52,165 nucleotides of DNA from Gemmatimonadota bacterium (GTDB lineage: Bacteria > 4572-55 > J002): NCBI GenBank assembly GCA_003697105.1, contig RFFQ01000005.1, forward strand, positions 1-52,165. Direction: 5' to 3'. This document shows, piece after piece, positions 1-52,165 of the stretch. A model generated the notes under the pieces. That model searched no databases, had not been told where the DNA came from, and was given only the letters and a program-made list of their open reading frames with translations. A program made the position numbers and the translations under genes. The stretch's first letter is position 1; every line of letters begins with the position of its first letter.

Positions 1-2
1 CT

Positions 3-431
3 TTTGTATTTTTCCTACTAATTTTCCAATATTTGAGGGCTAAATTGAACTCCAAATTATTTGGAAGTATTGTAATTGGCTCGTGGTTTCTCCTGATGAT
101 TTCAATTATTTTGATGAATCAAACGAAGGAGGCGTATAGTAAACCTGCAAACGTTATTACGGCGGATTTTCAAGTAATAACGGATCGGATCGGAATTAAC
201 AATTCCATTTACATAGATGGCGATTATGCGACATTTGCCAATGCAACTCATGCCCTTGGGTTTTATCTATCGGGGAATTTTATTGTTTCCAATCTAAATC
301 AGGCAGATTATGTGATCAGCCGGCGTAAGCAGTTTAACCCGTGTTTATTGACACCTCATAATTCTGTAATGTTTCTATTTGATAATCCATGCCAAGATGT
401 GCGTAATACCAATAGGAAGAGACCCCAATGA
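3..431 (+). CDS. C-terminal part of a polytopic membrane protein, cut by the left edge
   Basis: The reading frame is open to the left edge, so only the end of the gene is seen. Two hydrophobic stretches separated by a short basic loop are followed by about 90 residues with no further membrane segment. This layout resembles the end of multi-spanning glycosyltransferases of the GT39/ArnT type, whose soluble tail lies outside the cytoplasm, but no diagnostic motif is present and that is only a guess. Its TGA stop overlaps the ATG of the next gene (ATGA), so the two are probably translationally coupled and share a transcript that starts outside the window. Confidence 0.5.
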   Translation, partial: FVFFLLIFQYLRAKLNSKLFGSIVIGSWFLLMISIILMNQTKEAYSKPANVITADFQVITDRIGINNSIYIDGDYATFANATHALGFYLSGNFIVSNLNQADYVISRRKQFNPCLLTPHNSVMFLFDNPCQDVRNTNRKRPQ

Positions 432-1330
432 ATAAATTTTATTACCATCACCTCAACGTATTTGCTACAGAACCCTTTTGCGGTGCGCCAGTTACTGTTT
501 GTTTGAACGCCGCCGATTTACCCGAGGCGATGCTGGAAAAGATTGCCACGGAGTTGCACCTGCCGCACACAGCGTTTGTCCTGCCGCCGGGGGATTCTCG
601 GGCAGATTTCCGGGTGCGGGTTTTCACCCCGGAGATGGAGCTTGCTTTTAGCGGTGCCGGAATTACCGGTATCTTTTTTGCCTTGGCTCAAGCTCGCCAA
701 CATGGGTTAGACCAGGAGGGAAATCACTTTTTTTACGTGGAAACCGGCTTGGGGATTTTTCAGGTGGCGGTGGTCATCGACCCGAAACGAATGCCCTTTG
801 TGCGGATTGCTTTACCCCGCTTCATTTTTACCGAAACAGAGGATGTCAATCCCCAGCTATTGATCCGCTATTTTAAGGTCTCCCAACTGGCTTCAGATTT
901 CCCGCTGGTGCGCTGTGAAAATTACCTGCTGGTGTCGCTCCCCACACTCCAAGCGTTGGATAACCTTGACCCCGATTACCGCGCCTTGCGCAACCTGAGC
1001 CGCACCATCGGGGTGGATACCTTCATTTTATACACACTGAGTCATGTGGATACGGTCGCCAGCTTGCAAATGCGGGTCTTTCGTCCCGCGCTGGGCATTT
1101 TGGAGGAGGTCGTCACACCCATCGCCCACGGAATGCTAGGCGTTTTTCTGTATGAATGTGGGGTGTGGCAACCCCAACAGGAGGAGATCGCGTTCATCGG
1201 CGAACAAGGCGACCGGCGAGACCGCCCCTGCCGGGTACTAACCAAAATCAGCTTGGAAAAAGACGAGATCACAGCGGTTGAGGTCGGTGGAACTGCCGTA
1301 CAAGTCGGCTCAGGGTGGTTGGAATTTTAA
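428..1330 (+). CDS. PhzF-fold protein with degenerate active site
   Basis: The 300-residue length and the N-terminal pattern (NVFATEPFCGAPVTV, then FTPEMELAFSGAG) match the PhzF/diaminopimelate-epimerase-like family of two-lobed isomerases. The usual SET motif carrying the catalytic Glu (E45 in Pseudomonas PhzF) is PHT here, with His47 in the Glu position. The GH of the GHPT motif is GA (Ala77). The C-terminal EDPxTGSA motif is changed to EEVVTPIA. The fold is therefore probably kept while the known proton-transfer chemistry is not, so either a binding role or a different reaction is possible. The start overlaps the upstream stop, and a strong hairpin follows the gene. Family assignment is fairly sure; function is unknown. 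Confidence 0.75.
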   Translation: MNKFYYHHLNVFATEPFCGAPVTVCLNAADLPEAMLEKIATELHLPHTAFVLPPGDSRADFRVRVFTPEMELAFSGAGITGIFFALAQARQHGLDQEGNHFFYVETGLGIFQVAVVIDPKRMPFVRIALPRFIFTETEDVNPQLLIRYFKVSQLASDFPLVRCENYLLVSLPTLQALDNLDPDYRALRNLSRTIGVDTFILYTLSHVDTVASLQMRVFRPALGILEEVVTPIAHGMLGVFLYECGVWQPQQEEIAFIGEQGDRRDRPCRVLTKISLEKDEITAVEVGGTAVQVGSGWLEF

Positions 1331-1379
1331 CATAAGAGCCTAAAGGTTTCAGGATGATACGCTTCAAACGGATTTGCTA

Positions 1380-1408
1380 TTGAAATTATCCTGTTTCCGG
1401 CATATATT
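1380..1408 (+). promoter_or_regulatory. Predicted promoter of the phosphodiesterase gene
   Basis: TTGAAA is followed after 17 bp by TATATT, five of six matches to each consensus box. The expected transcript start, near 1415, falls at the first bases of the following hairpin, so the mRNA would begin with a stem-loop. Inferred from sequence only. Confidence 0.5.
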
Positions 1409-1412
1409 CGAC

Positions 1413-1450
1413 AATGCCATCTTAACTGGTTAAGATGGCATTTGCTTTTT
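1413..1450 (+). terminator. Perfect hairpin with T-rich tail after the PhzF-like gene
   Basis: A 14-bp perfect stem (1413-1426 with 1429-1442) has almost no loop and is followed by a T-rich stretch. It should terminate the PhzF-like transcript. It may also form a 5'-terminal hairpin on transcripts from the promoter just upstream. Confidence 0.75.
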
Positions 1451-1470
1451 GCACCTTTAGGGGATGTTGA

Positions 1471-2652
1471 ATGGCATACCAACACGCATTTTTAATTATT
1501 ATTGACGGGTTGCCGCTAAATACCTTTCAGCAGGCAGAAATCCCATTTATCAGACAGTTGATTGCCGCTGGCGCGCAATCCACCACGTGCGAGGTGAACA
1601 CGCTACCCACCGTTTCACGCGGGGCACATGCCACAATTGCCACGGGAGTCACGCCGGCACAACATGGTATTTATGGCAACCGGTATTATGATCGAATCCA
1701 GAAGCGAGTGCGGGGGTTTGGACCCGCCCAGCTACGGCGGGTAACGTTTGCCCATTATGCAGAACAACAGGGCAAGCGAGTAGCGGTCACCGGTAACAAA
1801 GGGTTAGGGTTATCGGATGGGTCACTGGAAGCCCTTCTACCGGGGGATGAAGGCGGCTCCGGCGCCCTGGAAATTCTGGGTAAAGGCGCAAGTATTCTCC
1901 GCACCGTGAAAAACGATCCCATGTTGCGCGACGCTCGCCGGCAAATTCTCAGCGAAATTCAGCAAAAAAACACCGCTTCTTATACCAAGTACATCGAATT
2001 TGATAATGTCGCCGCCCGGCTGGTCTTTGATATTTTAGAACACGACCACCCGGATATATTAGCCGTGAATTTTGTCGGAGCAGACAAAGCCATCCACGCT
2101 TACGGACCCACCAGCCCCGAAGCCCTGCAAACCCTCGCCAATATTGACCGGCTAATACAGTGCATGTTTGAGCGGGTGAATCCGCACCAGACCTTCTGCC
2201 TGATTACTGCCGATCACGGCAATACCGCCGTGACCCGGCACATTGATCTGACCACTTCCGGTACTCACGCCGGTTCAATCGAAGCGATTGTAACAGAGGG
2301 ACGCCGTTCTGCCCGAATTTACCTTTCGGACCGGGCGTCTCTCCCAGAAGTTGAGATGCGCTACCGCCACCATCCCGGAGTCGGCCTGGTGAAGGTCAAC
2401 CATAACGACCCTTTCACGAACGGCGACCTGTGGCTCTATGCCGCCGGTCAGACCACGTTCGGAGTTGATACAAAAATTACACGCCGCGCCTGTCATGGCT
2501 CTCCCGCCGATTCCGACCGGCTTGTCCCAATGGTGATCTGGAATCCGTTACAAGCCAACGGGTATCGTATCCAACAGCAGACGGACATCGCCGGGGCGCT
2601 GGCTCACGCGATGAATTTTCGGATCAGAAATGGCTCACCCACCCGAATTTGA
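1471..2652 (+). CDS. Type I phosphodiesterase / nucleotide pyrophosphatase family hydrolase
   Basis: This 393-residue protein has the alkaline-phosphatase-superfamily metal site. Asp12 lies in IIIDGL, the likely nucleophile Ser49 lies in LPTVSRGAHATIATG, a second metal cluster lies in ADKAIHAYG, TADHGN carries Asp and His, and a final His is in GTHAGS. Such enzymes hydrolyse phosphodiester or phosphomonoester bonds with two zinc ions; the substrate cannot be read from the sequence. There is no convincing signal peptide, so a cytoplasmic location is likely. An AGGGGA ribosome binding site lies just before the ATG. The last 23 bases overlap the start of the broken glycerate kinase, which suggests a former two-gene operon. 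Confidence 0.85.
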   Translation: MAYQHAFLIIIDGLPLNTFQQAEIPFIRQLIAAGAQSTTCEVNTLPTVSRGAHATIATGVTPAQHGIYGNRYYDRIQKRVRGFGPAQLRRVTFAHYAEQQGKRVAVTGNKGLGLSDGSLEALLPGDEGGSGALEILGKGASILRTVKNDPMLRDARRQILSEIQQKNTASYTKYIEFDNVAARLVFDILEHDHPDILAVNFVGADKAIHAYGPTSPEALQTLANIDRLIQCMFERVNPHQTFCLITADHGNTAVTRHIDLTTSGTHAGSIEAIVTEGRRSARIYLSDRASLPEVEMRYRHHPGVGLVKVNHNDPFTNGDLWLYAAGQTTFGVDTKITRRACHGSPADSDRLVPMVIWNPLQANGYRIQQQTDIAGALAHAMNFRIRNGSPTRI

Positions 2653-3079
2653 TCATCTGAAAGATATTTTTCAAGCCGGCTTGAATCGCGCCGATCCATA
2701 CCAAATGGTGATCGATACCGTGCGATTAGAAGGCGACCAGCTACACCTCCGCACGGATACCGGTCCTTTGGAAGTGGATTTGGCTCAATTTGATCGCATC
2801 GTGATTCTCGGTTGGGGGAAAGCCTCTGCCCGCATGGCACACGCCCTAGAGACGATCTTGGGGGATCGTATTTCCGAGGGTTTGGTCGTCACAGCATACG
2901 GACATACGGCATCTCTGAACCGGGTCAAACTGTGGCAAGCCGGTCATCCCGTGCCCGACGAAAACAGCCTCCGTGCCGGAGAAGCGCTTAAAAAACATGC
3001 CATAGCCGCCGAAGAACGTACATTGGTCATCAATTTAATTTCCGGGGGCGGATCGGCATTGGTGGAGTGTTTAGTTTGA
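2630..3079 (+). pseudogene. Truncated glycerate 2-kinase (MOFRL family), N-terminal third only
   Basis: The 149 residues match the N-terminal domain of GckA/TtuD-type glycerate 2-kinases: an IFQAGLNRADPYQ-like start, the ILGWGKAS motif, AGHPVPDENS, and finally LISGGGSAL. In intact members of about 430 residues the last motif is followed by the rest of the domain and the C-terminal MOFRL domain. Here it runs into four unrelated residues and a TGA, and no other frame downstream continues the family pattern. The next gene begins about 100 bp later. I read this as a deletion remnant, probably without kinase activity. It starts inside the end of the phosphodiesterase gene, as in a compact operon. 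Confidence 0.8.
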
Positions 3080-3185
3080 TGGTTTCTGCCGCCGCCATGG
3101 CCCCACCAAGCCTCCGAACATTGCAAAGCAACTAAATTTCGGACAATAACCGGCTAATCTCTTCATTTTAACGCGCACAAGGTCT

Positions 3186-4475
3186 ATGCTGGAACAACTC
3201 ATTGCGCTGTTAGTCATGTTTTTCCTGATGGCGCTCACCCACATTCTACCGGTGGGGGCATTTGAAGATAACAGTATTCGGGCGGCGACAGCATTGGGAT
3301 TTATCATCCCGACGGCATATATCATTGGCAGCGTGTTGCACCGGTTTAAACTGCCCAAAATTACAGGCTATATGATCGTGGGCGTCTTGGCGGGCCCGTA
3401 TGTTCTTGATTTTTTAACTGAGCCGATTGTGCATGACCTGACACTCATCGATCAGGTCGCATTGAGCCTGATTGCCTTTTCTGCCGGACGTAAACTGAAA
3501 ATCAGTATGCTTCGCAAACGGGCAAAACCGATTTTGTACATCACCCTTGCTCGTACCATCGTTTGTGTGACCCTCGGCTTCGGTTTTACGTACCTCATCG
3601 GACCTCACTTTTTTGCGTTCTTAAAAGGGCAACCCCAGTCGATCATTGTGGTGGTCGCCATTTTTTTTGGCATTTTCTCGCTCGCCACCTCGCCGGTGCT
3701 GACCATTGCCGTCATTGAAGAAACCAAATCCGAAGGACCCATTACGGACACCATCTTAGGGTCTGTGGTTCTGGCGGATTTGATAATCATTATGCTGGCG
3801 GCAATAGCCGTATCCCTTTCCAAAGCGATCCTCAGCAATGCCGGCATTGATGCGGTCGTCTTTGGACGGCTCAGTTTGGAACTGGTCGGCTCTTTCCTCA
3901 TGGGGATACTCTGTGGCGGCGGCATCGCCCTCTATTTACATTATGTGAAAGAGCAATCCGCTTTTTTTGTGCTGGCAGCCGCGTTTATCTGCACCCAAAT
4001 CGCAAACGTCTTCCATTTGGATGCCCTCTTACTGTGTCTTTCCGCCGGATTCGTCATCGAAAATGTGTTTCATAAAGGGAATGACTTTTTAGCGGCGATC
4101 TCTAAAAGTACCCCGCTCATTTATGTCATTTTTTTTCCGATCACGGCGGCAACACTCAATCTCCACGCGATTCAAATGACGTGGTACGTTATTTTGACCT
4201 TGCTCCTCCTACGGAAAATATCGGTCTTCACATCGGTCTATTTGGGGAGCAAACTGTCCGAGGATAATCCGGGGATGCGGCGCTGGGGTTGGTTGGCATT
4301 TTTTCACCAAGCGGGGGTTACCCTAGCACTCGCCGTCATTATTGACCGTTCCTTCCCGGAATTTGGGGGCTATGTCAAAGCGGTGGCGTTGGGAATGGTT
4401 GCCTGCACCGATTTTTACGGGCCAGCATTATTCAAGTTTGCCTTGTGGAAAGTTGGCGAGGCAAAGGTCGTCTAA
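3186..4475 (+). CDS. Cation:proton antiporter (CPA2/Kef-like)
   Basis: A 429-residue protein made almost wholly of hydrophobic helices, consistent with the 11-13 membrane segments of the Na+/H+ exchanger family. Early segments contain the family-like pattern GSVLHRFKLPKITGYMIVG and a later LTIAVIEETKSEGPITDTILG, resembling the ion-binding region of monovalent cation/proton antiporters. There is no C-terminal TrkA-N or TrkA-C regulatory domain, unlike KefB and KefC. It probably exchanges Na+ or K+ for protons across the inner membrane; the ion preference cannot be told. It lies just upstream of idi with a 24-bp gap and may share a transcript with it. Confidence 0.8.
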   Translation: MLEQLIALLVMFFLMALTHILPVGAFEDNSIRAATALGFIIPTAYIIGSVLHRFKLPKITGYMIVGVLAGPYVLDFLTEPIVHDLTLIDQVALSLIAFSAGRKLKISMLRKRAKPILYITLARTIVCVTLGFGFTYLIGPHFFAFLKGQPQSIIVVVAIFFGIFSLATSPVLTIAVIEETKSEGPITDTILGSVVLADLIIIMLAAIAVSLSKAILSNAGIDAVVFGRLSLELVGSFLMGILCGGGIALYLHYVKEQSAFFVLAAAFICTQIANVFHLDALLLCLSAGFVIENVFHKGNDFLAAISKSTPLIYVIFFPITAATLNLHAIQMTWYVILTLLLLRKISVFTSVYLGSKLSEDNPGMRRWGWLAFFHQAGVTLALAVIIDRSFPEFGGYVKAVALGMVACTDFYGPALFKFALWKVGEAKVV

Positions 4476-4499
4476 ACCACTATTTTCAAGGATAACCCA

Positions 4500-5009
4500 A
4501 TGGCAGAACACCTGATTTTAGTAGATGAACAAGACCGGCAGATTGGTACAGGGGAAAAACACGCGGTTCATATCGCCGGACAGTTACACCGGGCATTTTC
4601 GATTTTTGTCTTCAACAGCGCCGGAAAATTATTGATCCACCAACGTGCCTTCCACAAATATCACAGCGGCGGCTTGTGGACCAACACCTGTTGCAGTCAC
4701 CCGCGTACCGGAGAAACCTTGAACGAGAGCATTCATCGCCGGTTAATGGAAGAAATGGGATTTGATTGTACACTTGAAGAATACTTTAGTTTTATCTACC
4801 GCGCCGAGTTTGAAAACGGCTTGATCGAACACGAATTGGATCACGTGTTTGTGGGTCACTATGAGGGCGATCCAAACCCCAATCCCGAGGAAGTCGCCGC
4901 TTGGAAATGGGCGGACCCCGCCATGTTACAGCAGGATATAAACGCGCACCCTTCACGATACACGCCTTGGTTTAAGTTGGCGTTGCCCGGTGTCCTCCGC
5001 CGCCTTTAA
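4500..5009 (+). CDS. idi: Isopentenyl-diphosphate delta-isomerase, type I
   Basis: Interconverts isopentenyl and dimethylallyl diphosphate in the cytoplasm. The 169-residue Nudix-fold protein shows the type I signature WTNTCCSHP with catalytic Cys65, preceded by the LLIHQRAFHKYHSGG segment. A Nudix-like RRLMEEMGF helix and the acidic EHELDHVF segment, which supplies metal ligands, follow. Together with ispE, the polyprenyl synthase and ubiA elsewhere in the window it belongs to the isoprenoid supply route. The start follows an AGGA box. Its TAA stop overlaps the stop of the convergent adenylate cyclase gene inside the palindrome TTAA, leaving no space for a terminator between them. Confidence 0.95.
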   Translation: MAEHLILVDEQDRQIGTGEKHAVHIAGQLHRAFSIFVFNSAGKLLIHQRAFHKYHSGGLWTNTCCSHPRTGETLNESIHRRLMEEMGFDCTLEEYFSFIYRAEFENGLIEHELDHVFVGHYEGDPNPNPEEVAAWKWADPAMLQQDINAHPSRYTPWFKLALPGVLRRL

Positions 5010-6460
5010 CCCGAAACGGGGAGAGGCTGCAACTGCGACCCGTAGCGAACTTGATAGGTCTCTAAAGGGTGTGTTTTGCCCTTGACCTGAAGCTGGTCAA
5101 AGGGGTGTAAATGAATTTCGAGGTCATTCAATCCAGCGATATTCTGAAGGCTGTTATACGCCGTTTTGGTCAATAAAATTTGATGTTTTTGGGCAGATTG
5201 GCATAGCCGCGCCCCCACATTGACGGCATCTCCAATGACGGTGTAATCCATGCGGTCAGGACTGCCCATAGCGCCAACCACGACTTCTCCAACGTTAATC
5301 CCGATCCCCACGCCCAAATCAAGTTGGTACTCCATAATGATTTCCGCCGTGCGTTGCTGGATTTCTACAGCACACCGGATGGCACGCTCAACCATCTCCG
5401 AGCCACTGAATGTCGCCACCAGTTCATCCCCCACATATTTATCCACATCACCACCGTACGCCTTCACAATGTCCGCTTGATAACTCAGATACATATTGAG
5501 CACTTCTACCACTTTTTCCGGATCGGTTTTTTCCGTAAATGAGGTAAATCCACGAATATCGGAGAAAAAGACGGTCAACCGCTCTCGTGTTCCCCCCAAC
5601 TTGATTTCCCCGGAATCCGCTGAGGCGGCGGCAGAAATCGTCTGCTGCGAAACAAACTTTTCCAGATTAAACTTGGTACGAAGTTCCCGAATCATGGTGT
5701 TCATGCGTTGCGCCAATTCACCAATTTCATCATCCGAAACAATCTCAATATGTGCTGATAAATCACCGCGCCCCACTCGCTCAGCAACGTCTCCGATGTG
5801 GTGAATCGGACGCACGACTACATTATTCAAAAAGAAACCTAAAACAAGCCAACTGAGAAAGATCGTCAGTAAACCAACAATAACGGAATAATTTCGATTT
5901 TGACGGATTTGATTTTCAATGGGGGTCAACGAAGATGAAACCTCAATCACGGCCCGGATCGGATGGTCATCCTCATGGCACTTTTGGCACTGTGGGTCAT
6001 TGAAGAGCGGGTCTAACCGCGTCATAAAGCGGGTACCCTGATGGGTATCTTCCGTGAATTCCATTGATTGACCGGTTTGCAAGACCATTTGCACACTATC
6101 GAGAATCGCTTGCTTCATGGCAAGCGACCACACCTCTGTGCTATCGGGCTCCACCTCATTGCTATAAACTTCATCCCCTTTTTTATTGTAAATCCGAAGC
6201 TTTTCCACATACATTAAATTTTTACGGATGTCTCGAATCAACTCTTTAGCTTGTTCGCCTTCTCCAGACAGCATCACGGTGCGGATACCCGATTTGAGCG
6301 CGTTGGAAAGCGTTTCCGCCTTCTGCCGGTTTTGTGTCAACAGCGCCTCTGAGTTACTCACCAGACTCAGAATAGCATAGCTCCCAAAACCCAAGATCAA
6401 GACAACAATCAGCAAAGTGATGATTTTCCGTTGCAAACGAGTACGGCGAGGAATGATCAT
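5006..6460 (-). CDS. Membrane adenylate cyclase with periplasmic CxxCH sensor and HAMP
   Basis: 484 residues from an ATG preceded by a strong GCAGGAG site 4-5 bases upstream; a longer frame exists but would overlap manA. Order: membrane helix at about 13-33, a periplasmic region of about 150 residues with C158-Q-K-C-H162, a second helix at about 192-212, HAMP at about 213-265, then a class III cyclase domain at about 293-470. The cyclase keeps both metal aspartates (FFSDIRGFTSF Asp301; DKYVGDEL Asp345), the adenine-specifying Lys341, and the NVGAR transition-state Asn and Arg. CxxCH is the attachment site for covalent haem c, so a redox- or gas-sensing cyclase making cAMP is plausible. Haem binding is inferred. 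It follows manA by 13 bp. Confidence 0.9.
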   Translation of the reverse strand: MIIPRRTRLQRKIITLLIVVLILGFGSYAILSLVSNSEALLTQNRQKAETLSNALKSGIRTVMLSGEGEQAKELIRDIRKNLMYVEKLRIYNKKGDEVYSNEVEPDSTEVWSLAMKQAILDSVQMVLQTGQSMEFTEDTHQGTRFMTRLDPLFNDPQCQKCHEDDHPIRAVIEVSSSLTPIENQIRQNRNYSVIVGLLTIFLSWLVLGFFLNNVVVRPIHHIGDVAERVGRGDLSAHIEIVSDDEIGELAQRMNTMIRELRTKFNLEKFVSQQTISAAASADSGEIKLGGTRERLTVFFSDIRGFTSFTEKTDPEKVVEVLNMYLSYQADIVKAYGGDVDKYVGDELVATFSGSEMVERAIRCAVEIQQRTAEIIMEYQLDLGVGIGINVGEVVVGAMGSPDRMDYTVIGDAVNVGARLCQSAQKHQILLTKTAYNSLQNIAGLNDLEIHLHPFDQLQVKGKTHPLETYQVRYGSQLQPLPVSG

Positions 6461-6473
6461 AAAACTCCTGCGG

Positions 6474-7679
6474 CTAAAGCGGTACGGTGGCGCCGAATAC
6501 CTGACAATCAGTTCCGGCAAGGAGGGTGTACTCCGTCAAACATGCTGGGATAAGTACGCACTCACCCCGTGAGAGGGTGTGATCACCAAAACATCCCTTT
6601 AGGCACACCGCGCCCGAGGTGACCAATAAAAGTTGCACCGCGCCCGGATTTGGCACAACCTGCAAGCTACCGGCGGGAAGCGCCCACCGCATCACCTGAA
6701 ACGCATTACTCGGCACAGCGTACACTTGCGAAACGTCATCTGTTGCCGGAATGACCGGACGACCGGCGTTCGCGGTATAATCCAAAATATTGATGAGGGT
6801 CGCGGCATCTTTAAATTTGGAGGTTAGCCCCAAACGCACCACATTATCGGAATTTGCCATGCACTCCACAATATTGCCTTGCAAATAGCTGTGGGGTACA
6901 CCGGCGGCAGTGTACATCGCTTCCCCAGCGGTCAACTCGACCCGATTCAAAAAAAATAGCACAAATAGCCCAATATCCGCTTGGGAGTAGATTTGCCGTA
7001 ATTCCAAAAATAGTGACTCGTGCGCCGTATGGACCGGCTGGTTGGCAAGTCGATCCGCTAACTGCTCGATATACGGCAACAGTTCATCCTCATGGTGGAT
7101 CGTATATCGAATCAGACGGCAAAACACTTGCCGAACAAAAGCGGCGTCATCAAGTTCTCTGTTAGGCTGCCACTTCATAAACGTCGCAATTTCTGGGTAT
7201 TGGCTGAGGACAGCTTCAATCTCATGGCGGGATCGAAATCCAACCAAGGCGGAAAGTGAGTCCAATGCGATGGCAATTTCCGGCTTGTGGTTCGCATCGG
7301 GATAGTGTTCGGGGTCATGGGCATGGAGGAGTTCTGCCTGCGCTTTATTGGGGTGAGTTTGGATGGACAGCGCTTGACCGGCAGAGAGGACTTTCAGTAA
7401 AAATGGAAGTTGCGCACCAAACGTTCGGACAACCGCCTCGCCTAAAATGGCGGTTGGATGTGCCGCAATCCACTGGTGAAGGGGGCATTCCGCACCATCG
7501 TCAAATTGCACCGTGGAAGGCGCTTTGGGATGTGCCCCAATCCACAACTCGGCGTAAGGCCTGCCCGGTTGAGGGGATATTCCCAGTAATTTTGGAATGT
7601 ACGCACCGGCATCGCGTGTTCCCCACGCATAGGATTGAATCTGAGGTTGCAATCGATACGGTTTCGGTTCTGGTATCAT
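6474..7679 (-). CDS. manA: Mannose-6-phosphate isomerase, class I
   Basis: Interconverts mannose 6-phosphate and fructose 6-phosphate, feeding GDP-mannose and polysaccharide synthesis. The 401-residue protein begins with YRLQPQIQSYAWG, typical of the family. Zinc ligands are seen in LSIQTHPNKAQAE (Gln, His), in HKPE (Glu) and in AAGVPHSYLQGN (His). The C-terminal cupin-like part is complete. I chose the ATG at 7679 because the family N-terminus begins there; an in-frame TTG 12 codons upstream adds nothing recognisable. It probably leads a two-gene transcript with the adenylate cyclase, from the minus-strand promoter at 7753-7781. Confidence 0.93.
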   Translation of the reverse strand: MIPEPKPYRLQPQIQSYAWGTRDAGAYIPKLLGISPQPGRPYAELWIGAHPKAPSTVQFDDGAECPLHQWIAAHPTAILGEAVVRTFGAQLPFLLKVLSAGQALSIQTHPNKAQAELLHAHDPEHYPDANHKPEIAIALDSLSALVGFRSRHEIEAVLSQYPEIATFMKWQPNRELDDAAFVRQVFCRLIRYTIHHEDELLPYIEQLADRLANQPVHTAHESLFLELRQIYSQADIGLFVLFFLNRVELTAGEAMYTAAGVPHSYLQGNIVECMANSDNVVRLGLTSKFKDAATLINILDYTANAGRPVIPATDDVSQVYAVPSNAFQVMRWALPAGSLQVVPNPGAVQLLLVTSGAVCLKGCFGDHTLSRGECVLIPACLTEYTLLAGTDCQVFGATVPL

Positions 7680-7752
7680 CCGGTTATTCTGTAATAAGCT
7701 ATGGGTGTGAAGCAATTCCGTACAGTGTGTTGTCCGTATTCAAATCACCTGA

Positions 7753-7781
7753 ACAATAGGTTTTCTCATCCGGTACGTCAA
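7753..7781 (-). promoter_or_regulatory. Predicted manA promoter
   Basis: On the minus strand TTGACG is followed after 17 bp by TATTGT. It is divergent from the trmB promoter 35 bp away. The spacing matches the other promoters in this window. Confidence 0.5.
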
Positions 7782-7815
7782 GCAATTTCTATGCGATAAA
7801 TTGCAAATCCGGTGC

Positions 7816-7844
7816 TTGACATTCCCCGGCATTTCTATTATCCT
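7816..7844 (+). promoter_or_regulatory. Predicted trmB promoter
   Basis: A perfect TTGACA is followed after exactly 17 bp by TATCCT. The expected start near 7851 leaves a leader of about 43 bases before the trmB ATG. Confidence 0.6.
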
Positions 7845-7893
7845 TTGCTCGCATCCAAAACATCATGATTATCGACTCCAACATTCATCCCGT

Positions 7894-8535
7894 ATGGCAA
7901 AACGAAAGCGCCAACATTTGGCAGAACTCGAAACTTTTGATAATGTTTACCAGCAACCCGTCCTCTGGAAAGGGCAATGGGCAACAGAATGTTTCGGCAA
8001 TTCCCACCCGATCACATTGGAACTCGCTTGCGGTAAAGGCGAATACACCGTTGAACTGGCACGGCGTTTCCCACAGACCAATTTTATTGGGGTCGATATA
8101 AAAGGTGCTCGGATTTGGCGGGGTGCGAAAACCGCCATCGAAACGGGCATTCCAAACGTCGCCTTCATCCGTACCTATATCCAGTTTTTGCCAGAATATT
8201 TTGGCAAAGATGAAATTTCCGAAATTTGGATCACGTTCCCGGATCCCTACATCAAACCCTCCAAATGGCGCAAACGCCTGACCTCTTCATTTTTCCTGAA
8301 TATTTACCGGCAGATTCTCAAGCCAGAAGGGCACATTCATCTAAAAACAGACTCCGATAAGCTCTACCAGTTCACGCTGGAGACCCTTCAAGCGGAAAAA
8401 TGTACCGTACAGGCGCAGATCGATGATATTTACGGGCAAGACTGCCCGAATGAGCTCCTAAGCATTCAAACCTACTACGAAAAAAAACACTTGGCGAACC
8501 AACGAACCATTAAATATGTCTGCTTTACATTATGA
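7894..8535 (+). CDS. trmB: tRNA (guanine-N7)-methyltransferase
   Basis: Methylates N7 of G46 in the tRNA variable loop using S-adenosylmethionine. The 213-residue Rossmann-fold protein has the SAM motif LELACGKGEYT, the acidic loop FIGVDIKGARIW and the catalytic region ITFPDPYIKPSKWRKRL, close to the family pattern FPDPWPK. The ATG at 7894 gives a normal-length N-terminus (MAKRKRQHLAELETF). An upstream in-frame ATG at 7801 lies before the predicted promoter's -35 box and is unlikely. No clear ribosome binding site precedes the start. The MCE gene follows after 27 bp and may be co-transcribed. Confidence 0.93.
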   Translation: MAKRKRQHLAELETFDNVYQQPVLWKGQWATECFGNSHPITLELACGKGEYTVELARRFPQTNFIGVDIKGARIWRGAKTAIETGIPNVAFIRTYIQFLPEYFGKDEISEIWITFPDPYIKPSKWRKRLTSSFFLNIYRQILKPEGHIHLKTDSDKLYQFTLETLQAEKCTVQAQIDDIYGQDCPNELLSIQTYYEKKHLANQRTIKYVCFTL

Positions 8536-8562
8536 TCGCCTGACTCTTAAGGAACGTATGAA

Positions 8563-9486
8563 ATGAAAAAAGTCTCTGCTACAACCGAATTTATTGTTGG
8601 ATTGACGGTGATTATAGCCCTGCTGATTCTCATCTTCGGTACTATCTGGATGGGGGAAATTGGCTTCCGGAAAGACCGACTGGTCATCAATGCCGTCTTT
8701 GATGACATCGGCGGCTTGCAAGAAGGCGATCCAGTCACGGTCGCCGGTTTGAACCGGGGAATTGTGCGCCGTATTGACCTAACAGACAGTGGCGTACTCG
8801 TGGTGATGGGATTGATTACCGAAACCTATTTGCCGGTCGATTCCGAAGTATCCATTCAAAATAACGGCATGATGGGTGACAAACTGGTCGATTTCAACCT
8901 CGGAGACAGCCGTACCTATGCGGAAACCGGACATACCTTTTATGGCAAGTACTCCCCCGGTATTATGGAAGCCGGCGATCAAGCACAAGAACTCATCACA
9001 CACATTGAAAATTTGGTCATTGCGGTGGAACAAACCTTTGCCTCGCAACACCGCCAACAACAGATTGATTCAATCCTGATCAATTTGCAAGGGGCAACTC
9101 GCAATGCGGAAGTCCTCACCGCGGATGCAATCGAACTGATCCGCACCAATCAGGAACATATTGAGCAAGCAGTCACAAATGTGCGTGACATGACTGCCGA
9201 CCTGAAAAACCTCGTGGAAACACGCCGCCCAACCGTCGATTCCACCTTGAGCGGAATTAATGATGTCACGGTGCAAGTACAGACGATCATGACCCGAATC
9301 GATTCTCTAACCCTTTCCCTAAATGAAATTGCGAATAAGATCAATAATGGGGATGGACTGGTTAGTAAAGTACTGGATGATGAAATGCTTTACCAAGACC
9401 TGCGCACGGCGTTGCATAATTTGAATGAACTGGTGATTGATGTGCAAAAGCACCCCCGCAAATATCTCACTGTTGAACTTTTCTAA
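8563..9486 (+). CDS. MCE/MlaD-family lipid transport protein
   Basis: A single membrane anchor (about residues 9-30) is followed by an MCE domain (about 38-115, with DDIGGLQEGDPVTVAGLNRG and VSIQNNGMMGDKLVDF) and a long helical tail to residue 307. MCE proteins bind phospholipid or other hydrophobic substrates in the periplasm and work with an MlaE-type permease and MlaF-type ATPase. Neither partner gene is in this window, so this copy is separated from its transporter or works with a distant one. Its presence supports an outer membrane. An AAGGAACG box precedes the ATG. Confidence 0.88.
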   Translation: MKKVSATTEFIVGLTVIIALLILIFGTIWMGEIGFRKDRLVINAVFDDIGGLQEGDPVTVAGLNRGIVRRIDLTDSGVLVVMGLITETYLPVDSEVSIQNNGMMGDKLVDFNLGDSRTYAETGHTFYGKYSPGIMEAGDQAQELITHIENLVIAVEQTFASQHRQQQIDSILINLQGATRNAEVLTADAIELIRTNQEHIEQAVTNVRDMTADLKNLVETRRPTVDSTLSGINDVTVQVQTIMTRIDSLTLSLNEIANKINNGDGLVSKVLDDEMLYQDLRTALHNLNELVIDVQKHPRKYLTVELF

Positions 9487-9532
9487 ACTAATAACCCAGA
9501 CCCGAAATCCTATCCCTAATCCCTAACCCCTA

Positions 9533-11533
9533 ATGACGAAACCAAAGCGTAAACCATCAACAAATAAAAGGTGGAGGACGGTTGCTCCGGTAATCGTCCT
9601 TTTGTTGATTTTCTGGGCGGTCAGTCTAGTGGTCGCCGTGAATTACACCAATACAATCATTTTTAAGCCAGTAGTCGCAACTTCTGGGGTTTTCTTGTTT
9701 TGGCTGGTCACGTTAGTCATTGTTTTACGCACTCGGCAACGGAGTGTATCGCTCAGTCCGCTTTCCATTTCGATGCTGGTATGGCTGTTAGCGGTTTCAT
9801 TTTCGTTCGCTTTTGCCGCGTATCCCTTTTTTAGCTATTTACGTTGGAGCGAGGTTTGTACTGGGGTGATGTTTGCGTGGTTGGTTTCGATCTGGGTGCG
9901 CCAACCGCGGGATATATCGATTTTGGCAATGGGTTTAGTCGGTTTGGGGGTGTTGACAGCGGTTTACGGTATCATGCAGCGGTTTGATCTCAGCCCGTTT
10001 GTATGGGACAAACTTCGGGCGAAAGAAATGATGCAAATCTATGGTACACTGGAACGCCTGCGGGTCACGGCTACTTTTGGTCATGGTACGTACTTTGCCG
10101 GATTTCTAGCGATGGTGATTCCGCTAACCGTATTCGTTATGTTTGAGGTCAAAATGCGGTGGCCGCGGGTCATTTTGATGGTCGCTCTTTTGTTCATGGT
10201 GGTCGCGCTCAACTTTACGCTGGGGCGGACGGGGTTTGTATTAGCTGTTCTTGGCGCCATCGGGGTGATCGGGATCCAAGCCGGTTGGCGCCTGTTTCAA
10301 ACACGACGGCAGACCGCAATAACCCTCATCTTCAGCCTACTAACGGCTGCCGTGCTATTTTTACTCTTGCCGGCACATCTGAAAGAACGATTTGTGTCGC
10401 TTTTGAGCCTGAGCGATGCCAGCGCCTACGGTCGATCCCATATTTGGCGAGGTTCGTGGGCAATGTTGCTGGAACGCCCGATGTGGGGCTGGGGTACAGG
10501 ACTCTTTTTTCAATATTTTCCCCGATTTCGCCCCCCCAATTATAGCGATTTTGGGATGGAAGACCGCGTGACGCATGCCCACAACGAACTGCTCGAAATC
10601 GGAGCAGAACAGGGCATCACTGGCATGGTACTTTTTCTTCTTCTCATCGGCATCAGTTACTGGCAGGTGTGGCGCATCGTTACCCACCACCACGGAAGGT
10701 TGCGTCGCTGGGCATTGATGTTCGCGTTAGTGTTGTCGATCATCATTGCGGATGGTTTGGTTAGTGTCAATTTGCGGATGCCTACGGGACATTTGCTGTT
10801 TTGGTTCGTTCTGGGTGGGATCAATGCGCTCTACCAGATGGCCAACTGCCAAACCGTCCGGTCGATCCCGCTTGCGGTACCCCCCATCTGGGCAGGTCTC
10901 ATCGTGATTAGCGGTATTTTGGTCGGAAATAGCTTGTTGCAATGGCACATACTCAGCTCGGATCGGGAATTATACAAGGGCTGGGCACTCCGGTATCAAG
11001 GGCGAAGCGCACAAGCAATTCCCTATTTGAACGCGGCACTGGCAAAAAATCCGTACAACCTCTATGCCTATTACCAGTTAGGGGTTGCGCACTTTTCACA
11101 AGAAAATTATTTTGAAAGTCTAGCCGCATTTGAACATCTGTTGCAAAAATCGCCGTACTACCCTGAAGCCATAAAAAATATTGGTTTGGTATATAAACGG
11201 CTGAACCAACCCCAACAGGCAATTGAATATCTGGAGCGGTCACTGGATCAAAACGCAACCGCATCAACGTATTTTACTCTGGCAGAATTGTACCGCACGA
11301 TTGGGGATACCACCCGGATGATTAACCGGATTGCAGCCTATTTACCCAAAGCCGCTCAACAAATGGCATTAGCACCCGACGAAGAAACAAAAACTGAAAT
11401 CCAACAAGCGTGCGCCTGGTGGTATGAGTCTGGTCAAGATTATCCACGCCAATTGGAAGTGTACCAACATCTGAATATCGATTTTGTCAAAAGTTATATC
11501 GACTCAATAAAACAGAGACTTGAGGAGCAGTAA
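9533..11533 (+). CDS. O-antigen ligase/polymerase-like membrane protein with C-terminal TPRs
   Basis: A 666-residue protein. The first 470 residues or so contain about a dozen hydrophobic helices and a large loop with the Wzy_C-like pattern SAYGRSHIWRGSW followed by GWGTGLFFQYFPRF and HAHNELLEIGAEQGITG, typical of O-antigen ligases and related polysaccharide polymerases. The last 170 residues form tetratricopeptide repeats (for example AIPYLNAALAKNPYNLYAYY). This WaaL/Wzy-plus-TPR architecture is common in uncultured Gram-negative bacteria; the substrate is unknown. The ATG sits directly after a short run of CCCTAATC-like words with no ribosome binding site. Confidence 0.85.
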   Translation: MTKPKRKPSTNKRWRTVAPVIVLLLIFWAVSLVVAVNYTNTIIFKPVVATSGVFLFWLVTLVIVLRTRQRSVSLSPLSISMLVWLLAVSFSFAFAAYPFFSYLRWSEVCTGVMFAWLVSIWVRQPRDISILAMGLVGLGVLTAVYGIMQRFDLSPFVWDKLRAKEMMQIYGTLERLRVTATFGHGTYFAGFLAMVIPLTVFVMFEVKMRWPRVILMVALLFMVVALNFTLGRTGFVLAVLGAIGVIGIQAGWRLFQTRRQTAITLIFSLLTAAVLFLLLPAHLKERFVSLLSLSDASAYGRSHIWRGSWAMLLERPMWGWGTGLFFQYFPRFRPPNYSDFGMEDRVTHAHNELLEIGAEQGITGMVLFLLLIGISYWQVWRIVTHHHGRLRRWALMFALVLSIIIADGLVSVNLRMPTGHLLFWFVLGGINALYQMANCQTVRSIPLAVPPIWAGLIVISGILVGNSLLQWHILSSDRELYKGWALRYQGRSAQAIPYLNAALAKNPYNLYAYYQLGVAHFSQENYFESLAAFEHLLQKSPYYPEAIKNIGLVYKRLNQPQQAIEYLERSLDQNATASTYFTLAELYRTIGDTTRMINRIAAYLPKAAQQMALAPDEETKTEIQQACAWWYESGQDYPRQLEVYQHLNIDFVKSYIDSIKQRLEEQ

Positions 11534-11537
11534 CCCC

Positions 11538-12545
11538 ATGGAAAAAAAGCGATTAGGAAATCTGGAATTAGACAAAAAGATTCTACTTGCCCCGATGGCA
11601 GGTATCACAAATTCCGCCTTCCGGTCATTGGCGAAGGAATACGGCGCGGGAGTGGTTTACACCGAGATGGTTAGTTCCGATGGCTTGGTCCGAGGCGGTA
11701 AAAACTCAAAATCAGAACAATTAATGCAGTTTGAAGACGAAGAGCGTCCACTGGGAATACAGGTTTTTGGTTGCAAGCCCGATGTTATGGAAAAAGCCAC
11801 CCAACGAGTTGCGGAGAGCGAACCGAATATCATCGATATTAATTTTGGCTGTCCGGTACACAAAGTGGTCAAACGGAATGGTGGGTCATCATTGCTCCGA
11901 GATGTTCCACTCTTGCGGGAGATTATCAGTGCGGTGATTTCCGGGGCGGGGCGGATTCCGGTAAGCATCAAAATTCGTACAGGTTGGGATCATAAGTCGA
12001 TCAATTGTGTGGAAGTCGCCCAATTAGCAGAAGAATTGGGTTGCTGTGCAGTGACCGTACACGGGCGCACCCGTTCCCAAATGTTTTCGGGACAGGCAGA
12101 TTTAAGCTGGATTCGGAAGGTCAAAGAAGCCGTCCGTATTCCGGTGGTGGGCAACGGGGATGTGAACACTCCAGAAGATGCCAAACGCATGTTTGATGAA
12201 ACAGGCTGTGATTTTATCATGATTGCCCGCGGTGCATTGGCGGGTCCCTGGGCGTTTTATCGCATCAATCATTATTTGGAAACCGGTGAGATTCTCCCCG
12301 AACCTCCGATGGAAGAAAAGATCGATTTTGCCATGCGCCACCTCAAGATGACCTGCGACCTCAAAGGCGAAGCGATCGGCGTGCGGGAAGTACGTAAACA
12401 TGTGGCATGGTACACCAAAGGTTGGACAGGAGGCGCAAAACTTCGACAGGAAATATTTAAAAAATCCCGCGTGAACGAAATAGAAGACCTCTTCCGAGAC
12501 TATCTGGATTATATGAAAAAAACAAAAGAGGCAACCATCAATTGA
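11538..12545 (+). CDS. dusB: tRNA-dihydrouridine synthase, DusB-like
   Basis: An FMN-dependent enzyme that reduces uridine to dihydrouridine in the tRNA D-loop. The 335-residue TIM-barrel protein has the N-terminal ILLAPMAGITNSAFR, catalytic-loop INFGCPVHKVVKRNGGS with the active Cys, SIKIRTGWD, VTVHGRTRSQMFSG and the flavin-phosphate motif NGDVNTPEDA. The start is set at the ATG four bases after the upstream stop, because the GAGGAG site that drives it lies inside the end of the preceding gene. A TTG start at 11520 would bypass that site. Which Dus subgroup it belongs to is judged by general similarity only. Confidence 0.9.
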   Translation: MEKKRLGNLELDKKILLAPMAGITNSAFRSLAKEYGAGVVYTEMVSSDGLVRGGKNSKSEQLMQFEDEERPLGIQVFGCKPDVMEKATQRVAESEPNIIDINFGCPVHKVVKRNGGSSLLRDVPLLREIISAVISGAGRIPVSIKIRTGWDHKSINCVEVAQLAEELGCCAVTVHGRTRSQMFSGQADLSWIRKVKEAVRIPVVGNGDVNTPEDAKRMFDETGCDFIMIARGALAGPWAFYRINHYLETGEILPEPPMEEKIDFAMRHLKMTCDLKGEAIGVREVRKHVAWYTKGWTGGAKLRQEIFKKSRVNEIEDLFRDYLDYMKKTKEATIN

Positions 12546-12722
12546 CGTTGTAAATCCTTCCGAATATGCGGGTTTCTTTGAGGCGCCACGATTATAGTTA
12601 CCGGTATGGGTGAGGATGGAAACCACCGAGCACCCCCATTACCTTCATCATAAATTCCGAGTTCCAAATTTTTAATTCGTAAATCCCCATTCTTCATTAT
12701 CCACAGTTAGGAGGTTGTGCTA

Positions 12723-13985
12723 ATGGCAGAAAAACTCAATGTGCATGAGATGGCACTCATGCAGTTTCATAATGCGGCGGATGCGATTAATCTTAGCGCT
12801 GATATTCGTCGAATCTTAGAAAAACCAATGAACCAGTTTAAGGTGAATTTTCCGGTCAAGATGGACGACGGACACATTCAGGTTTTTCAGGGTTACCGGA
12901 TGCAACATAACAACGTGCTAGGACCGTTTAAGGGGGGGTTGCGGTATCACCCGACGGTCAACACAGCAGAGAGCATCGCCCTCGCCATGTGGATGACGTG
13001 GAAGAGTGCACTGGTCGATATTCCCTTTGGTGGGGCAAAAGGTGGCATCCAAATCGATCCCAGTCAATACTCGAAAGGAGAAATTGAACGGGTGACCCGG
13101 CGGTTTACCTATGCCCTCGGTCAAACCATTGGGCCTGAATTTGATATTCCTGCCCCAGATGTCAATACCAATGCTCAAACGATGGCGTGGATTTTAGATA
13201 CATACCTGCTGACCGTTCCACCCCACGAACGGCATGCCCACATCCACGTGGTGACCGGCAAACCGCTTGGCAGTGGAGGCAGTGAAGGGCGCGACAAAGC
13301 TACCGGTCAAGGTGTGGTTTACCTGATCGAGGAATGGGCAAATGACCGTGCATTCCCGCTAAAAAATGCCACCTATATGGTGCAAGGTTTCGGTAATGTG
13401 GGGTCCTGGTCTGCACGGCTGCTCAAACCGTTTGGCGCCAAAATGGTAGCTGTGCAGGATCACACCGGGTCCATTCGCAATTATAAGGGTATCGACCCGG
13501 ATGACCTCTACCAGTACGTCCAAAGTACCGGTGGTGTAAAAGATTATCCACAAGCGGAAGCCATCGACCCCGACGATTTCTTCGCCTCTGAAGCCGATAT
13601 TTTCATCCCCGCAGCACTGAGTGAAGTCATTACAGAAGATATTGCCCCCAAATTGAAAGTTAAATTAGTGGCGGAAGGCGCCAATGGTCCCACTACCCCG
13701 CATGGCGACCGCATCCTACGCGAACATGGGGTTAGTGTCATTCCTGATGTGCTTTGTAATGCCGGTGGCGTAACCGTTAGCTATTTTGAATGGTTGCAAA
13801 ATAAACGCAGTGAATTCTGGGATATTGAAGAGGTCGATATGAAACTCCGCCGTCGCTTGACCAAAGCCTACCGTCACATCACCAATATTGCTAAACAACA
13901 CGATTGTGATCTGCGTACCGGTGCATACATCGCCGCCCTCCTGCGGATTGAAAATACATACAAACACCGGGGAATTTTTCCGTAA
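12723..13985 (+). CDS. gdhA: Glutamate dehydrogenase (Glu/Leu/Phe/Val family)
   Basis: Interconverts glutamate and 2-oxoglutarate plus ammonia with NAD(P). The 420-residue length fits the hexameric family. The substrate-site segment GPFKGGLRYHPTV and the catalytic-Lys segment SALVDIPFGGAKGG are intact, PAPDVNTNAQTMAW follows, and the Rossmann domain shows VQGFGNVGS with the adenine-ribose-binding acidic region further on. The ATG at 12723 follows a TAGGAGG site eight bases upstream; a GTG two codons earlier is too close to it. The stop codon abuts the GAGTT repeat array. No promoter matching the TTGACA pattern was found in the 177-bp gap upstream, which contains AT-rich word-like sequence. 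Confidence 0.93.
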   Translation: MAEKLNVHEMALMQFHNAADAINLSADIRRILEKPMNQFKVNFPVKMDDGHIQVFQGYRMQHNNVLGPFKGGLRYHPTVNTAESIALAMWMTWKSALVDIPFGGAKGGIQIDPSQYSKGEIERVTRRFTYALGQTIGPEFDIPAPDVNTNAQTMAWILDTYLLTVPPHERHAHIHVVTGKPLGSGGSEGRDKATGQGVVYLIEEWANDRAFPLKNATYMVQGFGNVGSWSARLLKPFGAKMVAVQDHTGSIRNYKGIDPDDLYQYVQSTGGVKDYPQAEAIDPDDFFASEADIFIPAALSEVITEDIAPKLKVKLVAEGANGPTTPHGDRILREHGVSVIPDVLCNAGGVTVSYFEWLQNKRSEFWDIEEVDMKLRRRLTKAYRHITNIAKQHDCDLRTGAYIAALLRIENTYKHRGIFP

Positions 13986-13986
13986 T

Positions 13987-14260
13987 GAGTTTTACGAGTT
14001 TGATGAGTTGGGGAGTTTGGGAGTTTTATGAGTTGGGGAGTTCGGGAGTTTGACGAGTTTTATGAGTTGGGGAGTTGGGGAGTTCGGGAGTTTGACGAGT
14101 TGGGGAGTTCGGGAGTTGGGGAGTTTGACGAGTTGGGGAGTTTGACGAGTTGGGGAGTTTGACGAGTTCGGGAGTTTGACGAGTTTGGTGAGTTTGGGAG
14201 TTCGGGAGTTCGGGAGTTTGACGAGTTTGTGAGTTTGACGAGTTTGTGAGTTGGGAAGTT
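13987..14260 (+). repeat. Array of about 32 GAGTT words (8-9 bp units)
   Basis: The 274-bp stretch from one base after the gdhA stop to the next gene consists of units GAGTTGGG, GAGTTCGG, GAGTTTGAC, GAGTTTTAT and GAGTTTGT in irregular order. On the other strand it would read as runs of Pro-Asn-Ser, which is a by-product and not a protein. There are no unique spacers, so it is not a CRISPR array. A six-unit version lies at 49739-49792. Confidence 0.9.
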
Positions 14261-14266
14261 GATATT

Positions 14267-14571
14267 ATGAGCCAAACAATAGAACGATTTGAGCAAATTC
14301 AGGCATGGCAAAAAGCGCGAGGTTTAACTCGTCAGGTGTACTCCATCACTCAAAATAGAACGTTTACAAAGGATTTCTCACTAAAAGATCAACTTAGGCG
14401 AGCCTCAAATTCTATCATGCTCAACATTGCAGAGGGTTTCGCTCTGCTCTATATATTGCTCTGGGTCACAGTTATATTTCGGAACCAGAGTTTCAATAGA
14501 TTGATGATGTTGCAAGTGAGGTTTCAAAAATAATTGCCGGATGTGTTCGACCTCTGAATTTTCGCAAATAA
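14267..14571 (+). pseudogene. Decayed four-helix-bundle (S23/IVP-type) gene
   Basis: The first 50 or so residues from the ATG match the four-helix-bundle family (FEQIQAWQKARGL, then KDFSLKDQLRRASNSI and NIAEGF). After NIAEGFA the frame is wrong. The +2 frame gives ALGHSYISEPEFQ, a TAG, then IDDVASEVSKIIAGCVRPL, the expected C-terminus. The link region of about 25 residues normally found between helices 2 and 3 is also missing. So there is an internal deletion, a frameshift and a nonsense codon; the product is very unlikely to be functional. It sits directly downstream of the GAGTT array. Related genes occur as insertions in 23S rRNA and as free-standing genes of unclear role. Confidence 0.8.
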
Positions 14572-14584
14572 CTCACGAAACTCA

Positions 14585-15436
14585 ATGAATACAAAAAACA
14601 TTTCCTGGCGATTTTTAGATACCGGTGCACACGGTCCCGCCTATAACATGGCAGTGGATGAAGCCTTAATGCATCTTTGTACCCAACCAACATTGCGGGT
14701 ATACCGGTGGCAACCTTACACGATCTCTTTCGGTTATGGGCAGGAGATCGAGCAAGAGATCGATGTCGATGCACTCCACCGTTTCGGCTTCGGTTATGTG
14801 CGGCGTCCGACCGGTGGACGGGCGGTACTACATGCACACGAACTGACCTACAGTATCACCGTACGAGTGGACCAAGTCGAGTTTGGGAATAACGTTCTGG
14901 AAACCTACCGCTGGATCAGCCAAGGGCTACTGAACGCGCTCTCTGTACTAGGGGTTACGGAGGCAGAACTCCAAAAATCCCGCTTACCCGAGAAACGCAC
15001 CCACGGAAATCCCTGTTTTACCAGTGCTGGGCGCTATGAAATCTGCGTGAATAATCGAAAAATTATCGGTAGTGCCCAGCGCCGGACACAAGGACACATC
15101 TTACAGCATGGCTCATTTTTGATTGGGTCTGAACATCTCAGACTGATCGATTGTATTCCTCATTTAGAACCTACCCAACGCGAGCGCCTACGGCAAATTC
15201 TCACCCGTAAAACTATCGATTTAGAGACGTTGTTGCATCGGCCGGTATCTTACGAAGAAGTCGCCGGTGCTATGAAAACCGGCTTTCAACACGCATTTGA
15301 TTTGAATTTTGAAGATGGGTCATTGACATCTGAAGAAGAAAAATTATCTTATAGCTTGATCGAAAAGTACCGTTCCACAGCATGGAATTGGGAGCGAAAA
15401 CCGCGTCAATATCAATGGATAGGAGATGTCCCATGA
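14585..15436 (+). CDS. Lipoate-protein ligase A / LipM-like acyltransferase
   Basis: A 283-residue member of the BPL/LplA/LipB fold that transfers lipoyl or octanoyl groups to a target lysine of 2-oxoacid dehydrogenases or GcvH. It has YNMAVDEAL, RRPTGGRAVLHAHELTYS, a Cys144 in GNPCFTSAGRYEI that aligns with the catalytic Cys of LipM-type octanoyltransferases, and RKIIGSAQRR with the conserved Lys, then LQHGS. No clear C-terminal LplA accessory domain is visible, which also points to LipM rather than ligase. A separate LipB is encoded 4 kb downstream. The gene overlaps the next one by ATGA. Confidence 0.88.
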   Translation: MNTKNISWRFLDTGAHGPAYNMAVDEALMHLCTQPTLRVYRWQPYTISFGYGQEIEQEIDVDALHRFGFGYVRRPTGGRAVLHAHELTYSITVRVDQVEFGNNVLETYRWISQGLLNALSVLGVTEAELQKSRLPEKRTHGNPCFTSAGRYEICVNNRKIIGSAQRRTQGHILQHGSFLIGSEHLRLIDCIPHLEPTQRERLRQILTRKTIDLETLLHRPVSYEEVAGAMKTGFQHAFDLNFEDGSLTSEEEKLSYSLIEKYRSTAWNWERKPRQYQWIGDVP

Positions 15437-15723
15437 AACCCCCTCCAGAGAATCAAGCGTTTAATAGCAAATTGACATTTCAAGCCAAAGCCATCTTTAA
15501 TAGTTTAGGCTTGGATACCCGTAAATTGCGATTCAGCGTTTCCGGCGGGCGCATTTCCGTCACGGGTCCGTTTAAGCCACGCCGTTCAGACCTAAGTAAA
15601 GAAGAAAAGTTGAAAAAAGTGATGATCCTCGAACAGGAACTCAGTAAAATCCCCAAAGTAAAAGGGGTTTCACTCAGACTAAAGGGCGCCACCAAGCGTA
15701 ACGGCAAATGGGTCGTTTCCTAA
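15433..15723 (+). CDS. Small BON-like basic protein, unknown function
   Basis: A 96-residue protein translated from the ATG in the ATGA overlap with the previous gene, behind an AGGAG site. It has the alternating pattern of a BON-like alpha/beta module: LTFQAKAIFNSLGLD as helix, LRFSVSGGRISVTGPF as strand pair, a charged helix, then KVKGVSLRLKGATK. It is rich in Lys and Arg and has no signal peptide. BON modules usually bind lipids or surfaces but occur outside the cytoplasm, so the resemblance may be only structural. The last 16 bases overlap the NlpC/P60 lipoprotein gene, giving a tightly coupled three-gene block. I do not recognise a named family. Confidence 0.65.
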   Translation: MKPPPENQAFNSKLTFQAKAIFNSLGLDTRKLRFSVSGGRISVTGPFKPRRSDLSKEEKLKKVMILEQELSKIPKVKGVSLRLKGATKRNGKWVVS

Positions 15724-16235
15724 ACCGAGTCTATCTTCTGCTTGCTCTGCCGCTGATGGTGATTATCACCGGCTGTACCGGCAATGTCTCATCAACGCGA
15801 GGAATAGCACTGCCCTCCCCGCCCGAACAACAGGAATCTCACCGAGATGAGATCAATCCCCGCTTAGACCCCCAGATTCTGGAACAGGCATTGCGGGATT
15901 GGTGGGGCACCCCGTACCAATACGGCGGGGAGAGCTATCATGGGGTGGATTGTTCGGCGTTGATGGTTGATTTCTACCGGCGTTGGGGCTACCGCCTACC
16001 CCGCACCACCGCAGAACAAATTCAAAAGGGGAAAGCGGTAAACTTACGCCAGTTGTGGATCGGAGACTTGCTCTTTTTTGCGATGAAACGCCGGGGGCAG
16101 GTCTCGCATGTGGGAATGTACGTGGGGGAGGGGCAGTTTGTCCATGCCAGCACATCGCAAGGTGTCACCGTTGCTCCCCTGTGGAATGAATATTACCAAC
16201 GCCGCTTACTGATGGCAAAACGAATGGTCTGGTGA
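15708..16235 (+). CDS. NlpC/P60-family cell-wall hydrolase lipoprotein
   Basis: A 175-residue protein with an N-terminal hydrophobic segment ending in the lipobox IITGC (Cys23), so it is probably anchored in the envelope by lipid. The mature part is an NlpC/P60 papain-like peptidase: WWGTPYQYGGESYHGVDCSA with catalytic Cys82, GDLLFF, SHVGMYVG with His134, and FVHAS with the third polar residue His146. Enzymes of this type cut the D-Glu to mDAP bond of peptidoglycan stem peptides. The product matches Spr/MepS in size and layout. It begins inside the preceding small gene, implying coupled translation. Confidence 0.92.
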   Translation: MGRFLNRVYLLLALPLMVIITGCTGNVSSTRGIALPSPPEQQESHRDEINPRLDPQILEQALRDWWGTPYQYGGESYHGVDCSALMVDFYRRWGYRLPRTTAEQIQKGKAVNLRQLWIGDLLFFAMKRRGQVSHVGMYVGEGQFVHASTSQGVTVAPLWNEYYQRRLLMAKRMVW

Positions 16236-16332
16236 CCAGATAACACCGCTAGAACCGGAACAATGCACCGAAGCCGCTCCATAGAAAAGCGATTTATTCA
16301 CATAACACGTGCAATTTAAGAGTAAAATCCGA

Positions 16333-16854
16333 ATGAATACAATACGCCCCCCATTTTTGATCGAACGATTGCGCGCGAATACGCCCATCATCCAAGGTTT
16401 GATTGCCGGGGTCAGTATGGAACAAGCCCGCTGGAAACCTGCTCCAGAAAAATGGTCGATCCTAGAAGTGATCAATCATTTGTATGATGAAGAACGGGAG
16501 GACTTCCGCCAGCGGCTAGACTATACGCTCCACAAACCCGGCGCAGATTGGCCACCCATCAACCCCCAGAAGTGGGTCACCGAACGCCGCTATAATGAAC
16601 GCGATCTGGCAGAATCCCTCCACCGTTTTCTCACGGAACGTCAAGCATCATTGGAATGGCTTCACCAGCTAGAAAACCCGAATTGGGAACATTACAAAGA
16701 CCATCCGATAGCACCCCGCATCACCGCCAACCGGTTGCTTGCGTGCTGGGTTGCCCATGATCTGCTGCATATCCGCCAATTGAACGCCTTGCACTGGGCA
16801 TATTTGAACCATCTCAGTGGCGAAGGTTCCCTGGATTATGCAGGTGAGTGGTGA
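16333..16854 (+). CDS. DinB-like four-helix metal-binding protein
   Basis: A 173-residue protein of the DinB/YfiT-like superfamily. The N-terminal helix ends in ARWKPAPEKWSILEVINHLYDEERED, with the first metal His in the typical W-S-x-x-E-x-x-x-H pattern. The C-terminal motif AHDLLHIRQL supplies two more histidines. Family members bind a divalent metal and several act as thiol-dependent transferases; the substrate here is unknown. The ATG is chosen over an in-frame GTG eight codons upstream. Six bases separate it from mltG, so the two are probably co-transcribed. Confidence 0.82.
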   Translation: MNTIRPPFLIERLRANTPIIQGLIAGVSMEQARWKPAPEKWSILEVINHLYDEEREDFRQRLDYTLHKPGADWPPINPQKWVTERRYNERDLAESLHRFLTERQASLEWLHQLENPNWEHYKDHPIAPRITANRLLACWVAHDLLHIRQLNALHWAYLNHLSGEGSLDYAGEW

Positions 16855-16860
16855 AAACCC

Positions 16861-17886
16861 ATGGTTAAACTGATTCGTAATTTACTCATTGTCATGCTCA
16901 TGCTGGGGTTGGTTCTGATGGGTGTCGCCTTTTACGTGTATCAGACCCTTGCCACCCAATCGATTCTCATCACCAATCCGCAATTGATCGTTATTCCGCA
17001 GGGTGCCAGTCTGACAAAAATTGGTGATCTGCTCCAATCGGAAGGAATCATCACCGATGCCGGTGATTTTATCTTGCTTTCTAAAATTCAGGGACAAACC
17101 ACCCAACTCAAAGCCGGTCGTTACCAGCTTTCACCCGGTCAGACCTTACTCGATGTGATTCACCAACTGGCGGCAGGAAAAACCCATGAGGAAACGATCA
17201 CAATCCCAGAAGGGTTGACGCGCCATGAAATTGCCAGCCGGTTACAGCAGTACGCGGGGTTGGATTCGGCGGTGTTCGTCGGTTTGACGGAAAATCCGGT
17301 TTTTTGCCAATCTACCGGCATTAACCAACCCACCTTGGAAGGCTACCTTTTCCCGGACACGTACCGTTTGGAATGGGGTATCACGGAAGAAACACTCATC
17401 CGGCGCATGGTTAATCAGTTTAAAAAGCAGTTGACGGAAAAAGATTTAAACGTAGCGGCAACAATGGGGTTGACGTTGCATGAGGTCGTCACCTTTGCCT
17501 CGCTGGTGGAGAAAGAAACCGCCGTTCCGGAGGAGCGACCGATCATTGCGGGCGTGTTTCATAATCGATTAAAAAAGGGGTGGAAACTGGAAACCGATCC
17601 CACCGTTCTCTATGCCCTCGGTGAGCATAAAAAACGGCTTTTGTACAAAGATTTAGAAGTGGATTCGCCCTACAACACCTACAAATATGCGGGCTTACCC
17701 CCGGGACCGATCTGTAATCCCGGCGCGGCGGCACTAAAAGCGGTGATTTATCCAGCAGAAGTGGAATATTTTTATTTTGTGGCAAAAGGGGATGGGTCCG
17801 GACGGCACACCTTTTCGCGCACCAATCAAGAACACATTGCGGCAAAAAATGAGGCAAAACGCCAGCGACGATTGCGCCAACAGTAA
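16861..17886 (+). CDS. mltG: Endolytic peptidoglycan transglycosylase MltG (YceG)
   Basis: Cleaves nascent glycan strands at the inner membrane and helps set glycan chain length. The 341-residue protein has one N-terminal membrane helix (about 7-29), a LysM-like segment around IVIPQGASLTKIGDLL, then the YceG catalytic domain. Catalytic Glu217 lies in the conserved ASLVEKET, followed by IIAGVFHNRLKKGWKLETDPTV, SPYNTYKYAGLPPGPI, NPG and FVAKGDGSGRHTFSRT. All hallmark motifs are present and the length is normal. The gene ends three bases before the convergent coiled-coil gene. Confidence 0.95.
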   Translation: MVKLIRNLLIVMLMLGLVLMGVAFYVYQTLATQSILITNPQLIVIPQGASLTKIGDLLQSEGIITDAGDFILLSKIQGQTTQLKAGRYQLSPGQTLLDVIHQLAAGKTHEETITIPEGLTRHEIASRLQQYAGLDSAVFVGLTENPVFCQSTGINQPTLEGYLFPDTYRLEWGITEETLIRRMVNQFKKQLTEKDLNVAATMGLTLHEVVTFASLVEKETAVPEERPIIAGVFHNRLKKGWKLETDPTVLYALGEHKKRLLYKDLEVDSPYNTYKYAGLPPGPICNPGAAALKAVIYPAEVEYFYFVAKGDGSGRHTFSRTNQEHIAAKNEAKRQRRLRQQ

Positions 17887-17888
17887 TC

Positions 17889-18194
17889 TTAATCCAATTC
17901 CTGTGCTAACTTCTCCAAATCCGCCTTCAAATGTTGCATCCGATCCGCGATGCACTCCCAATGTACCAATTCCGCGTGGATGCGCCGGCATGCCAGCTCG
18001 TGCGCCTCATCACCGGCATGTTGTTTCATCTCACGGTAGCGTTGTTGATATTCCTTCAGGGTGCATTGGTGCTTTTCCTCAAAATGTTGCAAATCGATTT
18101 CGCATTGGCGGATGTTCTCCGCGATAGCTCGCCGGGAAACTTCAGCCATAAATTTTTCCGTCCAATGAACGGGCTTTGAGGATGGGACAGACAT
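17889..18194 (-). CDS. Small coiled-coil protein, unknown function
   Basis: A 101-residue, highly charged helical protein. The ATG is fixed by a GGGAGG site seven bases upstream; a longer frame exists but lacks a site. The central pattern (HFEEKHQCTLKEYQQRY, a GDE turn, then WECIADRMQHLKADLEKL) is like small helical antitoxin proteins that pair with short toxins. No partner toxin is encoded next to it: mltG lies three bases away on one side and the trpS promoter region on the other. I therefore leave the function open. Confidence 0.6.
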   Translation of the reverse strand: MSVPSSKPVHWTEKFMAEVSRRAIAENIRQCEIDLQHFEEKHQCTLKEYQQRYREMKQHAGDEAHELACRRIHAELVHWECIADRMQHLKADLEKLAQELD

Positions 18195-18275
18195 GGATAT
18201 ACCTCCCGGGTAAACAAGGTGTACCAAACCGGATCAGTCTAGCCGTTTTCGGGGGAAAAGGCAAGGAAAATTTGA

Positions 18276-18304
18276 TTGACATCACGTACCAAAAACCGTA
18301 TTCT
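18276..18304 (+). promoter_or_regulatory. Predicted trpS-lipB promoter
   Basis: A perfect TTGACA and TATTCT separated by 17 bp lie in the 220-bp region between the divergent coiled-coil gene and trpS. The leader would be about 105 bases; I see no tryptophan-codon leader peptide or clear T-box in it. Confidence 0.6.
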
Positions 18305-18415
18305 AAGCGGAAAATCCGAAGCGGCGAGGACACAAAGGAAAATAAACCGGTAAGGTTTGATTTTTTAGCGGTTCGGTGGCTTCTCTTAAAAACTTAAACC
18401 CAGATAGAGGACATG

Positions 18416-19426
18416 ATGGCAAAAAGAGGTAAAATTTTTAGCGGTATGCGTCCTACCGGTAAATTACACATTGGGCATTTATTAGGGGCACTGGAAAATT
18501 GGGTTGTGCTTCAAGATGAGTATGATTGTGTGTTCGGAATCGTTGATTGGCATGCCATGACCACCGGCTACACCGATCTATCGGAACTACCCGAAAATGT
18601 GCGAGAGATGGCGATTGATTGGCTGGCGGCAGGAATCGATCCCGAAAAGTCGATTGTCATGCGGCAATCCTTCGTCAAAGAACACGCGGAACTCCATCTG
18701 ATCCTTTCCATGGTGACCCCGACCCCGTGGCTCATCCGCAACCCCACCCTAAAAGAGCAAGCTCGCGATATGGGTCTCATCAAAAGTGAGGACGATACCG
18801 AAATGGCAACCATTGATTATGGCTATCTGGGATATCCGGTCTTGCAATCGGCGGACATTTTACTCTATAAAGCGGATACCGTGCCGGTTGGCGCCGATCA
18901 AGTCCCCCATATCGAAATTAGCCGGGAGATTGCCCGGCGGTTCAATCATATTTTTGGCGCGGTTTTCCCAGAACCCCAAGCCAAACTGACCCAAACACCG
19001 CGCTTAGCCGGCGTTGACGGGCGCAAAATGAGCAAAAGTTTGCAGAACTGCATCTATTTGGATGATGATCTGGATACAATCGTCAGCCAGACCCGTAAAA
19101 TGGTAACCGACCCGCAAAAACTGCGCAAAAATGACCCCGGGCGACCAGAAGTCTGCTCGGTGTTTGAATATCACACCATTTTTAATCCGCATGAGTTACC
19201 CACCATTGAAACGGAGTGTAAAAGTGGGGCATTAGGCTGTGTCGCCTGCAAAAAAAATCTGGCAGAACGGATTGATAGCTACATTGCTCCCTGCCGCGAA
19301 CGCCGGCGCGAATATGCCCAAAACCCGGAAAAAGTGGATCAATTGATTCAGCAAGGCTCCGATACCGCGCGGGAAATTGCCCAAACCACAATGAAGGATG
19401 TCCGTAAAGCGGTACATTTGGTGTAA
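18416..19426 (+). CDS. trpS: Tryptophan--tRNA ligase
   Basis: A class I aminoacyl-tRNA synthetase charging tRNA-Trp. The 336-residue protein has FSGMRPTGKLHIGHLLGA (HIGH motif), DWHAMTT, GADQVPHIE in the substrate pocket and DGRKMSKS (KMSKS loop). GCVACKKN is a C-terminal cysteine pair seen in some bacterial forms. Two ATGs in tandem follow the GAGGA site; the second gives better spacing and is used, but the first cannot be excluded. lipB starts six bases after the stop, so the two form one transcript ending at the terminator at 20142-20172. Confidence 0.96.
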   Translation: MAKRGKIFSGMRPTGKLHIGHLLGALENWVVLQDEYDCVFGIVDWHAMTTGYTDLSELPENVREMAIDWLAAGIDPEKSIVMRQSFVKEHAELHLILSMVTPTPWLIRNPTLKEQARDMGLIKSEDDTEMATIDYGYLGYPVLQSADILLYKADTVPVGADQVPHIEISREIARRFNHIFGAVFPEPQAKLTQTPRLAGVDGRKMSKSLQNCIYLDDDLDTIVSQTRKMVTDPQKLRKNDPGRPEVCSVFEYHTIFNPHELPTIETECKSGALGCVACKKNLAERIDSYIAPCRERRREYAQNPEKVDQLIQQGSDTAREIAQTTMKDVRKAVHLV

Positions 19427-19432
19427 TGCCTC

Positions 19433-20122
19433 ATGAACCAGCCCACCGTTTCGTATGCCAATGTCGGCGTAATCCCGTACAAACAGGCGTGGGACTTACA
19501 ACGGCAGTGCCACCAAAAACGATGTCAAAAAGAGCTGGAAGATGTGCTGATCTTATGCCAGCATCCCCATGTGTTCACGGTGGGACGGGTGGGTACGCGC
19601 GAGAATATCCTCATCCCACCAGAACGGCTCAAACAGGAACAGATTCAGGTGTTTGACATTGATCGCGGCGGGGATATTACATACCACGGACCCGGGCAGT
19701 TGGTGGGTTACCCCATTTTGGATTTGCACAATTACTATCTGGATGTGCATCGCTATTTGCGCGATTTGGAAGAGGTGATCATCCGCACATTAGCCGATTA
19801 TCACATCTCCGCCGGACGATCCGAGGGTTTGACCGGAGTTTGGCTGGATGACCGCAAAATCGCCGCAATGGGCATCAAAGTAAGCAAATGGGTAACCATG
19901 CACGGATTCTCGTTTAATATTCAGCCAGATTTGGGATTTTTTGGTAAGATCGTCCCCTGCGGCATTACAGACAAACAGGTGACCTCCCTCGCCCAAGAGT
20001 TAGGACGTGAAATCACAATTGAGGAGGTGCTCCCCCATTGGCTACATCACTTTGCTGAGGTCTTTCAAGTAAGATTAAACCGGATGGATGCCGCCGCCTT
20101 TTACGACTATCTTCGCCCCTAA
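19433..20122 (+). CDS. lipB: Octanoyl-[acyl-carrier-protein]:protein octanoyltransferase
   Basis: Moves octanoate from acyl carrier protein to lipoyl domains, the first step of lipoate synthesis. The 229-residue protein shows HPHVFTVGR, the signature RGGDITYHGPGQLVGYPI, the catalytic-Lys segment WLDDRKIAAMGIK, and Cys176 in KIVPCGI. All active-site residues are present. The sulfur-inserting lipA is not in the window, but a LipM/LplA-like protein is encoded about 4 kb upstream. It is the second gene of a transcript with trpS. Confidence 0.95.
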   Translation: MNQPTVSYANVGVIPYKQAWDLQRQCHQKRCQKELEDVLILCQHPHVFTVGRVGTRENILIPPERLKQEQIQVFDIDRGGDITYHGPGQLVGYPILDLHNYYLDVHRYLRDLEEVIIRTLADYHISAGRSEGLTGVWLDDRKIAAMGIKVSKWVTMHGFSFNIQPDLGFFGKIVPCGITDKQVTSLAQELGREITIEEVLPHWLHHFAEVFQVRLNRMDAAAFYDYLRP

Positions 20123-20141
20123 ATAAATGGTTTGGAATAGT

Positions 20142-20172
20142 ACCTGCTTCCCACTGGGAGGCAGGTTTTTTT
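20142..20172 (+). terminator. Intrinsic terminator of trpS-lipB
   Basis: An 11-bp stem (one G-T wobble) with a three-base loop is followed by seven T residues. It separates lipB from the first TPR kinase gene by only 13 bp. Confidence 0.9.
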
Positions 20173-20185
20173 ATATGAGGGTATC

Positions 20186-22030
20186 ATGCCAGATCACACG
20201 GCTCAACTCCGGGCAACCATTGCCAAAACCCCATTGGAGCACCAAGCTCCCCTCCTTGCCGATCTAGCGATGAAGCTACGATTATCGGATCCCCAGCAGG
20301 CGTTAATCACGGCAAAAAAAGCATTACAGTTAGCCAAGCAACACTGCCAACCCGAAATAATAGCCAAATGTCATAACGTGCTGGGTGCGATCTACCATGC
20401 ATTCGGGCAATACCAAACAGCAACAAGTCATTTTGAACAAACCCTTACATTTTATCGCCACACCTCCGACGATTGGGAAGGCTTAAGTGCGGTACTCAAT
20501 AATTTGGGTGTCACCTGCTACGTGCAAGGGCAATACGATACCGCCTTGAAGTACTATTTAGATTCCCTGAAACTCCGCGAACGTCTCGGAAATAAAGCAC
20601 AAATTGCCGGCTCTTATGGAAATATCGCCGCCGTCTATTTCGATATGGAAAATTACCAAAAAGCGTTGGAATTTTATCTGAAAGAAACGGAGATCAAAGA
20701 AGAAATCGGGGATCAGGAGCATTTAGGCAATGCTTACATCGGGCTAGGAGTGGTGTACGAAGCCTTGCAAGAATACGAAAAATCTCTGGAATATTATCAC
20801 AAAGCGATTCACATTCAGGAACAATTTGAAGACCGCAAAGGGCTTTCCATCAGTTACGGCAATATCGGTTTTGTATATAGCAGCTTGCACCAAGCCGAAC
20901 AGGCACTGAAGTATTATTTCAAGGCACTTGCTATCAAAGAGGACTTAAATGATGCCAGCGGACTCACCAGCGTCTATCTAAATATAGCAGATATGTATCT
21001 CCAACAACATCAGTATGATACCGCCGAAAATTATTTGGAAAAAGCCCTAACTACCGCCCAAAGCACCGGCGCAAAATTACATGAAATGGATTGTTATCAC
21101 ACGTTTTCCGAACTATATGAAGCCAAAGGGAATTACCGGCACGCTTTGCACTATTACAAGCAATATACCGCCGTAAAAGAAGCCCTGTTCAACCGTGAAA
21201 AAGCCCGCCAAATTGCCGAAATTCAAACCCAATACGAAACCGAAAAAAAGGAAAAAGAAGCCGAAATTTATCGTCTGAAAAATGTCGAACTGGTCAAAAT
21301 GGTCGAAAAACTAGAAACTCTTCATCAAGAGAAAAATGAGTTTTTAGGGCTGGTGTCACATGACCTTAAAAACCCATTGACCTACATCCGGGGTACGACG
21401 GATTTGGTCCTTGAATACGGTGCCAAAAACTACAGCAAAACCGAATTGATCGAACTGTTCCCCTCGATCCGAGAAAACTGCGACCGGATGTTAAAAATGA
21501 TAAGAAACTTACTGGATATAAATCGATTGGAATCAAACCACACCCAATTTACATGGATGGCATTCGATCTGAATCATGTAGTGGAACAGGTGGTTGAGCA
21601 ACACCAGCTCCCAGCAACGGAAAAAAATATCTCTATCCATCTGGAAATACCCTCCCAGCCAGCAGAAATATACGCCGATGCGGACGCCGTTAAACAGATT
21701 TTAGAAAATCTGCTCTCCAATGCCCTCAAATATTCTTACCCGCATTCACCGGTGACGGTTCGGGTCATTCCGCAGGAACAGACCGTGCGCGTAGAGGTGC
21801 GCGATCAAGGACAGGGCTTATCCAAAACAGACTTAGCGCAGGTATTCAATAAATTTACCAAGCTCAGTGCCCAACCAACCGCCGGAGAAGAATCAACCGG
21901 TTTAGGATTATCCATTGTGAAAAAATTAACCGAATTGATGCAAGGTGACGTTAAGGTGGAAAGCGCCGGTAAAGGTCACGGTGCGACATTCACCGTGACC
22001 TTCCCCACAGCTCCGAAAAATGCAGATTAA
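20186..22030 (+). CDS. Soluble TPR sensor histidine kinase (copy 1)
   Basis: 614 residues with no signal peptide or membrane helix. About residues 25-335 are tetratricopeptide repeats of the 40-residue kind, with regular GNIAAVYFDMENYQKALEFY-like units. A charged coiled-coil linker contains EAEIYRLKNVEL, then the kinase core: His392 in VSHDLKNPL, N-box ILENLLSNALKYS, G1 RDQGQGLS and G2 TGLGLSIV. It should autophosphorylate at His392 in response to something bound by the repeats. It is convergent with a second copy, and no response regulator is encoded nearby. The linker motif is shared with the two other copies, showing recent common origin. Confidence 0.92.
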   Translation: MPDHTAQLRATIAKTPLEHQAPLLADLAMKLRLSDPQQALITAKKALQLAKQHCQPEIIAKCHNVLGAIYHAFGQYQTATSHFEQTLTFYRHTSDDWEGLSAVLNNLGVTCYVQGQYDTALKYYLDSLKLRERLGNKAQIAGSYGNIAAVYFDMENYQKALEFYLKETEIKEEIGDQEHLGNAYIGLGVVYEALQEYEKSLEYYHKAIHIQEQFEDRKGLSISYGNIGFVYSSLHQAEQALKYYFKALAIKEDLNDASGLTSVYLNIADMYLQQHQYDTAENYLEKALTTAQSTGAKLHEMDCYHTFSELYEAKGNYRHALHYYKQYTAVKEALFNREKARQIAEIQTQYETEKKEKEAEIYRLKNVELVKMVEKLETLHQEKNEFLGLVSHDLKNPLTYIRGTTDLVLEYGAKNYSKTELIELFPSIRENCDRMLKMIRNLLDINRLESNHTQFTWMAFDLNHVVEQVVEQHQLPATEKNISIHLEIPSQPAEIYADADAVKQILENLLSNALKYSYPHSPVTVRVIPQEQTVRVEVRDQGQGLSKTDLAQVFNKFTKLSAQPTAGEESTGLGLSIVKKLTELMQGDVKVESAGKGHGATFTVTFPTAPKNAD

Positions 22031-22099
22031 CATCAGCCGTAAACCGGTGTTATCATTGGGATGGATGAAATGGTAAGCCTTTTGAAGGGCGGCGAGGTG

Positions 22100-23896
22100 T
22101 TATTTCACGTCCCCGCCGGCAGGTAATTCCACCGAGAAGATACTACCGTGCCCGGCTCCCGGACTTTCGGCATCCACATTGCCGTGCATCGCTTCCACCA
22201 GCTTTTTGACGATGGAAAGTCCTAAACCAGTGGAATGTTCCCCACCGGTAGGCATCACTTTCAGGCGGGAAAAGCGTTTAAACAATTTATTCCGGTCTTC
22301 AGGGGAAAAGCCGGGACCCTCATCTTGTACTTCCAACCGTATCCGGTTGTTTACCCGCTTCAACCGGACGCGCACCGTCGTTTCTGGGGGTGAATACTTG
22401 ATGGCATTGGAAATCAAATTATCAACCACTTGGACAATGGCGTCCTCATCTGCGATCACCCAACAGGCGGTATCGGGCACATCCAATTCAAGGGCAATCT
22501 GTTTGGCGGCAGCCGCCGGCAGATATTCCTCGACATGTTTCACCGTCACGGGCAGCCAATCGACTAAGTTTAAGGAAAGATTGAGCTTACCGGATTCTAG
22601 GGCGTTCAAATCCAGTAAATTGCGGATGAGAGTGAACATGCGTGCCGCACCGTTTTCAATATAGCCCATAAATTCGATCAATTCCTCGCGGGAAAGACGG
22701 TCGTATTGCAAGCGGATAAAATGGGCAGTACTGCTGATAGAGGACAACGGATTTTTGAGGTCGTGCGCGGCGATGCCCAAAAATTCATCTTTTTCTTGTA
22801 ATAACGCAGCCAATTCGATGTTTTTCAGGCGATAAATTTCGGCTTCTTTGCGGGCAGTTTCTACTTGATGCAATAACTGCAAATTTTTCAACTGGTTATC
22901 CGTTTCTTCTCGATGTAGCAGTTGTTCCAAGTGCCGGCATTGTTTCAGGTGAGTTAAGGCATTTTGATAATCACCGGTCGCCTCATAAATTTGGGCAAAT
23001 AGATGATGGATACGGTGTTGTTGGGATTTTGCGCCGATTTCCACCGCTATATCGGATGCTTCCTGCAGAGAAGCCATCGCGGAGGCCATCTCTCCCTGTT
23101 CAAAATAGAAATCTGCCAACGAAATCAAAGTTTGGGTGATACCCAGCCGGTCATGGCGGGGGCGTCGTAAAGCTAAACTCTGCTGGAAATATGCCAGCGC
23201 TTGCGCGGATTGCCCCTGCACCGCCAGCGCAATTGCCAGATTGGTCATTGAATTCGCCTCACCCAACGGATTCCCCAGTTGCCGGTGCAACTCAAGACTT
23301 TCGTGGTGATACCGCAATGCGGTTTCCGGCTGACCGAGTTCATCATAAGCATTGGCGAGATTGCTGAGAGTGATCGCGATTTCCATAGGCGCATCCAATT
23401 GGCGGAATAAGGCTAAACTTTGCTCCAGATACGCCACTGCCCGATCATATTGCATCATATCATGGTGCAAAATACCCAGATGATTGAGTGCCGCCGCCGT
23501 TCCTTTTTCATCACCACATTGGCGTGATAATGCCAACGCCTGTTGGAACAGATCAAACACCGGTGCATAATCCCCCAAATGGTGATAAATCACCCCGATA
23601 ACATTATAAATTTTGGCTTGTTGTGCCGTCTCGTCATGCTGTTTGGCAAGGTCAAGTGCCTGTTCTAGAGTTTTCAGCGCTTCGGGATACGAGCCAGACT
23701 GGAGCAATGCGACGCCGGCGTGATGCAGGCTTTCTGCATGGCGAAATGAATCACCGTGAGATTCGGCTAATGCGGCGGCTTGGCGGGCATAATCAAGAGC
23801 TTTCAGAGGGTCCGATTGGCGAAGGTCCCAAGCGCGTGCATTAAGATGATCAATTTGATCGGGAATCGGAAAAGGAGAATTTGAATGCGAGGTCAT
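22100..23896 (-). CDS. Soluble TPR sensor histidine kinase (copy 2)
   Basis: 598 residues, no membrane segment. The N-terminal 320 or so are tetratricopeptide repeats, richer in Ala and Gln than in the other copies. The linker carries EAEIYRLKNIEL, then His378 in AAHDLKNPLSS, N-box VVDNLISNAIKYS, G1 QDEGPGFS and G2 STGLGLSIV. The H-box has Ala where the other two have Ser before His, and the G1 box differs (DEGPGF), so this copy is the most diverged. It starts four bases after the stop of the STAS gene, so the pair are co-transcribed with copy 3 at the head. Confidence 0.92.
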   Translation of the reverse strand: MTSHSNSPFPIPDQIDHLNARAWDLRQSDPLKALDYARQAAALAESHGDSFRHAESLHHAGVALLQSGSYPEALKTLEQALDLAKQHDETAQQAKIYNVIGVIYHHLGDYAPVFDLFQQALALSRQCGDEKGTAAALNHLGILHHDMMQYDRAVAYLEQSLALFRQLDAPMEIAITLSNLANAYDELGQPETALRYHHESLELHRQLGNPLGEANSMTNLAIALAVQGQSAQALAYFQQSLALRRPRHDRLGITQTLISLADFYFEQGEMASAMASLQEASDIAVEIGAKSQQHRIHHLFAQIYEATGDYQNALTHLKQCRHLEQLLHREETDNQLKNLQLLHQVETARKEAEIYRLKNIELAALLQEKDEFLGIAAHDLKNPLSSISSTAHFIRLQYDRLSREELIEFMGYIENGAARMFTLIRNLLDLNALESGKLNLSLNLVDWLPVTVKHVEEYLPAAAAKQIALELDVPDTACWVIADEDAIVQVVDNLISNAIKYSPPETTVRVRLKRVNNRIRLEVQDEGPGFSPEDRNKLFKRFSRLKVMPTGGEHSTGLGLSIVKKLVEAMHGNVDAESPGAGHGSIFSVELPAGGDVK

Positions 23897-23900
23897 TGAT

Positions 23901-24401
23901 CTAAGCGGGGGCGTTCAATTCACGTTCTAATAGGTTGATCACACTCTTAAATTTTAACTCATTTTCCGGTTTCAGGGGAAGCAACAACCGGTGCGCCTCT
24001 AAAATGCGTTGGGCGCGAGTGCGCGGGTCTTCATCATCCGTCCATTTGGCGGCTTGAAATTCATCAAACTGTTGGGGAAATTCCTGTACTAATACAAAAA
24101 GCTTGTCCACACCGAGATTTTCTAAGGTAAAATTGACATCCTGATGGGTGGAAAAGATAATCGAGGGTTCCAGATTGTTTTTTCGTGACCAAACCCCAAT
24201 CTTGACCAACAAACCCAGATTCGTACTATCAATGTAGATCGTTTCCGTCAGATCGATTACAAATTGATGTACATCTGGATTTTCCAATGCCAGATTGATA
24301 ACAAATTCCAAGTCACGGCTAATAGTGTACTTAATCTCCCCCCGTAATTTGATGATACATTGTGAATTTTGAAACGCATATAAAATATGATCGTCCGGCA
24401 T
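23901..24401 (-). CDS. STAS-domain protein (anti-sigma-factor-antagonist-like)
   Basis: 166 residues. About residues 5-115 have the STAS alternating strand-helix pattern, with VIDLTETIYIDSTNLGLLVK near the centre. Ser59 in the D-S-T-N-L-G turn is at the site that serine kinases of partner-switch systems phosphorylate. A charged helical tail of about 50 residues follows (DEDPRTRAQRILEAHRLLL). An AAAGGATGG site precedes the ATG. It lies between two TPR kinase genes on the same strand, with gaps of 30 and 4 bp, so it is probably a signalling partner. The kinases are of the histidine type, not the SpoIIAB/RsbW type, so how they would act on it is unclear. Confidence 0.85.
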   Translation of the reverse strand: MPDDHILYAFQNSQCIIKLRGEIKYTISRDLEFVINLALENPDVHQFVIDLTETIYIDSTNLGLLVKIGVWSRKNNLEPSIIFSTHQDVNFTLENLGVDKLFVLVQEFPQQFDEFQAAKWTDDEDPRTRAQRILEAHRLLLPLKPENELKFKSVINLLERELNAPA

Positions 24402-24431
24402 AACACCATCCTTTAGTGAATAGGTAAATAT

Positions 24432-26153
24432 CTATGATGAAACAGCTTTGGGTAAGTCAAAACCGAAGGTCGCCCCTTTCTCGGGTCCCTCGGATTCCAC
24501 CCAGACCGTACCGTTCATTTCATCCACGAGACGTTTGACGATAGAAAGTCCTAGCCCGGAGGAATGCTCTCCGTCGGTGGGTTGGGCACTCAACCGGGTA
24601 TATTTGGTAAAGACCTGCTGAAGATCGGCTTCCGAAAGTCCTTGCCCTTGATCCCGAACGGTACACCGAATATAGTCATCGCGGTCAAGGAGTTCAATAC
24701 AAACTCTTGTACCCCCGTACGAATATTTTATCGCGTTGGAAATCAAATTATCCAGCACTTGGTCTACCGCACTTTTATCGGCATAAGCATAGAGGGTGTG
24801 CACTGGAGATTCAAATTCCAGCATAATTTTCTTGCTATCCGCCGCCGCATTATAGTTTGAGAGCACTTCTAATACCACCAGTTGCATATTTACCGGCTCC
24901 AACGTAAACTGGACATCACCGTTTTCCAATCGATTGACATCCAGCAGGTTGGTCACCAAGTTTAACATGCGGTTGGCGGTGCGGCGGATTCGCGGAAAAT
25001 AAGCAAGCAGGTCTTCTTTGCTAAATGTATTTACGCTATAACTGGTCACTAAATCTGAGATGCCAATCAAATAACTGAGGGGATTTTTAAGATCATGGGA
25101 GACAATCTCTAAAAAATCGTTTTTTTCTGCATTCAACCGGCGAAGGCGCTCCAACGCAGAAGCAAGCTCAACATTTTTCAGGCGATAAATCTCCGCTTCT
25201 CGCTCCCGTTTTTCGGTCTTATACTGGAGTTCAATGCTAGTGATATGGCGGTTTTTTTCCAGATTAAATAACTCTTGTTCCAATGCCAACAGATGTTTGT
25301 GGTACTCCAACGCTTCTCGATAATTTTCGAGGGTCTCTTGCAACAAAAATAAGTTGTTATAGGCGATCCGTTCCCAATTTTTGGCGCCGGTTTTTTTGGC
25401 AAGGTCTAATCCCCAGTGTAGGTATTCCAACGCCTGTTCAAATTTACCCTGTATCCGGCAACCCGAACCGAGATTGATATAGCACATGGCAATACCCTGC
25501 TGGTTACCCTGCTGTTGCCAAATTTCCAATGCTTTTAACTGGTAATCTAGCCCGACATCATAATCTCCCTTCAGCGCATATAAGGCCCCAATGTTATTGA
25601 ACAGGGTTGCTAATGACTCCGCCGAATCCAGATGTTCCTGCAGGTTTAATTCTTTTTGGAAGTACTCCAGAGCCCGGTCATAATCCCCTAAACTTTGGTA
25701 CGTCACCCCTAGATTGCGATAAATGTGGGGTAAAAGGCGAGGGTCGTCCAACTTCATCTGTATTTGAAGTGCTTTTTCTAAAAATTCTAATGAGGTATGG
25801 TAATCTTGTTGCATTTGATACGCTTTACCTAGATTCACATACGCGGAAACCATTCCTTGAAGGTTGTTATGTTTCTCATCTAGGCTGAGCGACTTCAAGA
25901 AGAATTCAATCGCCCGGTCATTGGCAAATTGACCGGCGTAGCCAATCCCGATCAAACGTAATGCCATGGCTTCTGGGATCACCAACTGGAGGTTCTGCGC
26001 TAATGTTAGGGCTTCCAAGCCGATTTTCAGTGCTCGCTCCGGTTGGGTTGGGTACACCAGTTGGCCAAGTTCGAGCAGTAGATTTAGTCTCTCTTCCCCC
26101 TCAGCATGTGGCAGCACTTCTTCCAACTGATGAATTTTCGATGAGAGGTTCAT
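24432..26153 (-). CDS. Soluble TPR sensor histidine kinase (copy 3)
   Basis: 573 residues with no membrane helix. Tetratricopeptide repeats fill about residues 15-300 (for example YRNLGVTYQSLGDYDRALEY), the linker has EAEIYRLKNVEL, and the kinase core has His353 in VSHDLKNPLSY, N-box VLDNLISNAIKYS, G1 RDQGQGLS and G2 SSGLGLSIV. The kinase core is closest to copy 1 (shared TKYTRLSAQPTDGEHS-like stretch), although copy 1 is on the opposite strand. A GAGGT site lies four bases before the ATG. It heads a minus-strand set of copy 3, STAS and copy 2. Confidence 0.92.
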   Translation of the reverse strand: MNLSSKIHQLEEVLPHAEGEERLNLLLELGQLVYPTQPERALKIGLEALTLAQNLQLVIPEAMALRLIGIGYAGQFANDRAIEFFLKSLSLDEKHNNLQGMVSAYVNLGKAYQMQQDYHTSLEFLEKALQIQMKLDDPRLLPHIYRNLGVTYQSLGDYDRALEYFQKELNLQEHLDSAESLATLFNNIGALYALKGDYDVGLDYQLKALEIWQQQGNQQGIAMCYINLGSGCRIQGKFEQALEYLHWGLDLAKKTGAKNWERIAYNNLFLLQETLENYREALEYHKHLLALEQELFNLEKNRHITSIELQYKTEKREREAEIYRLKNVELASALERLRRLNAEKNDFLEIVSHDLKNPLSYLIGISDLVTSYSVNTFSKEDLLAYFPRIRRTANRMLNLVTNLLDVNRLENGDVQFTLEPVNMQLVVLEVLSNYNAAADSKKIMLEFESPVHTLYAYADKSAVDQVLDNLISNAIKYSYGGTRVCIELLDRDDYIRCTVRDQGQGLSEADLQQVFTKYTRLSAQPTDGEHSSGLGLSIVKRLVDEMNGTVWVESEGPEKGATFGFDLPKAVSS

Positions 26154-26328
26154 GAGTACCTCATGTGGAGTGATAGGGATAACGATGGATTGGATGATAA
26201 AAGGGGTAGGAATTCCCCAACAGGTGTGGATGATATGCCCTTATTTCCCTCGTGGATATAGAATTTAGATGCCCCCGGCAGGGCATACAAAACTAACATA
26301 AGCGAGTTTGATGCCGAGTTTTGCCGGC

Positions 26329-27057
26329 TTAGTTCCGATCTTGAGCGGCACCAGTCATGGGTACGAACCGAACCGGCAGGACACTCCGCTGTGTGATACC
26401 CCGCTGGGTACGCTCAATCAAAATCAGCTCTTGTTGATCCTCACCTACCGGAATGATCATCCGCCCATCCATTGCGAGCTGGTCAACCAAGGGTTGGGGG
26501 ATATGCCCTGGCGCCGCCGTGACAATAATCGCATCAAAAGGGGCATGTTCGGGCCACCCTTGATACCCATCCCCGATTTTGCAATGAATATCGGTGTAAT
26601 GCATATCGCGTAAGCGTTGAATGGTACGCTCTGCCAACGGTTCAACAATCTCAATGGTATAGACAGAATCCACGATCTCTGCCAACACTGCCGCTTGATA
26701 ACCGGAGCCGGTGCCGATTTCCAGTACCTTCTCGATACCAACCAGATGCAAGGCTTCAGTCATATATGCCACAATATAAGGCTGGGAGATGGTCTGATTC
26801 CAACCAATCGGCAAAGGATAGTCTCCATACGCTCGGGCACGATGTTCTGGGGGCACAAACAGATGGCGGGGTACGGTACGCATCGCGCTCAAAACAAGGG
26901 TATCCGTGATGCCACGCGCCTGAATCTGTTCGCGCACCATATTTTCACGTTGTTTGGCATAATATTCTTCCATATTGTCCTCGTTTGCCCTCACACACGC
27001 GACCATGAGAGCGGAAGAGAGTAAAATGATCATACATCCGGTAATGATGGTTTTCAT
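26329..27057 (-). CDS. pcm: Exported protein-L-isoaspartate O-methyltransferase
   Basis: 242 residues. The ATG overlaps the lptD stop (TAATG), which fixes the start. The first 22 residues are a hydrophobic export signal ending in ALMVACVRAN, a possible lipobox with Cys21. The mature part is a complete PCMT methyltransferase: MVREQIQARGI, RHLFVPPEHRARAYGDYPLPIG, QTISQPYIVAYMTEAL, SAM motif VLEIGTGSGYQAA and DAIIVTAAPGHIP. The enzyme repairs isoaspartyl residues in damaged proteins using S-adenosylmethionine, which is not normally found in the periplasm. The signal peptide is therefore odd, although such annotated forms exist in other bacteria. Confidence 0.88.
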   Translation of the reverse strand: MKTIITGCMIILLSSALMVACVRANEDNMEEYYAKQRENMVREQIQARGITDTLVLSAMRTVPRHLFVPPEHRARAYGDYPLPIGWNQTISQPYIVAYMTEALHLVGIEKVLEIGTGSGYQAAVLAEIVDSVYTIEIVEPLAERTIQRLRDMHYTDIHCKIGDGYQGWPEHAPFDAIIVTAAPGHIPQPLVDQLAMDGRMIIPVGEDQQELILIERTQRGITQRSVLPVRFVPMTGAAQDRN

Positions 27058-29495
27058 TAGCGCCGAAACTCCCGTTGGTCTTGTTCGATCTGAATATCCG
27101 GTAAATCGATGATCGAGAAGCGAAAGCGATAATCCCAATAGCCGGGGCGCATGTTCCAACTGAACGTAGCTTGCCAGCAGTGGAGATCGCGGGTAAAATT
27201 AAAACTTTGGGAACGGATCGTTTGATCCTGAAAATCATAGCTGTTATGGTAAGTCACTTGCCACTTGGCGGTGGGTTTAAAATCGAACCGGAAACGTCCG
27301 GTAATCCGCTTACCCCCCCCAGCGGAGGATTCATACCGCCACGTAGCAGAAAAAGACCAATCCCGTTTGCCGGAAAGCCGCTCCGGATGGCGAGTCCCAA
27401 ACGAAATTTCCTCTGCCAGAGGACGGTTATGGCTCACGGTCAGGGTGTCCAGATCAAACCATGTCCATTGGGCGGTGGATGAGGCCATGGAATCCGGTAG
27501 CGCCGAACCAATCTTTCCCCCAATGGAGGCGCTGGCATCAAAGCTAACAGACTGAAGTTCCCACGTTTGGGTGTCGTGGCGGGTATTCCAATTCAGGGAA
27601 AACCGGTTGAGTTTGGTATCACCCAATTGCACCTGAAAAGCATCTAAGGGATTCATCTGCAAACTGGAATTGAGGTCTGCCCACGGGTGAGAGACGCGTC
27701 CAAAATTGTAACGGGTCGAAAAATTGAGCCGGGCTAACTGAATCTTTTTCTCTTTGGGGGCAGACGATGATGGGGAAAGGCTCCCCTGAAAGCTGGCAGT
27801 GGTATCGATCCCTACAGAATCTATTTCCGTTAGATGGGAATCACGACGCCATTTCAGATCAAAAATATGTTGTACCGAAATTGGCAATTCTTTGGAAGGG
27901 TCACTTCGTTCCACGTCATAATCCCAGTTCATCAACGGGAAGATCGTTCCATCGGAATGAATCCGGCGAAACGGGCTGTAGGAATAGGAAATAGTGGGAT
28001 TGATGGTATGGCGCAACATCTCGATCCCGGCAATCCCCGGCTGAAACAACCCGATAATTTTCGTCCGGGCACTGATCGAAGCACTCAATGTGGCGGATTT
28101 GTGCCGCCCGGACACCTCATATTTCATTTTGTTCCAAGTCTCACTATAGCGGATACTGGGATTAAAACTGAGCGGAAACAGATCGAGTGCCGGTAAGGAA
28201 ATCCCTAGCGAATGGCTGGTCGTGATGTCCGTTTGTTCCGGTGAACCGGTGGTTTTGGTGCGTTGGGCATTAAACCGGCTACTTGGATTGAGGGAAATAC
28301 CCTCCCAATAGGTCTCCTCTGGCACAAACGGGAAAAGCGGCAAGGTGGGATACCGCATGGAAAAGTTGATCACCGGTAAGCGTTGGTTTTGTGTTTCGAT
28401 TTCTTTTCCGGTTTCATCGGTGTCAAAGGTGCGGGTTTCTTCGAGCGCAACGGAGCCACTACCAAATGTCCACTGTTTTTGCAAGGTAATGGTGGAGCGG
28501 ATAGAGCGTGTCGGTTGCTCATCAAAATCAAGGCTGTTACTATAAAAGTTCTGGCTACTACTCAAATTGACATTCGCCCGTAATGACGCCGTCTCATCAA
28601 TTTGTTGATTGTGATTCCAACGGGCTTGCCATTCCTTACGCTTTCCACCGGAGATTGGGATATGCCGTTGCTCATAGCGGATCGTTCCATTAAACACATA
28701 GCGCAAATTATAGCGCCAATTTGCTTCCCACCACCAGCCGCGCCGTTCCCCGTAACTAAAATAAAGTGCCAAATCGTGGTAATCACTCAGGGCAAAATAG
28801 TAGCCCAAATCTTCAATGTAACGCTCGGAATCCGCCTGCAAAAACCCTTGTTCGCCAAATGTTGGAACAATCAGTCCGGATTGGCGGTTTTTGCGTTGGA
28901 TCGGAAAAATCGCATAAGGGAGCACAAAGACGGGTACATCCCGAAATTTGAGGTAAATCGGTTTAGCAATGGCACGATCCCGGTGATACAATTTAATTTT
29001 ATGGCTCGTAAAATAATAATGAGGGCACTTGGCATCACAAGTGGTAAACGAACCATCAACAACATTCATTGTGGATGGACCCACTTTATGAATACGCACG
29101 CCACTGAACATTCCTTTTTTGCCCCGATTAAACTCGGTAACACTAAATCCCTGAAAGATGGTACCGCGCCCGCTACCCACATTGTAAATCAACCGGTCAC
29201 CAACCACTTTTTGATCACCATCCCACAGTACTGGTACTCCCCATGCCATTAAATCTTGGGTTTGGGTATTGTAGCGGATGTGATCGGCTTTTAATTTGGC
29301 CGTCCGATAACGAATCATGGCATTGCCATCTAGCATGAGCAGATGTTCTGGGTTCACATACTCGATTGTTTCCGCCGCATATTGCACGGAATCAGCCGGT
29401 GCCGGCAGACGCGCGTGGGTAGTATCCGGGGATTGTGCCCACAATCGGAGTGGTATCAGCACCCATATCAACACAGTCAGGGACTTACAATTCAT
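27057..29495 (-). CDS. lptD: LPS-assembly outer-membrane protein LptD-like
   Basis: An 812-residue outer-membrane protein with a cleavable signal (about 1-20, ending LRLWA). The next 150 residues are an OstA-like beta-jellyroll that carries LPS across the periplasm (AETIEYVNPEHLLMLDGNAM, DHIRYNTQTQ). The remainder has the alternating aromatic pattern of a 20-plus-strand barrel, and the middle holds a family-typical VPVFVLPYAIFPI followed by GLIVPTFGEQGF. Length and layout fit LptD; the cysteine pattern is not the E. coli one. It is the best evidence here for lipopolysaccharide. The gene is preceded by a perfect 26-bp palindrome ending 12 bases before the ATG and is coupled to pcm downstream. 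Confidence 0.88.
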   Translation of the reverse strand: MNCKSLTVLIWVLIPLRLWAQSPDTTHARLPAPADSVQYAAETIEYVNPEHLLMLDGNAMIRYRTAKLKADHIRYNTQTQDLMAWGVPVLWDGDQKVVGDRLIYNVGSGRGTIFQGFSVTEFNRGKKGMFSGVRIHKVGPSTMNVVDGSFTTCDAKCPHYYFTSHKIKLYHRDRAIAKPIYLKFRDVPVFVLPYAIFPIQRKNRQSGLIVPTFGEQGFLQADSERYIEDLGYYFALSDYHDLALYFSYGERRGWWWEANWRYNLRYVFNGTIRYEQRHIPISGGKRKEWQARWNHNQQIDETASLRANVNLSSSQNFYSNSLDFDEQPTRSIRSTITLQKQWTFGSGSVALEETRTFDTDETGKEIETQNQRLPVINFSMRYPTLPLFPFVPEETYWEGISLNPSSRFNAQRTKTTGSPEQTDITTSHSLGISLPALDLFPLSFNPSIRYSETWNKMKYEVSGRHKSATLSASISARTKIIGLFQPGIAGIEMLRHTINPTISYSYSPFRRIHSDGTIFPLMNWDYDVERSDPSKELPISVQHIFDLKWRRDSHLTEIDSVGIDTTASFQGSLSPSSSAPKEKKIQLARLNFSTRYNFGRVSHPWADLNSSLQMNPLDAFQVQLGDTKLNRFSLNWNTRHDTQTWELQSVSFDASASIGGKIGSALPDSMASSTAQWTWFDLDTLTVSHNRPLAEEISFGTRHPERLSGKRDWSFSATWRYESSAGGGKRITGRFRFDFKPTAKWQVTYHNSYDFQDQTIRSQSFNFTRDLHCWQATFSWNMRPGYWDYRFRFSIIDLPDIQIEQDQREFRR

Positions 29496-29507
29496 AGCTT
29501 AAGATGG

Positions 29508-29533
29508 AAAAACGGGGTATATACCCCGTTTTT
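29508..29533 (-). terminator. 26-bp perfect palindrome, terminator-like, just upstream of lptD
   Basis: Thirteen bases are exactly mirrored with no spacer, the core being four G-C pairs and the ends runs of A and T. On the minus strand the RNA would form a hairpin ending in U residues, after the HAMP gene and before lptD. It could end the upstream transcript, act as an attenuator for lptD, or be a protein-binding dyad. Confidence 0.7.
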
Positions 29534-29542
29534 ACCCCAAAA

Positions 29543-30280
29543 TTACGATGTCTCCGGCTTATCTTGGGAGGGTCGAGTACATTCAAATTGATTCAATTGA
29601 TTTTCCAAGCGTTTGACCGCACTCCACAATGCTTCCAATGCTTCCGGGTCGTCTGGTTTTAAGTGTTCGGTCTGGAGCACGATCTCGGCGGCAACGGATT
29701 GTACCGGCTCAATTTTAGCGGTGATACCGTCTAACATGCTATTAAAATCCGATTCGATCATCGTTTTTAGTTCGTCTTTTTGGCGAAATCGCATTCGCCA
29801 GTACAATTTACCCGTACCAATTTCTTTCATCATCCGGTTAAACCGGTCGATGGGTCCCGCGATTCGGTGGGATTGGATAAGGGCAATCCAGACCGCGACC
29901 ACAAGTACCACCACCAGCACCACCAAGCCAAATATCAGATTGATGGTGAGTAAAAAATCGATCTCAAATTCGGGCATTGCTTTGACTAACCGCAAGACAT
30001 CAACCTTGCGCTGTACCGTTTTCGCCCGGCTCTCTACGGAGGCGGTATCCCGCACAGCGACTTCCTGAACGATCACCAAAGCTTGTTGAAGTTCGTTGGC
30101 GTAGGTACTCCATTCCTCAATATAGCTATTGAGGACAGTCCACACATAAAAACTCACCAGCGTTAAACCAATGGTTAACAATAATACCGGTACAATCGGA
30201 ATCCATAAAAACCGGAATTGAAACCCTTGATTGGAAAACCAACTGCGCTGATTCACCTGATAGGCTTTAGACTTGGGCAT
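29543..30280 (-). CDS. Two-helix HAMP-domain membrane protein without output domain
   Basis: 245 residues. Membrane helices lie at about 24-48 and 112-135 with a periplasmic region of about 60 residues between them. A HAMP-like module follows (ALIQSHRIAGPIDRFNRMMKEI, then KDELKTMIESDFNSML), then about 50 residues of charged helix and the end. SHRIAGPIxRF is typical of HAMP proteins found in delta-proteobacteria and related groups. No kinase, cyclase, GGDEF or methyl-accepting part is attached, so it may act as a scaffold or regulate a partner. It lies 36 bp after panD on the same strand. Confidence 0.8.
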   Translation of the reverse strand: MPKSKAYQVNQRSWFSNQGFQFRFLWIPIVPVLLLTIGLTLVSFYVWTVLNSYIEEWSTYANELQQALVIVQEVAVRDTASVESRAKTVQRKVDVLRLVKAMPEFEIDFLLTINLIFGLVVLVVVLVVAVWIALIQSHRIAGPIDRFNRMMKEIGTGKLYWRMRFRQKDELKTMIESDFNSMLDGITAKIEPVQSVAAEIVLQTEHLKPDDPEALEALWSAVKRLENQLNQFECTRPSQDKPETS

Positions 30281-30316
30281 ATTATTCCCCTATCGATAAG
30301 GTCTATGGTTTAATGT

Positions 30317-30673
30317 TCAAACTGACCCAACCGGTTGATTATGTTCATCCAACACAACAACTTTCGGTTGATGCTGCCGGGCTTCTGTGTCATCCATCAA
30401 GGCATAACTAATAATGATAATGCGGTCTCCGACTTCACCCAGCCGTGCGGCGGCGCCATTCAGGCAAATTTCCCGTTTGCCACGTTCGCCTTTAATGACA
30501 TAAGTTTCCAACCGGGCGCCGGTGTTGATATTCACCACTTGCACTTTTTCATTAACAAGTAAATCAACCATCTCCATCAGCTCTTCATCGATGGTCAAAC
30601 TGCCCGCATAATGCAAATTGGCATCGGTAATGGTTGCCCGATGAAGTTTTGACTTATGCATCTCTCTAAACAT
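30317..30673 (-). CDS. panD: Aspartate 1-decarboxylase
   Basis: Makes beta-alanine for pantothenate and coenzyme A. The 118-residue pro-enzyme has the family N-terminus [20 protein letters not shown] and the self-cleavage site AGSLT, where Ser25 becomes the pyruvoyl group. NGAAARL and the C-terminal KVVVLDEHN follow. The start is the ATG overlapping the stop of the HAD gene (TAATG), with AAAGGAG in the end of that gene as ribosome binding site. It closes the ftsQ-ftsA-HAD-panD set; the other pantothenate genes are not in the window. Confidence 0.95.
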
Positions 30674-31371
30674 TAACAATCACTCTCCTTTGCTTCTGGG
30701 TGATTTTGCAATTGTTGCAAAACCGCCGGTAATTCGGTGAAACATTCAATCTGTAGATCAGCGGTCGCCAATTCGGCGGGGCTACCGAATCCATAACGGC
30801 AAGCAATCACCGGTATTCCGTTGGCATGTCCGGCATCAATATCACTTTGCCGGTCTCCAATCAATACGACCTGTTCCGCCGGGAAACGATACAACATTTC
30901 ATGAACCAGATCAACTTTTGTCGCGTGTTGGCGATCCTGAATACATAAATGATAATCAAAAAGCGAGTCTAGCGCAAATGTTTCTAAAACAGCGTCCAAA
31001 TACGGGCGGTCACAATTGCTGGCGATTGCCAACGTCCACCGTTTCGAGTAAAGAAGATTAAGGATTGGGATCACCTGAGGGTACAGCGAAGCCGCACCAT
31101 GACGAATCCAGCGAGCCAGTGTTAGCCGCCCTTGATGGTGCAGTTGGGGGGAAAGGTGTTGGTATGCCGGAGGTAATAACCCGCGATAATACTGGTCAAC
31201 CGGTGTTCCTAAAGCTTGGACGATGTGGCACGTGGAGGGTATAGCGAGGTCATCGATCTGGTGAGCTTCAAAAAACTGGGTTAATAAATCCTGAACCGCC
31301 GGTACAATAAAACTGCGCGTATCCAGCAGGGTTCCATCCAGATCGAAAATAAGGAGTTTAGTTTGGGGCAC
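30673..31371 (-). CDS. HAD-superfamily phosphatase, phosphoglycolate-phosphatase-like
   Basis: A 232-residue haloacid-dehalogenase-type hydrolase. Motif I is [11 protein letters not shown] with the nucleophile Asp10, motif II is the Ser in AIASNCDRP, motif III the Lys in HATKVDLV, and motif IV the acidic pair in [12 protein letters not shown]. The helical cap of about 100 residues after motif I places it with subfamily I enzymes such as phosphoglycolate phosphatase and beta-phosphoglucomutase. The substrate is not determinable. It is translationally coupled to panD and follows ftsA by 33 bp. Confidence 0.85.
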
Positions 31372-31404
31372 GTTCTATATCACACACATCACGCCGGGTT
31401 GGAT

Positions 31405-32640
31405 TTAGAAAAAATCCATCCACTTTTTCATGCGGTTCAGAATTTTTTCAAACACACGTTCATCACTGACCCCACCAATTAAGCTCAATTCATTTTGGAA
31501 TTGGCGTCCATACAGTACCAACCCAACCCCGGTGGCATACATCGGTTCAGATACGGATTCGGACAATCCTCCGACCCCGCGGGGAATGCCTCGCTTAACG
31601 GGGCAATGAAACACTTGTTCAGCCAGTTCAGGAGCGCCTTCAATGGTGGAAGCTCCGCCGGTAATAACAAGACCGGCATTGAGCAAGTCAGCATAATCCG
31701 TTTTACGAATTTCACGCAAGGTCAGATGAAAAATTTCTTCCATTCGGGCTTCAATGATGTCGGCAAGATAGAGGCGAGGTACTTCACGAGGCTCACGCCC
31801 ACCGACACCGGGCACCATGATCATTTCGGACTCATCAACAAGGTCTTTCAGGGCACATCCATGCTGTTTTTTCAATTCTTCAGCACGGGCAAGGGGGGTA
31901 CGCAATCCCACGGATATATCTTGGGTTACATTATCGCCTCCCAGACCGATCACGGCGGTGTGGCGAATACTCCCGCCATGAAAGATGGCGACGTCTGCCG
32001 TACCGCCGCCGATATCCAGCAGTGCCACACCCAGTTCTTTTTCATCGTCATCCAGCACGGCATAGCTTGAGGCCAGGGGTTCTAAGACAATGTCTGATAC
32101 TTCCAACCCCGCCCGGCGTACCGCTTTGTAAATATTTTGGGCAGATGTTACCGCACCTGTCACAATATGGACTTCGGCTTCCAAGCGCACCCCGGACATT
32201 CCCACGGGGTCGGTGATGCCACCCTGATCATCGACGATAAACTCTTGCGGGAGAACATGAATAATTTCCCGGTCCATGGGAATGGCAACCGCTTTAGCGG
32301 CATCGATCACGCGCACAATATCCGTTTTCGTGATCTCGTTATCCTGCCGAGAGACCGCAATCACCCCGCGTGAATTGATACTGCGAATATGGTCGCCAGC
32401 GATTCCGGCATAGACGGAATGTACCTCCACACCTGCCATCAATTCGGCTTCTTCCACAGCCGTAGTAATGGACTGAACGGTCTTTTCCAGATTGACAACC
32501 ACCCCCCGTCGCAATCCATGGGAAGGACTTTTTCCCACTCCTACGACATTCAACTGTCCATCGGAATCCACCTCAGCGATAATCGCCCCAATTTTGGTGG
32601 TACCAATATCTAAACCTACAATGGTATGTGTTCTAGCCAT
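31405..32640 (-). CDS. ftsA: Cell-division protein FtsA
   Basis: An actin-like ATPase that tethers FtsZ to the membrane. 411 residues: phosphate-1 loop VGLDIGTTKIGAI, the SHS2/1C domain at about 85-165 with LPQEFIVDDQ, the phosphate-2 motif LLDIGGGTADVAIF, the adenosine motif LVITGGASTIEGA, and a C-terminal amphipathic helix VFEKILNRMKKWMDFF that binds the membrane. All parts are in order and intact. It follows ftsQ by 18 bp. Unlike the usual dcw cluster, ftsZ does not follow; a HAD phosphatase gene does. Confidence 0.96.
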   Translation of the reverse strand: MARTHTIVGLDIGTTKIGAIIAEVDSDGQLNVVGVGKSPSHGLRRGVVVNLEKTVQSITTAVEEAELMAGVEVHSVYAGIAGDHIRSINSRGVIAVSRQDNEITKTDIVRVIDAAKAVAIPMDREIIHVLPQEFIVDDQGGITDPVGMSGVRLEAEVHIVTGAVTSAQNIYKAVRRAGLEVSDIVLEPLASSYAVLDDDEKELGVALLDIGGGTADVAIFHGGSIRHTAVIGLGGDNVTQDISVGLRTPLARAEELKKQHGCALKDLVDESEMIMVPGVGGREPREVPRLYLADIIEARMEEIFHLTLREIRKTDYADLLNAGLVITGGASTIEGAPELAEQVFHCPVKRGIPRGVGGLSESVSEPMYATGVGLVLYGRQFQNELSLIGGVSDERVFEKILNRMKKWMDFF

Positions 32641-32658
32641 AATTTGTAGTCCTTTTTC

Positions 32659-33408
32659 TTAGTGACCCTGAAGTTTCACCACAGCAGCGTCATCATAACG
32701 GAGGTCAATTTCAGCTACCGGTAAACCTCGTTGGTTTATATCATCTATCATTTCAGTTAGATAGTACATTTTTTGGGGAAATTGATCCGCTTCTATTCGT
32801 GCTTTGATGCCCTGAGAGAGGGTGTACACCGTGACATCTGTTTCGGATTCCAACTGAATTTCAGAGATAACGGCGGCATAAGTCTCTGAAATAGCAAGAA
32901 ATTCCACAACCGGTTCCAGTTGCGGAAGTTCCAGAGGCATTCCCACTTGATACGGCACATCACGCAAACCCGTAATGAGCGGGTGGTCAAAATCAGATGA
33001 ATGAACTAATGGAAAAATAACGCGGTCTTTATCAATTCCGCATAGGCTATCTAACACGACAATGGCAATGGGGGACCGCTCAACGACCTTGATTTGGAGC
33101 GTATGTGGCAGTTTTTTCTTGAAGGCTGCCGAACGGAGGCGCGGGTGACGTTCCACCTGCTGGGCCCATACCGGATCAACGGTAAAAAGAGAAATACCCT
33201 CCATTGCCGGTACAAACGGCTCAATATCTGCCGGGGTCAAGGCGTGGGTGCCCACAATTTCTACCCGCCGGATAGAAAACCAGCTTGAGAGAAATAGGGC
33301 ATAGTACCCCATACCAACCCCCCCAACGAGTACAAACAACAAAAAAAGAGCTTGCCGGCGGTGTTTCCGTTGGCGCTGCCGGCGCTCTAATGTTAGGGCG
33401 CGTATCAT
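32659..33408 (-). CDS. ftsQ: Cell-division protein FtsQ/DivIB
   Basis: 249 residues with a basic N-terminal tail, one membrane helix at about 20-41 and a periplasmic POTRA domain beginning SIRRVEIVGTHALTPADIEPFV, then ISLFTVDPVWAQQVERHPRLRSAAF and HTLQIKVVERSPIAIV, which match FtsQ. It links early and late divisome proteins and is a subunit of the FtsQLB complex. An AAAGGAGA site precedes the ATG. It is the first gene after a strong minus-strand promoter. murC, murB and ddl, its usual upstream neighbours, are absent. Confidence 0.88.
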   Translation of the reverse strand: MIRALTLERRQRQRKHRRQALFLLFVLVGGVGMGYYALFLSSWFSIRRVEIVGTHALTPADIEPFVPAMEGISLFTVDPVWAQQVERHPRLRSAAFKKKLPHTLQIKVVERSPIAIVVLDSLCGIDKDRVIFPLVHSSDFDHPLITGLRDVPYQVGMPLELPQLEPVVEFLAISETYAAVISEIQLESETDVTVYTLSQGIKARIEADQFPQKMYYLTEMIDDINQRGLPVAEIDLRYDDAAVVKLQGH

Positions 33409-33449
33409 GGTTCTCCTTTCGTTTATTCAGCAACATGCAGAACGGGTCA

Positions 33450-33478
33450 AGCATACCAAAAATAAGATATATTGTCAA
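33450..33478 (-). promoter_or_regulatory. Predicted ftsQ-ftsA-HAD-panD promoter
   Basis: Read on the minus strand, a perfect TTGACA is followed after 17 bp by TATGCT. The -35 box overlaps almost fully with that of the divergent ubiA promoter. Confidence 0.6.
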
Positions 33479-33500
33479 TAGAAAAGCATATGGATTTAAG
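33472..33500 (+). promoter_or_regulatory. Possible ubiA promoter sharing its -35 with ftsQ
   Basis: TTGTCA, 17 bp, TTTAAG. Weaker than the opposing promoter. The shared TTGTCAA means one polymerase would block the other. Confidence 0.35.
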
Positions 33501-33588
33501 CACCCGCCAGGTGTTGCTTGGCATTGGAACAAATTTCTTGCCAAAGCTTCTTTTTTCGTGTAGGTTCAGGCAACACAGGGAGAACACT

Positions 33589-34431
33589 ATGCAGGTTATC
33601 AGCGGGCTAATTCGGTTAATGCGGTTGGGTAACGGGTTGATCGCGGGGCTGGCGGTCATGCTCGGAGCACTGCTAGGCCAACCCACATCTCCAGATTGGC
33701 TATGGATCGGCATTGCCGGTACATCCGCTTTGCTCATCACGGCGGGCGGAAATACCCTAAACGATGTATGTGACCGGGAGATTGATCGCCTGAACCGTCC
33801 CGAACGACCCCTCCCCGCCGGTATGGTTTCTGTACGTCAGGCAACAATTTGGGGTAGTCTGTTACTCCTGGCGGGTCTCGGGATCAGTTACCGTCTGCAG
33901 ATCACGTTATTCGGGATGGCAATGTTGGTAACGGTTCTGATCTTGATATACAACCTCCGCTGGAAACGCCAACCTTTAATCGGAAATGTGGTAGTCGCTT
34001 TAAGTAGCGCACTCTGTTTTGTTTACGGGGGATTGGCGGTCAATACCGTCTTACCAACCCTCATTCCGGCGGTATTCGCTTTTTTTTTCCATCTCGCCCG
34101 AGAAATCATTAAAGATATAGAAGATATGCGGGGAGACCGTGCGCAACGGGCTACCACATTTCCCATTGTATATGGGGAAGAACATGCCATACGGCTGGTT
34201 ATCTTCATTTTATGGATATTGGTTATCTTGATCCCCTTGCCGTATTTATTGGAGATATATTCGTGGGTGTATCTTCTGATCGTGACCATCGGGGTGTTAC
34301 CGGTGTTAGCCCACACAATTATGAAATTAAAAAACAGAACACAACCGGCAAACTTTGCTCAAATTAGCCTTTACTTAAAATTAGATATGATTGTCGGTAT
34401 TCTTGCCATTTGGAAAGGACAATACCCATGA
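33589..34431 (+). CDS. UbiA-family prenyltransferase, DGGGP-synthase-like
   Basis: 280 residues with about nine membrane helices. Both Asp-rich motifs are present: NTLNDVCDREIDRLNRPERP and DIEDMRGDRAQR. Within the UbiA superfamily, the NRPERPLPAG ending and short length resemble digeranylgeranylglyceryl-phosphate synthases of archaea and their bacterial relatives more than UbiA or MenA quinone enzymes. It would attach a polyprenyl chain to a lipid or ring acceptor; the exact substrate is not proven. The start is the ATG after GGGAGA. The next gene begins in its stop codon (ATGA). Confidence 0.85.
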   Translation: MQVISGLIRLMRLGNGLIAGLAVMLGALLGQPTSPDWLWIGIAGTSALLITAGGNTLNDVCDREIDRLNRPERPLPAGMVSVRQATIWGSLLLLAGLGISYRLQITLFGMAMLVTVLILIYNLRWKRQPLIGNVVVALSSALCFVYGGLAVNTVLPTLIPAVFAFFFHLAREIIKDIEDMRGDRAQRATTFPIVYGEEHAIRLVIFILWILVILIPLPYLLEIYSWVYLLIVTIGVLPVLAHTIMKLKNRTQPANFAQISLYLKLDMIVGILAIWKGQYP

Positions 34432-34940
34432 TCCGCTTCAAACCGGTTATCTGGTTATGGATAGTATTCGTTTTGGCGAGCGTAGGTTGCGACCCTAGTG
34501 ACACTACACCTTCCGGTACCTCCGATCCGGTAGATAACGCTGAATTTCAACCCCTGATTGAAGACGAAATTCTAACTTACACCAATAACTATCGCGCCCA
34601 ACATGGCTTGAACCCACTTTACATGCGCGAAGATGTTCGCACCGTCGCTCGCCAACACAGTTTGGATATGCTCGACCGGAACTTTTTTGACCACACGAAC
34701 CCAGACGGAGAATCTCCGGCAGACCGGCTGAAGAACGCCCACATATCGTACACCGCTTGGGCAGAAAATATTGCCTTAAACAGTGGTGCCACCGATCCGG
34801 CAAGTACCGTGATGAATCAGTGGATCAACAGTGAAGGACACCGGCTAAATATTCTGAACACCGCGGTCACCCATATTGGTATTGGAGTTGTTCGCGCCGG
34901 AGAGACGTATTATTATACCCAACTTTTTATGAGACCCTAA
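34428..34940 (+). CDS. CAP/SCP-domain lipoprotein
   Basis: 170 residues starting at the ATG that overlaps the ubiA stop. A signal sequence ends with the lipobox ASVGC (Cys21). The mature protein is a CAP (SCP/PR-1) domain: ILTYTNNYRAQHGLNPL, VARQHSLDMLDRNFFDHTNPDG, AWAENIA, and NQWINSEGHRLNIL with the conserved His and Glu. Bacterial CAP proteins are mostly secreted and of unknown function; some bind lipids or act on cell-wall material. The coupling to ubiA and closeness to murE suggest an envelope role. Confidence 0.88.
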   Translation: MIRFKPVIWLWIVFVLASVGCDPSDTTPSGTSDPVDNAEFQPLIEDEILTYTNNYRAQHGLNPLYMREDVRTVARQHSLDMLDRNFFDHTNPDGESPADRLKNAHISYTAWAENIALNSGATDPASTVMNQWINSEGHRLNILNTAVTHIGIGVVRAGETYYYTQLFMRP

Positions 34941-34944
34941 CCCC

Positions 34945-36441
34945 ATGATACAAAAAACATTAACAGATTTAGTTTCCGTACTACCAGATGTTCGCCGGAG
35001 TACCTCCGAAAATCCGGTGATTACCCACATCACCCATGACTCGCGGCAAGTCCAGCCCAGTAGCTTATTTGTTTGTATAGAAGGCTTGACAACAGACGGG
35101 CACCACTTCATTGATGCCGCGATAGAACGGGGTGCAGTGGCAATTCTGGCATCGCGCCCCGTAGCGGAACATCGTGTACCGGTAATTTACGTAAATAATA
35201 CCCGCGCCGCACTGCCGGTACTCGCCGCCGCACTCTACGATCATCCTTCCCGGCAATTGAATGTCATTGGCATCACCGGTACAAACGGTAAAACCACCTC
35301 CACGTACCTGATCCGCTCGCTATTTGAGGTAGCAACCCAAAAAACCGGTTTGATCGGTACAATCGCCTATTGGATCGGCGCAGATGCTTTTGAAGCCCCT
35401 TTTACGACTCCGGAATCCATCGATATCCAACGCCTTTTTGCCGAAATGGTCAAACAACACGTTCAAACCGTTATTATGGAGGTCTCCTCCCATGCGCTGG
35501 AGTTACGCCGCGCCGACGCGATTGACTTTGATACCGCCATCTTTACTAACCTGACCCGCGACCATCTCGATTTTCATTCCTCGGTTGAAGCGTACCGAAA
35601 TGCCAAATTAAGACTGTTTCAAAAACTCACCGACCCCCAACGGCAGCGGGGCATTGTCAATCTGGATGATCCAAATGCCAGTTATTTTATAAAACAGACC
35701 CCGGTACCCGTGTTGACGTTTGGCTTTTCAACCGAAGCAGATATTCACCCGCTTTCCGTTCAAATGACGTTATTTCACACGGATTTAGAACTCCGTACAC
35801 CCTTGGGAACGCTCCAACTCCGGTCCCCTTTGCGCGGACGAAGTAATATTTACAACCTTTTAACTACCGTAACCGTTGGAATTGCCTACAACATGAGTTT
35901 AGAGACTATTCGGGCAGGTATTGAACAGGTGGAAAATGTGGCAGGACGGTTTGAAACTGTTGATGAAGGGCAGGATTTCGGGGTCATTGTGGATTATGCC
36001 CATACCCCCGATGCGCTAGAACGCTTGCTAAAAACAGTACGAGAGATTGGGGTCAAGCGAATTATTACGGTGTTTGGGTGTGGCGGAGACCGGGATCGCG
36101 GCAAACGCCCCCAAATGGGACAGATTGCCGCGAATTTGAGCGATTGGGCGATTGTCACCTCTGACAATCCCCGCACAGAAGACCCGAACCAGATTATTGC
36201 AGATATTTTGGAGGGAATCTCCACCTCCAATATCGACGTGGAGATCGACCGCCGGAAAGCAATTTATCGGGCGGTCGAAATTGCCCAAACCGGGGACGCG
36301 GTCGTCATCGCGGGAAAAGGTCACGAAGATTACCAAATTTTAGGAACCACCAAAACCCATTTTGATGACCGCGAAGAAGCACGAAAGGCGTTGAAAGCAA
36401 TCGCGCGCACCTACCAAACATCCGGCGATAACCAGAATTGA
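34945..36441 (+). CDS. murE: UDP-MurNAc-tripeptide synthetase (mDAP-adding)
   Basis: An ATP-dependent ligase adding the third amino acid to the peptidoglycan precursor. 498 residues: N-terminal UDP-binding domain with ITHDSRQVQPSSLFV, P-loop ITGTNGKTTSTYLI, EVSSHALELRR, the carbamylated-Lys region NAKLRLF, and DYAHTPDALE. The C-terminal domain contains DNPRTEDP from Asp407, the motif that selects meso-diaminopimelate over lysine. It lies four bases after the CAP gene, away from murF, mraY and murD, so the division and wall cluster is dispersed. No strong ribosome binding site is visible before the ATG. Confidence 0.96.
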   Translation: MIQKTLTDLVSVLPDVRRSTSENPVITHITHDSRQVQPSSLFVCIEGLTTDGHHFIDAAIERGAVAILASRPVAEHRVPVIYVNNTRAALPVLAAALYDHPSRQLNVIGITGTNGKTTSTYLIRSLFEVATQKTGLIGTIAYWIGADAFEAPFTTPESIDIQRLFAEMVKQHVQTVIMEVSSHALELRRADAIDFDTAIFTNLTRDHLDFHSSVEAYRNAKLRLFQKLTDPQRQRGIVNLDDPNASYFIKQTPVPVLTFGFSTEADIHPLSVQMTLFHTDLELRTPLGTLQLRSPLRGRSNIYNLLTTVTVGIAYNMSLETIRAGIEQVENVAGRFETVDEGQDFGVIVDYAHTPDALERLLKTVREIGVKRIITVFGCGGDRDRGKRPQMGQIAANLSDWAIVTSDNPRTEDPNQIIADILEGISTSNIDVEIDRRKAIYRAVEIAQTGDAVVIAGKGHEDYQILGTTKTHFDDREEARKALKAIARTYQTSGDNQN

Positions 36442-36452
36442 CCGGTAAAAAC

Positions 36453-36848
36453 TTACGGCAACAGGGCAAAGGTGAGTGCCGTTTCCGCCGGATGCTGGTC
36501 TGTTTGAACAAATTTCACGATTTTGCCCTGCGCGTAATAATCCGCGCGACTCACAATAATATGATAGGTACCCGTGGGCAATCCGGAGACCGTACGTTTC
36601 CCATGGTTATCGGTATGTCCTTGAAAACGGATATCCCCTTTTGGCGTATAAACGATAACCGCCGCATTCGGAATGGGACGATTTGCAGGGTCAATGGCAT
36701 GAATTATAAGAACATCGGATAGCACCGTCACTTCTTCAGCAATAGGTGGCTCTTCCAGATGGACTGGCGCCGAAAACCAAGCACAGGATTGTCCGGTAAG
36801 CATCCAAATCCACAAAACGAAAATACTAAAAATTTGTCGTTTTATCAT
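36453..36848 (-). CDS. Small exported protein with carboxypeptidase-regulatory-like domain
   Basis: 131 residues, starting from the ATG before a clear signal segment (RQIFSIFVLWIWML). The mature part from about residue 45 has the beta-sandwich pattern of carboxypeptidase regulatory-like or SpaA-like domains: VLIIHAIDPANRPIPNAAVIV, QGHTDNHGKRTVSGLPTGTYHIIVSRADYYA. Such domains are often found in surface and outer-membrane proteins. A Cys near residue 22 follows GQS and is a poor lipobox. It is convergent with murE (11-bp gap). A longer reading frame lacks a start site of any quality. Confidence 0.65.
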   Translation of the reverse strand: MIKRQIFSIFVLWIWMLTGQSCAWFSAPVHLEEPPIAEEVTVLSDVLIIHAIDPANRPIPNAAVIVYTPKGDIRFQGHTDNHGKRTVSGLPTGTYHIIVSRADYYAQGKIVKFVQTDQHPAETALTFALLP

Positions 36849-36970
36849 CCAAAACGCCCCCCAAAGGTAAAAAAAGACATAAAATTTTTCATATTTCCAC
36901 ATGTTGGCAGACAAATTCGGAGTATCGCAACTCCTTTGCCGCCGGAAGAGTCGCCAAGATAGATTTTCGT

Positions 36971-36999
36971 TTGACAAGAGAAGGTCTGCATGTTATTTT
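36971..36999 (+). promoter_or_regulatory. Predicted polyprenyl-synthase promoter
   Basis: A perfect TTGACA, 17 bp, then TATTTT, with the expected start about 38 bases before the ATG. Confidence 0.6.
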
Positions 37000-37043
37000 A
37001 GCCCACTCAATTGCCCTTAATGTGAATAATTTCAGGAACAAGA

Positions 37044-38018
37044 ATGCGGTTACAGAATCTGATTTTACCGATTCAGAACGATTTAAATCAGGTAGAAAAC
37101 GAACTTAAAACGAGTATCAATTCGGATATTCCCGTATTACAGGACATTGGTCACCATTTATGGCAAGTACCCGGTAAGCGCTTGCGACCTATCATGTTGC
37201 TGCTCACCGCACGTCTCTTCCCCCACTTGAAACCGGAACGAATTACGGCGGCGGTAGCGGTGGAAATGGTGCATACGGCGACCCTTATCCATGATGATTG
37301 CATTGATGTTGCCGATACTCGGCGGGGTCAACCCACTGTTTTTGCCCGGTGGGGTACCCAAACCGCGATCCTGACCGGGGATTATATCTATGCCGCTGTT
37401 ATCAAAATGCTGATTGAACAGTCCTTATACGATGTACTGGACACCATCGCACGAGCCATGATGATTGTGACCAGTGGAGAAGTCAATCAAATATCTCATA
37501 ATTTTGATTTTGAAAGTACGGAAGACAGTTATTATCAGTATATATACGACAAGACAGCGGTACTGATAGAGGCAACCTGCCGGATCGGGGCGATGGTCGG
37601 CGGGGCTTCCCCAGAGCAGGTCGCCCAGATGGCAGAATTCGGAAAGACCTTGGGGATCGCCTTCCAAATTGTGGACGATCTGTTGGATTACATCGGTGAC
37701 CCGGAACAAACCGGAAAACCGGTTGGTATTGACTTGATGGAAGGCAAAGTGACCCTACCCCTAATCCACGCCCTGAGACAAGCACCCGCGGCAGAGCGAG
37801 AAGCGATTTTACCCATTCTTCGCCAACATCGGGAATCTCCCGCCCGTTGGGATTCTATTATTGATTTTGTCACCCGGCATGGCGGTTTAGATTATGCACG
37901 GTCTCAGGTAAACTTCTACGCCAAACAGGCAAAAGCCATTTTGAAACAATATCAAGTGTCCCCCGTACGTACCACGTTAATGACCGCGGTCGATTATGTC
38001 GTCGCCCGGAACCGGTGA
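37044..38018 (+). CDS. Polyprenyl diphosphate synthase (long-chain, trans)
   Basis: 324 residues of the all-helical isoprenoid synthase fold. GKRLRPIMLLLTARL, first Asp-rich motif VHTATLIHDDCIDVADTRRG, KTAVLIEATCRIGA, and second Asp-rich motif FQIVDDLLDYIGD are all present. It builds the long side chain of quinones or, by length, hepta- to decaprenyl diphosphate. The residues before the first motif are small (no bulky aromatic floor at AVEMVHTA), which favours long products, but chain length cannot be fixed by eye. An AGGA site precedes the ATG. metG follows with a gap of 43 bp. Confidence 0.9.
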   Translation: MRLQNLILPIQNDLNQVENELKTSINSDIPVLQDIGHHLWQVPGKRLRPIMLLLTARLFPHLKPERITAAVAVEMVHTATLIHDDCIDVADTRRGQPTVFARWGTQTAILTGDYIYAAVIKMLIEQSLYDVLDTIARAMMIVTSGEVNQISHNFDFESTEDSYYQYIYDKTAVLIEATCRIGAMVGGASPEQVAQMAEFGKTLGIAFQIVDDLLDYIGDPEQTGKPVGIDLMEGKVTLPLIHALRQAPAAEREAILPILRQHRESPARWDSIIDFVTRHGGLDYARSQVNFYAKQAKAILKQYQVSPVRTTLMTAVDYVVARNR

Positions 38019-38061
38019 CGTCACGACGAGACACCAATTTAAGCATCAGAAGGAGTTTATT

Positions 38062-39993
38062 TTGAGTTCAAATACATCAAATACATTTTATATTACGACC
38101 CCTATTTATTACGTGAATGATGTGCCGCACATCGGGCACGCTTATACCACGTTAGTGGCAGATACAATTGCCCGGTACCAACGTCAAATGGGAAAAGATA
38201 CCTTTTTTATAACCGGTACCGACGAGCACGGTCAGAAAGTGGCACAAGCGGCAGAAGAACAGGGCATGACACCCCTGGCTTATGCCGATCAGGTCGTCCA
38301 ACGATTCCGAAAATGTTGGGACGTTTACCAATTAAGTCATAATGATTTTATCCGCACGACCGAACCCCGGCATGAACGGGTGGTACAAGAGATTATCCAA
38401 CAGGTGTATGATAACGGCGATATATACGAGGGTGAATACGAAGGGTGGTATTCCACCACAAGCGAGACCTTTTTTACCGACACCGAAGCCGAAGCCATGA
38501 ACTACATGGATAGCGGCAAAAAAATGCAACGGATGAAAGAGAAAAATTACTTTTTTAGGCTCACCAAATATGCCCAGCCGTTGTTAGATCATATTGAAAA
38601 ACACCCGAATTTCATCCGCCCGCATAACCGGCGGAATGAAGTTATCTCCTTTATTAAAGGGGGGTTACAGGATTTAAGTATCTCTCGTTCCAAGACATCG
38701 CTGTCATGGGGCGTACCATTGCCGTTTGATGAAAATCATGTGATTTACGTGTGGATTGATGCACTGATCAACTATATTTCGGTCCTGAAGGACAAACCGG
38801 AGGAGCGCTGGAAATATTGGCAAAATGCCGTACATCTGATCGGGAAAGATATTCTCCGGCACCATGCCATCTATTGGCCCGCTTTATTGATGTCAGCGGG
38901 AATCGACCTACCCCAACAAATTTACGCGCACGGATGGTGGACAATTGATGGAAAAAAAATGTCGAAAAGTTTGGGAAATGTCGTCGATCCGTTTGATATG
39001 GCAGAACGCTACGGTACTGATATTTTTCGTTATTTTCTGCTCCGGGAAACCGCATTTGGACAAGATGGTGATTTTTCCGAAACGGCAGTTGTCAAACGGG
39101 TCAATTATGATTTAGCCAATGATTTAGGCAACCTGCTGAACCGGTCGATCACAATGGTCTGCCGCTACCGCCAAGGAGTCGTCCCTCAAACGAATCAGCA
39201 TGATCTGAAGGAAACGGCGGAAGAGGTCGTCCGAAAATATCAAGATCGAATGAATGACTTTGATTTTCAAAACGGTCTGGCAGCGATCTGGGAATTGGTC
39301 AAACGAGCAAACCAGTACGTGCAGGAACAGAAACCGTGGGAATTGGCAAAAGCGGATGCCCATGCGGATCAATTAAATGCCGTTTTGTATAATCTGTTGG
39401 AAGCATCGCGGTTTGCAACGGTGTTATTAGCGCCGGTAATGCCTAATAAAGTTAAGGAGATGTGGCGGCAACTCAAATTGGAAGGTCAGCCCGCCGAACA
39501 ACAAATTCATCACCTAAAATGGGGTGAATTTCCCCACGGCATCCAACTTGAAGAACCCGAACCCATTTTTCCTCGCATCAAAGCAGAATCGAAAAAAAAG
39601 AAGGAGAACCGGAAAAAAATGGAAACACCACACCCCTCAACAAGTAAAAAAGAGCAAACTCCGGCGGCAAACGTCATCACGATTGATGATTTTGCCAAAG
39701 TCCAACTCCGCATTGCCGAAGTTTTGGACGCCGAAAAAGTGGAAAATGCAGATCGATTATTAAAATTGCAAATTCAAATTGGTGAAGAGAAACGGCAACT
39801 GGTGGCGGGTATCGCCAAGTGGTACACCCCAGAGGAAATGATCGGGAAAAAAATCGTGGTCGTCGCGAACTTGAAACCGGCAAAAATTCGGGGGGTTGAA
39901 TCCAATGGAATGCTGTTAGCGGCAAAAACCGGGGACGCGTTGTCAATTGTCACCGTCGAGCGGGACCTGCCCAGTGGCGCCTCGGTTTCGTAA
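38062..39993 (+). CDS. metG: Methionine--tRNA ligase
   Basis: A class I synthetase that charges initiator and elongator tRNA-Met. 643 residues from a TTG start placed six bases after AAGGAG; a longer frame from 37996 would overlap the upstream gene and lacks a site. Motifs: YYVNDVPHIGHAYT (HIGH), TGTDEHGQK, DGKKMSKSLGNVVDPF (KMSKS). The connective region reads EGWYSTTSETFF where zinc-binding forms carry Cys, so this enzyme lacks the zinc knuckle. The last 90 residues are an EMAP/Trbp111-type tRNA-binding domain (VQLRIAEVLDAEKVENADRL), joined by a Lys-rich linker. Confidence 0.95.
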   Translation: MSSNTSNTFYITTPIYYVNDVPHIGHAYTTLVADTIARYQRQMGKDTFFITGTDEHGQKVAQAAEEQGMTPLAYADQVVQRFRKCWDVYQLSHNDFIRTTEPRHERVVQEIIQQVYDNGDIYEGEYEGWYSTTSETFFTDTEAEAMNYMDSGKKMQRMKEKNYFFRLTKYAQPLLDHIEKHPNFIRPHNRRNEVISFIKGGLQDLSISRSKTSLSWGVPLPFDENHVIYVWIDALINYISVLKDKPEERWKYWQNAVHLIGKDILRHHAIYWPALLMSAGIDLPQQIYAHGWWTIDGKKMSKSLGNVVDPFDMAERYGTDIFRYFLLRETAFGQDGDFSETAVVKRVNYDLANDLGNLLNRSITMVCRYRQGVVPQTNQHDLKETAEEVVRKYQDRMNDFDFQNGLAAIWELVKRANQYVQEQKPWELAKADAHADQLNAVLYNLLEASRFATVLLAPVMPNKVKEMWRQLKLEGQPAEQQIHHLKWGEFPHGIQLEEPEPIFPRIKAESKKKKENRKKMETPHPSTSKKEQTPAANVITIDDFAKVQLRIAEVLDAEKVENADRLLKLQIQIGEEKRQLVAGIAKWYTPEEMIGKKIVVVANLKPAKIRGVESNGMLLAAKTGDALSIVTVERDLPSGASVS

Positions 39994-40048
39994 TCAACAC
40001 CACATATTATCAGACCCTTAAATTCAACGAGAGGAGTTCATACGCAGT

Positions 40049-41878
40049 ATGTTTGATTGGCTACGTCGTAAAACCAAAGTCTTTATCATCATTGTCACCG
40101 TCGCGTTTATTGCCACCATTTTTCTGGTCTGGGGCATGAACTTAAGAGGGATGTCTGGCTCTGCGGGGGCAGTCAGCCCTACAACTCCGGTGGGTAAAAT
40201 CAACGGTGAAAAAGTGGAATTGCAACAATTTGGAGCACAGTATGAACGAAATGTAAGTGAACGCGCCCAACAACGCGATGGTGAACTCACCGATCAAGAT
40301 TACGCCCAAATTCAAGAGCAAACATGGGAACAATTTGTACGGGAGTATTTGATCGAGCAAGCCGTAAAAGAGCACAAGATTCAAGTTAGCAACGAAGAAG
40401 TTGTGGATTATATGTTGAACAATCCACCCCAATCCATCCGAGAAAACGAACAATTTCAGGATGAAAACGGTGAATTTTCGTTGGAATTATATCAAAATTA
40501 TCTCGCCACACTGGATGCAAACATTCTGGCTTCCAACGAAGCCTATTACCGCCAGTTGGTATTGCCGCGTGTACGGTTGCAAAATATGTTGGAATCCGCC
40601 GTTCGGGTTACTGAACTGGAATTGAAAGAAGCATATCTGGCTCAGAACTTGAAAGTTACGGTAGAATATGTCGCGTTTCGACCACGCGATCTGCTACCGA
40701 ATGATAGTGTGGAAGTCACCGATGACGAAATTCAGGCGTACTATGAAGCCCACAAAGAGGACTACAAAGTCGGTGAGCAAGCCATTCTTTCATACGTGTT
40801 ATTTAATGCCGAACAAGAAGCAAAAGCCGAGATTGACCGGATTTATGCCGAAGCCACCCAACCCGGGGCCGATTTTGCCGCGTTAGCACGAGAATATTCA
40901 CAAGACCCCGGTTCAGGCGCTCGCGGTGGAGATTTGAATTGGTTCGGAAAAGGACGAATGGTCAAACCATTTGAAGATGCCGCATTCGCCCTAGAACCCG
41001 GTGAGATCAGCCAACCGGTGAAGAGCCAGTTTGGTTGGCATATCATCAAAATGGATTCTGTACGAACCACAGATAACGGTGAGAAAGAAGTCCGGGCACG
41101 GCATATTTTGATCAAAACCGATCCTACAGAAGAGCAAATGCAAGCCTTCCAACAAAAAGCCAAAGAATTCGCAGAAAAAGCAAAATCAGGCGATTTTGCG
41201 GCTATCGCTGCAGAAATGGGCTTAACCATTGAGGAAACCAAACCATTTGAAAATAATGTGAGCGGCTTTGTGGGCGGTGTGGGTCGCGTTCCCGAAGTGG
41301 TTGAATTTGCTTTTGCCAACAAGGTAGGAGATGTCAGTGATCCGGTGAACCAGACTCGAGGCGTTTATGTCTTTCAAATCAAAGAAAGGCTACCGGAGCG
41401 TGTTCAAGATATAGAAGAAGTGCGCCCCCAGATCGAAAGTTCGGTCAAATTTGAAAAACAACAAGAATTTGCCAAAGCCAAAGCTGAAGAATTCTTAGAA
41501 CGCCTGAAAACAGAAGGCAAAGATTTGCAAACCCTTGCCGCAGAAATGGATTCCTTACCCTACGAAAAGCCAGAACCCTTTGCTAAAAAGGATTTTGTGC
41601 GAGGTGTTGGGCGCGGGAACGAATTTATCTGGACGGCGTTTGAATTGCCTGTGGGGGAAATCAGTGATGTCATTACGATTGAAAACCGTGGAAGCTACAT
41701 CCTGAAAGTACTTGATCGGGACGAGTTTGATCCGGCTAAATTTGCCGAGGAAAAGGACGCCATTCGGGAGCAGTTGCTTGCCCGCCGGCAAGGCTTGATT
41801 TTCAATCACTGGTATGAATCCCAGAAAAAAGATGCGCGGATTGAAGAAAATATCGAAAAATATTTTTCGTTGAACTGA
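40049..41878 (+). CDS. PpiD-like membrane-anchored peptidyl-prolyl isomerase/chaperone
   Basis: 609 residues with one N-terminal membrane helix (about 9-30). A SurA-type N-terminal chaperone region at about 45-200 is followed by a canonical parvulin domain at about 240-350 ([47 protein letters not shown]). A second, less conserved parvulin-like repeat then begins at [12 protein letters not shown]. It probably helps outer-membrane and periplasmic proteins fold, in keeping with LptD in the window. A GAGAGGAG site lies 12 bases upstream of the ATG. It ends at a strong terminator shared with frr. Confidence 0.9.
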
Positions 41879-41907
41879 CACCCACCGCACCCCGCCCAAG
41901 TTTATAC

Positions 41908-41946
41908 AAAAAACCCCGCTTCCGGAATGGAAAGCGGGGTTTTTTC
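41908..41946. terminator. Bidirectional intrinsic terminator between the PpiD-like gene and frr
   Basis: A GC-rich stem (CCCCGCTT paired with AAGCGGGG, extended by two further G-C pairs past a one-base bulge) is flanked by A and T runs on both sides, fitting termination on either strand. Confidence 0.9.
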
Positions 41947-41973
41947 AGGGGGTATTTTAAACGAGTTGAAAGG

Positions 41974-42534
41974 TTAAACTTCCATGATCTCAGCTTCTTT
42001 TTTGCTCAAAATTTCATCAATCAGTTTCGTGTGTTCATCTAATATCTTCTGAATATCATTTTGACCCTTATGCATTTCATCTTCCGAGATGTCTTTATTC
42101 TTTTCTGCTTTTTTAAACTCATCATTACCATCCCGGCGCACATTTCGCAAGGCGACGCGGGCATCCTCTGCCATTTTTTTGACCATTTTGACTAACTCTT
42201 TGCGGCGGTCTTCGGTCAACTGTGGCACAGCCAACCGGATAATGGTACCATCGCTATTCGGGGTTAGACCGATGTTTGCCGCCAAAATAGCTTTTTCGAT
42301 CACCGGGATCATGCTTTTTTCCCACGGTTGAACCGTCAACAAACGGGGTTCGGGCGTGCCAATACTCGCCACTTGATTCAAAGGGGTCATCACGCCGTAA
42401 TAATCAACTTTAATATTTTCCAACAGCGCGGGCGAGGCTTTTCCGGTCCGGATTTTAGTGATGTCCTGCCGGAAGGTTTCCACAGAATCATGCATCTTAC
42501 GTCTCATCATGTCTAAAATTTCGCGGCTTGTCAT
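41974..42534 (-). CDS. frr: Ribosome recycling factor
   Basis: Releases ribosomes from mRNA after termination, together with EF-G. The 186-residue protein has the family pattern throughout: FRQDITKIRTGKASPALLENIKVDYYG, TPLNQVASI, VQPWEKSMI, IEKAILAANIGLTPNSDGT, LTEDRRKELVK and ARVALRNVRRDG. The ATG is fixed by TAGGAGG seven bases upstream. Its usual partners rpsB, tsf and pyrH are not here; instead it lies downstream of ssb, separated by a hairpin. Confidence 0.97.
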   Translation of the reverse strand: MTSREILDMMRRKMHDSVETFRQDITKIRTGKASPALLENIKVDYYGVMTPLNQVASIGTPEPRLLTVQPWEKSMIPVIEKAILAANIGLTPNSDGTIIRLAVPQLTEDRRKELVKMVKKMAEDARVALRNVRRDGNDEFKKAEKNKDISEDEMHKGQNDIQKILDEHTKLIDEILSKKEAEIMEV

Positions 42535-42560
42535 TGTTAACCTCCTAAACGTTAAATAAT

Positions 42561-42594
42561 AAAGCACCTAATAGAAAGGTCTATTAAGTGCTTT
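42561..42594 (-). terminator. Hairpin between ssb and frr
   Basis: The arms AAAGCAC and GTGCTTT plus an inner TAATAGA/TCTATTA form an interrupted stem of about 14 bp. On the minus strand it is followed by ATTATTT, a weak tail, so partial read-through into frr is likely. Confidence 0.55.
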
Positions 42595-42616
42595 AGATAA
42601 AACCCTATCTTTGGGG

Positions 42617-42997
42617 TCAGAGATACCGGTCAAAATCGGTTTTCAGCACATCAGGCATAATTTCAGCATCATTACTGGAGCTTTGTTCTGACATGCGGGA
42701 ATCCTCAACCGAATTTAGCACTTGAATACGCACCGCATGGATTCCCACCGTAGGCGAGTCAGTTATTTGCTGTAATTCTCCTTCTACATAAATCACATCG
42801 CCCTTAGCCAACAGCGAATGACACTGCTTGGCAAATTGCCCCCGGGCAATGACCTTCACTGCGGGTAAACGCGATCCCACCCGGAGAGTAAACCCCACTT
42901 GAACATCGGCGGAGGCATCATCTGCGAGTACCGGCGAATCAGCAATAATACCGGTCAAGAGCACGTTATTGAGGGTGGGAATCCGATACGTTGTCAT
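42617..42997 (-). CDS. ssb: Single-stranded DNA-binding (OB-fold) protein
   Basis: 126 residues beginning TLNNVLLTGIIADSPV, the usual first strand of bacterial SSB. AVKVIARGQFAKQCHSLLAKGDVIYVEGEL corresponds to the middle of the OB fold. It follows rpsF as in many genomes, which supports the call. It is shorter than E. coli SSB; the disordered tail is brief and ends DFDRYL rather than the DDDIPF-type tip that binds partner proteins. It may therefore be a minor or diverged SSB, with another gene elsewhere. rpsR and rplI, which commonly come next, are missing. Confidence 0.8.
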   Translation of the reverse strand: MTTYRIPTLNNVLLTGIIADSPVLADDASADVQVGFTLRVGSRLPAVKVIARGQFAKQCHSLLAKGDVIYVEGELQQITDSPTVGIHAVRIQVLNSVEDSRMSEQSSSNDAEIMPDVLKTDFDRYL

Positions 42998-43022
42998 TTC
43001 TGGTACCTGAAGTCACGTATTT

Positions 43023-43454
43023 CTACTCGTTTTCGTCATCAAAATCATCATCAAAGTCGTCTTCATCGGTCTCTTCATCGACCTCATCATCACTTTCGGT
43101 AATATCGGTGCCCTCACCGCTGGTATCGTCCTCCTCATCCGTTTCCGGTAATTCAGCAACAACCGTCGGCAAGGCTACCGTAATCAAGAACCGTAAAATT
43201 GAATCATTTAAACGAAGTAACCGGTCCAATTCGGTTAATAACGGTCCCTCAATGGTAAAATAAGCGAGATAATAATAACCTTCGGTTTTCTTTTTAATAG
43301 GATAGGCTAATTTACGCAAACCCATCCGGCGTAATTTAATCATATTACCACCGACGCGAGTAATTAACTCACCCACCTCATTTGCTACCTGTTGGACTCC
43401 AGCACCTTCATGGCGGGTAGCGTCGATAATAAACATCATTTCATAGGTTTTCAT
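43023..43454 (-). CDS. rpsF: 30S ribosomal protein S6 with acidic tail
   Basis: 143 residues. The first 95 or so are the S6 fold (KTYEMMFIIDATRHEGAGV, GGNMIKLRRMGLRKLAYPIKKKTEGYYYLAYF, LNDSILRFLITV). The remaining 45 are almost entirely Asp, Glu, Ser and Thr, ending in a run such as DEDDFDDDFDDENE. E. coli S6 carries a short tail that is extended by added glutamates; here a long acidic tail is encoded. An AAGGGAG site is 13 bases before the ATG, and the longer frame upstream has no site. It is followed by ssb after 25 bp. Confidence 0.93.
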   Translation of the reverse strand: MKTYEMMFIIDATRHEGAGVQQVANEVGELITRVGGNMIKLRRMGLRKLAYPIKKKTEGYYYLAYFTIEGPLLTELDRLLRLNDSILRFLITVALPTVVAELPETDEEDDTSGEGTDITESDDEVDEETDEDDFDDDFDDENE

Positions 43455-43552
43455 ACGACGGTACGACTCCCTTCGGACATAAAGTTGACTTATCCATAAG
43501 TGATAAGTAGGGATAAGAAAAGCGCACATACCAGATGTACGCATTTCCGGGT

Positions 43553-44131
43553 TTATTCAGAAGTTGTCAGGTGTTGACGATTGAAAAGGCTCATCGTCTT
43601 TTCCAAACCGTACTCCACATAATGGAACACGGCATCTTGCGAAACTTGAATAATTTGAGGCAGTTCCGCTTGTTCGGTCTTAGAAAAGGGTGCCAGAACA
43701 TAATCGGTCAAGGCTTGGTGTTCCGGCTGACCAATCCCCACACGCAATCGCGGGAATTCCGGCGTCTGAAGTGCTTGGATGATCGACGAAATACCGTTAT
43801 GCCCACCGGCGCTCCCTTTACCTCGCAACCGAAGTTCACCTAAAGGAAGGTGAATATCATCATAAATAATCAAACAGTCTTGGGGCGTCAGGTCATAATA
43901 GCGCATTGCTTGGGAAACCGCAAGACCACTACGATTCATGTAGGTCAATGGTTTCAGCAGATGGAGGGTTTCCCCCTTATAAGTACCTGAAGCAATGCTA
44001 TAAGCCCCTTTGCCCATACGAAAAGAACATTGCAACGTCTGGCTCAGCGCATCAACAACCATAAAACCAATGTTGTGGCGGGTCTGTTCGTACTTCCGCC
44101 CCACATTTCCCAGTCCGGCAACCAATTTCAT
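43553..44131 (-). CDS. pth: Peptidyl-tRNA hydrolase
   Basis: Frees tRNA from prematurely released peptidyl-tRNA. 192 residues with all active-site segments: KLVAGLGNVGRKYEQTRHNIGF (Asn and catalytic His19), KPLTYMNRSG (Asn), YDDIHLPLGELRLRGKGSAGGHNGISSI (Asp and Asn). It starts four bases after rplY and is followed by a 98-bp gap before rpsF. Confidence 0.96.
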   Translation of the reverse strand: MKLVAGLGNVGRKYEQTRHNIGFMVVDALSQTLQCSFRMGKGAYSIASGTYKGETLHLLKPLTYMNRSGLAVSQAMRYYDLTPQDCLIIYDDIHLPLGELRLRGKGSAGGHNGISSIIQALQTPEFPRLRVGIGQPEHQALTDYVLAPFSKTEQAELPQIIQVSQDAVFHYVEYGLEKTMSLFNRQHLTTSE

Positions 44132-44135
44132 GAAA

Positions 44136-44744
44136 CTATTCGGTATCCTCAGACGTAGCCTCTTCTTCGCTCGTTTCCTCCGCTTGTTTCATACCGCGCG
44201 GAATTACCACCGAAGCCAATGTAGTTTCAGGGTCTACCAGAATTTCAATCTCGTCACCCACATTCAAATCAGAGACAGACAGAACCGACCCTAAATCCAA
44301 ATGGGTAACATCAACATCAATATGCTCTGGGATTTGTGAGGGGAGACATCTAATATGGACCGTACGAAGTTGCTCCTCAAACACGCCTCCTTTTTTAATA
44401 CCAATAGGCGTTCCAATAAAATTGAGATTCACATCGATTTCAATCGGTTCGCCGAAATGAATATGGAGAAAGTCCAGGTGCAAGACCTCATGCGTTACGG
44501 GGTCATATTGGATATCCCGCACAACGCCTTTCAATTCTTCCTCAGACGATTCGACCTTGAAGTCAATTAGCGAGGCTTCATAATGATATTTGGTATTAAA
44601 CTCATGTGCATCGATATTAAGATGAATATTATCGTCGTGCGGTCCGTAAACCACCGCCGGAATAAATCCATCTCGACGTATTTTTCGAGCAGCACCTTTA
44701 CCAAACGCCGTTCGAGGTGTTGCACGAAGCGTGATCATAGCCAT
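44136..44744 (-). CDS. rplY: 50S ribosomal protein L25, general stress (Ctc/TL5) type
   Basis: Binds 5S rRNA. The 202-residue protein has the N-terminal L25 domain (RATPRTAFGKGAARKIRRDGFIPAVVYG, TKYHYEASLIDF, GVVRDIQYDPVTHEVLHLDF) and the C-terminal TL5 beta domain (VDVTHLDLGSVLSVSDL), then an acidic tail. This is the long form, unlike the short E. coli L25. The ATG has a GGAGG site about 12 bases upstream; a second ATG two codons later is also possible. Its place between prs and pth is conserved in many bacteria. Confidence 0.95.
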   Translation of the reverse strand: MAMITLRATPRTAFGKGAARKIRRDGFIPAVVYGPHDDNIHLNIDAHEFNTKYHYEASLIDFKVESSEEELKGVVRDIQYDPVTHEVLHLDFLHIHFGEPIEIDVNLNFIGTPIGIKKGGVFEEQLRTVHIRCLPSQIPEHIDVDVTHLDLGSVLSVSDLNVGDEIEILVDPETTLASVVIPRGMKQAEETSEEEATSEDTE

Positions 44745-44779
44745 AAGTAGGTATTTCCTCCTTCTGTACTGGACAAAAA

Positions 44780-45718
44780 TTATATATCTTCAAACATTTC
44801 ACTGATAGATCGTTCACCGTGGATGCGTTGGATCGCACCTCCCAGAACTTCTGCCACTGATAAGACGCGTATTTTGGCGGGTAAGTCCGCTTTGGGAGCA
44901 ATGGTGTTGGTCACCACGAGTTCTTTAATGGGCGAATTTTCAATCCGCTCGATGGCGTCTCCGGATAATAAGGCGTGAGTGCATCCGGCATAGACATCTT
45001 TTGCGCCATGCTCTTTCATGGTAGTTGCCGCCCGTACGAGCGTCCCTGCCGTGTCACAAATATCATCAAAAATAATGACATTTGAGCCTTCCACATTCCC
45101 GATAACGGTCAGCACTTCCGAGACATTGGCACGTGGGCGGTTTTTTTCAATAATCGCAATATCGCCCCCCAACCGTTTGGCAAATGCCCGCGCTAAGGTA
45201 GCACGACCTAAATCCGGGGCAACTATCGTTAAATTTTCCAATGCCAAGGATTGAAAGTAGGTTTTAAATACAGACGCGGCATAAAGGTGATCGACGGGAA
45301 TATCAAAAAAACCCTGAAGTTGGCTGGTATGCAAATCCATGGAAACGACCCGGTCGGCACCGGAGGAACCGATCAGATTCGCAACCAATTTAGCGGTGAT
45401 CGGTTCTCGTCCGCGGGACTTCCGGTCTTGCCGGGCATAACCAAAATAGGGAATAACCGCCGTAATGGAATGCGCCGATGCGCGGCGCATCGCATCAATC
45501 ACAATCAGCAGTTCGAGTAGATTCTCGGCAGGCGGATTGGTGGATTGAACGATAAAAACATTCGTCCCACGGATATTATCATGGATTCGCACGGAAATTT
45601 CGCCATCGGCAAAGTTTTTAACCTCCATATTGCCGAGGGGCATTCCGGTAAACGCACTAATTTCTTCTGCGAGGGCTAAATTAGAGCGCCCCGCAAATAA
45701 TTTAGGTGTACGTAACAT
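44780..45718 (-). CDS. prs: Ribose-phosphate pyrophosphokinase
   Basis: Makes PRPP from ribose 5-phosphate and ATP. 312 residues with FADGEISVRI, the ATP loop RGTNVFIVQSTNPPAENLLE, YFGYARQDRK, flexible-loop VAPDLGRATLARAFAKRLGG and the PRPP loop VIIFDDICDTAGTLV. Length and all motifs are normal for the bacterial class I enzyme. Preceded by spoVG with a gap of 15 bp. Confidence 0.97.
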   Translation of the reverse strand: MLRTPKLFAGRSNLALAEEISAFTGMPLGNMEVKNFADGEISVRIHDNIRGTNVFIVQSTNPPAENLLELLIVIDAMRRASAHSITAVIPYFGYARQDRKSRGREPITAKLVANLIGSSGADRVVSMDLHTSQLQGFFDIPVDHLYAASVFKTYFQSLALENLTIVAPDLGRATLARAFAKRLGGDIAIIEKNRPRANVSEVLTVIGNVEGSNVIIFDDICDTAGTLVRAATTMKEHGAKDVYAGCTHALLSGDAIERIENSPIKELVVTNTIAPKADLPAKIRVLSVAEVLGGAIQRIHGERSISEMFEDI

Positions 45719-45733
45719 AATCCTAAAGCCGGA

Positions 45734-46024
45734 TTAAAACGTGTAGTTGGGGCTTTCGCCCTCAAATGTGGCGTGATATTCTTCCAGAACTTTTGTTTCA
45801 ATATATTCCCGCATTTCGTTGGTAATGGGATGCGCAATGTCACGGTATTCTTTGCGGTCTCCCTCGCCCTCGACTTCGCGGCTTGGCATAGCAATGAAGA
45901 AACCATCGCGTCCTTCGATCACTTTCAACCCGCGTACCACAAAACAATCATCAAACGTGATATTAGCAAAAGCGCGAAGCCGGCCAGCTTCATGAAGCGA
46001 AATGCGTACTTCTGTAATTTCCAC
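45734..46024 (-). CDS. spoVG: SpoVG-family RNA/DNA-binding regulator
   Basis: 96 residues starting with GTG (EITEVRISLHEAGRLRAFANITFDDCFVVRGLKVIEG), followed by FIAMPSREVEGEGDRKEYRDIAHPIT and a C-terminal helix. These match the SpoVG family well. SpoVG binds nucleic acid and regulates diverse genes in Firmicutes, spirochaetes and others, and it also occurs in Gram-negative groups that do not form spores. Placement between ispE and prs is common in such genomes. Confidence 0.95.
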   Translation of the reverse strand: MEITEVRISLHEAGRLRAFANITFDDCFVVRGLKVIEGRDGFFIAMPSREVEGEGDRKEYRDIAHPITNEMREYIETKVLEEYHATFEGESPNYTF

Positions 46025-46049
46025 GATACACCCACCTTACCTTTAGTTG

Positions 46050-46925
46050 TTAATCGATTAACATTGATGCCGATGTCGGAATCGTTGTGGTTACATAAAA
46101 TCGAAAATCCGGGTAGCGCTCATGTAGTTGCGCTGCGGAAGCCTTTGCTACCGCCGGGTCCGAAAAAAGCCCAAAGAGGGAAGAACCACTGCCAGACATC
46201 GCCGCGCTTTCCGCCCCAGTTTCTAACAAAGCCGATTTCAACTCGGCGAGTATCGGGAAACTAGGAAAAACCAGATACTCAAAGTCATTATGCAAATGTT
46301 CCAGAATTTCGGGAAATTTGGTGACGAAGTTACCACGTTGCGATACATTTGTCAACGCTAATTTTATATTTTTATACGCCCATACCGTGGAAATCGTGAT
46401 TTGCGGGTCAATCAGAACCACCCATTTGTGAACCGGTTCCCGAACCACTTCGAGGCGGTCACCGATACCCTGCCCTATCATCGTCCCCCCAAATAGAAAA
46501 AAGGGAACATCAGCCCCCAAATTCCGCGCATAGGGGATTAAATCCTGCTTTTTCAGATTCAGACCCCATAATTCACTCAACGCCAGTAGAACCTTCGCGG
46601 CATTGGAACTGCCTCCCCCTAACCCCGAACCAATCGGAATATGCTTTTCCAACGCCAAGTGAACATGACCCCGCCCGCCATACATCTCACCCAGCAATTT
46701 CGCCGCTTTTACCACTAAATTTTGGTCATTACGCGGTAAATCCGGGTGGTCACACGTAAAATGAATTTGCAAATCCGCTTCCGGATGAATAATCTCAATG
46801 GTGAGCGTATCGTACAAATCAATTTCTTGAAAGACCGTAAACAGATTGTGATACCCATCCGGGCGTTGGTTTAAAATATACAAACAGAGATTAACTTTAG
46901 CATTCGTACGGTAACTTTTTTTCAT
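46050..46925 (-). CDS. ispE: 4-(cytidine-5-diphospho)-2-C-methyl-D-erythritol kinase
   Basis: The GHMP kinase of the non-mevalonate (MEP) isoprenoid route. 291 residues: substrate segment TNAKVNLCLYILNQRPDGYH, the ATP-binding IPIGSGLGGGSSNAAKVL, the acidic LGADVPFFLFGGTMIGQG and the C-terminal AAMSGSGSSLFG. It agrees with idi, the polyprenyl synthase and ubiA in showing an MEP-based isoprenoid pathway. Its ATG overlaps the stop of the PilB-like gene (ATGA). Confidence 0.96.
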   Translation of the reverse strand: MKKSYRTNAKVNLCLYILNQRPDGYHNLFTVFQEIDLYDTLTIEIIHPEADLQIHFTCDHPDLPRNDQNLVVKAAKLLGEMYGGRGHVHLALEKHIPIGSGLGGGSSNAAKVLLALSELWGLNLKKQDLIPYARNLGADVPFFLFGGTMIGQGIGDRLEVVREPVHKWVVLIDPQITISTVWAYKNIKLALTNVSQRGNFVTKFPEILEHLHNDFEYLVFPSFPILAELKSALLETGAESAAMSGSGSSLFGLFSDPAVAKASAAQLHERYPDFRFYVTTTIPTSASMLID

Positions 46926-48637
46926 CGTAATGCCAACATATCCTCATAAGAAATGAATCCTTGCGCCGTTTTATTCAGAGCATCCACTTGAAGGGGTACC
47001 ATTCCATGACCTAGCGCAAAATTTTTAACATCCTGAATTGGTTTCTGTCCGGCAACTAACTCACTGATTTTTTTATCAAAATGTAAGAGTTCATACACGA
47101 CAATATGCCCAATATAGCCTGTATTTTTACATTCATCACAGCCTCGGGGCTTAAAAAATTCCGGTTTTTCGATATTTAGCACGGTGCGGGCATGCTCAAC
47201 CAGACGAGGCGGTACTTTGGAATCGGGGTCTTTGCAGTGCTCACACAAGCGCGGGATCAGCCGTTGCGCCAAAATACCATTCACGGAATTGGCAATCAAA
47301 TAAGCTGAAATGCCCATATCCAAAAAGCGAACCAGTGCGCCAAACGCATCCGGGGCATGAACTCGAGCTATTGTCTTCATCTTCCCCATGGAGGCATCCA
47401 TTGTCAACCGGTAACTTTCTGGAGAAGAAATATCGGAAAGATAGAGAACATCGGGGTTTTGTTTGATAATCGCCCGTAAATCCGTTACTGGGTCTGCATG
47501 CGGCTGTTGGATGGTTTGAACCACGCCATCCAACTCATCGCGCAGGGATTCCTCGTAACTGAAAATGATTCGACCCGAGGAGGCAAGCGTGGACAATGTC
47601 GCATATACCGTTGTGGTCTTGCCATGATGATACGGTCCTGTGATAACAATGTACCCTCGTGGCTGATTCAAAATCATTTTATACGTTGACAAAATATGTT
47701 CGGGGATGCCCATATTCTCCAGATTGGGAATAACAGCGGTTGTCTTCCGTAAATGGAGTACCATCCGCTCACCATGATAGGTCATATAGGTGGAAACAGA
47801 AACGGAACATTGCGTCTGCAGGTCATCTAAACGAATCTGGAAAAAACCATCCTGTGGCTCTTTTTTGGTAAGCGTGTTGATATTGGCTAAGATTTTAATC
47901 TTATTGATTAAACCTCGCTCCAACCGTTTGGCAATTTTGGTATAGCTATAGACTTTTTCATCGATGCGAATCCGAATATGCACGACATCCCGGCGAGGTT
48001 CAATATGGATATGGGACGCATTGCGGAACGCGGCATCTGCCAGCATCTGTTTAATCAGTTGATCCAGTGCAATTTCATCTTTACCCAATACCTTTTCGGG
48101 GATACGGGTTTGCTCATCCTCGCCGTAACTGATGATCTCCAATTGTTCCGGGTTCACCACCGACGCACTCCCCACATCACTGATCGGCGCATTGGGACCG
48201 CTAAACATCTTGCCATAGTATTTGTCAATAGCCGCCGCAATTTGGGTATCCGCCGCCAAAACCGGGGTGACCACTTTATACCCTGTCAAAAAGGTCGTCT
48301 GATCAAGGGCATCATAATTGGTGGGGTCTGCCAGAGCCACCACCAAGCGCTTATCTTTCGCCTGAATCGCAATCAGGTTGTTCTCCCGGGCGAATGCCTC
48401 TGGAATAACCCGCACCGTTGCCGGATTCAGATTCAACTTTTCCAAATTCACGGATTTGATATTGAGTCGTTGGGAAAGAAATTCCAACAACTTATCGGTG
48501 GTGATAAATTTCAACCGGACTAAGATCGCCCCCAACCGCTCGTTGGTCTGTTTTTGTTCCAATAGCGCGCGGTCCAGTTCCCGTTCTGTAATGAGTCCAG
48601 CAGAAACCAGCAAGCTACCTAACCGTTTTTGTGCCAT
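46922..48637 (-). CDS. Divergent GspE/PilB-type ATPase
   Basis: 571 residues. The N-terminal MshEN-like domain (LGSLLVSAGLITERELDRALLEQ, LKFITTDKLLEFLSQRLNI) is typical of type IV pilus and type II secretion ATPases. The core keeps the order of the family but with altered key residues. Walker A is GPYHHGKTTT (G339-K340-T341), not GPTGSGKTTT. The Asp box reads EESLRDE. The Walker B region is VLYLSDISSPE, with Asp402 where GEIRD supplies Glu. The His box is TIARVHAPDA. The C-terminal zinc-finger motif (CEHC and CDEC) and GYIGHIVVYELL are normal. ATP binding may be weakened. It leads the ispE-spoVG-prs operon. Confidence 0.85.
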   Translation of the reverse strand: MAQKRLGSLLVSAGLITERELDRALLEQKQTNERLGAILVRLKFITTDKLLEFLSQRLNIKSVNLEKLNLNPATVRVIPEAFARENNLIAIQAKDKRLVVALADPTNYDALDQTTFLTGYKVVTPVLAADTQIAAAIDKYYGKMFSGPNAPISDVGSASVVNPEQLEIISYGEDEQTRIPEKVLGKDEIALDQLIKQMLADAAFRNASHIHIEPRRDVVHIRIRIDEKVYSYTKIAKRLERGLINKIKILANINTLTKKEPQDGFFQIRLDDLQTQCSVSVSTYMTYHGERMVLHLRKTTAVIPNLENMGIPEHILSTYKMILNQPRGYIVITGPYHHGKTTTVYATLSTLASSGRIIFSYEESLRDELDGVVQTIQQPHADPVTDLRAIIKQNPDVLYLSDISSPESYRLTMDASMGKMKTIARVHAPDAFGALVRFLDMGISAYLIANSVNGILAQRLIPRLCEHCKDPDSKVPPRLVEHARTVLNIEKPEFFKPRGCDECKNTGYIGHIVVYELLHFDKKISELVAGQKPIQDVKNFALGHGMVPLQVDALNKTAQGFISYEDMLALR

Positions 48638-48685
48638 TATTCTTAAAATTCCATTTGATAGATTGCGCTGAATTTAATTCGCCAC

Positions 48686-48714
48686 ATTTTAGTCAATTTT
48701 TAAGGGTTTGTCAA
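48686..48714 (-). promoter_or_regulatory. Predicted promoter of the PilB-like gene and ispE-to-ssb operon
   Basis: On the minus strand, a perfect TTGACA, 17 bp, then TAAAAT (five of six). The strongest promoter match in the window; the leader would be about 40 bases. Confidence 0.7.
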
Positions 48715-48735
48715 AGGGTTTCTGGGCTAAAACTC

Positions 48736-48764
48736 TTGACAGCCACCTGAGAATGATATAGAGT
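48736..48764 (+). promoter_or_regulatory. Predicted promoter of the SucD-like gene
   Basis: TTGACA with TAGAGT at 17 bp, or TATAGA at 15 bp. Divergent from the PilB-like promoter, 22 bp away. Confidence 0.5.
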
Positions 48765-48840
48765 ACCAGACCATTAAGGCGATTTTCAGCGAAACACCGA
48801 ATCGGTTCTCATACATTTAACTTCAGGAGTAGGGCATTTT

Positions 48841-49740
48841 ATGGCAATTTTAATTGATGAATCCAAAACGGTTCTCGTGCAAGGAATTACTGGACGAGAA
48901 GGCATGACCCGTGCCAAGTTGATGATGAATTATGGGACAAATGTCGTTGCCGGCTGTACACCGGGCAAAGGCGGTCAAATAGTGCTCGACAAAATTCCGG
49001 TATATGATACCGTGCAAGAAGCTACCGAACATCACGGTAAAATTGACATCAGTGTGATTTTTGTACCGGCGCCCTTGGTCAAAAATGCGGCATTGGAGGC
49101 AATTTATGCCGGCATTCAGTTGGTGGTTATCGTTCCGGATCGGGTGCCAATATACGACGTACTGGAAATCAGCCGCACAGCGAAAAAGTTCGGAGCCAAC
49201 TTTGTCGGTCCCAACACGCTGGGTTTGCTCAGCCCGGGCAAAGGAGTGCTCGGCATGATGGGCGGTCGTGCGGAAAGTGCCCGCAAGTGGTTCAAAGCGG
49301 GCAACGTCGGTGTGACCTCACGGAGTGGTGGAATGACCAGTTCGATGGCGTATTACCTCAGCCAAAATGGTATCGGGCTATCCACCATAGTCCATGTGGG
49401 CGGGGATGCCGTGGTGGGAATGCCCCACCCCAAAATCGTCGAACAGTTTGAACACGACCCCCAAACCGAAGCAGTTGTGATGTTCGGGGAAATTGGCACG
49501 TCCCAAGAAGAAACCGTTGCCGACCTCATCGAACAAGGTAAATTCACAAAACCGTTGGTCGCTTACATTGGTGGTAAAGCCGCTAAAGAAGGCACCCGTT
49601 TTTCCCATGCTGGAGCCATTGTCGAAGGTAACCGCGGTACACACGCCGGAAAAGTCGCCCGGTTGCGCGAAGTCGGCGCGATTGTGGTAGATTCCTTCGC
49701 CGATATACCCGCTGCCACTAAATCTGTTTTGAGCAGATGA
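48841..49740 (+). CDS. CoA-ligase alpha subunit, SucD / ATP-citrate-lyase-like
   Basis: 299 residues of the succinyl-CoA synthetase alpha fold: CoA-binding VLVQGITGREGMTRAKLMM, GCTPGKGGQ, the loop GPNTLGLLSPG, SRSGGMTSS, GGDAVVGMP, FGEIGTSQEE, KPLVAYIGGKAA and the phosphohistidine motif FSHAGAI. Compared with ordinary SucD, the forms SRSGGM (not SRSGTL) and GKFTKPLVAY resemble ATP-citrate lyase and citryl-CoA synthetase small subunit. The gene next to it codes for a citryl-CoA-lyase-like protein, supporting a citrate-to-citryl-CoA role. A beta (ATP-grasp) subunit is needed and is not in this window. Confidence 0.85.
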   Translation: MAILIDESKTVLVQGITGREGMTRAKLMMNYGTNVVAGCTPGKGGQIVLDKIPVYDTVQEATEHHGKIDISVIFVPAPLVKNAALEAIYAGIQLVVIVPDRVPIYDVLEISRTAKKFGANFVGPNTLGLLSPGKGVLGMMGGRAESARKWFKAGNVGVTSRSGGMTSSMAYYLSQNGIGLSTIVHVGGDAVVGMPHPKIVEQFEHDPQTEAVVMFGEIGTSQEETVADLIEQGKFTKPLVAYIGGKAAKEGTRFSHAGAIVEGNRGTHAGKVARLREVGAIVVDSFADIPAATKSVLSR

Positions 49741-49792
49741 GTTTTGCGAGTTGGGGAGTTTGATGAGTTTTACGAGTTGGGGAGTTGGGGAG
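49739..49792 (+). repeat. Second, shorter GAGTT array
   Basis: Six or more units of the same words as in the array after gdhA, beginning inside the stop codon of the SucD-like gene and running 54 bp. A further short run resembling TAACTG words follows at about 49800-49825. Confidence 0.8.
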
Positions 49793-49843
49793 GTGCTCAC
49801 TGGTAACTGTAAACTACTAACTGCATTAAAATGAGGTCTTAAA

Positions 49844-50617
49844 ATGGTAGATACATGGAAAACAGAAATTACAAATATTAAACCTAATAAAGTGATGCTA
49901 CGTGGCTATCCCATCGACCAGTTGATGGGCAACATCTCCTACGCACAAGGCGTTTATCTGGCATTAAAAGGTGAATTACCCACCGAAAATGTGGGTAAAC
50001 TAATAGACGCAATACTCGTATCCTCCATCGATCATGGGGTGACGCCACCCTCGGCAATGGCAGCCATGATCGCCGCCTCCACCGGAGCGGCACTGAACAG
50101 CGCCCTTGCCGCCGGAATTTTATCCATTAACCGCTTTCACGGCGGCGCAATTGAAGATTGTATGCGGGCAATTCTGGAAGTCAAAGCCTACAAAGAGGAA
50201 CAGCAGTGTGATGATGCCACTGCCGCTACGGCAATCGTAGCTAATTATCGCGCTAAAAAAGTACGGATTGCCGGCTTCGGACATCGAATTCATACCGAAG
50301 ACCCACGCACGATTAAACTATTTCGATTGGCAGACGAATTAAACCTTGCGGGAGAATTTGTGGAATTGGGAAAGGCGCTGGAAGCCGCGATTAGTGAATC
50401 TCTGGGCAAAAAATTACCGATGAACGTAGATGGCGCTATCGCCGCCCTGCTCTGTGAATTGGATTTTGAACCTGATCTGGCAAACGCCTTCTTTATCATG
50501 GCACGGGTGCCCGGCTTAGTGGCGCACATCCGTGAAGAACAGACCCGGCAAAAACCGATGCGGCGTATCGACCCCAATAATTGGGAGTACGATGGTGCGG
50601 AAGAGCGTTTTTTGTAA
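49844..50617 (+). CDS. Citryl-CoA-lyase-like (short citrate synthase family)
   Basis: 257 residues, much shorter than citrate synthase (about 420) and matching the size of citryl-CoA lyase from Hydrogenobacter. The citrate synthase active-site residues are kept: His in SINRFHGGAIEDC, His in IAGFGHRIHTEDPRT, Asp in LPMNVDGAIA, plus Arg in AHIREEQTRQKPMRRI. It probably splits citryl-CoA to acetyl-CoA and oxaloacetate, or runs the reverse. The upstream SucD-like gene would make the thioester. A GAGGT site lies seven bases before the ATG. Citrate versus a related acid as substrate is not proven. Confidence 0.82.
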   Translation: MVDTWKTEITNIKPNKVMLRGYPIDQLMGNISYAQGVYLALKGELPTENVGKLIDAILVSSIDHGVTPPSAMAAMIAASTGAALNSALAAGILSINRFHGGAIEDCMRAILEVKAYKEEQQCDDATAATAIVANYRAKKVRIAGFGHRIHTEDPRTIKLFRLADELNLAGEFVELGKALEAAISESLGKKLPMNVDGAIAALLCELDFEPDLANAFFIMARVPGLVAHIREEQTRQKPMRRIDPNNWEYDGAEERFL

Positions 50618-50841
50618 AAAGGCGGCGCTAAATGGGTTTTCCTCATTTGTTTACCCGAATCTTAACGCGGGTCATAAACATAAAGCCCGGGCCAGCATCC
50701 GCTCCGCAATATGTCGCTGTTTATAGCCAGTGTGGGGGATGATAGCGCAACCGGATAATCCAGTTGTAAAGTTTTTTAGTACACAATACAATAACATAAG
50801 CCATAACAATACGCAACCGCAAGAAACCGCGTTTCCATATG

Positions 50842-50869
50842 CCACCGCCTATCCGTTGACAGGCGGTGG
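50842..50869. terminator. Hairpin in the 263-bp gap after the lyase gene
   Basis: A nine-bp stem (CCACCGCCT with AGGCGGTGG) encloses a 10-base loop, without a T run. It may help terminate the convergent TPR gene on the minus strand. The rest of the gap (50618-50880) shows no gene and no tRNA. Confidence 0.45.
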
Positions 50870-50880
50870 TTATCCGTCCT

Positions 50881-51384
50881 TCATTCATCCTCTTTGGACA
50901 TCATCTTCATAAATTCCTTGATCAGTCCCTCGATTAAGCCCTTTAAGCCTTGATTGAGGTCGGGATCAAGTTCTATCGCACGGTTAAAATCAGCCAGTGC
51001 TTTGGTATAATTTTCTTGTGCGGCATACACTGTACCTCGCCCAACATATGCCTGTGCCTTATCCGGGTTGACCTCAATCGCCTGACCAAAACTTGCCAGC
51101 GCCGCTTCATACTGTTGCAGTGCCAACCGGGTGAAGCCTTGCTCCTGGTAAGGCAGCACCTGGCGGGGGTCAAGCGTGATCGCCTGCTGATAATCGGTAA
51201 GTGCCGCCTCAAAATTCTGCATTTGCCGGTGGGTATTACCGCGATGGGTGTATGCCAGCGCATGATTGGGATCAAGTGCGATCACCTGCGAAAAGTACCT
51301 GACCGCTTGCGCATAATCTTGCCGATTAAAAGCGGCTTTCCCCTGCTGAAAATAATATTGAATGGTGTCCAGCCGATCTTCCAT
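50881..51384 (-). CDS. TPR-repeat protein, cytoplasmic
   Basis: 167 residues with four or more tetratricopeptide repeats, each having the standard W/A-x-x-x-G-x-x-x-A pattern (for example AYTHRGNTHRQMQNFEAALTD, AYVGRGTVYAAQENYTKALA), and a helical tail ending MKMMSKEDE. No signal peptide. The start is uncertain: the ATG at 51384 begins the helical part, while an upstream ATG at 51465 would add 27 Arg/Ser-rich residues with no family support. Function is unknown; TPRs mediate protein contacts. Confidence 0.7.
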   Translation of the reverse strand: MEDRLDTIQYYFQQGKAAFNRQDYAQAVRYFSQVIALDPNHALAYTHRGNTHRQMQNFEAALTDYQQAITLDPRQVLPYQEQGFTRLALQQYEAALASFGQAIEVNPDKAQAYVGRGTVYAAQENYTKALADFNRAIELDPDLNQGLKGLIEGLIKEFMKMMSKEDE

Positions 51385-51546
51385 GCGTTCTATGAATTGA
51401 GTGGAAATCCGTTGACGGGGTCGACCCGCCCTACTACTTGGACGAAAGACCAAACCCCTTTCCATTTGGTAACTAAATCCATCTACAATGAGTGTAGGAT
51501 ACGTGGTTTCAAGAGTAAGATCAAGGGCAAAATCGGGGGAGAATTA

Positions 51547-51575
51547 TTGACACCCTCACCGAGGAATATTATGTT
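51547..51575 (+). promoter_or_regulatory. Predicted promoter of the epimerase-like fragment
   Basis: A perfect TTGACA and TATGTT separated by 17 bp, about 30 bases before the ATG, which also has a GGGGAG ribosome binding site. The gene it served is broken. Confidence 0.6.
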
Positions 51576-51604
51576 AGCATCATATCTTGTGCGGGGAGTG
51601 TTTT

Positions 51605-51745
51605 ATGTCAAAAGAACTGCATGTTGTTTTTGGGACGGGTTCGGTAGGATGTTGGATTGCGCGTGCTTTACGAAAGATGGGATACAATGTGCGTGCGGTA
51701 AATCGTAGCGGTAAACGCCCTGTCCTGATGCCGGTAGAAGTGGAT
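51605..51745 (+). pseudogene. N-terminal fragment of an NAD-dependent epimerase-like gene
   Basis: The first 45 or so residues from the ATG (SKELHVVFGTGSVGCWIARAL, then MGYNVRAVNRSGKRP) form the beta-alpha-beta NAD(P) motif, GxGxxG being GTGSVG, as in epimerase and dehydratase families. At about residue 46-48 the sequence becomes transposase-like in the same frame. The gene has lost the other 80 percent or more of its length. Promoter and ribosome binding site look intact, so a short chimeric peptide might still be made. Confidence 0.65.
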
Positions 51746-52165
51746 TTCAAAGGTCAGATCGCGCTGCCGGGTCTGGATGTCTGGATTTTTGTGGTGGTCG
51801 ATGATGCCACCCGCTTCTGCGGATACCCAAACGGTCATCCGGAAAATGAACGACCTGTTCGTTCAATTCGGACTCCCCGAGCAGGTCTGCACCGATAACG
51901 GCAAAGCCTTTACCTCGGTTTGGGAAGGCGGCACTCATCAATTTGAGACCTTTTTGAATGAGCGTCACATTGAACACGATCTGATTACACCGTATTATCC
52001 TGAAAGCAACGGCAAAGTGGAAGCCTTGATCAAAATCATTAACCGCGAGTGCTTACGCTGGTATTCGATGACGCATCACAAAGAGCAATTTCAATCGATC
52101 TCGGAATTGCAAGAGGCGTTGGATACCTTTGTCGAGTACTATAATTGGTATCGGGGACACCGCGC
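51746..52165 (+). mobile_element. Decayed DDE integrase-core transposase (IS481/IS3-like), open at the right edge
   Basis: Starting with VDFKGQIALPG and DVWIFVVVDDATRF (first Asp), the reading frame shifts by +1 near 51818. It continues as ADTQTVIRKMNDLFVQFGLP, VCTDNGKAFTS (second Asp), YYPESNGKVEALIK (Glu) and FVEYYNWYRGHR, the rve-domain order of IS481- and IS3-family transposases. A few residues after DDATRF are missing. So this is a non-functional copy, at least at its 5' half; it runs beyond the window and no terminal inverted repeat can be seen. Confidence 0.75.

Follow-up and report, generated by a model that had tools for sequence, protein, structure and literature searches.

A CoA-ligase alpha subunit and a citryl-CoA-lyase-family protein from a conserved three-part ligase–lyase system with a predicted iron-sulphur tail

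The window, i.e., the whole stretch of 52,165 nucleotides that was analysed, carries towards its end two genes on the same strand, the first encoding the alpha subunit of a CoA ligase and the second a small protein of the citrate synthase fold. Both had been delimited in a first-pass annotation made from the sequence alone, and their coordinates and lengths proved exact. The locus is composed of the following elements:

48638–48840, + strand: divergent intergenic region 5′ of the alpha gene
48841–49740, + strand: SucD/CcsB-like CoA-ligase alpha subunit, 299 aa, ATG start; assigned by Pfam, NCBIfam, tree and motifs
49741–49843, + strand: gap of 103 bp between the alpha and lyase genes, with a GAGTT-type short tandem repeat
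49844–50617, + strand: protein of the citryl-CoA lyase family with a citrate synthase fold, 257 aa, ATG start; catalytic residues intact

The ATG of the alpha gene is preceded by AGGAG, and the divergent region contains TTGACA-17-TAGAGT at 48736–48764, which is promoter-like only and not more frequent than chance would give. The gap between the two genes measures 103 bp in the window and 18–49 bp in three relatives, and its repeat spans 49736–49786. Short tandem repeats of the GAGTT/AACTC type, with units of 8, 17, and 25 bp, occupy intergenic gaps of the window genome (49736–49786, 13987–14260, L050:3409–3633, and L050:12105–12174); the alpha–lyase gap and the gap following the beta gene on contig C88, described below, are among these sites. 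Such repeats may be marks of insertions or rearrangements. Downstream of the pair, a fragment with an integrase core domain (rve) at 51777–52163 runs off the contig end and is probably a mobile element. Elsewhere in the window, the region 20186–26153 holds three long TPR proteins in a row (20186–22030, + strand; 22100–23896, − strand; 24432–26153, − strand) with C-termini resembling sensor histidine kinases, and among them an anti-sigma-antagonist-like gene is situated at 23901–24401; these domains were read by eye.

According to Pfam, the alpha subunit contains the CoA_binding, Ligase_CoA, and Succ_CoA_lig domains, all far over the cut-off. It is approximately 40–43% identical to SucD, and its best PDB matches by raw score were SucD, followed by CcsB and ATP-citrate lyase (ACL). 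The NCBIfam SucD profile, however, gave a score of 290, below its cut-off of 353. The motif SRSGG is located at residue 160, and RFSHAGA, which bears the phospho-histidine, lies near residue 256; both were present in all 13 alpha subunits of the system described here. SRSGG agrees with the S/T-K/R-SGG found in CcsB and two ACLs and is unlike the SRSGT of SucD and the GRSGT of the malate-thiokinase alpha subunit. The first-pass annotation had placed SRSGGM and FSHAGAI closer to ATP-citrate lyase and citryl-CoA synthetase than to SucD, a claim that holds for SRSGG and for the phenylalanine, which is common to CcsB and ACL, but not for the serine, which is peculiar to the 13-member clade. In the phylogenetic tree, the system alphas formed one clade of 13 rows (support 100/100) that was neither CcsB nor SucD and lay outside 25 rows comprising the sampled SucD proteins, the malate-thiokinase alpha, and a WOR-3/fused group. 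The window alpha thus fell outside the SucD/MtkB clade, a placement inside which had been named as evidence against the earlier assignment. Besides the window alpha, two further Ligase_CoA proteins were identified in the window genome, a SucC and a SucD of the ordinary kind on contigs C83 and C60, which makes three in all.

The second gene encodes a protein with a Citrate_synt domain far over the Pfam cut-off, in which the catalytic His, His, and Asp and the oxaloacetate-binding Arg are all present, as the earlier reading of a 257-residue citrate-synthase-family protein had it. The protein was recognised by the citryl-CoA lyase subfamily model NF004869 (270 bits; cut-off 212) and by NF004866 (251; cut-off 245), while it remained under the cut-offs of the equivalog models (NF004864: 235; cut-off 261); its score was far above that of any 2-methylcitrate synthase model. 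The best solved match was Hydrogenobacter Ccl, with 201 bits, followed by citrate synthase, with 75. The motifs DHG, HGGA, GHR, DPR, and NVDG and the R of ARVPG are all kept, as in Ccl. The position two residues N-terminal to the catalytic His, which is S or D in Ccl, is basic in 11 of the 12 system lyases. In the tree, the lyases were situated on the Ccl side of a branch (100/99) separating them from seven citrate synthases, as a clade neighbouring Ccl and not inside it, whose inner order was weakly supported. The lyase thus fell outside the sampled citrate synthases, and the 2-methylcitrate synthase identity that would have spoken against it was not borne out. A true ATP-citrate lyase was ruled out, as the lyase and alpha are two separate, unfused open reading frames and ACL was distant in the trees, where the ACL rows form long branches and their positions are not trustworthy.

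The absence of a beta subunit beside the pair had been pointed out previously, together with the proposal to look for a CcsA/SucC-like gene elsewhere in the genome. No beta gene adjoins the pair, and a second ATP-grasp beta subunit was indeed found on another contig, which rules out a pair lacking any beta:

G000:C88:40533–42077 (contig C88 of the window genome): beta subunit (SucC/CcsA-like ATP-grasp with a 2x[4Fe-4S] ferredoxin-like tail), 515 aa

The Pfam domain Ligase_CoA, seen in SucC, gave no match in this protein, which also scored below the SucC profile cut-off; the citrate-binding domain of ATP-citrate lyase matched weakly, with 26.5 bits, just under the cut-off of 26.8. The motifs GGGGS and GNPP are common to this beta and CcsA, where SucC has GAGL and GG(S/G). 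The acid-binding loop reads SGVASQEQ, compared with GGTANNTRID in CcsA and GGITRCD in SucC. With CcsA-like motifs and a loop of its own, the binding site partly resembles those of citrate-using enzymes and is partly distinct. In a tree built after removing the iron-sulphur tail, the betas formed one clade of 13 rows (100/100), and a branch with 99/98 support set CcsA, the iron-sulphur betas, and a lyase-linked group apart from SucC, the malate-thiokinase beta, and the WOR-3/fused pair. The iron-sulphur betas were located on the CcsA side as their own clade, not nested inside CcsA. The same contig also encodes a C-terminal sorting-type domain, which gives the impression of a member of the FCB group.

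The C-terminal tail of the beta subunit comprises approximately 90 aa with eight cysteines spaced as Cx2Cx4Cx3C and Cx2Cx2Cx3C, all of which are conserved in every one of 14 sequences but G304, which has lost those of the first motif. Although the cysteine spacing had suggested a FixX-type origin, a PDB search with the tail profile returned general dicluster ferredoxins instead, with the ferredoxin-like subunit of 2-oxoglutarate:acceptor oxidoreductase as second best. Neither the ligase nor the lyase reaction requires electrons. Judging from the sequence, the tail therefore probably has no catalytic part and ties the enzyme to redox state, most simply as a switch or as a docking site for ferredoxin-dependent 2-oxoacid oxidoreductases. 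No iron-sulphur-tailed beta was found in the plasmid collection searched.

The C88 beta and its close relatives (49–67% identity over the aligned stretch) were found in 13 of the 386 genomes searched. Genes for beta, alpha, and lyase are consecutive in nine of these (G035, G192, G159, G273, G331, G315, G181, G350, and G165), and a tenth, G387, has the same order with its beta cut by the contig end. In G035, for example, the three genes lie on one strand and their products share 55, 62, and 56% identity with the window-genome proteins. In the window genome, the alpha and lyase genes are on contig C101, the beta gene on C88, and genes for an HD-domain protein and a dehydrogenase on C7. Given the consecutive arrangement in nine genomes, the window set represents a conserved system of three genes in dispersed form. 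The earlier alternatives, a partner encoded far away or an acid other than citrate, can be answered for the first part by the candidate partner on C88, and the second may also hold.

Other genomes depart from this order to various degrees. G304 carries beta and alpha on one contig and lyase, HD-domain, and hydro-lyase genes on another. Only the beta, HD-domain, and dehydrogenase genes were found in the sister genome G001, where a loss of alpha and lyase at a contig edge was rejected, as no lyase is encoded in the 250 bases that precede its HD gene. G375 has beta and alpha; a separate lyase was not found there, and a fused SucD–citrate synthase protein is present. At L209:1305–4602 of that genome, a 355-aa SucC-like gene is followed by a gene for a 713-aa SucD-like/citrate-synthase-like fusion, both located between LeuCD and SucCD genes, and the two proteins group with the WOR-3 alpha and beta in the trees. 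To judge from these sequences, the fusion and the WOR-3 group are possibly a third ACL-like lineage. A single-sequence scan of public data gave only one close relative, from WOR-3, whose cluster is without an iron-sulphur tail and has the same HD-domain, hydro-lyase, and dehydrogenase set. SucD-like genes also adjoin Ccl-like lyases without iron-sulphur tails at L046 (G049:C11) and L047 (G041:C75), with an adjacent beta in G049; these SucD-like proteins, which carry the motifs SRSGGMTTE and RFGHA, form a clade of their own. The three-part ligase–lyase system is real and conserved, and its iron-sulphur-tailed design is common to several unrelated groups of mostly fragmentary genomes.

In the mechanism proposed here, the window alpha would pair with the beta encoded at C88:40533–42077, which contributes the ATP-grasp, a CcsA-like acid-binding domain, and the 2x[4Fe-4S] tail. 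Together they would use ATP and CoA, via the phospho-histidine of alpha, to convert a citrate-type tricarboxylic acid to its CoA thioester, which the separate lyase would cleave to acetyl-CoA and a 2-oxo acid, in the simplest case converting citryl-CoA to acetyl-CoA and oxaloacetate. The window pair would then make up two thirds of a three-subunit, two-step iron-sulphur variant of citryl-CoA synthetase/lyase carrying out ATP-spending citrate-type cleavage, the most likely of the functions considered and one to which we give an even chance. With a hydro-lyase and a dehydrogenase added, the set would become a reversible module interconverting a 2-oxo acid, CO2, and NAD(P)H with acetyl-CoA and a shorter 2-oxo acid, resembling the part of the reductive TCA cycle that involves citrate. 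Such a cycle is possible in the window genome, where the pyruvate/2-oxoacid oxidoreductase domain POR_N occurs in six places, oxidoreductase gene pairs among them, which allows it without proving it.

The genes that accompany the module bear on the identity of the acid. A small HD-domain protein is encoded after the lyase in G192, G159, G273, G331, G165, and G304, followed, varying by genome, by an aconitase/homoaconitase-family hydro-lyase and/or a decarboxylating dehydrogenase. The HD-domain protein accompanies the module in most genomes, WOR-3 included, and the first His of its motif is replaced by Ala (LADVGK) in three, the window genome among them. Its genes include:

L195:9382–9906 (G000:C7, window genome): HD-domain protein
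L113:6341–6874: HD-domain protein
L010:5335–5847: HD-domain protein

In G192, an MmgE/PrpD-family gene is situated after the module (L113:8330–9709); it is below the cut-off for 2-methylcitrate dehydratase and may point to chemistry involving 2-methylcitrate or aconitate.

A less probable reading takes homocitrate, or a different 2-substituted malate of greater length, as the acid, so that the proteins would act as homocitryl-CoA synthetase and homocitryl-CoA lyase on a route connecting 2-oxoadipate, homoisocitrate, homocitrate, and acetyl-CoA plus 2-oxoglutarate in either direction. The G159 hydro-lyase matches the homoaconitase model TIGR00139 with 763 bits (cut-off 530), and the same family is the only match of the G331 hydro-lyase fragment. 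In the module dehydrogenase, SPIV replaces the SLNV motif of isocitrate dehydrogenases, and its best NCBIfam match is homoisocitrate dehydrogenase, below the cut-off. Furthermore, contig C135 of the window genome encodes a separate, canonical citrate synthase and, after it, a genuine NADP isocitrate dehydrogenase. On the other hand, at the positions that contact oxaloacetate in citrate synthase the lyase has the same residues as Hydrogenobacter Ccl, the dehydrogenase is equally near to solved isocitrate and homoisocitrate dehydrogenases (231 and 230 bits), and no lysine genes were seen adjoining the modules. The hydro-lyases of G273, G165, and G304 are of the LeuCD type, aconitases or homoaconitases by sequence, from which their substrate is unreadable. 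Considering the homocitrate-leaning hydro-lyase and dehydrogenase together with the separate citrate synthase and isocitrate dehydrogenase, citrate stays evenly balanced and homocitrate a minority option. A fuller version, in which a homocitryl-CoA synthetase/lyase with a redox-responsive iron-sulphur tail would serve as a reversible, ATP-coupled second module beside the normal citrate synthase route, is somewhat less probable still.

Returning to citryl-CoA, the points against this preferred reading include the beta loop, which differs from that of CcsA, the SPIV of the dehydrogenase, the homoaconitase of two genomes (whole and over the cut-off in G159), and the separate citrate synthase and isocitrate dehydrogenase, as well as the missing separate lyase in G375, the presence in G001 of beta alone of the three subunits, and the cysteine loss in G304. 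The split citryl-CoA synthetase/lyase proposed in the first-pass annotation is borne out by trees and profiles as to its protein families, while citrate as its acid stays tentative, in view of the homocitrate-like hydro-lyase and dehydrogenase.

The module might also run in the synthetic direction, in which the lyase would condense acetyl-CoA with a 2-oxo acid, and the ligase would free the product acid and conserve ATP, i.e., as a reversible, ATP-yielding (homo)citrate synthase. SucCD-type ligases are reversible, and all steps leading onward to a 2-oxo acid are encoded in the module; however, a normal citrate synthase is already present in the window genome and direction is unreadable from sequence, and we regard this option as improbable. 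Finally, an ordinary succinyl-CoA synthetase or malate thiokinase alpha subunit lying by chance beside a lone lyase would fit the identity to SucD and the PDB ranking, but this is very unlikely, as the trees place alpha outside both (which rules out malate thiokinase), its SucD score and SRSGG motif disagree, the same beta and lyase are linked to it in nine or ten genomes, and the window genome has its own SucD and SucC.

Citrate cleavage is the diagnostic step for calling the reductive TCA cycle from genomes, and a third lineage of ligase and lyase, present in several groups that look uncultured, could escape notice or be mistaken for succinyl-CoA synthetase. A carbon-fixation survey used only ACL and Hydrogenobacter CCS/CCL as reference sequences (PMC9802188). 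For a class of Electryoneota, ccsAB and ccl were reported to be absent from the genome studied, and earlier reverse TCA cycle proposals for the phylum were cited (PMC10439189). The iron-sulphur-tailed beta appears undescribed so far: no description of a ferredoxin domain on such a ligase was found in the open-access papers searched, subscription papers being outside the search. The presence of the tail suggests that citrate-type cleavage is directly coupled to redox state. Should the acid be homocitrate, the reaction would proceed through a CoA ester, homocitryl-CoA, of which the open-access papers searched make no mention.

When compared to known systems, the linked hydro-lyase and dehydrogenase resemble homoaconitase (TIGR00139) and homoisocitrate dehydrogenase of the homocitrate pathway. 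In that pathway, homocitrate is made by an IPMS-type synthase, unlike the citrate-synthase-fold lyase and CoA ligase found here. SucCD and MtkAB share the ligase fold and the phospho-histidine, with approximately 40–43% identity in alpha, but the alpha and beta subunits of our system form separate clades and are below the SucD and SucC profile cut-offs. ATP-citrate lyase (AclAB/ACLY) has similar domain types, and its citrate-binding domain weakly matches the beta; in contrast, the window lyase and alpha are unfused, and both the alpha and lyase trees placed the sampled ACLs at a distance. Citryl-CoA synthetase and citryl-CoA lyase are established in Hydrogenobacter and its relatives. CcsAB and Ccl of Hydrogenobacter thermophilus (PDB 6hxq, 6hxp) are likewise three separate polypeptides with an equal division of labour. 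The C88 beta differs from CcsA in its C-terminal 2x[4Fe-4S] domain and citrate-binding loop, and the system alphas form a clade separate from CcsB; nevertheless, the window lyase is nearest to Ccl, the beta groups with CcsA and shares its GGGGS and GNPP, and the alpha has the same SGG.
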